A stretch of 43,885 nucleotides of DNA. Origin: an uncultured Spartobacteria bacterium (lineage in GTDB: Bacteria > Verrucomicrobiota > Verrucomicrobiia > Chthoniobacterales > Chthoniobacteraceae). The DNA is taken from assembly GCA_903916085.1 (NCBI GenBank), contig CAIWVL010000083.1, positions 1 to 43,885 of the forward strand. The letters are read 5' to 3'. Shown piece after piece: positions 1-43,885 of this stretch; within the stretch, counting starts at the first letter, position 1, and every line of letters begins with the position of its first letter. The notes beneath the pieces are model-generated. The model did no database searches. It saw nothing but the letters and a program-made list of their open reading frames with translations, and was not told the DNA's origin. A program made the position numbers and the translations under genes.

Positions 1-917
1 AGAACATCATGGTGTTGCGCTTTGCCAACTCCATTTTTGAGCCCCTCTGGAACCACCGGTACATCGATCACGTCCAGATCACGGCAGCGGAACCCATGGG
101 AGTGGAAGGCCGCGGGCCCTACTACGATTCCTCAGGCGCACTCCGCGACATGTGCCAAAACCACCTCACCCAGCTCCTGTGCCTCATCGCTATGGAGCCG
201 CCCACGGATTTGAGCGCGGATAGTGTTCGCGACGAAAAACTCAAGGTCGTACGCGCCCTGCGCAAGTTCACCCCCGAGCAGGTTGCGCGCAACGTCGTGC
301 GCGCCCAGTACGCGCCCGGTGCAGTTGGCGGTAAGGAAGTTCCCGGGTACCGTTCTGAGGACCGCGTCAATCCGCAGTCTGAGACGGAGACTTACGTGGC
401 CTTCCGGGCTTTTGTCGACAACTGGCGCTGGGATGGCGTGCCCTTTTACGTGCGCGTCGGAAAACGTCTTCCCACGCACGGCACAGAAATCGCCATCTAC
501 TTCAAGGACACGCCCGGCGTACTTTTCAACGCGCACCAGGCTGGCCTCGGGCCTAATGTGCTGGTGCTTCGCATCCAGCCCGATGAAGGCATCTCGCTCC
601 GGATGCAGTCCAAGCGTCCCGGTGCGCAGCTCGCGATTGAGCCGGTCAAGATGGATTTCCACTACAAAACCAGCTTCGGCAAACCCAGTCCTGAGGCCTA
701 TGAGCGTCTGCTTCTGGACGCAATGTCTGGCGATGCCACACTGTTTGCTCGCCGTGACGAAGTGGATGCAGCATGGACCTTTATTGATTGTATCGAAGAC
801 GCTTGGCACAAGCAGACTCCCCCGCCACCGATGGCCACTTACCCCGCCGGGTCTTGGGGCCCTAAAGAAGCTGACGATCTCCTCGCCGCTGACGGCCGCG
901 CTTGGCGCCGACTCTAA
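1..917 (+). CDS. zwf: Glucose-6-phosphate 1-dehydrogenase, C-terminal part (5' end outside window)
   Basis: Oxidises glucose-6-phosphate to 6-phosphogluconolactone with reduction of NADP, the entry step of the oxidative pentose phosphate pathway in the cytoplasm. The frame is open from the first bases (reading N-I before the first Met at 9), so this Met is internal and the gene begins upstream of the window. The first visible residues, MVLRFANSIFEPLWN followed by YIDHVQIT, are a hallmark of the family's central region, and YVRVGKRLPTHGTEIAIYFK is the typical C-terminal-half motif. The N-terminal Rossmann fold and the catalytic His region are not in the window. About 304 residues are seen of the usual 480-510. 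opcA follows after 12 bases and probably shares the transcript. Identification is secure. Confidence 0.95.
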   Translation, partial: NIMVLRFANSIFEPLWNHRYIDHVQITAAEPMGVEGRGPYYDSSGALRDMCQNHLTQLLCLIAMEPPTDLSADSVRDEKLKVVRALRKFTPEQVARNVVRAQYAPGAVGGKEVPGYRSEDRVNPQSETETYVAFRAFVDNWRWDGVPFYVRVGKRLPTHGTEIAIYFKDTPGVLFNAHQAGLGPNVLVLRIQPDEGISLRMQSKRPGAQLAIEPVKMDFHYKTSFGKPSPEAYERLLLDAMSGDATLFARRDEVDAAWTFIDCIEDAWHKQTPPPPMATYPAGSWGPKEADDLLAADGRAWRRL

Positions 918-929
918 CCTGATCTTGTC

Positions 930-1979
930 ATGGCTTTTGATCCATCAACCTTGGGCTTGCCTGTTGAACTCACCCAAATCCCCAGCCAACTCAAGGCTTT
1001 GTGGGGTAACGAGGAGCATCGCACGCGGGCTAGCCTCTTGAACCTGGTGGTTTACTGCCAGGGCACCAGTTCCTTCACGACCAATACCGAGCTGATCTCC
1101 CGCTTTGTACGCAGCCACGCCTGCCGGGCCATTCTCCTCGGAGACTGCCCCGCCGCCGAGGCCGCTCCAAAGGTATCTGCTTGGATACAGGCGCACTGCC
1201 ACCTGAATAAGGCGGGTGCCCAGGAAATTTGCAGTGAACAGATTACCTTCCTAGCCGAGGGGATTTCTCAGACGGGGATCGCCAATCTCCTCATGGCGAA
1301 TCTGGATTATGACTTACCTCTGAACCTCTGGTGGCAGGGCGATCTTCCCGCTCAACCCAACTCCCCCCTGTGGCAACGTGTCGACCGCCTCATCTTCGAC
1401 AGCCTCCACTGGCGGGATCCCTCGGAGGCGCTTCACCGCCTCACGCTCATCCGTGAACAGGTAGGACCTCGCGTCACATTTGCTGACCTGAACTGGACTC
1501 GGACGCTGAGTTTGCGTCAGGCTGTGGCGCAGTGTTTTGACATGCCTGAGCTCCAAAACGAGCTAGGAAAGCTCAACCACCTAGAAATCCGGCATGCACC
1601 TGAGGCCCGGCTTGGTGCGATGCTCTTGGCAAGCTGGTTCGCAGCCCAGCTCGGCTGGATGGTCGTCGATCATGAGCCTACCGCCATCCATTTTCGTACC
1701 CCAACCGGTGTATCCCTCACGTGCAGCTTCCTCACGGGCCTCAGCGATTCCTTGAGCGGCCTTACGATCCGCTCTGATCACGCCAGTCTGTCCTTGGAGC
1801 GCGAAGTGGGTTCCACCTTGTTCCAATCGGTAGTCAAGACTGTCACTGGAACGACGACCGCCCATTTCGCTGCGGGTAACGACGATTTGCGGAGTTTGCT
1901 GAGCGAAGAAATGACCCCAGGAACCAAACATCGTGTTTACTTGAAGGCCCTTACGATCCTTCAAGTGCTGATTCCCTGA
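930..1979 (+). CDS. opcA: Glucose-6-phosphate dehydrogenase assembly protein OpcA
   Basis: OpcA is a non-catalytic partner needed for assembly and redox activation of G6PDH in cyanobacteria, and it accompanies zwf in many other bacteria. The 349-residue product carries the family features: LLNLVVYCQGT near residue 40, the RAILL block near residue 68, and LNLWWQGDLP near residue 131. It starts 12 bases after the zwf stop, on the same strand, the standard zwf-opcA arrangement. I see no strong Shine-Dalgarno sequence before the ATG, so translation may depend on coupling to zwf. A long gap with palindromes follows the stop. The family call is firm; whether redox control applies in this organism is not visible. 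Confidence 0.9.
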   Translation: MAFDPSTLGLPVELTQIPSQLKALWGNEEHRTRASLLNLVVYCQGTSSFTTNTELISRFVRSHACRAILLGDCPAAEAAPKVSAWIQAHCHLNKAGAQEICSEQITFLAEGISQTGIANLLMANLDYDLPLNLWWQGDLPAQPNSPLWQRVDRLIFDSLHWRDPSEALHRLTLIREQVGPRVTFADLNWTRTLSLRQAVAQCFDMPELQNELGKLNHLEIRHAPEARLGAMLLASWFAAQLGWMVVDHEPTAIHFRTPTGVSLTCSFLTGLSDSLSGLTIRSDHASLSLEREVGSTLFQSVVKTVTGTTTAHFAAGNDDLRSLLSEEMTPGTKHRVYLKALTILQVLIP

Positions 1980-2668
1980 GGCCGCTCATCCTCAGGGGGG
2001 CCATGTCGTTTGTGAGATGTGGCAGTTCGCCCCATACAGAGCCAGCCATCCCTTGCAGGTCATTCGCGAATTTTACCTGCTCTGGGGAACTAGCAGGTAG
2101 TACGGTGAAATTGTTCGGATTGCTTGCAGGTCCAAGTCGCCAACCGAACCGGAGGCTTCGGAATGCCGTACCAGACGGATTGCGCTCCGGTAGGAGTGCG
2201 AAAAACATCCTCAACCCACGCGGATCGAGTTCCATGAGAGGGGTTTCTCTAGCACCTCTGGCGCGCATGCCTTCGTTTGAGCATCACCGGTGGTTCCGCT
2301 CATTCCTCGCATCACCACCGGTTTGTCTAATTTCTTAACCCCCTCGCGGGGGCTTCGGAAGAACCGCACTATTATTGAAGGATGTCCAGAGGAGATCAGA
2401 CTTTTTAGGCCGAATAACCTACTAGTAGGTCGCAGACAGAGGTTTTCTGGATAGTCAGCATTCAGAAACCTCAGCACTCCCTTCCCTCCTGTCATTGCAT
2501 CTCAGACTTCCCTAGAGACGGGAGGCTGGTTTTTGAGCAGGTGGGAGCAGAGAAGACAGGGGAGCAGGGAATTTTTAAGATTTTGTTCTCGGGTAAGTTG
2601 TTTGGGGCTCGGCTTTTGCGCTGTACTGGGTGCTAGTTTTTATGGCTGACACTTTAGCACATCACGCA
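1980..2668. other. Gene-free gap between convergent opcA and kdsD, rich in palindromes
   Basis: About 700 bases lie between the convergent opcA and kdsD genes. No open frame here resembles a known protein. The middle holds several inverted repeats: a 9-bp stem ACCGGTGGT/ACCACCGGT at 2286-2294 and 2314-2322, a 5-bp GC stem at 2339-2352, a perfect 14-bp palindrome ACCTACTAGTAGGT at 2417-2430, and a stem with one bulge at 2439-2449 and 2463-2472. I cannot tell whether these are terminators, a structured RNA or a repeat element. Confidence 0.5.
2286..2352. terminator. Two adjacent hairpins, possible bidirectional terminator region
   Basis: A perfect 9-bp inverted repeat (2286-2294 with 2314-2322, 19-base loop) is followed by CCCCC-TCGC-GGGGG (2339-2352). 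Neither stem has a good T-tract on either strand, so a classical intrinsic terminator is only possible. The position between two convergent transcription units fits termination. Confidence 0.3.
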
Positions 2669-2685
2669 ACGACTCACCGAACGCT

Positions 2686-3672
2686 TCACACTAAGCGCCA
2701 GCGAGCGAGATCCTGGGAATCTACCAAGCCCACAGGGTGGCCCTGCGCGTCCAAGACCACCACTTCGTCCACTCTGTTCTGCTCAAGAATCCGGAGCACG
2801 TCCGCCGCCAGACGCTCCGCTTCCACCGAGACAGGTCGACGGGTTAGAAATCCGCTGACTGCGAGTTCCGCAACGCCCGGTACAGTCTGAAAATAACGCG
2901 CAAAGTCGCCGTGGGTAAAAATCCCCGCCATGCAGCCCTGCGCGTCAATCGCCACAGCCGCTCCCGCTTTGTGCGCCGTCATTGCCGACAGCACCTCGCG
3001 CACTCTCATGTCGGGGGAAACAATCGCCATCTGCTCGGTCCCACGCATGATCTCCTTGACTCGCAGTAATAACGTACGTCCGAGGTGGCCTCCGGGATGA
3101 AAGCGGGCAAAATCTTCGCGCGTAAAGCCGCGCACATCCAACAGAACCATCGCGAGCGCATCGCCAAGGGCCAACATCACGGTGGTGCTCGAAGTCGGGG
3201 CCAATTCCAAGGGACACGCCTCCCTTTCGACGTTAACATCCAAAACAACCGCACTGTTTTGTGCCAAAGTGGAAGCTCCGTTTCCTGTCATCGAAATGAG
3301 CTGCACGCCCATTCTCTTCAATGCTGGAAGCACGGCCAACAACTCCTCCGTTTCACCACTGTACGACAAGGCAAGAACGACATCGCCATCCGTCACCACT
3401 CCCAAATCCCCGTGTAAAGCATTGACTGGTCCCAGAACCACTGCGGGACAACCCGTACTCGTAAGCGTGGCCGCGATTTTTTCGCCAATACACCCGGATT
3501 TGCCCACCCCGCAAACCACCACCTTGGACCGGCGCTCCATACAGCTCCGCAGAATCTCCACCGCTTGGGAGAACGATTCATCCAAACGTGCTTGCAGCCG
3601 CCGCAACTCAGTGATTTCCAATTCCAGCACGCGGGCTGCTTTTTCCAAATAATCCATAACGCGAAAACTCAT
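2686..3672 (-). CDS. kdsD: KpsF/GutQ family arabinose-5-phosphate isomerase (SIS + two CBS domains)
   Basis: Interconverts D-ribulose-5-phosphate and D-arabinose-5-phosphate, the first committed step of Kdo synthesis for lipopolysaccharide. The SIS domain (about residues 30-180) shows GVGKSG, HGDLG, LSYSGETEEL and FHPGGHLGR; two CBS domains follow (about 205-265 and 275-328). With the start at 3672 the protein is 328 residues, close to E. coli KdsD. I chose this ATG because it overlaps the TGA of the upstream methyltransferase in an ATGA junction; the open frame extends further upstream, but only inside that gene. It is the last gene of a minus-strand operon with the M48 protease and the methyltransferase. 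GutQ or capsule-specific KpsF would look alike, so the exact paralogue is uncertain. Confidence 0.88.
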   Translation of the reverse strand: MSFRVMDYLEKAARVLELEITELRRLQARLDESFSQAVEILRSCMERRSKVVVCGVGKSGCIGEKIAATLTSTGCPAVVLGPVNALHGDLGVVTDGDVVLALSYSGETEELLAVLPALKRMGVQLISMTGNGASTLAQNSAVVLDVNVEREACPLELAPTSSTTVMLALGDALAMVLLDVRGFTREDFARFHPGGHLGRTLLLRVKEIMRGTEQMAIVSPDMRVREVLSAMTAHKAGAAVAIDAQGCMAGIFTHGDFARYFQTVPGVAELAVSGFLTRRPVSVEAERLAADVLRILEQNRVDEVVVLDAQGHPVGLVDSQDLARWRLV

Positions 3673-4364
3673 CTTCGTTCCATCCACACAGCCTGTCTGG
3701 AAAATAGAAACCGTCCGAACTGAAATTCCAACCACCCCGCTTCAGTGGCCATTTGAAGCAGTTCCTGTCTAGAGAAGGAGCGCTCCGTAGACACCCGGGC
3801 GTCAAAGCGCGTCATGGGGTCACGATAAACGAATTGAGTGAGCAACCAGACTCCAATTTGGGTGAAAAGCGACCGTTCCAGATCTGACACAAGCACCCAT
3901 CGGGCCGACAAGGCTGCGCATTGGCGGAGTACTTGCACGGCATCGGCATCGCTGAAGTGATGCAGCGCAAGAGAGCAAAGCACGAGGTCGTAAGGTTGCT
4001 CGGTAGTGAAACTCAACACGTCTGCTTGCTTCCAGTGAATCTCAGGAAAGCCAGCGCTTTTTCCCTGAGCAATCGCGAGTGTGGAAGCTTGGAAATCGAC
4101 TGCATCGACTGTGAGCCGGATGTTGCGGGCGCGAGCCCAGAGCACAAGTTCCCGTGGAAGGTCGCCCGCTCCCGTGGCGAGGTCAAGAATGCGGTAGGTT
4201 CCACCGGGTTGGAGCCAGCGTGCAGCGAAGCTCAAGAGCAGCCGATGGCTGCCGAAGTGTTTATTCAGAGAAACTAGGTTATCTAAATCCCGCTCTAGCT
4301 CCAAGGAAACAGCCTGAGGCCGGTCCATAAGCTCAGGCTCGGTGGGATCAAACTTGCGCGACAT
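3669..4364 (-). CDS. Class I SAM-dependent methyltransferase
   Basis: Predicted 231-residue small-molecule methyltransferase with a Rossmann-type SAM site: motif I is ILDLATGAGDLPREL near residue 59, followed by the acidic VDAVDF strand and LCSLALHHF (motif IV region). The N-terminus, EPELMDRPQ with ELERDLDNL and FGSHRLL, is typical of a subgroup that, from general knowledge, often sits beside type III polyketide synthases and geranylgeranyl-reductase-like FAD oxidoreductases. No such synthase is present here, although an FAD oxidoreductase of the matching type lies at 10239-11288. The start at 4364 lies 17 bases after the M48 stop; a longer frame reaches 4439 but would overlap that gene. The 3' end overlaps kdsD by 4 bases. 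UbiE-type activity is an alternative; the substrate is unknown. Confidence 0.75.
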   Translation of the reverse strand: MSRKFDPTEPELMDRPQAVSLELERDLDNLVSLNKHFGSHRLLLSFAARWLQPGGTYRILDLATGAGDLPRELVLWARARNIRLTVDAVDFQASTLAIAQGKSAGFPEIHWKQADVLSFTTEQPYDLVLCSLALHHFSDADAVQVLRQCAALSARWVLVSDLERSLFTQIGVWLLTQFVYRDPMTRFDARVSTERSFSRQELLQMATEAGWLEFQFGRFLFSRQAVWMERR

Positions 4365-4381
4365 CGATAAATCAATAGTGC

Positions 4382-6343
4382 CTACTCCATTTTTCCCGTG
4401 GAGAGATGCGGCACCGGGCAGCCCAAAGCATCCGCGCACATACGCAAAACCGCCATCTCACGCTCCGCAATTTGGCCCTGATAACTAGAGGCCAAACCGC
4501 AGGCGACAAGGAGTCGCTTTTTCAAACGAGGCGAGGCCTGCTCGCATAGCTCCAGAGCGTCCACAAACTCGGTGACATTCTGTTCCTCCAAGGGCGCAGG
4601 AGGGTTTTCGTAACCTAACGAACTCCACGCCGCAAGATGCGCTGAGCTTCGTGCAGACTGCGTGGGCGCACCAGAGCGCAACATGAAAGAAATCAACACC
4701 TGACACTCCCGCCAAATGGAGGGGAGTTCTTCAAAGACAACGGGGGCCACTTCGCGCACGCCCAAGGCGATGCCAAGCCGACGTCTGAGCACGTGCAAAA
4801 GCAAATACCGCACGAGATCAATGCTATCTGGACGAAGCACCTCGCGGCGGCAGTGCTTCATCAGTTTGAAATAATCATCCGACGACATCCGACGCAGCAG
4901 CGGCATGGAAAGATCCATGAGAAGGAGCACTTGCGTGGTCGTTGCCGCACCGAGTTCGAGCCTTGCGGAGGCTGCCGGTTTCATCAGCTCCTGCACGAGC
5001 GCTTTGACCCCTTCGCGTGACCGGGTGAGCGAGATCCAGTCCTCTTTGAGCGATCGCCTGAGGCCGCCCGTGGCCAAAAGCTGCGAGGGCATCAGGCACT
5101 GCCCCAGAAAGTCTAGGTTTGCCGCCGGGTAGGATGGCAGAGCCTGCGCCTGCGCCATTTCACGCGCCCGTATTTTCTCCCGTTTCCTCGCGCCAATGGC
5201 TGCCGCCGCTTTCGCTGCCGCCGACAAGGGGGCCTCCGATTCGGAAGCTGGTGCCGCCGCGACAGCCGGTTCCTCTGCTTGCACCGGGCGCGCCACCGTC
5301 TGGAGGTAGTCGCCATTCCACTCCGGATGCAGTCGTTGGATCCGTTCCTCCAAAGTCGGATGCGTGGGGAAGAAGGCTGAGGTGATGCCTTCGGAGGTCT
5401 GGCAGAAAAACAAATGGCCCGATTCAGGAGCGGTCGGACTTTCGAGCCAAGATCTATTCTGGAGGCCACCAATCTTTCGCAATGCGCCCACTACGGGTTG
5501 GACTGAGGGCAAGCAGGCGGCGGCAGCATCGTCTGCGGCAAATTCTGTGTCTCGGGCGATTGCTGACTGCAAAAAACGGCCAAATACCCCGGAAATGCAC
5601 CCAAAAAACAGAAGGACAACACCGATGATGGAGCGGCTCTGGCCATCGCTGTCGATGGGTTCGGACGGGGACCGGAACCCGCCTTGAGCCGGACTGGAGG
5701 CGGCCTTACTCCAGAACCCGTTGCCGACCGGCGAATCCGAGGCGACCATGAGGCGTCCCGCGAGGGTAAGGAAAAGAATCCCTTGAACCCAAGCGAGCAT
5801 CTGAAATCTCAGGCGCATGTCTCCGCTGAGGATGTGACTGACTTCATGCAATAAAACGGCTTTAAGCTCTTCGAGTGAAAGTCGTTCCAGCGCACCCATT
5901 GTTACACCAATGACTGCACTCGATGGATCGTTACCTGCGGCAAACGCGTTGATGGAGGTTTCGTCTTCGAGCAGCCAGACTTCCGGCACGGGAATACCCG
6001 AAGCGAGCGCAAGTTCTTCGACCAGGCTCACTAAGCGTTTTTCCCCCGGTTCTTGAGTGAAGGGATGCAGACGCCGCCCCCCAAGTTCCGCCGCGAGCCC
6101 AGAACCGCCCAACCGCAGTGCGTACACACGGACGATCACGCCCACAATAAGGACGGCAAAAGCGGCGGGCACCGACCAGAACATGATACGCTGATGGGCA
6201 GCTGCGTCGGTCAAGGAGCCTCCCAGGCAGAGTACGGCAAGCGAGTGCACGATGGCTATCACGCTGGCCATCAAACACATGGCTAGCGTGAACATTCCAC
6301 CGGCGCGCTGTCTCGCGTCGTCCTGTGCCAGAAACAAATCCAT
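4382..6343 (-). CDS. M48 family membrane metalloprotease with C-terminal extension
   Basis: Zinc-dependent integral membrane endopeptidase of the HtpX/Ste24 group, presumably involved in envelope protein quality control. With the start at MDLFLAQDDARQRAG (typical family N-terminus) it has 653 residues; a GTG 39 bases upstream (6382) is an alternative. Two transmembrane helices lie near residues 17-42 and 55-75, the HEVSH zinc motif is at 166-170, two more hydrophobic segments are near 180-200 and 238-255, and the third zinc ligand is probably Glu267 in DTEFAADDA. After the PTLEERI block near 335 there are about 300 further residues: an Ala/Glu-rich linker with RKREKIRAR and a helical domain I do not recognise. 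It is the first gene of a minus-strand operon leading to the methyltransferase and kdsD, and it is divergent from the MazG-like gene. Confidence 0.85.
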   Translation of the reverse strand: MDLFLAQDDARQRAGGMFTLAMCLMASVIAIVHSLAVLCLGGSLTDAAAHQRIMFWSVPAAFAVLIVGVIVRVYALRLGGSGLAAELGGRRLHPFTQEPGEKRLVSLVEELALASGIPVPEVWLLEDETSINAFAAGNDPSSAVIGVTMGALERLSLEELKAVLLHEVSHILSGDMRLRFQMLAWVQGILFLTLAGRLMVASDSPVGNGFWSKAASSPAQGGFRSPSEPIDSDGQSRSIIGVVLLFFGCISGVFGRFLQSAIARDTEFAADDAAAACLPSVQPVVGALRKIGGLQNRSWLESPTAPESGHLFFCQTSEGITSAFFPTHPTLEERIQRLHPEWNGDYLQTVARPVQAEEPAVAAAPASESEAPLSAAAKAAAAIGARKREKIRAREMAQAQALPSYPAANLDFLGQCLMPSQLLATGGLRRSLKEDWISLTRSREGVKALVQELMKPAASARLELGAATTTQVLLLMDLSMPLLRRMSSDDYFKLMKHCRREVLRPDSIDLVRYLLLHVLRRRLGIALGVREVAPVVFEELPSIWRECQVLISFMLRSGAPTQSARSSAHLAAWSSLGYENPPAPLEEQNVTEFVDALELCEQASPRLKKRLLVACGLASSYQGQIAEREMAVLRMCADALGCPVPHLSTGKME

Positions 6344-6536
6344 CTCTACTAAATAGGGCAGGAAATGCCGTTTTCTTAACACTAAAATGAACTACTTTTT
6401 GTCCGCTCCATCAGCACGGGGACACATCGGGACAGATCTCGGCAAATGGCACTCGCTCCCCAGGGGGAAGTTCCCGCAAACTGGAGCCCATTTATCTTAT
6501 TTTACACTGATCCACGCAGCCCCGCGCTCCTCAGCA

Positions 6537-6896
6537 ATGCACGATTTCAACGACTCCATCCGCAGTTTGACAAAGCGAATTTGCGCCTTTCGCGATGCCC
6601 GAGACTGGCAACAGTTCCACTCCCCCAAAGATCTCGCCGTCGCCATCACCGCTGAAGCAGGCGAACTCCTACAACATTTCGTGTGGCAAAGCTCTGAGCA
6701 ATCGCACCAGCGCGCCTTGGAACGCAAACCGCAAATCGCCGCTGAAATGGCTGATGTAGCCATTCTTTTACTAGAAATGGCCGAGGTCACCGGCATTTCC
6801 CTAGGCGACGCTATTGAAGCAAAGCTCACTCACAACTCCGAGCGCTATCCAGTCGCCAAAGCACGCGGCTCGAACAAAAAATATACTGAACTGTGA
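6537..6896 (+). CDS. MazG-like nucleotide pyrophosphohydrolase
   Basis: Small all-alpha NTP pyrophosphohydrolase of 119 residues, probably hydrolysing a non-canonical or excess nucleotide to the monophosphate and pyrophosphate (housecleaning). The metal-binding acidic motifs are visible: EAGELLQHFVW (about residues 39-49) and EMADVAILLLEMAE (about 67-80), the pattern of the RS21-C6/DCTPP1 branch. The ATG at 6537 is chosen because family similarity starts there; the frame is open back to 6387 but that stretch looks non-coding. The stop codon overlaps the GTG start of rsmH (GTGA), so the two are likely translationally coupled. The true substrate (dCTP analogues or others) cannot be read from sequence. 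Confidence 0.85.
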   Translation: MHDFNDSIRSLTKRICAFRDARDWQQFHSPKDLAVAITAEAGELLQHFVWQSSEQSHQRALERKPQIAAEMADVAILLLEMAEVTGISLGDAIEAKLTHNSERYPVAKARGSNKKYTEL

Positions 6897-7927
6897 ACGA
6901 CGCACCCGTACCGCATCGGCGTCGGCCCCGTTACTCCGGCAAAAATCCGAGACGTTTCGAACAAAAATATAAGGAACAGGCCCCAGCTCTTTACCCTGAG
7001 GAAGTTCAGAAAATACTGAACTCGGGCAAGACACCCGCCGGAGCGCATCGCCCCATTCTCGTCGCCGAAATCCTCCAAGTTCTGCGGCCCTCGCCGGGCG
7101 ATCTTGTGGTGGACTGCACCCTAGGCTACGGCGGGCACTCGCGTGAAATTCTCCCCCTGCTCCACCCAGGCGGACGTCTTTTGGGACTTGATGCCGATCC
7201 GATTGAACTCCCTCGCACTGAGGCCCGCCTGCGTGAGGCCGGCTTTGGTCCCGAGACGTTCTCCGCCCACCGATGCAATTTTGCGGGTATCGCCGCAGTC
7301 CTCGCCCGTGAGAGCCCTCGCCCTGCAGACGTTATCCTGGCCGACCTAGGGGTATCGTCTATGCAGCTCGACAATCCAGCCAGAGGATTCTCTCTCAAAC
7401 ACAATGGCCCGTTGGATATGCGCATGAACCCGAACAAAGGGCAGTCGGCTTCGGTATTTTTGAGCCAAGTTGGGGCTGAAAAATTCCAAGAGATTTTAGA
7501 GGAAAACGCAGACGAACCACACGCTCTGTTACTTTCTAAGGCTCTCGCGGGAAAGCGCTGCGCCGGCACTCGGGAACTAGTGCAGTTGATTCAAGCGGCG
7601 CTCCCAAACCGGCCCGCTGAGGAACGTGAATTGTCGGTGCGCCGGGTATTTCAGGCGTTGCGAATCGCTGTGAACGAAGAGTTTGGGGCGTTGGACACTC
7701 TCTTAAAGCACCTGCCCCAGTGCTTGGGAGCGGGCGGGCGTGTTGCGATTTTGAGCTTCCATTCAGGGGAAGATCGGAGGGTAAAGAAGGCGTTTGAAGC
7801 GGGCCTACAGGCGGGGGTTTACGGGGAGATTTCGCTGGAAATCATCAAGGCAGGAGAAGAGGAGCGCAGGGCGAATCCGCGCTCGAAGTCGGCGAAACTC
7901 CGCTGGGCGCGCCGGTCTGATTGCTAA
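6893..7927 (+). CDS. rsmH: 16S rRNA (cytosine(1402)-N(4))-methyltransferase RsmH
   Basis: Methylates N4 of C1402 in 16S rRNA, tuning the ribosomal P site. The 344-residue protein has the SAM motif VDCTLGYGGHS (about residues 73-83), LGLDADP, the signature ADLGVSSMQLDNPARGFS (from about 151), the RRVFQALRIAVN block and the C-terminal NPRSKSAKLRWARR. It begins at a GTG overlapping the stop of the MazG-like gene by 4 bases. An N-terminal extension of about 50 residues rich in Arg, Lys and Pro precedes HRPILVAEIL, the usual beginning of the conserved core. The gene is not followed by ftsL, ftsI or mur genes, so it lies outside a division/cell-wall cluster. Confidence 0.95.
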   Translation: MNDAPVPHRRRPRYSGKNPRRFEQKYKEQAPALYPEEVQKILNSGKTPAGAHRPILVAEILQVLRPSPGDLVVDCTLGYGGHSREILPLLHPGGRLLGLDADPIELPRTEARLREAGFGPETFSAHRCNFAGIAAVLARESPRPADVILADLGVSSMQLDNPARGFSLKHNGPLDMRMNPNKGQSASVFLSQVGAEKFQEILEENADEPHALLLSKALAGKRCAGTRELVQLIQAALPNRPAEERELSVRRVFQALRIAVNEEFGALDTLLKHLPQCLGAGGRVAILSFHSGEDRRVKKAFEAGLQAGVYGEISLEIIKAGEEERRANPRSKSAKLRWARRSDC

Positions 7928-7932
7928 AAATG

Positions 7933-7950
7933 CAATTCGCATCCGAATTG
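7933..7950. terminator. Short hairpin after rsmH
   Basis: CAATTCG-CATC-CGAATTG is a perfect 7-bp stem with a 4-base loop, 5 bases after the rsmH stop. There is no T-tract behind it, so it may be a weak or Rho-assisted terminator or an mRNA-end stabiliser. Confidence 0.35.
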
Positions 7951-8135
7951 TAACCGCATTGCATTGTAATCGGCATGTTTGGTGCTCAGAGTTGAATGCG
8001 ACAGCGGAGGCCCTTAGTGGGGAATCCGCCGACGTCTGCCCAGACTATCTCTCCACGGTTGCACTATGTGTCATCCGTGGAGGTAGTTCACAGCAGACGG
8101 CTTTGTCACCCCAAACAACAAACAGAAACCAGACT

Positions 8136-8453
8136 ATGTCCCAACATCACGACGTTTCGGAACACGATCACGAACTCCTCGAAGAAGCATCCCACTCGCA
8201 CCGCGAAGCTGCTCATCATTTCGAACTCGCTGCGAAGCACCATCTTCTGGCCGCTGAAGCTGACGAGAAGGACGACATCGCTACAGCTTCCCACCACGCT
8301 TACCTTGCCTACGGCCACGCGCTCCACGGCAAACTCTTTGCTGAAGAAGCCGCTTGCGAAGAAATCGCCGCTGACGAAGACGACGAAGATCACAACCACG
8401 AGGAGCACACCGATCACTCCCACGACCAGCACGGTCACTCTGCAAAGCACTAA
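8136..8453 (+). CDS. Histidine-rich small protein, probable metal-binding helical protein
   Basis: I recognise no named family. The 105-residue protein contains 22 histidines plus many Glu and Asp. The first 75 residues look like amphipathic helices with repeating Glu-Ala-Ala-His-His and His-His-Leu-Ala-Ala units; the tail from about 80 is an acidic and His-rich stretch (DHNHEEHTDHSHDQHGH). One Cys (C74). There is no signal peptide, so it should be cytoplasmic. Ni, Zn, Co or Cu storage or buffering is an inference from composition. The ATG at 8136 starts the coherent helical sequence; the frame remains open upstream into rsmH, but that part reads as out-of-frame rsmH. It is monocistronic, with a 208-base leader region and a strong terminator 25 bases after the stop. 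Confidence 0.8.
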   Translation: MSQHHDVSEHDHELLEEASHSHREAAHHFELAAKHHLLAAEADEKDDIATASHHAYLAYGHALHGKLFAEEAACEEIAADEDDEDHNHEEHTDHSHDQHGHSAKH

Positions 8454-8478
8454 TTAGCTCCGCTGCTTTTTGCTGACG

Positions 8479-8516
8479 AAGACCGGCTCTGGGTAACCAG
8501 GCCGGTCTTTACTTTT
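8479..8516 (+). terminator. Intrinsic terminator after the His-rich gene
   Basis: AAGACCGGC (8479-8487) pairs perfectly with GCCGGTCTT (8501-8509), 13-base loop, followed by TACTTTT. It ends the transcript of the His-rich gene; on the other strand it lies downstream of the secreted protein at 8563-9264 and could serve both. Confidence 0.75.
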
Positions 8517-8562
8517 GCATAGGTGCTGGGACTCAAAGGGATTCAATCGCGCTGAATGAGAA

Positions 8563-9264
8563 TCACCGCGTCTTCATCGTCCAGCGTCCGTTGCGTTCTG
8601 CTAGAGCTGGTAGTTCGTCGGTGCGGTACTGGGTCTTGCCGATAGCACCCCACATCGGCACACCGGTTGCGCGCTGGAAATGGGCGTTCATACTTTCGCC
8701 CGAATGGCAGCCCCAGCTTTTGACAAAAGCGTCCTTGGTGAACATGCCGGGGCGCAATTTAGGGAGATCGTTTTCGTGCAACCAAACCTTTGAGGCACTG
8801 TCAATGTAGTTGGAATAATCAAACATCCAGCACGCCTTGTTCGAGTGCCCAAAGTATTCCAAATCGCTAATCTTGACGGCTTCTCGGTTCCTGCCCTGAT
8901 TCAGGTAATCCAAAAGCTCTGACGTTTTAGAAAAGTAAACCCGACGCACATGATAAGTGTCCCGCACCGAATCAATGAGCTTGAGCAGGTCCTTCCCCTC
9001 CTCACCTGCTCTGCGCAAATAAGCCGGTTTGTACACAAGCCAAGTGATCTGTGCCCCCGGCTCCGACTCTCGGATCTGCTGGATACGAATCCGAGCAGCG
9101 CGCACAAAGTTCATCCACCACCGGTCGTGAGGCTCAGGCTTGTAGTGCTCCCACTTGGAGAGAGACACGCCGCCCGAGATGATGATTACCTCACGCTCCG
9201 GTGCCGCATGAAGCGCCGACGCTAGCGCCATGAAAGCGGCCAAAATGGACAGGGTTCTACGCAT
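8563..9264 (-). CDS. Secreted protein of unknown function with a caspase-like His/Cys motif pair
   Basis: No family name recognised with certainty. The 233-residue product begins with a signal peptide (MRR, hydrophobic stretch to about residue 17, Ala-Leu-His-Ala cleavage site near 20), so it is exported. The mature part has alternating strands and helices: VIIISGG near 26, ITWLVYKP near 73, LEYFGHSN (His140) and FVKSWGCHSGES (Cys186). A hydrophobic strand ending in Gly-His, then about 45 residues later a hydrophobic strand ending in Gly-Cys-His-Ser-Gly, is the layout of clan CD (caspase-fold) peptidases and the related DUF4347 domain. This is a motif-level inference only. I start at 9264 because the signal peptide begins there; an upstream Met at 9288 is less likely. 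Neighbours give no functional link. Confidence 0.7.
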   Translation of the reverse strand: MRRTLSILAAFMALASALHAAPEREVIIISGGVSLSKWEHYKPEPHDRWWMNFVRAARIRIQQIRESEPGAQITWLVYKPAYLRRAGEEGKDLLKLIDSVRDTYHVRRVYFSKTSELLDYLNQGRNREAVKISDLEYFGHSNKACWMFDYSNYIDSASKVWLHENDLPKLRPGMFTKDAFVKSWGCHSGESMNAHFQRATGVPMWGAIGKTQYRTDELPALAERNGRWTMKTR

Positions 9265-9297
9265 AAAGAGTCCGCCGTTTGCCGCCACCCGACCACC

Positions 9298-10107
9298 TCA
9301 GATGGTCTGGCTTAGGAATCCGCCGTCCACCCGGATGTCGCTTCCCGTCACAAAACTGGAAGCCGCATGACTGGCGAGAAACACGCAGGCACCCACGAGT
9401 TCCTCAGAGGTTCCGAAGCGTTTCATCGGGGTGTGGCCCCAAATCGCTTGAGTGCGGGCGCTGGGCGTGCCGTCTGGTTGGAAAAGAAGGGCACGATTTT
9501 GTTCCGCTGGGAAAAATCCGGGAGTGATCGAGTTTACCCGCACGCCTTTGGGGGCCCATTCGCGGGCAAGGAATTGGGTAAAGTTGAGAACCGCCGCTTT
9601 GGCTGCGGAGTAGGCGATCACCCTAGACAAAGGCAAATGGGCTGAAACGCTGGCAATGTTAATGATGCTACCACGACCGCGCTGGCACATTCCTGGACCG
9701 AACACCTGCGAGGGCAACAGGGCGCCACCTGTTAGGTTCAGGTCGAAGGCCGCAGCCCAATCGGCCGCCTCAATCTCCTCAATGGCTTTTTGATCCGTTA
9801 CAGTGACCTTCGGGTCATTCCCGCCGGCCGCGTTTACCAGAATGCTCGGAGTGCCAAGTCCGGCCGTGACCGCTTCCAGAGCCTTTTCTAGTGAAGACCG
9901 GTCCGAGGCATCCGCCACCGCAAACATGGCCTGCCCACCGGCCGCATGAATTGCCTGAACACGAGCCTCCCCGCGTTCCGCATTGCGTCCTAGCACAGCG
10001 ACGCGTGCCCCCGCCGAAGCGAGGCCTTCAGCCAGCGCGCCGCCTAAAACCCCAGTGCCGCCCACGACAACAGCCACTTCTCCAGTCAGATCAAAAAGCG
10101 TACTCAT
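9298..10107 (-). CDS. SDR family oxidoreductase, D-mannonate oxidoreductase-like
   Basis: Predicted NAD(P)-dependent short-chain dehydrogenase of 269 residues, possibly interconverting D-fructuronate and D-mannonate in hexuronate breakdown. It has the cofactor motif VVGGTGVLGG (about residues 14-23), VNAAGGN (91-97), and a catalytic Ser near 153 with Tyr166 and Lys170 in YSAAK. The segments NLTGGALLPSQVFG, PGFFPAEQNRALL, HTPMKRFG and ASSFVTGSDIRVDGGF match the pattern I know from the SDR group annotated as D-mannonate oxidoreductase, rather than from generic fatty-acid reductases. The start at 10107 begins the conserved sequence; a TTG at 10128 would add seven residues. It stands alone, with no uxuA or kdgK beside it, so the substrate is inferred by family only. 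Confidence 0.8.
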   Translation of the reverse strand: MSTLFDLTGEVAVVVGGTGVLGGALAEGLASAGARVAVLGRNAERGEARVQAIHAAGGQAMFAVADASDRSSLEKALEAVTAGLGTPSILVNAAGGNDPKVTVTDQKAIEEIEAADWAAAFDLNLTGGALLPSQVFGPGMCQRGRGSIINIASVSAHLPLSRVIAYSAAKAAVLNFTQFLAREWAPKGVRVNSITPGFFPAEQNRALLFQPDGTPSARTQAIWGHTPMKRFGTSEELVGACVFLASHAASSFVTGSDIRVDGGFLSQTI

Positions 10108-10238
10108 CTTCAAATTAAGGAATTCCAAGTGCTAAGACCACCATCGTCTGGGGCTGTTGGCAAGCCTCGCTGCAAGAGAACCATGTTTCCAGCATTTATC
10201 CCCGTCAATGCCGCCCGGCTATGCTAAAACATGGCTCA

Positions 10239-11288
10239 ATGTATGAAGTGGCCATTATCGGTGGAGGCCCGGCTGGGGCAACTTGCGCTGCCCTGTGTTC
10301 CGCTGCGGGAAAAAAGGTACTGCTTTTAGAGCGCTCTGTGTTTCCTCGGGAGAAAGTGTGTGGGGACTGCCTAAATCCGCTCGCTTGGGGTGTGCTTGAG
10401 CAGCTTGGGCTGCGAGAACGGGTGCTCGCCTGCGTTCATACCCAGCTCACAGGAGTACGCTTCACAGGCATAGCCGGAGAGACAGTGCGTATTCCCCTGC
10501 CCCAAAACGAGTTTCCTGAACTCGGCCTGACTCGGGGACGTCTCGATCAACTGCTACTTGAGCGTGCCCGAGAAACGGGCGCCGAGGTGCACGAGAACTG
10601 CGCTCTCACCGGGGTGCGTTTTCTGGGACAGAAATGGCAGCTCCGGTGCGAATCCGGCGACTTTGAGGCCCGTGAGCTTGTCGCTGCCGATGGACGCAAC
10701 TCCACCACGTTGCGATTGCTCGGCCGTATGCCCCCTCCAGTTCCCGATGAACGGGTGGCGGTTCAAACCCATTTCCCCTGCCCGCCTGGGCTCGAATCCG
10801 AAGTCGGCATGCGCTTTGTCATCCAAGGCTACGTCGGCATCGCGCCTGTGGGCGGTGGCATGGCGAATTTGTGTCTCGTCTCCAGGCCTCGCGATCTTCA
10901 AGCGATCAAGCGCTGGGCTCTTGCGGAGTTCGGGCTTCCCGAGGGACAGACCTGGCGCAGCATCGCGCCCTTGCGCCGTTCGGCGGTGTCGCCGGTGAGC
11001 GAGCGACTGTGGCTAGTGGGCGACACGGCTACGGTTGTGGAGCCCTTTACTGGCGAGGGGATCGCCTACGCCCTGCGCACTGGAGCCTTATGCGCTGGAG
11101 CGCTTTTGGCGGACGACCCCTCAGCTTATTTGCGAGATCATGCAACGTTATACAGGGGCCGCCTCTGGGTGAATCACTTGGCGCGGTGGGCGTGTCTGCA
11201 TCCTGAGGCTGGATCGAGACTGGTAAAGATTGGCAAATGGTTCCCTGCCATCTTTAGCGCATTGACTAGCAAAGTGGTCGCGCGGTGA
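10239..11288 (+). CDS. NAD(P)/FAD-dependent oxidoreductase, geranylgeranyl reductase type
   Basis: Flavoprotein of 349 residues in the geranylgeranyl reductase/aromatic hydroxylase superfamily. The N-terminal FAD dinucleotide motif is EVAIIGGGPAGATCA (about residues 3-17); FPREKVCGDCLNP (about 42-54) is the characteristic Cys-containing block of this branch; GDTATVVEPFTGEGI is the second FAD motif. It probably reduces or oxidises a lipid or polyketide-like substrate; the substrate is unknown. I prefer the Met at 10239 directly before the Rossmann strand; a Met at 10221 adds six residues. Neither start has a clear ribosome binding site. The class is often a neighbour of the kind of methyltransferase found here at 3669-4364, but the two are 6 kb apart on opposite strands. 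Confidence 0.8.
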   Translation: MYEVAIIGGGPAGATCAALCSAAGKKVLLLERSVFPREKVCGDCLNPLAWGVLEQLGLRERVLACVHTQLTGVRFTGIAGETVRIPLPQNEFPELGLTRGRLDQLLLERARETGAEVHENCALTGVRFLGQKWQLRCESGDFEARELVAADGRNSTTLRLLGRMPPPVPDERVAVQTHFPCPPGLESEVGMRFVIQGYVGIAPVGGGMANLCLVSRPRDLQAIKRWALAEFGLPEGQTWRSIAPLRRSAVSPVSERLWLVGDTATVVEPFTGEGIAYALRTGALCAGALLADDPSAYLRDHATLYRGRLWVNHLARWACLHPEAGSRLVKIGKWFPAIFSALTSKVVAR

Positions 11289-11408
11289 GTGCATGTCCCA
11301 CCCAATCATGTTGCAGTGAGTTCAGCCTGCCTCCACACCAATTCCATCTCTAAGGAAATGAACCTTTCGCGGATGTTTATGAGGTATCCCCTCACCGAGA
11401 AAATCACC

Positions 11409-12149
11409 ATGCGCGCATTCCTAGCCACGACCCTCCTCCTTTCAGCCATCACCTTCGGTGCTGATTTACCTGCTATCCCCGCCGACCCGATTGCCAAAAA
11501 GAAGGAACTCTTATTTTCAGACGACTTTCAAGGAGCCGAGCCGGCCAAAGTTTGGCACAAAGTCGTTCCGACCTTCGTGCTCGAGAACGGCTCACTCAAA
11601 GGCTCCCAAACTCGCGATGTCGACATCCCTGCCGCCGACGGAAAACCTGAGGTGAAAAAACACGCGGCGGTTCATGGCCTCGACATTCCCACAAAGGATA
11701 GTGTGGTTGAGGTAAAAATCCGTTTCGCAGGGAACAGCATGATGAGTGTCGAGTTTGACGACCGGCAGTACACTGGCGCGCATTACGGTCACATTTGCCT
11801 CGCCCAAGTCCGTCCCAACGGGGTGACAATCGTTGATCAGCGCGATGGTGGAATGCGTAATGACATCTATGAAATGGGAAAAGATCCTTCCAAAAAAGAA
11901 GAACGCGCTAAACTTTTGGTCGGACGCAGTGCAAATTTCCCACTGACGTTAGAAACTGAAAAATGGTATAATCTCAGAGTGGAAACCGTCGCTGACGCGA
12001 TGCGGGTGAGCATTGATGAAAAGCCAGTAGCGTTTCTAAAGTCGTCGGGCATTGGACATGAGACGAAGTCTAAACTCGAGTTTGGTGTGGGCGGAAAAGA
12101 CGGCTATTTCGACGATCTCAAGGTCTGGAACGCAGAAGCTGCGCAGTAG
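11409..12149 (+). CDS. Secreted DUF1080-like (3-keto-disaccharide hydrolase type) protein
   Basis: 246-residue exported protein with a typical signal peptide (MRAFLATTLLLSAITFGA, cleavage near residue 18). The mature part reads as a concanavalin A-like beta-sandwich: LLFSDDFQG near 36, a pair of ENGSLKGSQ and VHGLDIP strands, VEVKIRFAG, WYNLRVETVADAMRVSIDE and GKDGYFDDLKVW at the C-terminus. This order of motifs resembles DUF1080/laminin-G-like proteins abundant in Verrucomicrobia and Planctomycetes, some of which act on 3-keto-glycosides; catalysis is not proven by what I see. I start at the Met that opens the signal peptide; the frame is open upstream with other Met codons (11358, with AAGGA just before it). 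Transcribed alone after the FAD oxidoreductase. Confidence 0.7.
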   Translation: MRAFLATTLLLSAITFGADLPAIPADPIAKKKELLFSDDFQGAEPAKVWHKVVPTFVLENGSLKGSQTRDVDIPAADGKPEVKKHAAVHGLDIPTKDSVVEVKIRFAGNSMMSVEFDDRQYTGAHYGHICLAQVRPNGVTIVDQRDGGMRNDIYEMGKDPSKKEERAKLLVGRSANFPLTLETEKWYNLRVETVADAMRVSIDEKPVAFLKSSGIGHETKSKLEFGVGGKDGYFDDLKVWNAEAAQ

Positions 12150-12855
12150 TTAACTGACTTGGACGTTTAGAGGACGTTCTCCCCGAGTACTTCGTCCGGC
12201 GATAAATGGCGGATCTTTTGATCTCAAATAGGCGCTGCCCGGGGAGTGGCATTCCCTGGGAACGCTGAGCCCCTGCTCCGCAGGGACGCCCATCGCACGC
12301 AGAACGCCGGTGCGGAGTTGGAACTCCGCGCTCCCAAGGTAAGTCAATTCTGAAAAAGCCGCCTCCGTGCGCTGGGCAGGGCTTACATTTCGCAAAAATT
12401 GCACCCACCGGTGCTCAAAAAAAAAAGAGTCAAAACCGCTCAAGCCAGCCCAACAGCTTCCCGAAATTCATCGCTGCTGCGCTCATCAGCGCATTGAGGG
12501 CAGTGCCAACTGTTCGCTTGAGTCAGCGGGTGGTGTCGCTTTGGGCCCCATTAAAATTCCCAGTTTTTGAGTGTGTTAGACACCCGTTGACAGAACGAAT
12601 CGGATGCCAAATGTAACGTTTAAGTAACTCACATTCAATAATTTGTTGCATTTTTAACATCAACTAATTTACACTAGCTGATTGTACCGAGACAGAACTA
12701 GGACAAAAGGCTGGAGCGTTCTGCCAGCAATGCTCAGAACCCGAGGCCGCAACCTGTCGACAGTTGATCAAGCGATGTGTTAGCATCGCGACTTCAGGCC
12801 ATAGACGATTTTTGTCAGCGGATCGAATCGTTTTAATTTAAATTGAAGTCACACA
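12150..12855. other. Long intergenic region: REP-like element, then an AT-rich leader
   Basis: About 700 bases with no convincing gene. The middle (12252-12329) carries three GC-rich hairpins, described separately. From about 12580 the sequence becomes AT-rich. A TTGACA at 12587-12592 could be a -35 box, but I see no good -10 box at the right spacing. The AT-rich part probably contains the promoter and leader of the polysaccharide-lyase-like gene at 12856. Confidence 0.5.
12252..12329. repeat. REP-like compound palindromic element
   Basis: Three hairpins in a row: TTCCC-T-GGGAA (12252-12262), CCCTGC-TCC-GCAGGG (12271-12285) and GCGGAGTT-GG-AACTCCGC (12312-12329). The last matches in layout the palindrome GGCGGACT-TTCC-AGTCCGCC at 26645-26664. 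Such intergenic palindromes are typical of dispersed REP-type elements; dispersion beyond this window cannot be checked here. Confidence 0.5.
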
Positions 12856-15147
12856 ATGAACCCGAATCCGTATTTAAAGCCTTTGCTGGGGGCCTGTATT
12901 TTGTCCTGCTTTAGCCCACAGGTGCAGTCTGCTACCAAAGAGGATTATCTCAGAGCTACCGACAGTTGGGTGCGCAACGACATGGGGGGACGTTGGGAAA
13001 AGATGGTCAATCAGGTGCTGCAGGCACCCAACCCGCCCCCTGACGGCAAGTATATTCTCTGTGGTCGAGGTGAAGTAAGTAATGCGCTTCCCCTTGCTTT
13101 AATAGGGGTGCGTTGCCTGAATAATGGTGATGAAGTTTCAGGCAAGAAATTCCTTCAGAATGCCTTAAGGATTGTGCAAACCTGTAATAAGGTGACAGTC
13201 GATAACTACGACGACAACGCCCTAGATGATGGAACTTCTCGTGGGCAGATTAACTTTGTTCTTTCTGAGGTGGTCGACGCCTGTGTCATTTTGAAGGAAC
13301 GGGGTTTCCTGAAAGGGGAGGAATTGCAGCGGACCCGGGTTATGTTGGAGAAAAATGTGGAGTATCGAATGACGCTACTGCCCCAAATTGGGATGGGCGG
13401 TCTTTCCAATCAGATTAACCACTATGCGCACGGTGTTCTCGCTGCGGTAAATTTTTTAAACAGAGAATTACTCGAAGACAAAGCCTTTGCTGCGAGTCGT
13501 CCTGATCTGCCATCCAAGATGGATAAGATGCTTGCTTGGAGTGCGCTTCCTTTGAAGAACGGTCTAAACTATCCTTATCTTTATAAATTGTTAGATGATG
13601 GAACTTTTTCTCAACCATACAAGGATGATGGGCGTGATCGTGTAACTGAAGTTACCAAGGCTGATCCTCGGCCTCATGTGGGTAACAACGAGAACTCTAG
13701 TGGGTATGCCGCTGAGTCTGTTTATTATTTGCTGCGTCTTTGTAATGAGATCCCTGCGAAATTTGCGGTTGAGCTGACCGACGAAAAACGCAGGGAGTTG
13801 TGTGATTGGTTAATGGGTTGGTCCCAACAGTTGATGCCCATCGGTCTCATCCCGTCGTATGGGGATGCGGAATGGGAGCCTAATGGCACTTGGATCGCAG
13901 CTTTCGAGACGGCCGCCAAGACCTTCAGTGATCCTAAATTTGGTGCAGCCTCTGCGCATTTTAAAGACACCGCAGATCGTATTTTTCAATATGGCGAAAC
14001 TGCGGCGAAGGGGAAATTCTGGGATCGACTGTTTCTAGCGGTTTCGGAAACGGATGATGCGATTAAACCCGTTGGTATTGCTCAACGGTCTACCATTGTG
14101 ATGCAGCAATCCGGCAGTGGAGAATTGCAACCGGGTAAGGTGATCCTTCGTGGCGAGGCGACCAAGCGCGAAGAGCAGCCCTTCGCCATGTTTGATACCT
14201 TCTACAACAAGAGCCACTCTCATCCGGATTGGGGCGCTCTACTGGCTTATGGAAGTTTCGGCAGTATTTTTCAACACGAGGCAAGTTACGACGCCGGCCC
14301 AATGTACTTCCATAACATGTTCATTGTCCGACCAGCCAATGAACCGTTCTTGCCGTTTGCGAAGTTGTTCAAAGATCCGAAGGATACTTTATTGGAAAAG
14401 GGTAAGTCGGGCCTGGAGAGTCTTTCCCGAAAATTGGTCTCTGCGGAGCAACTCGATTTCGGCCGTTTTGCTTGGGCGCAGATCGTCACTAACGTCCGGT
14501 GGCGGGGTAGCAATAATGGCTTAAACCTGACTAGGCAGGCAGTCTTAGAAAAAAAGTCAGGGATTTTGATCGTTGCGGATTCCATTTCGGGTGAGCTCAA
14601 AGAGCCCGTGACCTATGGACCGCTCTGGCACGTGCAGAACGTTCTGGACAAAAATGAAAGCGGCTTTCTGTGTCAGGACGACTATCAGCACGTTTTGAAT
14701 CCCAAAATAGCGCCGCGAGTCATCGCGTCCACAGTTAGGCCTGTCTGGATTGGGGTAGCTGGCCCGCAAGGATCTACCTTGGATAGTCTCGACTGGCACT
14801 TTTATGGCCGCCATTATCATTCGGACATTCCACAGAAAACTTTCCTTTCCGGCCAGTATACTGAGCGTCTGAATAAGAATCAGGGCAGTTTGTTCCTGAC
14901 CTTATTTGTTCCTCTAGCGCCGGGTACAACGAAATTGCCCGAAGCTCCAGCTAAGGTTGAAGTCACTGGCGCCACTGGTACGGCTCAAATCGGTGGTATT
15001 TGCTATAAATTTGGAGATCTGCCTGCTGTCTCCGGTAACAAAGTGGATCTCCAAGTTTCGGGAATGGACGAGTTCGGTAAAGAATACACTGCTAGGCTCT
15101 TGCACGATGGGTCTCTGGCGGAACGTCAACTAGAGATCCAGAAATAA
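12856..15147 (+). CDS. Secreted heparinase II/III or alginate-lyase-like protein
   Basis: 763-residue exported protein, probably acting on an acidic polysaccharide. It has a signal peptide to about residue 25 (MNPNPYLKPLLGACILSCFS, then VQSA). Residues about 30-400 look alpha-helical as in an alpha/alpha toroid, with NQINHYAHGV near 184 and NENSSGYAAESVYYLLRLC near 277. Residues about 440-750 are beta-rich, starting with NKSHSHPDWGALLAYGSFG, which resembles the conserved His block of heparinase II/III beta-sandwich domains. Catalytic residues cannot be assigned safely. Codon use is visibly AT-richer than in flanking genes and the gene sits alone between two gene-poor stretches, suggesting transfer. 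Similar-looking non-catalytic proteins exist, so enzymatic function is tentative. Confidence 0.65.
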   Translation: MNPNPYLKPLLGACILSCFSPQVQSATKEDYLRATDSWVRNDMGGRWEKMVNQVLQAPNPPPDGKYILCGRGEVSNALPLALIGVRCLNNGDEVSGKKFLQNALRIVQTCNKVTVDNYDDNALDDGTSRGQINFVLSEVVDACVILKERGFLKGEELQRTRVMLEKNVEYRMTLLPQIGMGGLSNQINHYAHGVLAAVNFLNRELLEDKAFAASRPDLPSKMDKMLAWSALPLKNGLNYPYLYKLLDDGTFSQPYKDDGRDRVTEVTKADPRPHVGNNENSSGYAAESVYYLLRLCNEIPAKFAVELTDEKRRELCDWLMGWSQQLMPIGLIPSYGDAEWEPNGTWIAAFETAAKTFSDPKFGAASAHFKDTADRIFQYGETAAKGKFWDRLFLAVSETDDAIKPVGIAQRSTIVMQQSGSGELQPGKVILRGEATKREEQPFAMFDTFYNKSHSHPDWGALLAYGSFGSIFQHEASYDAGPMYFHNMFIVRPANEPFLPFAKLFKDPKDTLLEKGKSGLESLSRKLVSAEQLDFGRFAWAQIVTNVRWRGSNNGLNLTRQAVLEKKSGILIVADSISGELKEPVTYGPLWHVQNVLDKNESGFLCQDDYQHVLNPKIAPRVIASTVRPVWIGVAGPQGSTLDSLDWHFYGRHYHSDIPQKTFLSGQYTERLNKNQGSLFLTLFVPLAPGTTKLPEAPAKVEVTGATGTAQIGGICYKFGDLPAVSGNKVDLQVSGMDEFGKEYTARLLHDGSLAERQLEIQK

Positions 15148-15218
15148 TATATAAAATGGATTGGCGCTTCTATTTTAATGTTGAGCGGAGTAATGAAAAT
15201 CGTGGGTTCAACAAACCG

Positions 15219-15776
15219 ATGAAAGCGCGTCACTTCGAATATCGATTGGCATGTTTAGTCTCTCTACCGTCGGCATGATCGGCTGCCGCCGCCTTGTACC
15301 ATTGGTCAATCCCTCAGGAATCAGGACGACGCGCGTATCTGTGGATTCCAGAACGGTGTGAGCGCATGGGGCTGGTAGGAGACATGAACAATTTGACTGA
15401 GTCCGCACTTATTGAGAACCCAGTTGTTCGGAAGGTGTGCGAGGAGGTCCGTATTGGTATCCTCTGAATTGCGGAGGTTTCATGGGGCGATTCACCATTA
15501 GGAAATACGTGGGGGCAGATTTCTGGTGTTTGTACAAAAGAGCAGGCCAACACCTTTGCCATGCGGTCGGCAATCGTGAAGAGCGCGGGGCCCCACCTAA
15601 CCCCTGAACAGGCGGCTGCAAAAGAAAACCTCAAGGCCGCCCAACTCGAACTCAATCAAGCATCTCCTAAAGCCACACAGCGCTTATCAACCGTCTACGC
15701 GAGACAGTTAATTGAGGTGCCGCTGAAACTCCTGCCCCCAAATTATCGCAGGCGATCACTAGCCAAAACTACCTGA
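15219..15776 (+). pseudogene. Decayed lipoprotein-like gene (two frame changes and an in-frame TGA)
   Basis: A coherent protein can be read only by changing frame. The ATG at 15219 opens a signal-like MKARHFEYRLACLVSLPS and stops at 15276; the overlapping frame from 15251 continues with MIGCRRLVPLVNPSGIRTT to a stop at 15359; then the first frame resumes at about 15357-15366 with MGLVGDMNNLTESALIENP, meets TGA at 15465, and continues coherently as IAEVSWGDSPLGNTWGQIS and ANTFAMRSAIVKSAG to the stop at 15774. The Cys after MIG could be a lipobox. I do not recognise the family. Alternatively it contains sequencing errors. The last 8 bases overlap the convergent propeller gene. Confidence 0.5.
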
Positions 15777-18700
15777 CCAATGGCTGAGCCGTTTCAATCA
15801 CAAGCGTCCCCGCACTGAGCGATGCGTTGCCTGTAATTGTCTCCTGATTTCCAAGAGTAAAAACGCCTCCTGTCGATAATCCGAAAACTGTACCGGCCGC
15901 GTTCAGGGAGATTATCGGATTGGCAAGCACCAAAGTACCAGAACCGCTTAAAACGAGGGTTCCTGTACTGTTTGTTGTGGAGTCTACGGACGCGGTTCCC
16001 CCAGCAATACTAAGTGTGCCTGGTGAAATGATTACACCGGAATTCGTATTGTTCGGGGTAATAACGCTGGAGCTCGCATTGGATCCCGCAACGAGTGAAA
16101 CGAGTGAACCTGTGGAGCCGCTGGCGGTAATGAGCGTCGTAGTGCCAGTGCTGTTCTTTACAAGAGGCCCCGCAGTCCCTGCCGTTGTACTTGTCGCGTC
16201 ATTGCCTAGGGAAGTTCCTCCTGTGGTAACGATGCCGCCGGAAATGGAACCAATCGAGGTGATACCACTAGAAATCACAGCCCCGCCCAGATTGATTGAA
16301 GCATTGTAGGAGTTATTATTCAGCAATATTGTACCGGCACTCGTGTTTGGCGAGTTGGTTAAAGTGATTGAACCCGTCAGAGTCGATGTTCCAGTGATCC
16401 CTGTTGTGCTCGCGGGTATTTGAGCGTTCGTGCTATTCAGAACATTCACTCCGTAATCACCCACAGGCGCGTAAATGCTCCTGTCTGTTCCAAGAGAGAT
16501 GCGAGAGAGAGGGAACCATTCCCTGACTTTCCAGGACTCACAAACTGGGCTCAATCCGGGCCAAGAGACACGCAGGATCTGTCCACCATTGGTTCCCAGA
16601 ACGGCTTGGCCGCGAGCAAACACCTCGGAAGGTCCCCAAGGCAGAGTGGCGGGATCGCCCGCTTGAGTGAAATTCGCAGAATCATCTAACAGGAGGCGTG
16701 TCACGGTTCGCGACTCTGTCAGGTAAATGGTCCGACCGTCGATAGCGAGTAATGTCTCGGTGCCGATGGCTGTTGAACTAAACAACGAAGCCTGAAGCTC
16801 GTCTATCAAGCTAACCTGTAACTGGCGCACAGGGCCGTCAATGGTCGTCTGGATGCTTTCTGTGTAGGCGAGAAAGCCTGATTTGGAAATTTCGCCCATC
16901 GCCAAAAGACGCCCTGGCAGGGACACGGGCGTGCGCTGCACAGGCGCTTTCGGGTTTGTGAAATCGACCACGCCGAGACGATTATCATAGCTCTGGGGAA
17001 CTTCCCAGTTGGACTGCCACCTTGGAGAACTCCAAGCAACGGGATTCTGTCCGTAGCCGTATGCCAACAAGCCGTCTCCTGCCGCGTATCCCGAAACGAG
17101 GGTGGTCATCGTTGTAACGAGCGGATACGGCTTTAGAGCCACAGGAGCTGAAGGATTGGTGACATCGAAAGCGCGCACGAAGGCGGGTTGCGCCTTAAAG
17201 GTGCGGCTCACTGGGGACTGGATCGTTTGAGTCGCGACGGGGAGCGCAGACGCCGCGCCTGTCGCCGTGCTGTACGCTAGGATCGGGCCACCGTAAGGGT
17301 AAGAACTCGGGGGTTTGACCTGAGTAATGACCAGGGGCAGATTGTCTGTGGCCCAGAGGATACTGCTAATTTCGCAATTTGTATCTGAACTTGCCATCGT
17401 GACCGACGTCGTTCCTAGCAATCTCAGAGCAGGTAAAGCCGAGGCATCATAGACGTCCAAGGCGAGTTCCGCAGAAGTGGGAACATTCGAGGATCTATTG
17501 ATAAAGCAGGCCATCAACTGCGGCCCGTTGTTAGGATTCCAATTCTTGCGAAGGACGTAGAGCTTGGAGGATTTCAACACTGCCTCCTGTACGATGCCGT
17601 CCTTCAAATCAATGTCGGTCAAGATCGAAGACTCCGAGGAGGCCAAGGACACCCGAATCGCCGCCTTGTCCCCGGACCAAACAGCGCTGGAGCCATCGCT
17701 GATCTGAATCAGGTATTGGCCTGACTGTATGACTTGATTCACCGGCCAAGCAAGAGCCACATCCGCGAGAACAGCGGGGTTATCGCGATCATCTACATTT
17801 GCTGTGATGAGTTCTTTTTGAGAAATTGACGTCAGGACTCCATTAACCAACGTTGCTCGACGTGGGCTAAATTCGTGATTTAACCGGCCACGGAGCGTCA
17901 GTTTTCCACCATTATCTAAACTGATGTCGACCAAACGAATGAAAGACGCTTTCTCCGACTTTGAAACTCTGGGATTCCAGAAACTGGCGGAGAAAGGAAT
18001 TAAAGCGAGCCCGTCCTCCGGCAGCACCTTGAGAGCCTTGGGATCGTAGACTGCTTCGCTGTATCCCCACTGGTTTTCATTGATGAAAACACGGTCGATT
18101 AAAACAGGATGCGTGACATCGGCCACATTGAAGAGCGACGCAGCCACTCTGCCGCTGTCCAGTCCGATGGTGAACAGGAATTGCCCTGAATCACCTAAAG
18201 GTTCGAGATAAGTGGAGAAGCCGGGAACTTCGACGCTGCCTGTAATCTTGGGGGCGGTTGGGTCAGAGATGTCAACGACCCAAAGCGGGTCCGTATTCTG
18301 GGCAGTAACCACGAACAGTTTGCCTTCGAGGAAACGCGTGGCGTGCAGTGTCTCACCCGGCATGATCTCCAAGGAAGCCAACGGGGTGCCCGCAACCGTG
18401 AAATTTTCTAAGACACTTACCGGCCTAAACGAGTTGGAACTGTCCGAACTCATTGAGATTGCTGAAAGAGTTCCGTTTTGATACGACACGTTGAACTTAT
18501 CGTAGATGCATCCCCGCGTTTGAATCGGGGTTTGCGTGAGGCAAGTGGCCCCAGAATCAGCCAAACTGAACAGACTAATTTGCGAATGGTTCCCTGCACT
18601 CCAACTGGTAGTTGCCACGCTTAGCCAGTTGGTTCCAGCTGAGATCACTGCGGAATACGAGTCAGAAGCAATGTTGTGAGTGGCTCCGACCGTTTGAACA

Positions 18701-19713
18701 CCATTTGCGTCGACCAAAATCTCTGAAAGCAGCGTATTACAGGCCGAGTTGCCGTACTGCCCCCAATCGGTGGTTACGACAAAAAGGCGTCCCCCGGCCA
18801 TACGACTATCCGCGATGGAACCAGTGATGCTAGTGCGTGAGACCTCGTAAGCGGACCTTCCAGCCACACGTACCACAACCACGTTTGTGGTATTGTACGA
18901 GCCGTCTGGATCGCGCGTCAAAAGAACTAAATCCCGCTGGCCAGCCACAGTTGCCGGCAACAGATAACAGTCCTGCCCAATAGCAGGCATACGCAGCGAT
19001 GCCGTTAACAACGGATTGGACGGATCAGAGATGTCCAAAACTTGTAAGCCGCGAAGCTGATTGAAGTAATAAACGGTGTTACCATCCGTCTTCCAAATGT
19101 CTGCTTCAACGACTTGATCGCTCAGCGTGGAAGTCGTTGCATTCGTGGTTGGATTGGAAACAGCGACGTTCGAATTCGTAACCAGGTTCGACGCAACCGC
19201 CAAGGGGGCGGTTGTGGTCAACCGAGCAACAGCCGGGGTGGGCGCGAGCGCCGCAGACTTGTAGCCAAGCGCTGGTGTCTTGGCGAAGGTCTTGGTGCCT
19301 TGATAAAAACGATCGGGAAACTTGCTTTTAGCCGCAAAAGCCAGCGCCTTTGAGTCACTGAGCTGCCCTGTAGCCCGCCATTCGACGATGTCAGCCGAAT
19401 ACGCTTTCGCAACATTCAGCAGAGTCGGTTTGCCCTGGAGGCTCGCTAAACTCCAGCGAGCCCAGCGCGTGGAATTACGTTTCCGCACTTCCACCAGAAC
19501 CGAACTGCATCCCGAGGGAACGAGGACATCCACGGACTTGTCCGTGGTTTTGACAATAAGCGAAACGCTCCGTGTGGGCGCTATTTGGGTGGTTGCGGCC
19601 GACAATGACGGCCCTGACACAAGACTCGCCAAAACGCTGGCAAAAGTGACACGCGCGGCAAATGCCCTTACAAAGGGGCGTTGCATGTATTTTAAGGTTC
19701 TTGAAGTGTCCAT
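15769..19713 (-). CDS. Large secreted beta-propeller protein with Ser/Thr/Gly-rich C-terminus
   Basis: 1314-residue exported protein. The N-terminus has a positively charged, hydrophobic signal sequence ending near Ser-Leu-Ser-Ala (about residues 36-39). Residues about 200-1000 carry repeats of the form Val-x-Asp-[IVF]-[ST]-[DN]-Pro-x-x-Pro: LQVLDISDPSNP, LWVVDISDPTAP, AFDVTNPSAP and VVDFTNPKAP, as in the secreted beta-propeller (Beta_propel/LVIVD) families. Residues from about 1110 are low complexity with GTLVLSGSGTLVLANP-type strands, like autotransporter-associated beta-strand repeats, but no autotransporter barrel or PEP-CTERM anchor follows, and the protein ends TAQPLVR. A Met at 19686 is an alternative start. 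It is divergent from DUF1501 and convergent with the decayed gene. Probably a cell-surface or extracellular binding protein; no enzymatic motif seen. Confidence 0.7.
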   Translation of the reverse strand: MDTSRTLKYMQRPFVRAFAARVTFASVLASLVSGPSLSAATTQIAPTRSVSLIVKTTDKSVDVLVPSGCSSVLVEVRKRNSTRWARWSLASLQGKPTLLNVAKAYSADIVEWRATGQLSDSKALAFAAKSKFPDRFYQGTKTFAKTPALGYKSAALAPTPAVARLTTTAPLAVASNLVTNSNVAVSNPTTNATTSTLSDQVVEADIWKTDGNTVYYFNQLRGLQVLDISDPSNPLLTASLRMPAIGQDCYLLPATVAGQRDLVLLTRDPDGSYNTTNVVVVRVAGRSAYEVSRTSITGSIADSRMAGGRLFVVTTDWGQYGNSACNTLLSEILVDANGVQTVGATHNIASDSYSAVISAGTNWLSVATTSWSAGNHSQISLFSLADSGATCLTQTPIQTRGCIYDKFNVSYQNGTLSAISMSSDSSNSFRPVSVLENFTVAGTPLASLEIMPGETLHATRFLEGKLFVVTAQNTDPLWVVDISDPTAPKITGSVEVPGFSTYLEPLGDSGQFLFTIGLDSGRVAASLFNVADVTHPVLIDRVFINENQWGYSEAVYDPKALKVLPEDGLALIPFSASFWNPRVSKSEKASFIRLVDISLDNGGKLTLRGRLNHEFSPRRATLVNGVLTSISQKELITANVDDRDNPAVLADVALAWPVNQVIQSGQYLIQISDGSSAVWSGDKAAIRVSLASSESSILTDIDLKDGIVQEAVLKSSKLYVLRKNWNPNNGPQLMACFINRSSNVPTSAELALDVYDASALPALRLLGTTSVTMASSDTNCEISSILWATDNLPLVITQVKPPSSYPYGGPILAYSTATGAASALPVATQTIQSPVSRTFKAQPAFVRAFDVTNPSAPVALKPYPLVTTMTTLVSGYAAGDGLLAYGYGQNPVAWSSPRWQSNWEVPQSYDNRLGVVDFTNPKAPVQRTPVSLPGRLLAMGEISKSGFLAYTESIQTTIDGPVRQLQVSLIDELQASLFSSTAIGTETLLAIDGRTIYLTESRTVTRLLLDDSANFTQAGDPATLPWGPSEVFARGQAVLGTNGGQILRVSWPGLSPVCESWKVREWFPLSRISLGTDRSIYAPVGDYGVNVLNSTNAQIPASTTGITGTSTLTGSITLTNSPNTSAGTILLNNNSYNASINLGGAVISSGITSIGSISGGIVTTGGTSLGNDATSTTAGTAGPLVKNSTGTTTLITASGSTGSLVSLVAGSNASSSVITPNNTNSGVIISPGTLSIAGGTASVDSTTNSTGTLVLSGSGTLVLANPIISLNAAGTVFGLSTGGVFTLGNQETITGNASLSAGTLVIETAQPLVR

Positions 19714-19920
19714 AATCTCGTGCAGCTAAGGCTCAACGGCGGGAATTCTACATTTTCACCATAAAAGACAAGCCGTATTGTCGGATCGCTCTCAAAGTGC
19801 CTTACAGAGCAGGGTTGGCCTGGGATGAATTACAATTTTAGCGACGGCCACTTTAGCGCTAAGAGATGCCAGGCTGCGGGCCTTTACCTTCATACACCGC
19901 CCATCGCTGTCCCCCTTCCC

Positions 19921-21333
19921 ATGCTCTGCACCGATTTCAGCCGTCGCCGTTTCTTCGGCACGATGTCCGCCGGGTTCACTGGCGTGGCTCTCTCCCATCT
20001 TTTTGCGAACGCCGCCAGGGCTGAAGCCCGACTGGAACCGCATTTCGCTCCAAGAGCAAAACAGGTCCTCCAGATTTTCTGTCCGGGGGCCGTTTCGCAC
20101 ATGGACTTGTGGGACTACAAGCCGGTGCTTGAGCAGTACGACGGCACGCCCCTTCCTGGAGCTGAGGGGGAGGTCACGTTTCAAGGTAAAAACGGCCCGC
20201 TGATGCGTTCGCCCTGGCCCTTTGTTCCGGCAGGCCAAAGCGGAAAGATGCTCTCCTCGATGCTGCCCCACATGGCACGGCATGTGGACGACATGGCGTT
20301 CATTCACTCCATGGTGTCACGCACCAACACCCATGGCCCCGGGTGTGTGAACATGAATACTTGTTTCACCCGGGACGGTTTTCCTAGCGCCGGGTCTTGG
20401 GTAAGTCATGCATTGGGGTCAATGAACCAAAATCTCCCCACCTATGTGTCCATCCAGGACATCCGGGGCGAACCTCCGAATGGAAAGGCGAACTGGAACA
20501 ATGGCTTTCTCCCAGCCCAACACCAGGCCATCGCCATCGCCGCTCAGCAACAGTTGCGCAACCTCGTGCGCCCCGATTCCATCTCCCCCGATGCCGATGC
20601 CGCCACTCGCGAGTTTCTGCACGCCATCAATACCGCCCACGCTACCGGTCATCCGGGCAACGACGAACTCAAGGCCCGTATCGCTGCCTACGAGCTGGCG
20701 GCGAAAATGCAGCTCACCGCTCCTGAAGTGCACGACATTTCTAGGGAACCGCAGCACGTCCGCGATCTGTACGGCACCGAGGATGCCAATACACTCAAGG
20801 CTGCCTACGCGCGCAACTGCCTGCTCACCCGTCGCTTACTGGAACAAGGAGTGCGCTACGTAAGCCTCTACTGCGCCTCCCGCGCCAGTAACGTAGACGG
20901 TCTCCTGAACTGGGACGCCCACAAAACCCTGAAGGCCGACTACGAGCGGCACTGCCCCATTTTTGACCAACCCACAGCCGCCCTTCTCACGGACCTCAAA
21001 CAGCGCGGTATGCTCGAGGACGTCCTAGTCATCTGGTGTTCCGAGTTTGGCAGAATGCCCACCCGCCAGGATGGCACAACCGGGCGCGACCATAATCCAG
21101 ACGCTTTCACCACATGGATGATGGGGGCTGGTATCAAGGGCGGCGTCTCCCACGGCGCAACCGATGATTTCGGGCGGCGCAGCGTTCAGGATGTCACCAC
21201 CGTGTACGACTTCTACGCCACAGTCCTGCATCTGCTTGGACTAAATCACGAAAAGCTCACCTACTATCACAACGGCGCCAATCGCCGCCTCACTGATGTC
21301 CACGGCCACGTTCTCCAAAGCGTCCTCGCTTGA
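19921..21333 (+). CDS. DUF1501 domain-containing exported protein
   Basis: 470-residue member of DUF1501, a family abundant in Planctomycetes and Verrucomicrobia and distantly related to sulfatase/alkaline-phosphatase-fold proteins; function unproven. The N-terminus has a twin-arginine-like signal: FSRRRFFGTMSAG followed by a hydrophobic run to ANAARA (about residue 36). LQIFCPGAVSHMDLWDYKP, NNGFLPAQHQ, VIWCSEFGRMPT and GRDHNPDAFTTWMMGAG are family hallmarks, the last two carrying the metal-site-like Glu, Asp and His residues. The start at 19921 gives a compact signal peptide; the frame is open to 19825 upstream. The DUF1549/DUF1553 gene starts 12 bases downstream, so they form one operon. 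Confidence 0.88.
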   Translation: MLCTDFSRRRFFGTMSAGFTGVALSHLFANAARAEARLEPHFAPRAKQVLQIFCPGAVSHMDLWDYKPVLEQYDGTPLPGAEGEVTFQGKNGPLMRSPWPFVPAGQSGKMLSSMLPHMARHVDDMAFIHSMVSRTNTHGPGCVNMNTCFTRDGFPSAGSWVSHALGSMNQNLPTYVSIQDIRGEPPNGKANWNNGFLPAQHQAIAIAAQQQLRNLVRPDSISPDADAATREFLHAINTAHATGHPGNDELKARIAAYELAAKMQLTAPEVHDISREPQHVRDLYGTEDANTLKAAYARNCLLTRRLLEQGVRYVSLYCASRASNVDGLLNWDAHKTLKADYERHCPIFDQPTAALLTDLKQRGMLEDVLVIWCSEFGRMPTRQDGTTGRDHNPDAFTTWMMGAGIKGGVSHGATDDFGRRSVQDVTTVYDFYATVLHLLGLNHEKLTYYHNGANRRLTDVHGHVLQSVLA

Positions 21334-21345
21334 TCCACTAGCGCC

Positions 21346-24204
21346 ATGAAAACCAGTTTCTCAGCGCTTCTTCTACTTCTAGGCCCCACACTCGCCGCTT
21401 TTGCCACCGAACCGCTCCCCGAGGGGACGGCGTTCTTTGAACAAAAAATCCGGCCGCTTCTGGTTGAACACTGTTACGAGTGTCACAGTACAGATGCTAA
21501 AAAGCTCAAGGGCCATTTGTTCCTAGACTCCAAAGCGGGCTGGCAAGTGGGAGGCGACAGCGGCGGCCCTGTCATTATTCTTGGCAAACCTGAGGAGAGC
21601 CTGCTCATTAAAAGTGTTCGTCACGAGGATCCTGACACCGCCATGCCGCCCAAAAAGTCGCGCCTTCCGGATGGAGCGATTGCGGATTTGGTCACTTGGA
21701 TACGCATGGGAGCGCCCGATCCGCGCGAGGGTACGTCCAAAGTTGAGCCCAAGCGCGCCGACAAGTCTTGGTGGTCGCTTCAGCCTCTCGAAACCGCGTT
21801 TTCGCACGATTCCATTGACGGTTTTATCGAGGAACAACTCGCGCAGAAAGGGCTTCGCTTGAACCCACCGGCCGAGCCTCAGGCGCTGATCCGCCGCATG
21901 ACTTACGACCTGACGGGCCTGCCTCCAACTCAAGACGAACTCGACGGATTTCTTGCCGCCTATAAAACCGACCCAGGCCGTGCCGTGGAAACCTTGGTCG
22001 ACCGACTGCTCGCTTCCCCGCGCTATGGCGAACACTGGGGGCGGCACTGGCTGGATGTCGTCCGGTTTGGGGAAAGCACTGGGTTTGAGCGTAACATAGC
22101 GATCAACGATCTGTGGCCATTCAGAGACTACGTCATCCGTTCCTTCAACGCGGACAAGCCGTTTAACCAGTTCATTACGGAACACCTTGCTGGAGACGTT
22201 TTAGGAAAAGACAACCCTGAGATCGAAGTTGCTTCGGCCTTCCTCGTGGCTGGCCCCTACGACGACGTCGTCAATCAGGATGTTGTTGCCCAAAAAAACA
22301 TCCGAGCCGCCACCCTCGACGACGTGATCACGGCAACGGCTAGCTCCTTTTTGGGACTCACCGTGAACTGCGCCCGCTGCCACAACCACAAGTTTGATCC
22401 GATCTCAACCGAGGACTACTACCGGCTTCGTGCCGCGTTTGAAGGCGTCACGCATGGAAGCAGCACCGTGGCGACGCGTGAAGAACGGGACGCTTTTACC
22501 AACGCGACTAAACCACTTCTCTCCCGAAAAGAGCAACTGATGGTCGAAAAAAACGCGCTGAGCCAGGCAATCGAGGCGCAAGCTAAGCTCGTGGCCGAGA
22601 GCCACCACTACACCCGCCCAAAGATTGATCCGGATTACACCGAGGAACGCTTCGCCCCCGTCCAAGCCAGGTTCGTGAAGTTTGTCATGCTTGGCAACAC
22701 GACCGATCCCAAAAACGCCGCCACCGGAGGACGCCTCACAGAATTTGAGGTCTGGAGCGCCGAGGCCGAACCGCGTAACGTAGCGCTCTCCCGAAGTGGA
22801 GCCCGAGCGGAAGGGGCGCGTTCCGCCAGCGCCGAGGATTTTCCGGAAGCCTACGGACCGCAATTATGCATTGACGGAAAGCTTGGCGAACAATGGTTCA
22901 TTGGCTCCCCGGCGGAGCTCACGATCACGCTAGCCAAGACGGAAACCATCGGTCGCATCGGGTTCAGCAATTCCAAGGGCAAGGGACTCGTGGATAAAAA
23001 TAAAGGTGCTACCCCCTGTGAGTATACGGTTCAGACATCCCTGGATGGCAGCACTTGGCAGACGGTTGCGACGAGCTTCGAGCGGGAACCGTGGTCGCCA
23101 GCACACGGGATCGCGCGCGCCCTCCAGGAGGCGACGACAGCGGAGCAGGCGCGCAAGCGCGATGGCTTAGCTGTAGAGTTGGCAAGGGTTCAAAAGCAAC
23201 TCGACGCCGTGCCGAAATTGCATGAGGTGTGGATCGGCAAGCGCACTTTGGTGCCAGAGGCGACCTTTGTACACAAGGGCGGCGATCCGACAAAGCCCCT
23301 CGCCCAAGTAAGAGCGGCGAGTCTCGATGTGCTGGATCGCACTACCCAACCCTACGCCTTACCGGTAGACGCTCCCGAGGGAGAACGTCGCCTCGCTCTA
23401 GGCCGCTGGATTACCTCCAACGACAATCCCCTTTCCCCGCGTGTACTCGTCAACCGCGTCTGGCACTATCACTTCGGAACAGGGCTGGTAGACACGCCAA
23501 GCGACTTCGGCTTTCTCGGCAGCCGCCCCACGCATCCCGCCCTGCTCGATTTCCTAGCACAACGTCTCATTCATCATGGTTGGCAACTCAAGCCGCTCCA
23601 CCGCGAAATCCTCCTCTCGCGGGTCTACCTCCAAAGCGCCGAGTTCCGCCCAGAAGCCGCTCGCGCCGACAAGGACGCCCGCCTTTTGTGGCGTTTTCCT
23701 CCCCGGCGCCTCTCCGCCGAGGAGGTGCGCGATACGCTCTTGAGTGTGGCGGGTAAAATGCAGTGCGAGCCCATGGGCGGTCCCGGTTTTCGCCTGTACA
23801 AATTCACCAGAAACAACGTGTGCACCTACTTTCCTCTGGACCAGCATGGCCCGGAGACGTTTCGACGCGCGGTTTATCATCAGAACGCAAGAGCCAGCGT
23901 GGTCGATGTACTCACTGATTTTGACCTGCCCGACACCGCCTTCGGTGCGCCTAAACGCGCCAATACCACGAGTCCCCTGCAGGCGCTCACTCTTTTCAAC
24001 CACAGCTTTACCCTAAACATGGCCAAAGCGTTGGCCGAGCGCTTGCAGGAAAGCGACCCCGTCTCCCGCGCCTATGCGTTGGTGTTCCAGCGCGTGCCTA
24101 GCGTACAGGAACGGGCGGCAGCGGAGCGACTCGTTGCCTCGTTTGGGACGGAGGCCCTGTGCCGAGCGTTGCTCAATGCGAACGAGCTGTTGTTTGTCGA
24201 GTAG
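21346..24204 (+). CDS. Planctomycete-type cytochrome c protein (PSCyt1-DUF1549-discoidin-DUF1553)
   Basis: 952-residue secreted multidomain protein. It has a signal peptide (about residues 1-20). A cytochrome c-like domain (about 30-120) contains the haem motif CYECH at 43-47 and a distal Met in AMPPKKS. DUF1549 (about 150-365) includes the family's second CxxCH, CARCH at 342-346. A discoidin/F5-8C-like insert (about 430-570) contains LTEFEVWSAE and LCIDGKLGEQWF, probably binding carbohydrate. DUF1553 (about 650-935) contains RVLVNRVWHYHFG and TTSPLQALTLFN. It is encoded 12 bases after DUF1501, its usual partner family. The pair is commonly found in PVC bacteria that degrade complex glycans; a redox role is implied by the haem motif, but the reaction is unknown. 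Confidence 0.88.
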   Translation: MKTSFSALLLLLGPTLAAFATEPLPEGTAFFEQKIRPLLVEHCYECHSTDAKKLKGHLFLDSKAGWQVGGDSGGPVIILGKPEESLLIKSVRHEDPDTAMPPKKSRLPDGAIADLVTWIRMGAPDPREGTSKVEPKRADKSWWSLQPLETAFSHDSIDGFIEEQLAQKGLRLNPPAEPQALIRRMTYDLTGLPPTQDELDGFLAAYKTDPGRAVETLVDRLLASPRYGEHWGRHWLDVVRFGESTGFERNIAINDLWPFRDYVIRSFNADKPFNQFITEHLAGDVLGKDNPEIEVASAFLVAGPYDDVVNQDVVAQKNIRAATLDDVITATASSFLGLTVNCARCHNHKFDPISTEDYYRLRAAFEGVTHGSSTVATREERDAFTNATKPLLSRKEQLMVEKNALSQAIEAQAKLVAESHHYTRPKIDPDYTEERFAPVQARFVKFVMLGNTTDPKNAATGGRLTEFEVWSAEAEPRNVALSRSGARAEGARSASAEDFPEAYGPQLCIDGKLGEQWFIGSPAELTITLAKTETIGRIGFSNSKGKGLVDKNKGATPCEYTVQTSLDGSTWQTVATSFEREPWSPAHGIARALQEATTAEQARKRDGLAVELARVQKQLDAVPKLHEVWIGKRTLVPEATFVHKGGDPTKPLAQVRAASLDVLDRTTQPYALPVDAPEGERRLALGRWITSNDNPLSPRVLVNRVWHYHFGTGLVDTPSDFGFLGSRPTHPALLDFLAQRLIHHGWQLKPLHREILLSRVYLQSAEFRPEAARADKDARLLWRFPPRRLSAEEVRDTLLSVAGKMQCEPMGGPGFRLYKFTRNNVCTYFPLDQHGPETFRRAVYHQNARASVVDVLTDFDLPDTAFGAPKRANTTSPLQALTLFNHSFTLNMAKALAERLQESDPVSRAYALVFQRVPSVQERAAAERLVASFGTEALCRALLNANELLFVE

Positions 24205-24376
24205 CAGGCAAAGCGTAACGGGATCATTTCGCGGGTGCTGCGTCTTACGCTTTCTGATGCGTTAATCGCGCTCGGTAACCAATTGCCGAGGCGTCCACAC
24301 AGACACCTGGCCCAGGGTATCCATTGCTAAATCACCCGCGATCCTAGCCTTGCGGGGTGTTTGCGTACTTCCAGGG

Positions 24377-24700
24377 TCAGGCTTTCTTCACAAAACAAGC
24401 CTTCAGCCCAATCGCGCTTCCTTCAATTTTGCACGATATCTCGTGGTCGCCATCCACCAAGCGAATGCTTTTTACCTTGGTGCCTCCTTTAATGACCTGG
24501 GAAGAACCCTTCAGCTTCAGGTCTTTGAGGAGCGTCACAGAATCGCCGTCCGCCAAAACATTGCCATTCGCGTCTTTCACAACACGTTCCCCTGCTGCTT
24601 CTAGAGCCCGCTCCCATTCGTGCCCACAAGTCACACACTCCCAGCGTTCAGCGTGTTCTAAAACATCGTTCATGGTGCACATGGGACATTCTGGTTGACT
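24377..24700 (-). CDS. PhnA/YjdM-type zinc-ribbon protein
   Basis: 107-residue cytoplasmic protein with an N-terminal zinc ribbon (CPMC near residue 6 and CVTCGHEW near residue 22) and the PhnA C-terminal beta domain: VKDANGNVLADGDSVTLLKD, VIKGGTKVKSIRL and GLKACFVKKA. The family is named after the phn region of E. coli but is not required for phosphonate use; its role is unknown. I start at MSQPECPMC; a frame extension to 24736 is not family-like. It is a single gene, divergent from the esterase at 24850, with about 150 bases between the two starts for promoters. Confidence 0.88.
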   Translation of the reverse strand, partial: SQPECPMCTMNDVLEHAERWECVTCGHEWERALEAAGERVVKDANGNVLADGDSVTLLKDLKLKGSSQVIKGGTKVKSIRLVDGDHEISCKIEGSAIGLKACFVKKA

Positions 24701-24849
24701 CATAGATCGCCAACATACGTGCGGGTTGTGCCTCAACTCAATCGTGCATTTTTAGGTGGCAGCTGAGAAACTCCGACTAATTTGAGAAACAAGCTCAAGC
24801 CTGAAGCTTGAACACACTGCTCAAACCGTTCAGGATTGCGGCTCAACTC

Positions 24850-26430
24850 ATGCAAAAAAAGCTTCCCCTCTTGCTGCTCGGTTGCGCGCTGCTTCCCGCC
24901 TCGCTGCACGCTGAGATCAAACTCCCCGCCATTATTGGCTCTCACATGGTTCTACAACAGAACCAAGCCAACCCTATCTGGGGCTGGGAAACCCCTGGCA
25001 CAGGCGTGACCGTCGCCTTCGCCGGTCAGTCCAAATCCGCCATTGCAGGCCCAGACGGCAAATGGACCGTGAAACTGGACCCCGTTCCTGCGAGTTTCAC
25101 GCCCCAAACTATCAACATTTCCGCTGGCCCCAGCAAGGTGACCCTGGAGGACGTGCTCGTAGGCGAGGTCTGGATGTGTTCCGGGCAGTCTAACATGGGC
25201 TTTCAATTGAACAGCGACTGGAACGGAGACCTCGAGGCTCTCGCCTCCACGCTTCCAAATCTGCGTCTGATCAAGGTACCCCAGGTCGGCACACAAACCG
25301 CCCAAAACGATTTCAAGGGCGAATGGAAAGCTTCCACCCGAGAATCCGCGCTGAGCTTCAGCGCCGTCGGTTTCCTGTTCGGACGCTACATTCATCAAGT
25401 GGTGAACGTGCCAGTTGGCCTCATTGACAATGCATGGGGCGGCTCCGCAGCCGAAGCTTGGGTGCGCCGCACAAGCCTCGAAAAGGATCCACGCTTTGCA
25501 ACTTTGATGGAGAACACCGTCAAGAACGAGACGGCGAAGCAATCTGAAACTGCCAAGACCGAGTACGCTGCGGCCGTTGCAAAACATAAGGAATTGGCTG
25601 AAAAGGCCAAGGCCGAGGGCAAACCCACGCCGCGCCCCCCTCAATCGCCTGAAGCGTGGCTCGCAGGTAACTCGCGTCCCGGGAACATCTTCAACGGGAT
25701 TGTCCACCCAACCATCGGGTACGGCATCAAGGGAGTCATCTGGTATCAGGGCGAATCTAATGCGAGCCGAGCCTGGGAGTACGAACAGCTCTTTCCCTTC
25801 ATGATCCAGGAATGGCGCAAAGAGTGGAATCAAGGCGATTTCCCTTTCTACTGGGTGCAACTCGCGGATTACATGCCTGAGTCGCCCACTCCCGGAGATA
25901 GCATGTGGGCGGAACTGCGTGCTGCTCAGACCAAAACCATGTCCCTGCCTAACACCGGACAGGCCGTCATTATTGATTTGGGCGAAGGCAAGGACATCCA
26001 TCCCAAGAACAAACATGATGTCGCCGCGCGTCTCGTGCGCTGGGCTTTGGCCAAGGACTACGGAATTCAGATCCCTTTCCATAGCCCCGAATTCAAGAAA
26101 CTCGAACTCCAAGGCAACAAGGCCATCGTCACGATCGACTGCTTCGGCAGCAGCCTCCGCCCCTTCGATGTTGAAGAGGCCATTGGCTTTGCTGTGTGCG
26201 GCGAAGACAAGGTCTGGCAATTTGCCAAAGGTAAGGTAGTCGGCAGCGACAAGGTGGAGCTCACCTGTGATAAGGTTCCAGCACCGATTGCAGTGCGTTA
26301 CGCATGGGCGAACAACCCAGTGTGCAACCTCACGAGCAAAGAAGGCCTCCCCCTGACTCCCTTCCGCACGGATGACTTTGAAATGCTCACCAAGCCCAAG
26401 AGCGTCGCTCCGGCACCCGCGAGTAAGTAA
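24850..26430 (+). CDS. Secreted sialate O-acetylesterase-like SGNH hydrolase
   Basis: 526-residue exported esterase predicted to remove O-acetyl groups from sialic acid or other decorated glycans. A signal peptide (MQKKLPLLLLGCALLPASLHA) is followed by a beta-sandwich region and the SGNH hydrolase fold. The nucleophile motif is WMCSGQSNM with Ser111; WYQGESNA is the next conserved block; DIHPKNKHDVA supplies the catalytic Asp/His pair. A charged, Ala-rich segment (about residues 235-270) interrupts the domain. The start at 24850 is set by the signal peptide. A strong intrinsic terminator follows 20 bases after the stop, so it is monocistronic. Acetylxylan or other carbohydrate esterase activity is equally possible. 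Confidence 0.85.
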   Translation: MQKKLPLLLLGCALLPASLHAEIKLPAIIGSHMVLQQNQANPIWGWETPGTGVTVAFAGQSKSAIAGPDGKWTVKLDPVPASFTPQTINISAGPSKVTLEDVLVGEVWMCSGQSNMGFQLNSDWNGDLEALASTLPNLRLIKVPQVGTQTAQNDFKGEWKASTRESALSFSAVGFLFGRYIHQVVNVPVGLIDNAWGGSAAEAWVRRTSLEKDPRFATLMENTVKNETAKQSETAKTEYAAAVAKHKELAEKAKAEGKPTPRPPQSPEAWLAGNSRPGNIFNGIVHPTIGYGIKGVIWYQGESNASRAWEYEQLFPFMIQEWRKEWNQGDFPFYWVQLADYMPESPTPGDSMWAELRAAQTKTMSLPNTGQAVIIDLGEGKDIHPKNKHDVAARLVRWALAKDYGIQIPFHSPEFKKLELQGNKAIVTIDCFGSSLRPFDVEEAIGFAVCGEDKVWQFAKGKVVGSDKVELTCDKVPAPIAVRYAWANNPVCNLTSKEGLPLTPFRTDDFEMLTKPKSVAPAPASK

Positions 26431-26450
26431 GTCATCTCTCGTATAATGCG

Positions 26451-26486
26451 CCCGGCGGAATCCAACTGGTTCCGCCGGGTTTTTTA
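26451..26486 (+). terminator. Strong intrinsic terminator after the esterase gene
   Basis: CCCGGCGGAA (26451-26460) pairs perfectly with TTCCGCCGGG (26470-26479), 9-base loop, followed directly by seven T (26480-26486). Confidence 0.92.
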
Positions 26487-26771
26487 TGCTCCGAACCCGT
26501 TCTCTGGCCGTGCGAGACAGCAGACTTTGCCCTCATTATACGAAACTTACCCAAACTGACACAGGGCCGTTCATCCTAAATACGGCGATGAAAGAATGCT
26601 AAAGATTTTCTTCAAGAACAAGATGGAGGCATCCAAAACAGGAGGGCGGACTTTCCAGTCCGCCTGTCTGGGCAAGACGCGGGTTGGAAAAACCGAGCTC
26701 CGTTCAAAAACTACGCCCCCCAGCGATGGAAGGATTTAGGTTCATTGAGTACCCTGCACTCAGGCTCTCGA
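26487..26771. other. Intergenic region with a palindromic element, no gene seen
   Basis: Lies between the esterase terminator and the end of the convergent iscA-type gene. No coding frame is supported. It holds one perfect palindrome (26645-26664), described separately, and a short GTCT-GGGCA-AGAC hairpin directly after it. Confidence 0.5.
26645..26664. repeat. Intergenic palindrome, REP-like
   Basis: GGCGGACT-TTCC-AGTCCGCC is a perfect 8-bp stem with a 4-base loop. It resembles the third hairpin of the element at 12252-12329 in size and in its GCGGA core. It lies about 110 bases past the end of the minus-strand iscA-type gene and could also stop that transcript, but there is no T-tract. Confidence 0.5.
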
Positions 26772-27134
26772 TCAGGCCGAGAAACTCTCCCCGCAGGAAC
26801 AATGAGCTACCGCGTTGGGATTGGTCACTTTAAAGCCTCCCTTTTGTAGTTCATCGGAGAAATCCAACAACGAGCCACTGACAAACAACGCGCTCTTGGG
26901 ATCTACCACAACACGGATTCCGTTACTTGGAACAAGAATGTCTCGCGCCACGGGTCCGTCGACTAAGTCCATCCGGTACTGCAAGCCAGAACAACCGCCT
27001 CCAATGACGGCTACACGTAGAGCGCCACCCGGTCGCCCCTGCCGTTGCAAAAGCGCCTGCACTTTTGCAGACGCTTGGTCGGTTACCTTCACCAACTTTT
27101 CGTTCCCGATCTTGTAAGGAAGCGGTTCGCTCAT
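26772..27134 (-). CDS. HesB/IscA/ErpA-family iron-sulfur cluster assembly protein
   Basis: 120-residue A-type carrier that binds and transfers Fe-S clusters to apo-proteins in the cytoplasm. The three ligand cysteines are present in the usual arrangement: GGGCSGLQY (about residues 46-54) and the C-terminal HCSCGESF. The middle FVSGSLLDFSDELQKGGFKVTNP is typical. The ATG overlaps the pyrF stop as ATGA, so it is probably translated by coupling to pyrF. No isc or suf genes are adjacent. Whether it is ErpA, IscA or SufA cannot be decided from this region. Confidence 0.9.
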   Translation of the reverse strand: MSEPLPYKIGNEKLVKVTDQASAKVQALLQRQGRPGGALRVAVIGGGCSGLQYRMDLVDGPVARDILVPSNGIRVVVDPKSALFVSGSLLDFSDELQKGGFKVTNPNAVAHCSCGESFSA

Positions 27135-27889
27135 ACCCCAGTGTGCGCCCCTTGCGCAGCGGAAGCAAATACCGCCGCAATTTCTGACTGCATCTCCAGC
27201 GCCTTGGCTCGGGGATCCGCCGCCTGCCGGATAGGACGCCCCACGACCACGTAATCCGCTCCCGCTTGAAAAGCCTCCACTAGGGTCATTGTCCGCTTCT
27301 GATCGTCCACCGGACGGTTCTCAACCGGGCGGATTCCTGGGGTAATAATCAGTAAGTTTGCCCCCAGCCCTTCCCTGAGGCGCGTGGCCTCCAAACCGCT
27401 CGAAATCACGCCGTCACACCCAATTTCTAAAGCGCGTTTGGCTCGGGAATAAACCAACTCCGCCACATCGCACTGAAACCCCAAATCGTCCAAATCGCCC
27501 CTATCTAGCGATGTCAAAACCGTCACCGCAAGCACCTTCATGTTCCCCTTTACTGCCACTGCGCCTTCCAAAATAGCCTGGCTCCCGTGCACTGTGCAAC
27601 ATTCCACCCCGCGCTTGGCAAGGTTCGCCACCGCGTTTTTGACCGTTTCAGGGACGTCAAAAAATTTAAGGTCGACGAAGACTTTTTTGGAGCGCGCTTT
27701 GAGCTCCTCTACAAGCTCCCAGTATCCCTCCGCCATAAATAGCTGGAAACCAAGCTTATAAAAAGTAACAGAATCACCAAGGAGATCCACCCACTTTAGG
27801 GCTTCCTCTTTCGTAGGGAGATCCAGAGCAAAAATCAGGCGATCCCGTGGGGAAATCGCTTTCTCAGAAAGTAAGCTGCGTTCAGACAT
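27131..27889 (-). CDS. pyrF: Orotidine 5'-phosphate decarboxylase
   Basis: Decarboxylates OMP to UMP, the last step of de novo pyrimidine synthesis. The 252-residue protein shows LIFALDLPT (about residues 18-26), FYKLGFQLF, the catalytic tetrad segment VDLKFFDVPETV (Asp73, Lys75, Asp78), ITPGIRP and YVVVGRPI (phosphate-binding end). I start at MSERSLL; the frame runs to a TTG at 27934 but those residues are not conserved. Class I short-chain type. The stop overlaps the start of the iscA-type gene, an arrangement that may be coincidental packing. Confidence 0.95.
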   Translation of the reverse strand: MSERSLLSEKAISPRDRLIFALDLPTKEEALKWVDLLGDSVTFYKLGFQLFMAEGYWELVEELKARSKKVFVDLKFFDVPETVKNAVANLAKRGVECCTVHGSQAILEGAVAVKGNMKVLAVTVLTSLDRGDLDDLGFQCDVAELVYSRAKRALEIGCDGVISSGLEATRLREGLGANLLIITPGIRPVENRPVDDQKRTMTLVEAFQAGADYVVVGRPIRQAADPRAKALEMQSEIAAVFASAAQGAHTGV

Positions 27890-28033
27890 CTTCCGACGAG
27901 TGTCCGATTCAGGTGCCTCGCTGCCAAGCCTCAAACTTTAAGTCTTACTTGTGTCCACCTCTAAAAACACGGTCCCCGTTGTTTTAAATGACGTGCGCGT
28001 TTGCGCAATCCCAGGGCTAGGTTAGCTTTGGAC

Positions 28034-28300
28034 ATGAAGTGCGAGGTGGAAATTCTAAACCCCCTCGGGCTACATGCCCGACCAGCGGCGGAGTTTGTGA
28101 AAACGGTGCGCCAATTCCACTCAAAGGTCTTCATCCACCATGGCACCGAGGTGATTTCCGCAGGCAGCATTTTAGAGCTGCTTGGCGCGGACCTTTCAGT
28201 CGGCACTCAGCTTACTCTGGAGGCTGAAGGACCGGACGCCGAGGCTGCATTAGCCAGACTGCGCGCGTTGTTGGTCGAGTTTGCTAAACGCGAAAACTAA
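28034..28300 (+). CDS. HPr family phosphocarrier protein
   Basis: 88-residue phosphocarrier, either of the sugar phosphotransferase system or of a PTS-derived regulatory chain. The phosphorylatable His is His14 in GLHARPAAEF. The regulatory serine position is conserved (Ser45 in GSILELL, counterpart of Ser46), although the Lys normally before it is Gly. This suggests control by an HPr kinase, as in Gram-negative bacteria with incomplete PTS. The start at 28034 matches the normal HPr N-terminus; the frame is open back to 28001. It is divergent from pyrF. An IS remnant lies directly behind its stop. No EI or EII genes are in the window. Confidence 0.92.
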   Translation: MKCEVEILNPLGLHARPAAEFVKTVRQFHSKVFIHHGTEVISAGSILELLGADLSVGTQLTLEAEGPDAEAALARLRALLVEFAKREN

Positions 28301-28587
28301 CCGCGCCTGGCAAACGCGTCTGGGTTGAGTTCGACTATCTTTTGAGCCAGTAACCGCATCGTCCAACGATCCCTTCCATCTGCGCTCCACTGTCCGCTCC
28401 GTGACTCCCAACGACTCAGCCACCTGTACGACCTTCAATCGTTGTCCTTTGCAATAAGCCCCACATCGCACATTAGAAGCGCTCGAGACCAGACAAACTT
28501 TCGAGCGTTTGTTTTACCCGTGTGCGTCAGCCTAGTTAGCAAACCTCGCTCCTCCTCCGTCAGCTTGATGACATACCGTAGTCTCAT
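28301..28587 (-). pseudogene. IS630-family transposase remnant (N-terminal part, frameshifted and deleted)
   Basis: Three frames on the minus strand together spell the start of an IS630-type transposase: MRLRYVIKLTEEERGLLTRL and GKTNARKF (from 28587), then VVQVAESLGVTERTVER, a helix-turn-helix (about 28385-28435), then RWTMRLLAQKIVELNPDAF (about 28310-28360), the segment that normally lies some 50 residues further on. The linker between the last two parts is missing and the DDE catalytic domain is absent. It is therefore an inactive fossil abutting the HPr stop codon. I see no clear terminal inverted repeats. Confidence 0.65.
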
Positions 28588-28686
28588 CCAGTAAGATCGC
28601 ACAAATGCACGAAATTTCACCCGACCAATCTCACCGAACTGCCTACCAGCAACTGAAGTGTGCAACTTCCCCGTCCATGGGGGATA

Positions 28687-28711
28687 GGCCGCCCTTGTTT
28701 TCAGGGCGGCC
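28687..28711. repeat. GC-rich intergenic hairpin upstream of the DUF1552 gene
   Basis: GGCCGCCCT (28687-28695) and AGGGCGGCC (28703-28711) form a perfect 9-bp stem with loop TGTTTTC, followed by a T-rich run (TTCCTAATTTTT). It may be a terminator for plus-strand transcription from HPr, or a REP-like repeat. Confidence 0.45.
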
Positions 28712-28756
28712 GTTCCTAATTTTTAGCCATCTCACGGATCCACCTTTTAGAAACTT

Positions 28757-30106
28757 ATGATTTCCTCCGACATCTCCCTCTCTCGTCGCGGGTTCCTGCG
28801 CGGTGCCGGCGTGGCACTGGGACTGCCTTGGCTGGAATCCATTAGGGCTTGGGGCGCTGAGGCACTCCCGCCTTCCAAGAATAACTCCGCCCCAAGACGA
28901 ACCGCAGTGGTCTTCATGGGCAACGGAGTGAACCCGCATCATTGGGGTGCTGAGCAAACACCTGAAGGAATGGTGCTCAAGGACTCGCTCCGTCCTCTGG
29001 AGTCTCTGAAAAACCAGTTACTCGTTTTTCAGGGCCTCTGGAACCCCACGACCGTAGACGGCCCAGGTGGTCACTATCCAAAGATGAACCTACTGGCGGG
29101 CGTAAAGGTCAAACAGACCACGACCGACATCGAAGTGGGTACCACCATGGACCAACTTCTGGCTCGCCACTCTGGCAATGCCACGCCCGTTCCAAGCCTC
29201 GTGCTCGGCACCGAAGGCCCTGGGTACGGAACGGATAGCGGCTACACCTCCATTTACTCGGCCTACATCTCGTGGAGCACGCCCACAACCCCTGCTCCCA
29301 AGGAAATCTATCCACAGCAGGCATTTGATCAGCTTTTTGACGACGGCAGCAAACGGCGCCGTGACAAAAGCGTGTTAGACCTCGTTTCGGACGATGCCCA
29401 GAGCCTGCGTCGTGTCCTCAGCAAACGCGATCTCGTTAAAATGGAGGAATACCTCAGCTCAGTGCGCGAATTGGAGCAGCGCATCGAGCGGGCGGATCAG
29501 TTTAGTAAAAAGGAAACGGGGGGTATGGGCTGGCAGCCCACCGTAACGGCTCCCACTTTTGCGCGCCCAGCGGCAGGAATTCCCGCGCACCCGGAAGAGC
29601 ACATGAACTTGATGTTAGACATCATGGTGCTCGCATTCCAGATGGACCGCACCCGCGTTGCGACCTTGATGCTGAACAACGATTTATCCGGGATGAACTT
29701 CGGCTATCTCGGAGGCATTAACGGCGGTCTCCACGAACTTTCCCATCACGCCAACGATCCCGCCCGGCTCGCGATGTATCAAAAGGCGAACGAGTATCAC
29801 ATGAAACTTTGGGCCCGTGCGCTTACAAAGATGCACGAGACCAACGAGGGCGAGCGCAGTCTTTTGGAGAATAGCATGGTGATGTTCTGCTCCAGCCTCT
29901 ACGACGGCAACGCGCATGATTCCCGCAAACTCCCTGTACTTCTCGCAGGCGGCGGCGGTGGGACGATCCGCGGTGGTCGTTTCCTGGATTACACGAACGA
30001 CCCCAACCGCAAGCTCTGCCGCTTGCATCTAGCCATGATGGAGCGCATGGGCATGCAGACCCACCAATTCGGCGACGCAGACACTGCACTGACTGACTTG
30101 GCTTAA
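28757..30106 (+). CDS. DUF1552 domain-containing exported protein
   Basis: 449-residue member of DUF1552, a PVC-enriched secreted family of unknown function. The N-terminus is Tat-like: SLSRRGFLRGAGVALGLPW, then a short hydrophobic segment to IRAWGA (about residue 34). Family blocks include VVFMGNGVNPHHWG, YPKMNLLAGVK, DIEVGTTMDQLLA, RVATLMLNNDLSG, LSHHANDP and FCSSLYDGNAHD. Genes of this family are usually next to a DUF1587/DUF1592/DUF1588 cytochrome c-like gene; none is found on either side here. The start follows a clear intergenic hairpin, so it has its own promoter. It ends 126 bases before the stop of the convergent unknown gene. Confidence 0.88.
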   Translation: MISSDISLSRRGFLRGAGVALGLPWLESIRAWGAEALPPSKNNSAPRRTAVVFMGNGVNPHHWGAEQTPEGMVLKDSLRPLESLKNQLLVFQGLWNPTTVDGPGGHYPKMNLLAGVKVKQTTTDIEVGTTMDQLLARHSGNATPVPSLVLGTEGPGYGTDSGYTSIYSAYISWSTPTTPAPKEIYPQQAFDQLFDDGSKRRRDKSVLDLVSDDAQSLRRVLSKRDLVKMEEYLSSVRELEQRIERADQFSKKETGGMGWQPTVTAPTFARPAAGIPAHPEEHMNLMLDIMVLAFQMDRTRVATLMLNNDLSGMNFGYLGGINGGLHELSHHANDPARLAMYQKANEYHMKLWARALTKMHETNEGERSLLENSMVMFCSSLYDGNAHDSRKLPVLLAGGGGGTIRGGRFLDYTNDPNRKLCRLHLAMMERMGMQTHQFGDADTALTDLA

Positions 30107-30232
30107 AAAAGTGCCAGAGTCGCGGGCGGACGACGGGATAAATCAGAGGCGAAATTCAGACGCGGAGGCTTACTTCCAAAAGCCTAACCTTCAAGATAAT
30201 CCGTACACTCGCGTCTTGAGTTTCGTCGTAAA

Positions 30233-31141
30233 TTAACTTTCGAAGCCACCGAGGATAGGCCATTGGGAGTTTTTGAGATAGAGGGGCAGATTAGGATCTT
30301 TGACAACGGCGATTAGGCGCCGCATTATGACTGTCATTGTTGAATCAATAAATTCAACAGTTTCCCTCTTCAAATCAAGCCTCGGCAGCGTACAGCGGAT
30401 CATTCCGGCGATTGCATCAAGCGGAGCGTCAGAGAACATGAAGATTTCATTGAAAACGCTATGTCGACCTCGCAGAAATCCTACAAAACCTTCCGCCATA
30501 TCGAGTGGATCGTGGTGAGCTCTATAGAAAGCTGGAGCGTGTTTTCGGGCTGTTGCTAATTTTGCAACCGCAGCCAAGGATTCATACCATTCAGGCCAGG
30601 GAAGCGGCTTTTTAGATTTGAAAAAATCCAAACTGCGAAAATAATTTTTCCCAAAAGGTTGGCGATTATCTTGTTCAATTACCGTCTCCTGCGATGGATC
30701 ACGGCGTGATTCACACCAGTTTGCTAAAATTCCAGGTAGTGTGGTTGGTTGTTGCAATAAAAGCTGTTGATATTCCTTAATAACCTCTACGCTTTTATCA
30801 AAAAAACTCTGCGCCCGAGGCCCATCTATAAATTCCTCGAACGCGATCTGATCCGCCTTGCTCCACTTTTCGTATTCTTCTTTGATTGTGATTAAATTGT
30901 ATCCGGAGGAGTAGGATTCGAGACCCGCTGGGGGTTGTGTAGAGTTCTCATCAAGCTTGAGCACTGATGAATTGTCACATTTCGGACGCCAGTATAGAAT
31001 TTCGATGTATCTAAACAAATATTCAATCTTCTCCAGAGACATGAGTATGTAGACATTTTTGCCTTGTTGTGCGTCCTTAATAATCTCTATCATGGGATCT
31101 CTACCCAAACCAAAATGAAGCCCTGACGGTAGCTGCGGCAT
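30233..31141 (-). CDS. Unknown protein beside an ATPase
   Basis: 302 residues; I recognise no family. There is no signal peptide or membrane helix; the composition is rich in Lys, Glu, Asp, Phe and Tyr with many aromatic residues, as in a soluble helical protein. Notable stretches are LMSLEKIEYLFRYIEILYW (about residues 33-51), FYRAHHDPLDMAEGFVGFLRG in the C-terminal half and a final helical region with ETVEFIDSTMTVIMRRLI. Base composition is AT-richer than most of the window, like the ATPase gene upstream on the same strand (105 bases away), suggesting joint acquisition. Met17 is an alternative start. It could be an accessory or defence-type partner of the ATPase, but nothing proves that. 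Confidence 0.65.
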   Translation of the reverse strand: MPQLPSGLHFGLGRDPMIEIIKDAQQGKNVYILMSLEKIEYLFRYIEILYWRPKCDNSSVLKLDENSTQPPAGLESYSSGYNLITIKEEYEKWSKADQIAFEEFIDGPRAQSFFDKSVEVIKEYQQLLLQQPTTLPGILANWCESRRDPSQETVIEQDNRQPFGKNYFRSLDFFKSKKPLPWPEWYESLAAVAKLATARKHAPAFYRAHHDPLDMAEGFVGFLRGRHSVFNEIFMFSDAPLDAIAGMIRCTLPRLDLKRETVEFIDSTMTVIMRRLIAVVKDPNLPLYLKNSQWPILGGFES

Positions 31142-31246
31142 AATATTTTAAATAACGAAGAAAAGTGATTGTGACGCGTGAGTGAATAAGCGAATTTCAG
31201 CGAGTAAATAACATGGTGAACGTAGGGATTTTGTGACCTCTACTTG

Positions 31247-32011
31247 CTACCCCACCTCCCCTTTACTCTCACTATTGGAATCATTGAATAAATGCTTAAA
31301 ATACCGCTCTGGCGCATTTAGGAAATCTTTGGTCAGAGTGTAATGTTTGGTTTCTTGATAACATGTTTCCTGAATGCCAGTGTTGTCGAAAGAAAACAAA
31401 TGAGCGCCTGGGTATGCCAGCAAGATCGGCGAGTGGGTGGCAATAATGAATTGAGCCTGATTGGGGTGTGCTAAATTATGGATTATCTTCAGGAACGACA
31501 ATTGACGCTGGGGGGATAATGCGGCTTCTGGCTCATCAAGCAGGTATAATCCCTGTTCAAATCGGTGATCAAACAACGCAAGAAATGACTCGCCGTGGGA
31601 TTGATGATGGAGCGATTTTCCTCCGTATGCGTGCAGGTCAGAAACTTGATCTAAATAGGTTGCAAAGTTGTAGAAACTCTCTGCACGTAGGAAGAACCCC
31701 TGAGTGGTTTTTGGAAGCCATGACAATCTCAGAGCTTTCGCGAGTTCAGACCTTTCTGTGAATGTTTCTCGATAGTGATCTTTGTTGCCGCCTTCTGGAT
31801 TAAATCCGCAACACTCAGCGATGGCTTCCAGCAACGTTGATTTCCCGCTGCCGTTTTCCCCAACGAGGAATGTCACGTTACTTCTAAACTTGAGATCAAT
31901 GCCTCTACGAAACGCTGGGACATTGAATGGAAACTGATCGCCCTGAAAGCATTCGAAAGGAGCCCTAAGCTCCCGGAGGAACGGCGCTCCCATGCTGGAC
32001 GTAGATTTCAT
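31247..32011 (-). CDS. AAA family ATPase, COG3910-like
   Basis: 254-residue soluble ABC/SMC-type ATPase. Walker A is VGENGSGKST (about residues 50-59), followed by LLEAIAECCGFNPEGG. GFFLRAESFYNFATY and the signature-like SHGESFLALF precede Walker B LYLLDEPEAAL (about 157-167); LSPQRQLSF and FIIATHSPILLAYPG (H-loop) follow. This order and wording fit the predicted ATPases of COG3910, often single genes of unknown role and sometimes linked to mobile or defence regions. No TOPRIM domain is present, so it is not a full OLD nuclease. Met7 is an alternative start. It precedes the unknown gene at 30233 on the same strand and probably forms an operon with it. Confidence 0.82.
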   Translation of the reverse strand: MKSTSSMGAPFLRELRAPFECFQGDQFPFNVPAFRRGIDLKFRSNVTFLVGENGSGKSTLLEAIAECCGFNPEGGNKDHYRETFTERSELAKALRLSWLPKTTQGFFLRAESFYNFATYLDQVSDLHAYGGKSLHHQSHGESFLALFDHRFEQGLYLLDEPEAALSPQRQLSFLKIIHNLAHPNQAQFIIATHSPILLAYPGAHLFSFDNTGIQETCYQETKHYTLTKDFLNAPERYFKHLFNDSNSESKGEVG

Positions 32012-32047
32012 GTTTCCAATTGAACTTAAACACGAATAAAGTCCAAA

Positions 32048-34093
32048 TCACAAATTTGCAAACTGGGGATGGCCCGTGATCAGACGCTCAAAATCCTCCT
32101 GCGCCTCCACAGGAAGCCCCACCGGATAACGCGCCCCCGAGCGATGCCACTTCTTGAGCCATTCTGCGCCCAATACCTCGTAGGCGCCCTCCCCTCCACG
32201 ACCGGCCGCAGCAGACGTGAAGGCAATCGTTGTTTCTTGTTTCACGCCAGAATTACGCCCACGCGCCACCGTAAACCCTGCCGCAAGCATAGCCACGCGG
32301 GACGCTGTCGAACAAGTGTAGGTGAAGAGCTCAGCCGTCTTTCCCTGGCACGCTGTAAATAGTTTTACAAAGGCTTCCAAAGTCCATTGATCCAGACACG
32401 TCTTGCTAGAAAACATGTCATAGAAAATTACATCTGGAGGCTCAGGCGCTTCCTGCATGGTTTGCAAGAAATCACCTTTCACAAGCTGCCAGCTCAACCC
32501 TGGGTGCTCCCGGGATTGCCAACTGCCCTCACGCAAAATCCAGGCAGGCCCACTGTGACGCAGGTACGTGAACTTATCTGAATGACGGAAAGCCAAGGCG
32601 AGTGAGTCTAAATCATTCTCGAAACTTAAAATGCGCAAGGGGCGCACCGGTCCATTTTGAGCCGCAGCTTCAAAACACGTAATTGCAGCCATGGCGTTAG
32701 CCGCAGCCCCCAAGCCCACGTCCCAGATCACGAGCGGGTCGGGGGTTTCTTCACCTTCCCGCACGCGCACGCGCTCGGACAAACCCGCTTGCTCCGTGTA
32801 GAGCTGACGCGCCTCGTCCATCGGCTCGTTACGCGAATGCATGATTTCCCCAGAGCTAATGTGCCGAATGCTCGCAAACCCCTCGAAGGCCGTGTGGACC
32901 TCGTAGTTGCCCAACTGCAAAGGCGGCGTCTTCTTGCGCTTGATTTTGGCAGGCAGAACTGGGTTGTCCAAGTCGTCTTCCTGAAGGAACGCACGCTTGG
33001 CATGGTACAGCGCCATAAACCGGTCTTCCAAAATGCTGCGGCGAATGTCGCGCATCAATTTGTGATAGAAATGAATGTTGTGCTGTCCCAAGAGCTGCCA
33101 ACCCAACGTTTCCTTGGCCTTCGTCAAATGATGCAGATAGGCACGGTTGTAACGGGCACACGTTGGGCATTCGCACGAGGCGTCCAAGGGCTCGTCGGAC
33201 GCTTTGTAGATACCACGACGCAGTTGTAAAAAACCACGCGAAGTAAACGCCCCACCGCGTTGAGCCACTTGGGTGGGGATAATACAATCAAACATGTCCA
33301 CGCCCCGATGAACCGCTTCCAAAATGTCTAGCGGTGTGCCTACCCCCATTAGATAACGCGGACGATCTCTGGGCAGTAGATCAGCGGTGTATGCACAAGT
33401 ATCCTCACGCGCACTCTTGCCCTCGCCTACAGCCAGACCGCCGATGGCGAATCCGTCAAAGGGCATCTCTGTAAGTGCAGCTGCGCTCTCACGCCGAAGC
33501 TCTTCAAAAAGAGCGCCCTGAACAATTCCGAACATCGACTGCAAAGATTCACCCCGTGCCGCCAGACTCCGCGCCGCCCAACGGTGCGTGATGCCCATGG
33601 CTTCGCGTGCGGTGGAAACGTCTGCGGTGGAAGGAATGCACTGATCCAACACCATCATGATGTCACTCCCAATGGAGCGCTGGGTGGCAATGCTCACCTC
33701 AGGACTCAACATGATGGTCCGACCATCAAGATAGCTCTGAAAAACAGCGCCTTCCTCGCTCATCGAACGGGCGTGCGGCAGCGAAAAAATTTGAAATCCG
33801 CCCGAGTCCGTAAGCACGGAGCGCTTCCAACTCATGAACCGGTGAATGCCCCCGATTTGGTCAAAAACGGCAGGGCCCGGACGCAGTAAGAGATGGTAAG
33901 TATTTGCCAGTAGGATCTGAGAACCCGAATCTTCCAAGGACTGCGTAAGCTGCGCCTTCACCGTGGCCTGCGTTCCCACTGGCATGAACAACGGCGTGAG
34001 CACCTCGTTGTGCAAGGTACGAAAGCGTGCGGCGCGTGCGCGCGAACCGGAAGCGGTTGCTTCGAGTTGGAAATTAAGGCGGGAAGGAGTCAT
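32048..34093 (-). CDS. tgt: Queuine tRNA-ribosyltransferase fused to an MnmC-like methyltransferase domain
   Basis: Residues about 1-375 are a tRNA-guanine transglycosylase, exchanging G34 of GUN anticodons for preQ1/queuine. LTDSGGFQIF carries the general acid Asp96, GGLAVGE is the base-binding loop, VDMFDC the nucleophile Asp269, and Cys307, Cys309, Cys312 with His338 form the zinc site. The usual PTR-x-AR-x-G segment after the nucleophile reads PTQVAQRG (273-280). Residues about 390-660 resemble the SAM-dependent MnmC/COG4121 domain, with WDVGLGAAANAMAA, ILSFENDLDSL, VIFYDMFSSKT and GRNSGVKQETTIAF. MnmC acts on U34, so both halves would target the wobble position. The total is 681 residues, against about 375 for normal Tgt. 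I start at MTPSRLNF; the frame extends to 34204. Divergent from the Gfo/Idh gene. Confidence 0.88.
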   Translation of the reverse strand: MTPSRLNFQLEATASGSRARAARFRTLHNEVLTPLFMPVGTQATVKAQLTQSLEDSGSQILLANTYHLLLRPGPAVFDQIGGIHRFMSWKRSVLTDSGGFQIFSLPHARSMSEEGAVFQSYLDGRTIMLSPEVSIATQRSIGSDIMMVLDQCIPSTADVSTAREAMGITHRWAARSLAARGESLQSMFGIVQGALFEELRRESAAALTEMPFDGFAIGGLAVGEGKSAREDTCAYTADLLPRDRPRYLMGVGTPLDILEAVHRGVDMFDCIIPTQVAQRGGAFTSRGFLQLRRGIYKASDEPLDASCECPTCARYNRAYLHHLTKAKETLGWQLLGQHNIHFYHKLMRDIRRSILEDRFMALYHAKRAFLQEDDLDNPVLPAKIKRKKTPPLQLGNYEVHTAFEGFASIRHISSGEIMHSRNEPMDEARQLYTEQAGLSERVRVREGEETPDPLVIWDVGLGAAANAMAAITCFEAAAQNGPVRPLRILSFENDLDSLALAFRHSDKFTYLRHSGPAWILREGSWQSREHPGLSWQLVKGDFLQTMQEAPEPPDVIFYDMFSSKTCLDQWTLEAFVKLFTACQGKTAELFTYTCSTASRVAMLAAGFTVARGRNSGVKQETTIAFTSAAAGRGGEGAYEVLGAEWLKKWHRSGARYPVGLPVEAQEDFERLITGHPQFANL

Positions 34094-34189
34094 GAGTGGC
34101 ACCCACCACCCTGCCAAAAACCGCCCATTAAAGCAAAGACCTTGCACGAAAATGGCACCGCTCCTGCTAACGAAAGGCACCCCCAAAAA

Positions 34190-35392
34190 ATGCTCAGACG
34201 CCACTTTCTCTCCGCCTCAGCAGGAGTCCTAGCCTCCAGTCTCCTTCCCCGTTCGCAGGCAGCCGACGGCGCTTCCTCCAAACGCCTTCGAGTCGGGGTC
34301 ATCGGCCACACAGGCCGGGGCAACTATGGCCACGGAATCGACACTCTCTGGCTTAAACTGCCACAAACCGAGATTGTCGCTGTCGCGGATCCCGACCCTG
34401 CCGGACTCGCTTCAGCGCAAAAGCGCCTTACCGGATCCCGTCCATTCGCTGATTACACACAAATGCTGGATGAGCTTCGGCCTGACATCGTTGCAGTTTG
34501 CCCACGGCACGCCGACCAACATCACGCCATGATTGTTGCGGCGCTTAATCACGGTGCTCGCGGCATTTACGTTGAAAAACCTTTTGTGCGAACCCCGGCA
34601 GAAGCCGACGACGTCATCCGACTCTGTAAGCAAAACTCCGTCAGCCTCGCCATAGCCCATCGCAATCGCTATCATCCCGCCTTACCGGTTGCAGCCGAGC
34701 TACTCGCTTCTGGTGAATTGGGAGTGCCGCTGGAAATTCGAGCCCGAGGCAAAGAAGATCAACGCGGTGGGGGTCTGGATCTTTGGGTGCTGGGTTCGCA
34801 TGTCCTGAACTTGGCGGCGTTTTTTGCGGGCCGCCCGATTGCCTGCAGCGCCACAGCCTTTGAAAAGGGGCGCTGGGCGGTTAGCGCCGACGTCCACGAG
34901 GCAGACGAGGGCCTTGGACTGATCGTGGGTGACGAGATTCATGCGCGTTTTGAGATGGAAAGCGGCATCCCCGTCTTCTTCGGTTCGAAAAAGAACGCAG
35001 GCGACAAGACCGTTAACTTTGGGCTCCAGATTGTTTGCACCGGCGGCATCCTCGATTTGCGAATCGACACCGAACCGCTGGTTCAAGTGCTCCGGGGTAA
35101 TCCGTTCAAGCCGCGGTCGGATCCGCGCGCTTGGATTCCGGTGAGCAGCGCCGGGCTTGGCAAAGCCGAACCCATCGCAACCATCAGGGAACAGGTAGCC
35201 GGGCACTTGCGACCTGCCCAGGACTTGATTCAGGCTATGGAGACGGGCAAGCCAACATTGTGCGGCCCTGAGGACGGGTTAGTCACCGTGGAGATGATCC
35301 AAGCGATTTTCGCCTCCCACCGCATGGACGGGGCGCGTATCCCCCTACCCCTAACTAATCGAGGGAATGCGCTGGCTATTAGCGCAGGCTAA
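34190..35392 (+). CDS. Exported Gfo/Idh/MocA family oxidoreductase
   Basis: 400-residue NAD(P)-dependent sugar-type oxidoreductase. The N-terminus MLRRHFLSASAGVLASSLLP resembles a twin-arginine signal, as in many PVC Gfo/Idh proteins that are exported folded with cofactor. The Rossmann fold begins at RVGVIGHTGRGNYG (about residues 34-47), followed by VAVADPDP and the cofactor/catalytic motif YVEKPFVRTPAEA; the C-terminal beta-sheet domain follows. The substrate is unknown. The start at 34190 is chosen because it opens the signal-like stretch, 96 bases from the divergent Tgt start; the open frame extends into the tgt 5' end but that reading is its antisense. A strong hairpin with T-tract lies about 150 bases beyond the stop. 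Confidence 0.85.
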   Translation: MLRRHFLSASAGVLASSLLPRSQAADGASSKRLRVGVIGHTGRGNYGHGIDTLWLKLPQTEIVAVADPDPAGLASAQKRLTGSRPFADYTQMLDELRPDIVAVCPRHADQHHAMIVAALNHGARGIYVEKPFVRTPAEADDVIRLCKQNSVSLAIAHRNRYHPALPVAAELLASGELGVPLEIRARGKEDQRGGGLDLWVLGSHVLNLAAFFAGRPIACSATAFEKGRWAVSADVHEADEGLGLIVGDEIHARFEMESGIPVFFGSKKNAGDKTVNFGLQIVCTGGILDLRIDTEPLVQVLRGNPFKPRSDPRAWIPVSSAGLGKAEPIATIREQVAGHLRPAQDLIQAMETGKPTLCGPEDGLVTVEMIQAIFASHRMDGARIPLPLTNRGNALAISAG

Positions 35393-35544
35393 CACTTGCG
35401 CGGAGGCGAAACCGGAGCACATTGCCCAGCTGAGTACCCCAAATCAGGTAAACCTTTGGATCGTTTTTGAAGGTGTAGACTGAGAAACGTCCGAATTGGA
35501 GTGTAGCGTACGCCGTTCCTAGGGTTGCCTATGTTCGCCTTAAT

Positions 35545-35587
35545 CCTTGGCTGGCACCCTTGCCGGGGTGCCAGCCAAGGATTTTTT
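35545..35587 (+). terminator. Very strong intrinsic terminator
   Basis: CCTTGGCTGGCACCC (35545-35559) pairs perfectly over 15 bp with GGGTGCCAGCCAAGG (35566-35580), 6-base loop, followed by A and six T. It probably ends transcription from the Gfo/Idh gene, although it is 150 bases downstream, inside the inverted-repeat segment. Confidence 0.8.
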
Positions 35588-35591
35588 AAAT

Positions 35592-35619
35592 CATACCGAA
35601 CGTTTCATACCGAACGTTT
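35592..35619. repeat. Tandem 14-bp duplication
   Basis: CATACCGAACGTTT occurs twice without a spacer (35592-35605, 35606-35619), next to the right inverted repeat of the 198-bp segment. Confidence 0.7.
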
Positions 35620-35762
35620 ACCTGATTTGAGGTGCCAGGCCAAAACTCGCCTCCGGCACGCAAATCAAAAGCAGGAGCTAATTTTTCAGTGCCCCTCTCG
35701 GTCTTGTTTAGGTGCGAGTGCAGACCGCCCTCAACCGGATCCCCCCCCAGACTCCCAGAACC

Positions 35763-38700
35763 ATGATAGGCAACTCCTTTTTTCGTCGTGTTGGTGTCAT
35801 CGCGCTGCTTCTGATGGGTTCGCTCTTCTCTGTTTGCGCTGACGAACCTAACCCGCTTCTGACACCGCAGCAGGCGCTGGCGCGTTTCAGTTTGCCGCCC
35901 GGCTTCACGGCAGACCTCCTCAAGGCTGAGCCAGATCTTGTCCAGCCGATCGCCTATTGTTGGGACGAGCATGGCCGACTGTGGGTGGTCGAAGGCAATA
36001 CCTACCCCCAGCGCGCTGGGCAACCTCCTGTGCCACGCCCAGACGAAGATCCGCATCTGGATAAGCTAAACCCCGAGGAACTGGCTAATCTTCTGGGAGG
36101 CAACGATCGGATCCTTATCTTCTCGGACGAAGACGGTGATGGCACATACGAAACACGCAAAGTTTTCATGGAACACCTCAACCTTGTCTCCGGAATCGAA
36201 GTCGGCTTTGGTGGAGTCTACATTGGGGCGGCCCCTTATCTACTCCACATCCCCATTGACGCCAGCGGCGACAAACCAGCCGGTGCGCCTCGTGTGCTGG
36301 CTGATGGCTTTGGATGGCATGACACGCATGAGACTCTGAACTCTTTTATCTGGGGACCAGACGGCTGGCTCTACGGCTGCCATGGGGTTTTTACTCACTC
36401 CCAAGTGCGCGTCTGCACGGGACCGGCGGGACCCCGCCCTAGGACGCCTATGAACTGCGCCTATTGGCGGTGGCATCCCGTGCGCCAAGAGTTCGAAGTT
36501 TTCGCTCAAGGCACCTCGAATCCCTGGGGGCTCGACTACAACTCCAAAGGACAGTTTTTCGCAGAAGCCTGCGTGATTCCGCATTTTTGGCACATCATTC
36601 AGGGCGCATATTACCTTCGTCAATCTAACCCGTTAGGGCACTTCAATCCGTACGTCTATAACAACATAGACACGATTGCTGATCATTCTCACTTTGTCGG
36701 CAACCAGTGGAGCGCCGCCCGCGACATCTCCAACGAAGCTGGAGGCGGCCACGCCCACTGCGGACTCTGCGTGTATCAAGGCGACAACTTCCCGCCCGAG
36801 TACAGAGACCGCCCGCTCTTTGGCAACATTCATGGCAAACGGATTAACCAAGAGCAGCTCCTCCCTGAGGGCTCCGGCTACAAGGCCTCTCATCTCCCCG
36901 ATTTTTTCAAAGCCAACGACTTCAATTTCACCGCCGTCACTATCAAGGCAGCCCCCGACGGCAGCCTCGTCTTTAGCGACTGGTACGACCGCCAGAAATG
37001 TCACACCAGCAAATCTGAAATTTGGGATCGTTCCAACGGACGACTCTACAGAGTCCGTTACGAAGGCTGGAAACCTTGGCACGAAACCGCCGGCATGTGG
37101 GACGCCACCTCCACTTTGGATTTGCAGTTCCGGTCCAACGGCTGGCTCAACCGCATGGCCCGGCGGTGCATCGAAGAAGCCGCCGCAAAGGCTCCCGTAG
37201 ATGCTGCTCTGATTACCCGAGCTACAGCACTTCTTTTAGCAGAGCCCTCACCCGAAGTAAGGCTCCGCCTCATGTGGTGGCTCCACGCCACGAACGATCC
37301 TGCCAATGCCAAGCTTTGGTTGCGTCTCCTCAAACATCCCGATGCCGCAGTTCGCCAATGGGCCATCCAACTCAGCCTCGAGCTTAAGGCACCAGCCCAA
37401 GGGTTTTTGAACGAATTGCGTCGCATGGCCATCGAGGAGTCTGCTGCGCCTGTTCGCCTCGCGATTGCCTCCGCGCTCCAACGTTTGCCGTTCCAGCAGC
37501 GTTGGGACATCGCACGCGCCCTGCTCCAACACACAGAAGACGCCTCCGACCATAACCTCCCGCAAATGCTTTGGTATGCCATTGAACCCGCCGTTCCCGA
37601 GGACCCTGCACAGGCCCTCGCGCTCTTGCGGGACTCACGCATCTCGCTGCCCGCGCGCCTCATCGCACGACGTCTCGCAGAGACGCAATCTACCACTGCT
37701 CTCGATCTCCTGCTCACCGGAGCCGCCGAGGCCAAGGACCCAGCCGCCGCGCTCCTTTACATGGCCCCGCTCGCTGATGCACTCAAAGGCCGATTCCACC
37801 TCGAACAGCCGCCCCACTGGAAAGCTGCTTACGAGACCACGTCTCGACTCTTAATCACCCCCACAAACGCACAAGATGCCGCCGCTCTTGATGACGTGCG
37901 TCTCGCCCTCGCCGCTGCGTTCGACGACATACGCGCTTGGCCCGAACTCCGCGCGCTCGCCCGTAACTCCGCAAACCCGTTTCTGCGGCGTCAAAGCGCG
38001 CTCCAAACCCTCGCTGCCGCCAAAGATCCTGCGCTAGGAGAAATGCTCCTAGCGCTCCTGACCGACTCCTCCCTGCGCCTAGACGCCTTCCGTCAAGGGG
38101 CCTCACTTTCAGCCTCGGAAAACGCCGAGCAATCCCCCTCGGCGCAATTTTTCCGCGCAGTGTTGGCTCAGTACGTTGGCTACAGTTCCGAGGAAAAATC
38201 AGCGGCCATCCTAGCTCTTGCCGGGCGCGCCACTACAGCCCGTCAGCTTCTGGACGCCGTAGCCGCCAAGCGCATCCCCCACACCGACATCCCCGTCTTC
38301 GCCGCCCGCCAGATCGCAGGCCTCAACGATCCGGCACTCACCGAACTTTTGGAAAAACATTGGGGCCTCGTACGCACCGGCGACAAGGACGCCACGGCAA
38401 CCGCAGCCGCTGTTGAACATGCACGCCTCAAAAAAATCCTCACTCCAGGCTTTTTGAAAACCGCCGATCTCGCCCAAGGGCGGCTCTTGTTCAAAAACAT
38501 CTGCGGTCAATGTCACCAACTTTTTGGTGAGGGCGCAAAAATCGGCCCGGACCTCACGGGCTCTAACCGCGCCGACCTGGATTACATTCTGGAGAATGTG
38601 ACTAATCCCAATGCGATCATCGGTAAAGACTACGAGTTGCATACTTTTACGCTCAAGGATGGTCAGGTCATCAGCGGAATGGTGCGTCAGGAGAATGCGA

Positions 38701-39365
38701 CCGCCATCACTGTCCAAACCCTAGGAGCGGAGGAACAATTGCGCCGGGCCGATGTAAAGTCCGAGGAGAAACCCGGCATCTCCATGATGCCGGCAGGGAT
38801 CTTCAGCGCGCTTTCTAACACCCAAATGCGCGACCTCACAGCCTACTTAGCGAGCCCCAGACAAGTCGGCCTCCCCGGCGCCCCCACTCCGGCTGCGTAC
38901 AAAGTCGACGGAGCTCTCGAGGGCGAGTCCCTCAACATTGTGTCCAAAACTGGCACCGGAATCGCCTCGCCTCAAGCCATGGCACACTTCAAGGACGGCG
39001 CTTTTTCGGGAGACTCACAGCTGTTTTGGCGAGGTGCCAAACCAGGTGACGTTCTAGAATTAGCCGTGCCCATCAAAACTACAGGCCGCTACAAACTGAA
39101 AGCCGTGTTCTGTCGAGCGCCAGACTATGCCGTCGTCCGATTACAACTGGACAAAAAAGGAATACAAAATGGGCAGTTTGATCTTTTCGGTTCTAAGGTC
39201 TCCAACACGCCGGTGCTGGAACTATGCGAGCTGGACCTATCCGAGGGCGAGCACCTGCTCGGGATTGAGATCACCGGAGCGAACCCAGCAGCGAAACCCT
39301 CATACATGGTGGGACTCGACTATCTACTGGTGGAGCCTGTGATTCATGCCCAGGCAAAGGAGTAG
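35763..39365 (+). CDS. PVC-type haem-binding CxxCH protein (propeller dehydrogenase-like, HEAT repeats, cytochrome c)
   Basis: 1200-residue exported protein typical of Verrucomicrobia and Planctomycetes. A signal peptide with a transmembrane-like core covers about residues 8-27. A six-bladed propeller domain annotated in homologues as a membrane-bound dehydrogenase (about 40-430) has LPPGFTADLLKAEPDLVQPIA and DEHGRLWVVEGNTYP. Alpha-helical HEAT-like repeats occupy about 460-890. A cytochrome c domain has CGQCH at about 914-918 with GPDLTGSNR and a distal Met in SMMPAG. A C-terminal beta-sandwich (about 1050-1195) with CRAPDYAVVRLQLD may bind carbohydrate. The start at 35763 fits the signal peptide; an ATG-less frame extension reaches 35712. 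Likely periplasmic oxidation of a sugar-type substrate; substrate and partner are unknown. The 3' neighbour is convergent. Confidence 0.88.
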   Translation: MIGNSFFRRVGVIALLLMGSLFSVCADEPNPLLTPQQALARFSLPPGFTADLLKAEPDLVQPIAYCWDEHGRLWVVEGNTYPQRAGQPPVPRPDEDPHLDKLNPEELANLLGGNDRILIFSDEDGDGTYETRKVFMEHLNLVSGIEVGFGGVYIGAAPYLLHIPIDASGDKPAGAPRVLADGFGWHDTHETLNSFIWGPDGWLYGCHGVFTHSQVRVCTGPAGPRPRTPMNCAYWRWHPVRQEFEVFAQGTSNPWGLDYNSKGQFFAEACVIPHFWHIIQGAYYLRQSNPLGHFNPYVYNNIDTIADHSHFVGNQWSAARDISNEAGGGHAHCGLCVYQGDNFPPEYRDRPLFGNIHGKRINQEQLLPEGSGYKASHLPDFFKANDFNFTAVTIKAAPDGSLVFSDWYDRQKCHTSKSEIWDRSNGRLYRVRYEGWKPWHETAGMWDATSTLDLQFRSNGWLNRMARRCIEEAAAKAPVDAALITRATALLLAEPSPEVRLRLMWWLHATNDPANAKLWLRLLKHPDAAVRQWAIQLSLELKAPAQGFLNELRRMAIEESAAPVRLAIASALQRLPFQQRWDIARALLQHTEDASDHNLPQMLWYAIEPAVPEDPAQALALLRDSRISLPARLIARRLAETQSTTALDLLLTGAAEAKDPAAALLYMAPLADALKGRFHLEQPPHWKAAYETTSRLLITPTNAQDAAALDDVRLALAAAFDDIRAWPELRALARNSANPFLRRQSALQTLAAAKDPALGEMLLALLTDSSLRLDAFRQGASLSASENAEQSPSAQFFRAVLAQYVGYSSEEKSAAILALAGRATTARQLLDAVAAKRIPHTDIPVFAARQIAGLNDPALTELLEKHWGLVRTGDKDATATAAAVEHARLKKILTPGFLKTADLAQGRLLFKNICGQCHQLFGEGAKIGPDLTGSNRADLDYILENVTNPNAIIGKDYELHTFTLKDGQVISGMVRQENATAITVQTLGAEEQLRRADVKSEEKPGISMMPAGIFSALSNTQMRDLTAYLASPRQVGLPGAPTPAAYKVDGALEGESLNIVSKTGTGIASPQAMAHFKDGAFSGDSQLFWRGAKPGDVLELAVPIKTTGRYKLKAVFCRAPDYAVVRLQLDKKGIQNGQFDLFGSKVSNTPVLELCELDLSEGEHLLGIEITGANPAAKPSYMVGLDYLLVEPVIHAQAKE

Positions 39366-39440
39366 AATCACCCGCATCATTCCAGGCTCAATCACTCCAA
39401 AAGGCGAATGGGAACCGCTCAAAATTCAGGCCGAACGCAT

Positions 39441-40871
39441 TCAGGCTTTTGGCGTCGAATAACTCGACTCCACGCGCTGAGCCACATCGAGGTAACCGTA
39501 GTCGGCCTCGTACAGCTCTTTAATGCACTCAACGTATTCCCCTCGGTTGTCCATCGATTCATGGAGCAGAGCCAGCCTGTAGAGCGTATCCTTCTTTGTG
39601 TTGTCCATCGCGACCATCTCGGATACCGCGGTCTTGTACTGCTGCACCGCCAAATCGCGCATCCCCTTCTCCGAGTAACACCTGCCTAGGAGGCTTACTG
39701 CCTTTAGACGCACGTTGGGATTCTGACGGGCACGTTGCAGTTCGGGAATCGCCTCGGTAAACTGCCCGGCTGCCATCAGACGCTCGGCGAGCTCGTAGCG
39801 AAGCTGTAGATCGGTGGGATTACGCTCCACGCGCTTCCGCGCTTCCCCAATGTTAGCGGATTCCCGCTCCAGCTTCATGTCAGCCAACTGCTGACGATAC
39901 TGCTCCGCCTCAGGGTGCGCGTCGCCACCGGCCGCAAACCACTCTTCAAAAGCCTTGATAGACTGATCCAACTGACGCAAGCGCAAATCCGAATGTTTGC
40001 GGGACAAGGCGGGATCACTTCCACCAAGAAGCTGTTCACAATAGGCGTACCATTGCACCGCTCCAGCTAAGTCGTCGGCGTGGCCGGTCTGCTCCAGCTT
40101 AAGCTCCATCAAAAGAGCAATTTGACGCACCACATCCACATGCTGGGGATTGGCCTCGTACTGAGCACTCAACTCCGCCAACTGAGCGTCGATCGTGGCT
40201 ACGTCCTTGAAGGTCCGACCTTTCTGCTCCAAAGCCTTCGCCTCGTCCTTGTCTTTAATCAGATCACGATAGCTCTTGGCGGTTTCCCAACCTCCCTGCT
40301 TCAGAGTTTGTTGAGCAGCCGTATCCTTGGCTCGCTTCATCGCGGTCAAGTCTGCCGGATTGATCTCCGCAATACGGTTAAACACCTCTAGGGCAAGCTC
40401 CGTTTTGTCATTGGCAAGGTAAAGGTCGCCAAGCTCATGTAAAACTTTGGTGTCTTTTGGGTTGCCTTTGGATAGAGTCTCCAGCGCAAAAATCGCGGTC
40501 TCAACCATGCCCGCTGCCATGGCAGCTTCTTTGAGCAAATGATTTGCCCCCGCGTTAAATGGGTCAGAATCCAGAATCCGCTCCGCCTGATCCATAGAGG
40601 CTAGAGGGTCTTTCTTTACATTCGAGGCGCCGCGCAAGGACACAGAGGAGAGCCCACTGAAAAGGTTGCTCCCCTTTTTCACACTACTGCTCTGAGCGAT
40701 CGCTGCAGAGCGCAACATTTTACGGCCGTCCAAAAAGGCGGGCACCTCTTTTAAGACGTTCTGTAGCAGGGAGATCGCGTAACCGTAGTTTTTGAGTTCC
40801 GCGGCGCTCTTTGCCTTGATCCAAAGCGCACGAGCCTTTTCGGGGAGCTCTTTTTCTGAGCAGGTTGCCAT
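39441..40871 (-). CDS. Tetratricopeptide-repeat protein
   Basis: 476-residue cytoplasmic-looking protein built of TPR helices: ELKNYGYAISLLQNVLKEVP near residue 25, DAERILDSD-like repeat near 105, VLHELGDLYLANDKTELALEVFNRIAEINP near 155-185, and further repeats near 350-440 (LRYELAERLMAAGQFTEAIPELQRA). A Ser/Lys-rich linker (SSSVKKGSNLFSG) lies near 60-75. No signal peptide follows from the chosen start MATCSEKEL; an upstream extension to 41000 would add a hydrophobic stretch (VLVLFLLFKPLPLAF) and could make it membrane-anchored, so the start matters. It lies downstream of mcsB on the same strand with a 155-base gap. TPR proteins are scaffolds; the partner is not known. Confidence 0.8.
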   Translation of the reverse strand: MATCSEKELPEKARALWIKAKSAAELKNYGYAISLLQNVLKEVPAFLDGRKMLRSAAIAQSSSVKKGSNLFSGLSSVSLRGASNVKKDPLASMDQAERILDSDPFNAGANHLLKEAAMAAGMVETAIFALETLSKGNPKDTKVLHELGDLYLANDKTELALEVFNRIAEINPADLTAMKRAKDTAAQQTLKQGGWETAKSYRDLIKDKDEAKALEQKGRTFKDVATIDAQLAELSAQYEANPQHVDVVRQIALLMELKLEQTGHADDLAGAVQWYAYCEQLLGGSDPALSRKHSDLRLRQLDQSIKAFEEWFAAGGDAHPEAEQYRQQLADMKLERESANIGEARKRVERNPTDLQLRYELAERLMAAGQFTEAIPELQRARQNPNVRLKAVSLLGRCYSEKGMRDLAVQQYKTAVSEMVAMDNTKKDTLYRLALLHESMDNRGEYVECIKELYEADYGYLDVAQRVESSYSTPKA

Positions 40872-41026
40872 AGGGGGTAACAGATTGAGAACTGAGTCTT
40901 TACAAAACGCCAAAGGAAGCGGTTTGAAGAGTAAAAAAAGAACTAATACGTTCCAACTTTCGAAATGACAAGCCGAGCACACTCTCCCGGCTGCGGGCAA
41001 CGCTCATTTGTTTGTGATTTTTGCGC

Positions 41027-42199
41027 CTACAGCGCCCCCTCAGAGGATTCCCCAGAAGGTTCAGTTCCCTCCGCCGGGGCGGTCTCTTCGCCTGTTTTTT
41101 GGGGCACCACCTGCACACGCGCCATCACACCGGCCACATCCGGCGGCTGGAACTCGGCGAGTTTGCGCCGGATAATGTCCGCACGCAGGGTGTCCCGCTC
41201 TTCCGTGGCGAGCTTTTTAGGAGAGCCTTTCTGCAAATGCGCAGGCTGGGTTTCCATAAACAACTCATCTACAGCATGTTGCTGTTCCTCGGAGTAAAAC
41301 CCGAGATCACACCCGAGTTTCGCTAGCGAAAGAAGATTGAGCGCTTCCTTGGAACCCATGGAGTATGCGTGGCGCAGTGTACCATAGGATCGTCCTATAG
41401 AATCCAGAAGCGTATTAGACCGCTGCTGTAGTAAGGTTTGCCGCGCGTTTTGCTCGTGGTCGATGATCTGTAAAATCACCTTCTGCAGCCGCTCAATAAT
41501 CTCCTCCTCCCTCTCGCCGAGAGTAATCTGGTTGGAAATCTGGAACAGATTCCCCAATGCCTCCGTTCCCTCTCCGTAGAGGCCCCGCACTGCGAGCCCA
41601 ATCTTGTTCACTGCCTGGATCACCTGATTGATCTGCTCGCTCAGCACCAACGCCGGTACGTGCAACATCGCTGAAGCTCGCATTCCCGTGCCCACGTTAC
41701 TCGGGCATGCCGTCAGGTAGCCCAACACTGGATCGAATGCAAAGTCCACCTTCTGCTCCAACTCTGAATCTACTTTATTAAGCGCCTTAAAAGCAGCCCG
41801 CAGCTGGAGTCCAGACCGGATCGCCTGCATCCTCAGATGATCCTCCTCGTTGATCATGATCGAGAGCGTCTGGCGCTTGTTCATCACCACAGCCGAACCC
41901 GGCCCCTTGGCCGCGTGTTCCCGCGAAATCAAATGTCGCTCCACCAATACCTGCTTCTCCAAGGCCGATAAATCCTGGCACGCAAACGAAAATGCGTCCG
42001 CCATCTCGGGTAACTCCTCCACCCTGGGCCGAATACGCTCCAAAATCTGAGTCCGCTCCGCCTTCTTCGCCCATCCAGGAAACGGGGCTCCAGACAAGTT
42101 TCGAGCCAGCCTAACGCGACTGCTGACGACGATCTGGTGATGGGGACCTTCTCCCCGCAGCCAGTCGCTGCTCTTACTCAGAATGTTGCGAATTGCCAT
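41027..42199 (-). CDS. mcsB: Protein arginine kinase McsB
   Basis: Phosphorylates arginine residues of misfolded proteins and regulators, marking them for ClpCP degradation. The 390-residue protein has the phosphagen-kinase fold: SSRVRLARNL (about residues 26-35), VERHLISREH, and the catalytic Cys165 in TACPSNVGTGMRAS. Later blocks include LYGEGTEALGNLFQISNQ and ITLGEREEEIIERL. The last 30 residues form an Ala/Glu/Gly-rich acidic tail beyond the normal end (E. coli has no homologue; B. subtilis McsB is about 363). The start at 42199 has AAGGGTG 7 bases upstream, a fair ribosome binding site. mcsA precedes it by 54 bases. ctsR and clpC, its usual neighbours in Firmicutes, are absent. Confidence 0.93.
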   Translation of the reverse strand: MAIRNILSKSSDWLRGEGPHHQIVVSSRVRLARNLSGAPFPGWAKKAERTQILERIRPRVEELPEMADAFSFACQDLSALEKQVLVERHLISREHAAKGPGSAVVMNKRQTLSIMINEEDHLRMQAIRSGLQLRAAFKALNKVDSELEQKVDFAFDPVLGYLTACPSNVGTGMRASAMLHVPALVLSEQINQVIQAVNKIGLAVRGLYGEGTEALGNLFQISNQITLGEREEEIIERLQKVILQIIDHEQNARQTLLQQRSNTLLDSIGRSYGTLRHAYSMGSKEALNLLSLAKLGCDLGFYSEEQQHAVDELFMETQPAHLQKGSPKKLATEERDTLRADIIRRKLAEFQPPDVAGVMARVQVVPQKTGEETAPAEGTEPSGESSEGAL

Positions 42200-42253
42200 A
42201 ATGACACCCTTTATTCCCCAATTTTCCCCGCATGTCTGAAGCATCTAAATTTT

Positions 42254-42742
42254 TCAGGCCTCGAACTCCAGCGCCTTAATCTTGTCCCTCAATGAAGCCG
42301 CATCTTCATACCGCTCGGACACCACCGCATGACGCAAATCTGCATGCAGTTCGCGTAGCGCATTGTCCCTGGCTTGAGTGCGTTGCAGACGCTCCGGACA
42401 TTTTCCCGTGTGCTTGAGCCCCTTATGCATTCCTTTGAGCATTGGCTCCAAGCCCTCAGAAAAAGTTCCGTAACATACCGAGCACCCGAGGCGCCCCGTT
42501 TTCTTAAACTCGCTCTGTGTGAACCCGCACTGCGGACAACGCTTTCCTTCGGGCGTGGTTCGCTCCAATTGCTGGGCAGCCCCCATGCCAAGGAGCAAGT
42601 CCGCGAGGGCAAACCCCGTCGGATCCGCCACGCCCTTAGCCTTGGAACAGCCCTCGCACATGTTCACTTTTTGCATCTTACCATCCACAATCTGGGTCAG
42701 AAAGACGCTCGCAGTCTCCGTTTTACAGACATCACATAGCAT
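42254..42742 (-). CDS. mcsA: McsA-type zinc-finger activator with UvrB/UvrC motif
   Basis: Zinc-binding activator of McsB. The 162-residue product has four CxxC knuckles: CDVC (about residues 3-6), CEGC (29-32), CPQC (about 68-71) and CSVC (about 87-90), followed by the YGTFSEGLEPMLKGMHKG block and a C-terminal UvrB/UvrC-type helical hairpin (VVSERYEDAASLRDKIKALE). Start at MLCDVC, the family norm; an upstream frame to 42805 is not conserved. Together with mcsB it forms a two-gene unit. The zinc fingers also resemble the PVC homologues simply annotated as UvrB/UvrC motif-containing proteins; with mcsB next door the McsA assignment is firm. Confidence 0.92.
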   Translation of the reverse strand: MLCDVCKTETASVFLTQIVDGKMQKVNMCEGCSKAKGVADPTGFALADLLLGMGAAQQLERTTPEGKRCPQCGFTQSEFKKTGRLGCSVCYGTFSEGLEPMLKGMHKGLKHTGKCPERLQRTQARDNALRELHADLRHAVVSERYEDAASLRDKIKALEFEA

Positions 42743-42825
42743 CGTTAGACTCCGTTTGTTTCCTACTGCGCGGCATCGTCGTTCCTCATTTGTAATGTAA
42801 TCCAAAATCCTGCGGCGTCACAAAG

Positions 42826-42849
42826 AATTGCAGTCTAAAATTGCAGTCT
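42826..42849. repeat. Short direct repeat near the ilvE 3' end
   Basis: AATTGCAGTCT occurs at 42826-42836 and again at 42839-42849, between the ilvE stop and mcsA. It is probably a small tandem duplication. Confidence 0.6.
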
Positions 42850-42887
42850 CAGCCGCCCGCCGCATTGAGGCCTTCAGTTCCTCCGCC

Positions 42888-43775
42888 TCAACCCTGCGCC
42901 GCGCCTGCGTCAATAGGTGTCCCAGTAGAACCCGCCCATTCCCGGAATTTGGCAATGATACGCTGGGTAATGACCCCTGGTTTACCCGTCCCAATGATGC
43001 GAGTGTCTAGTTCAATGGCAGCAATGACTTCTGCCGCCGTGCCCGTGAGGAAACACTCGTCTGCCGTGTAGATGTCGTACCTAGTCATCTCAGTTTCGCG
43101 GATGGGAATGCCAAGATCCTGGCAGATTTCGAACACTACATTGCGCGTGATGCCGCAAAGCGCACCCGCGAAGACGGGGGGCGTGATGACTGCGCCCTTG
43201 CGCACTACAAAGATGTTGTCGCCAGTGCACTCGGCAACGTAGCCCTGCTCGTTGAGCATCACCCCCTCGTCGGCACCGGCGTGGGTGGCCTCAATTTTAG
43301 CCATGACGTTATTGAGGTAATTGAGGGACTTCACCGCAGGCAAAAGTGCCGCTGGGGTGGCCCGCCGAGTGGCGCAGGTGACCATCACCATACCAACCTC
43401 GTATTTCTCCACCGGATACAGCTGAATTTTGTCTGCAATAATAATGACCGACGCCTTCGGACACCGATCTGGACTCAGTCCAAGATTGCCCTTCCCACGG
43501 GTAACAATCAGCCGAATGTAGCCATCCCGCAATCCATTGGCACGAATGGTTTCCAGAGTAGCCTCGCGCATTTCATCCAGGCTAATGGGTATTTTTAGGC
43601 GAATCGCCTTGGCAGAATCCCACAGCCGCTCCAAGTGTTCCTCAAAACGAAAAACGCGCCCGTTGTAAAAACGAATCCCTTCAAAAATGCCATCTCCGTA
43701 AAGGAGACCGTGGTCAAACACAGAAATTTTGGCTTCAGATTCGGGATAAAGTGCGCCGTCGATGTAAATCTTCAT
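42888..43775 (-). CDS. ilvE: Branched-chain amino acid aminotransferase (class IV PLP enzyme)
   Basis: 295-residue fold-type IV aminotransferase transferring amino groups between glutamate and branched-chain 2-oxo acids. It shows ISVFDHGLLYGDGIFEGIRFYNG (about residues 17-39), YIRLIVTRGKGNLGL, the PLP-binding Lys149 in AVKSLNYLNN, the ANEAL-like block GYVAECTGDNIFVV, and FLTGTAAEVIAAIELD near the C-terminus. The length fits the family (about 290-310). D-amino-acid aminotransferase and aminodeoxychorismate lyase share the fold, but the motif set favours IlvE. It stands upstream of mcsA on the same strand with a 145-base gap, so it is probably an independent unit; the 110 bases after 43775 hold its promoter and nothing else I can identify. 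Confidence 0.88.
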   Translation of the reverse strand: MKIYIDGALYPESEAKISVFDHGLLYGDGIFEGIRFYNGRVFRFEEHLERLWDSAKAIRLKIPISLDEMREATLETIRANGLRDGYIRLIVTRGKGNLGLSPDRCPKASVIIIADKIQLYPVEKYEVGMVMVTCATRRATPAALLPAVKSLNYLNNVMAKIEATHAGADEGVMLNEQGYVAECTGDNIFVVRKGAVITPPVFAGALCGITRNVVFEICQDLGIPIRETEMTRYDIYTADECFLTGTAAEVIAAIELDTRIIGTGKPGVITQRIIAKFREWAGSTGTPIDAGAAQG

Positions 43776-43885
43776 TGAGGGAATTAAGCTAAGCGATAAA
43801 AGAAAAAGGCTAGGAACGTAAACAAATACAAACGCGGACTCTTGGAACGCTACGCCACGATCAAGCCGTCCTGAATTTCCAGACA

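Follow-up and report, generated by a model that had tools for sequence, protein, structure and literature searches.

The question raised by positions 8563-9264 of the window, by which we mean the whole stretch of 43,885 nucleotides from an uncultured Spartobacteria bacterium, is whether a small exported protein of no named family could be a cysteine peptidase. The preliminary description had pointed to a strand-Gly-His and a strand-Gly-Cys element, 46 residues apart, that recall the catalytic pair of clan CD peptidases. The minus-strand open reading frame is intact and encodes 233 amino acids from an ATG at 9264. Its N-terminus is hydrophobic (MRRTLSILAAFMALASALHA) and resembles an export signal, put at residues 1-20 (9205-9264, minus strand) with a putative cleavage site; further stretches of the translation read DLEYFGHSNKACW and VKSWGCHSGESM. 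His140 lies within LEYFGHSN (residues 135-142, 8839-8862, minus strand) and Cys186 within KSWGCHSGES (SWGCHSGE being residues 183-190, 8695-8718, minus strand), so that both residues and their 46-residue spacing are as first described.

In Pfam no match to the protein exceeds the cut-off (best row E 0.13), and NCBIfam and PADLOC give none. Searching PDB sequences with the protein gave nothing significant (best E 0.44), and the family profile returned no PDB row. When 79 aligned members of the family were scanned against Pfam and NCBIfam only stray weak rows appeared, with at most three members per Pfam family and one per NCBIfam family, and defence families gave four stray matches, one member each (best E 0.0046). 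The protein is of an exported type and of no recognised family, as had been stated.

We find the gene in 87 of 97 genomes comprising the window's own and its relatives (67 of the 71 of good quality). It is absent from ten, four of good quality, and is hence not strictly universal. Across 288 genomes sampled evenly over the phylum, a single-sequence search scored 51 positives and a profile search 52, the extra one (G248) being only a distant tip of an RHS protein. Both genome sets show one copy of the family per positive genome; weak second matches occur in two Akkermansia-group genomes (G311 and G128), both RHS-linked. A pattern scan of genome contigs retrieved 18 loci from close relatives only: 15 labelled Verrucomicrobia/Verrucomicrobiota, Spartobacteria or Chthoniobacter(aceae), two Akkermansia muciniphila and one Opitutus. 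Plasmid and phage collections yielded no family match, and among viral contigs 17 stretches fitted a pattern with none confirmed. A quick maximum-likelihood tree sorts the sequences by genome family in 15 changes, as few as 16 families allow; groups f1 and f18, when taken alone, do not form one side of a branch, and 27 of the 86 inner branches are weakly supported. This is an unnamed family of exported proteins, present in single copy in many Verrucomicrobia including the gut bacterium Akkermansia. In the literature searched we met no paper devoted to it, although it may be mentioned elsewhere.

Many of the 117 loci collected were one genome seen twice, and reduction at 93% identity left 89 sequences. 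The preliminary description had proposed conservation among homologues as a check, and here the answer is unambiguous: His140 and Cys186 are present in all 89. Also invariant are Gly31, Glu39, His46, Asp47, Trp50, Phe53, Arg85, Asn122, Tyr150, Gly206 and Trp228. The spacing between His and Cys is 46 residues in 79 members and 47 in the other ten, and one close pair has a dN/dS of 0.05, six further pairs being saturated at synonymous sites. Given the invariance, the spacing and this dN/dS, the His/Cys pair is more than a chance resemblance. By a simple hydropathy rule, 83 of the 89 members have an export-type N-terminus. Six lack a clear one at the start chosen by the script; of these, L063 has a hydrophobic segment upstream of that start and L068 has one further inside.

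The surroundings of the gene were compared in 31 loci (18 from the pattern scan, 12 fetched and the window). No neighbour is common to most of them and none points to a substrate. In the window a short-chain dehydrogenase recognised by Pfam (9298-10128, minus strand) lies co-directionally upstream, 33 bases from the peptidase gene, and a homologous frame comes next upstream in 10 of 31 loci (8 by gene calls). It adjoins the gene only in close relatives, and it is probably without a functional link to it. At position +1 or +2 in five loci is an enzyme gene that, from its sequence, is presumably biotin synthase, and at −1 in four loci by gene calls, or six when L044 and L047 are added from the list of open reading frames, is one that is presumably diaminopimelate decarboxylase. 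These recurrences look like an ancestral location rather than a pathway.

Other features of the window deserve mention in their own right. Just downstream of the gene and convergent with it is a small His- and acid-rich frame (8137-8453, plus strand) with no Pfam match at E 0.01, whose relatives in L031 and L037 are part of a longer frame. At 32048-34204 (minus strand) a queuine tRNA-ribosyltransferase (PF01702, E 2.5e-138) carries a SAM-dependent methyltransferase (PF05430, E 1.7e-11) as a C-terminal fusion. At 15769-19713 (minus strand) is a protein of 1314 residues that combines a beta-propeller (PF09826, E 2e-51) with a C-terminal part that by eye is repetitive and rich in Ser, Thr and Asn.

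Clan CD membership is assigned from the His/Cys dyad, by its order, type and surroundings; members share a Gly beside the His and an aromatic residue on loop 5, according to PMC4357240. In our family His precedes Cys in 89 of 89 members. Gly139 stands directly before the His in 84, and the residue after it is Ser in 87 and Ala in two, so that the usual His-Gly order is absent. The residue before the Cys is Gly in 86 and Ser in three. An aromatic residue is found at position 213 (8626-8628, minus strand) in every member, Tyr in 86 and Phe in three, in the loop after strand 204-208. By the clan CD rule set out in PMC4357240, the motif HDRWWMNF (residues 46-53, 9106-9129, minus strand), which follows strand 1 at the start of helix 1 and contains the invariant His46, Asp47, Trp50 and Phe53, may form a wall of the S1 pocket.

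An AlphaFold2 model built from 79 sequences (pLDDT 94.4, pTM 0.90) places His140 two residues past strand 130-138 and Cys186 three past strand 175-183 by DSSP, both following strands as had been proposed from the letters. For the fold search, also suggested at the outset, the outcome was divided. Foldseek against the PDB gave no match at E ≤ 0.001 and is by itself not significant, whereas re-alignment of its 1000 highest candidates with VIA-align 2 (999 aligned) put caspase-like structures at ranks 1-16 and in 40 of the best 50 rows. The GPI transamidase PIGK scored highest (Z 12.9, rmsd 4.0, 183 aligned residues), then legumain (Z 12.2, rmsd 4.1, 181 aligned); a peptide asparaginyl ligase reached Z 11.4, the putative effector protease Tce1 Z 10.9 (rmsd 3.3, 149 aligned, 10% identity), CHAT 10.4 and a metacaspase 9.3, with caspases likewise above unrelated folds. 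By the re-alignment, the predicted model has the overall caspase/haemoglobinase fold.

As for the known families, Peptidase C13 (PF01650) and DUF4347 (PF14252) are not among the 24 Pfam families matched at E ≤ 1 by the 79 members; in the window genome C13 has no match at E ≤ 0.001 and DUF4347 has none. The clostripain-type motif, His-Gly...Ala-Cys (PMC12445089), is also missing, there being no His-Gly in the 89 members. By its predicted fold the family belongs with clan CD, outside C13 and DUF4347 by the models and outside C11 by motif.

Two of the genomes carrying the gene are very small, at 915,884 and 917,278 bases, the former length being that given for Xiphinematobacter, an endosymbiont of nematodes (915,884 bp; Table 2 of PMC4607532). 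Orthologues in both retain the His, the Cys and a hydrophobic segment ahead of the domain. Since an obligate symbiont with 817 proteins is judged unlikely to retain an accessory exported enzyme, this suggests that the family would have a core task in the cell envelope.

Taking these observations together, we consider it likely that the product is an exported cysteine peptidase, small and of a single domain, with the caspase/legumain fold (clan CD) and a core role in the envelope. The undescribed bacterial cysteine protease first envisaged thus gains support, as a predicted activity, from conservation, from the model and from the re-aligned structures. In such an enzyme His140 would activate Cys186 for attack on the peptide bond that follows a selected P1 residue. 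The loop carrying the invariant His46, Asp47 and Trp50, together with Tyr213, may line the substrate pocket; the acidity of Asp47 would suit a basic residue at P1, by analogy only with Asp163 of gingipain RgpB (PMC4357240). Rather than serving nutrition or warfare, the enzyme would most likely mature an envelope protein at a specific site or control its quality, and that envelope protein would be one needed even by a genome-reduced endosymbiont. What emerges is a family of probable cysteine peptidases, one of them in Akkermansia muciniphila, that is nameless in the libraries searched. The invariant residues direct the choice of mutants and clan CD probes offer a direct assay, bringing discovery of the substrate within reach.

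The same fold might instead serve binding without catalysis, in a pseudo-enzyme, or ligation, the dyad acting as a transpeptidase. The closest solved folds do include GPI transamidase and peptide asparaginyl ligases, and in 87 of 89 members Ser takes the place of the Gly that usually follows the catalytic His. However, one would not expect a pseudo-enzyme to retain both catalytic residues throughout, and the suggestion of a degenerate relative, made at the outset, finds no support. Structural nearness to ligases is moreover no proof of ligation, as legumain is tied with them. We therefore regard both variants as unlikely, and prefer a hydrolytic peptidase.

In a bolder extension of that peptidase reading, the protein would be essential and would go back to the ancestor of one branch of the Verrucomicrobiota; as an exported clan CD enzyme it would perform a step of envelope processing or transpeptidation unknown in other bacteria. 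It would then be a functional counterpart of GPI transamidase, and related tips of RHS proteins would have been recruited from it or into it. We put this forward as a rather doubtful speculation.

The family profile also draws in these RHS tips. It matches C-terminal tips in L148 (E 6e-17) and L149 (E 2.6e-7) and a fragment in L150 (E 3e-5). The L148 tip retains HDxxWxNF, Gly-His and Gly-Cys, and its model (pLDDT 82.6) aligns best with legumain-type enzymes at Z 10.1 and CHAT at 9.5; since short-chain dehydrogenases score close behind at 8.9, it is weaker evidence for a caspase fold. Pfam assigns the L149 tip to DUF4347 above its cut-off, and the tip aligns with the family so that His meets His and Cys meets Cys. 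The resemblance to DUF4347 noted in the preliminary description thus stands as a distant one, by way of this tip, but does not extend to direct profile comparison, in which DUF4347 (E 0.028), C14-like sequences (0.14) and one C13-like sequence (0.52) were not significant, none surpassing the best of nine control families (E 0.013).

In two Akkermansia-group genomes the tip (L148:3577-5144, minus strand; L150:4324-5173, plus strand, where it is a fragment) is followed by a small membrane-anchored frame, and the two small frames are related to each other (31% identity, E 1e-13). They are probably immunity proteins that would act outside the cytoplasm, and tip and small frame together are likely to constitute a toxin-immunity cassette.

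Kinship with such tips, and the immunity-like proteins after two of them, raise the idea that the window protein is itself a secreted antibacterial effector. Yet the family is single-copy and tracks the genome tree, it is kept by an intracellular symbiont, and the plasmid and phage collections contributed no member and viral contigs no confirmed one. The gene moreover stands alone, outside the RHS arrangement of polymorphic toxins and with no conserved partner alongside in most of the 31 loci. An effector is thus very improbable, and a peptidase with a core envelope role remains the reading that we favour.

Equally improbable, in our judgement, is a protein of Rossmann-like type with a His and a Cys that only resemble the caspase arrangement. 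It draws on the Foldseek rows, which begin with unrelated enzymes, a dehydrogenase at the top, and have Tce1 only at rank 27 (E 0.095) and caspase-8 at rank 48 (E 0.24), and on short-chain dehydrogenases that reach Z 8.8 after re-alignment. Against this, caspase-fold rows reach Z 12.9 and the first unrelated row comes at rank 17 with Z 8.8. Among BFVD viral models the first four are viral caspases or peptidase C14, the best, at E 7e-4, being the one below E 0.001. The order of the pair in sequence, its spacing and its strand positions also fit clan CD.

Finally, we considered whether the protein might sort PEP-CTERM proteins or act alongside exosortase. By eye, a PEP-CTERM-like protein adjoins the Akkermansia muciniphila orthologue, and PIGK is a clan CD enzyme that processes C-terminal signals. 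PorU, too, is a clan CD enzyme that processes C-terminal signals. Co-occurrence was scored in 49 genomes, 36 with the family and 13 without, an earlier subset having comprised 21. Such a role is scarcely credible and the partnership was rejected, the family being independent of both systems, since 10 of the 36 family-positive genomes have no match to PF07589 and 12 none to the exosortase model TIGR04178, whereas all 13 negatives match both. The genomes without PF07589 include the window's own and both of Xiphinematobacter size.

The exosortase absences are not all reliable. Genome G206, whose length equals that of A. muciniphila ATCC BAA-835 (2,664,102 bases in PMC4607532; locus L218:6792-7601, minus strand), has 14 PEP-CTERM matches and no exosortase by PF09721 or TIGR04178, despite the naming of Amuc_1470 as EpsH in PMC3048395. 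The four other g37 genomes tested gave one exosortase match each.

How, then, does the predicted peptidase compare with known systems? To DUF4347 it is tied through the L149 tip, with His and Cys aligned; the 21 DUF4347 domains that we read are nevertheless without the HDxWWxNF motif and, with one or two exceptions, belong to frames much longer than the domain itself. Caspase-like domains are known at the C-terminus of polymorphic toxins (Tox-Caspase; Zhang et al. 2012, PMC3482391), and the L148 tip has the His, the Cys and HDxxWxNF in common with our family, whereas the window gene lacks both an RHS part and an immunity partner and belongs to a family that tracks the genome tree. Tce1 of Pseudomonas aeruginosa, described in PMC13323088 as a putative T6SS cysteine protease effector with a His186/Cys240 dyad, is unlike the window protein in being injected and bound to Hcp3.

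The 46-residue spacing recurs in two bacterial enzymes. The clostripain-family (C11) peptidase PmC11 has it between His133 and Cys179, but also has a nine-stranded sheet and a C-terminal helical extension of its own (PMC4357240), and the His-Gly...Ala-Cys motif of its family is not found in ours. The sporulation protease YabG, a bacterial candidate for clan CD that falls outside the eight MEROPS families named in PMC12445089, has it between His172 and Cys218; the likeness lies in the spacing, and YabG, unlike the window protein, is described there as a spore-coat protease of Bacillus and Clostridioides. Legumain and PIGK (C13) come closest in predicted structure, with the highest re-alignment scores at an identity of 7-16% in the structural alignments; in contrast to them, the family found here is a single exported bacterial domain.
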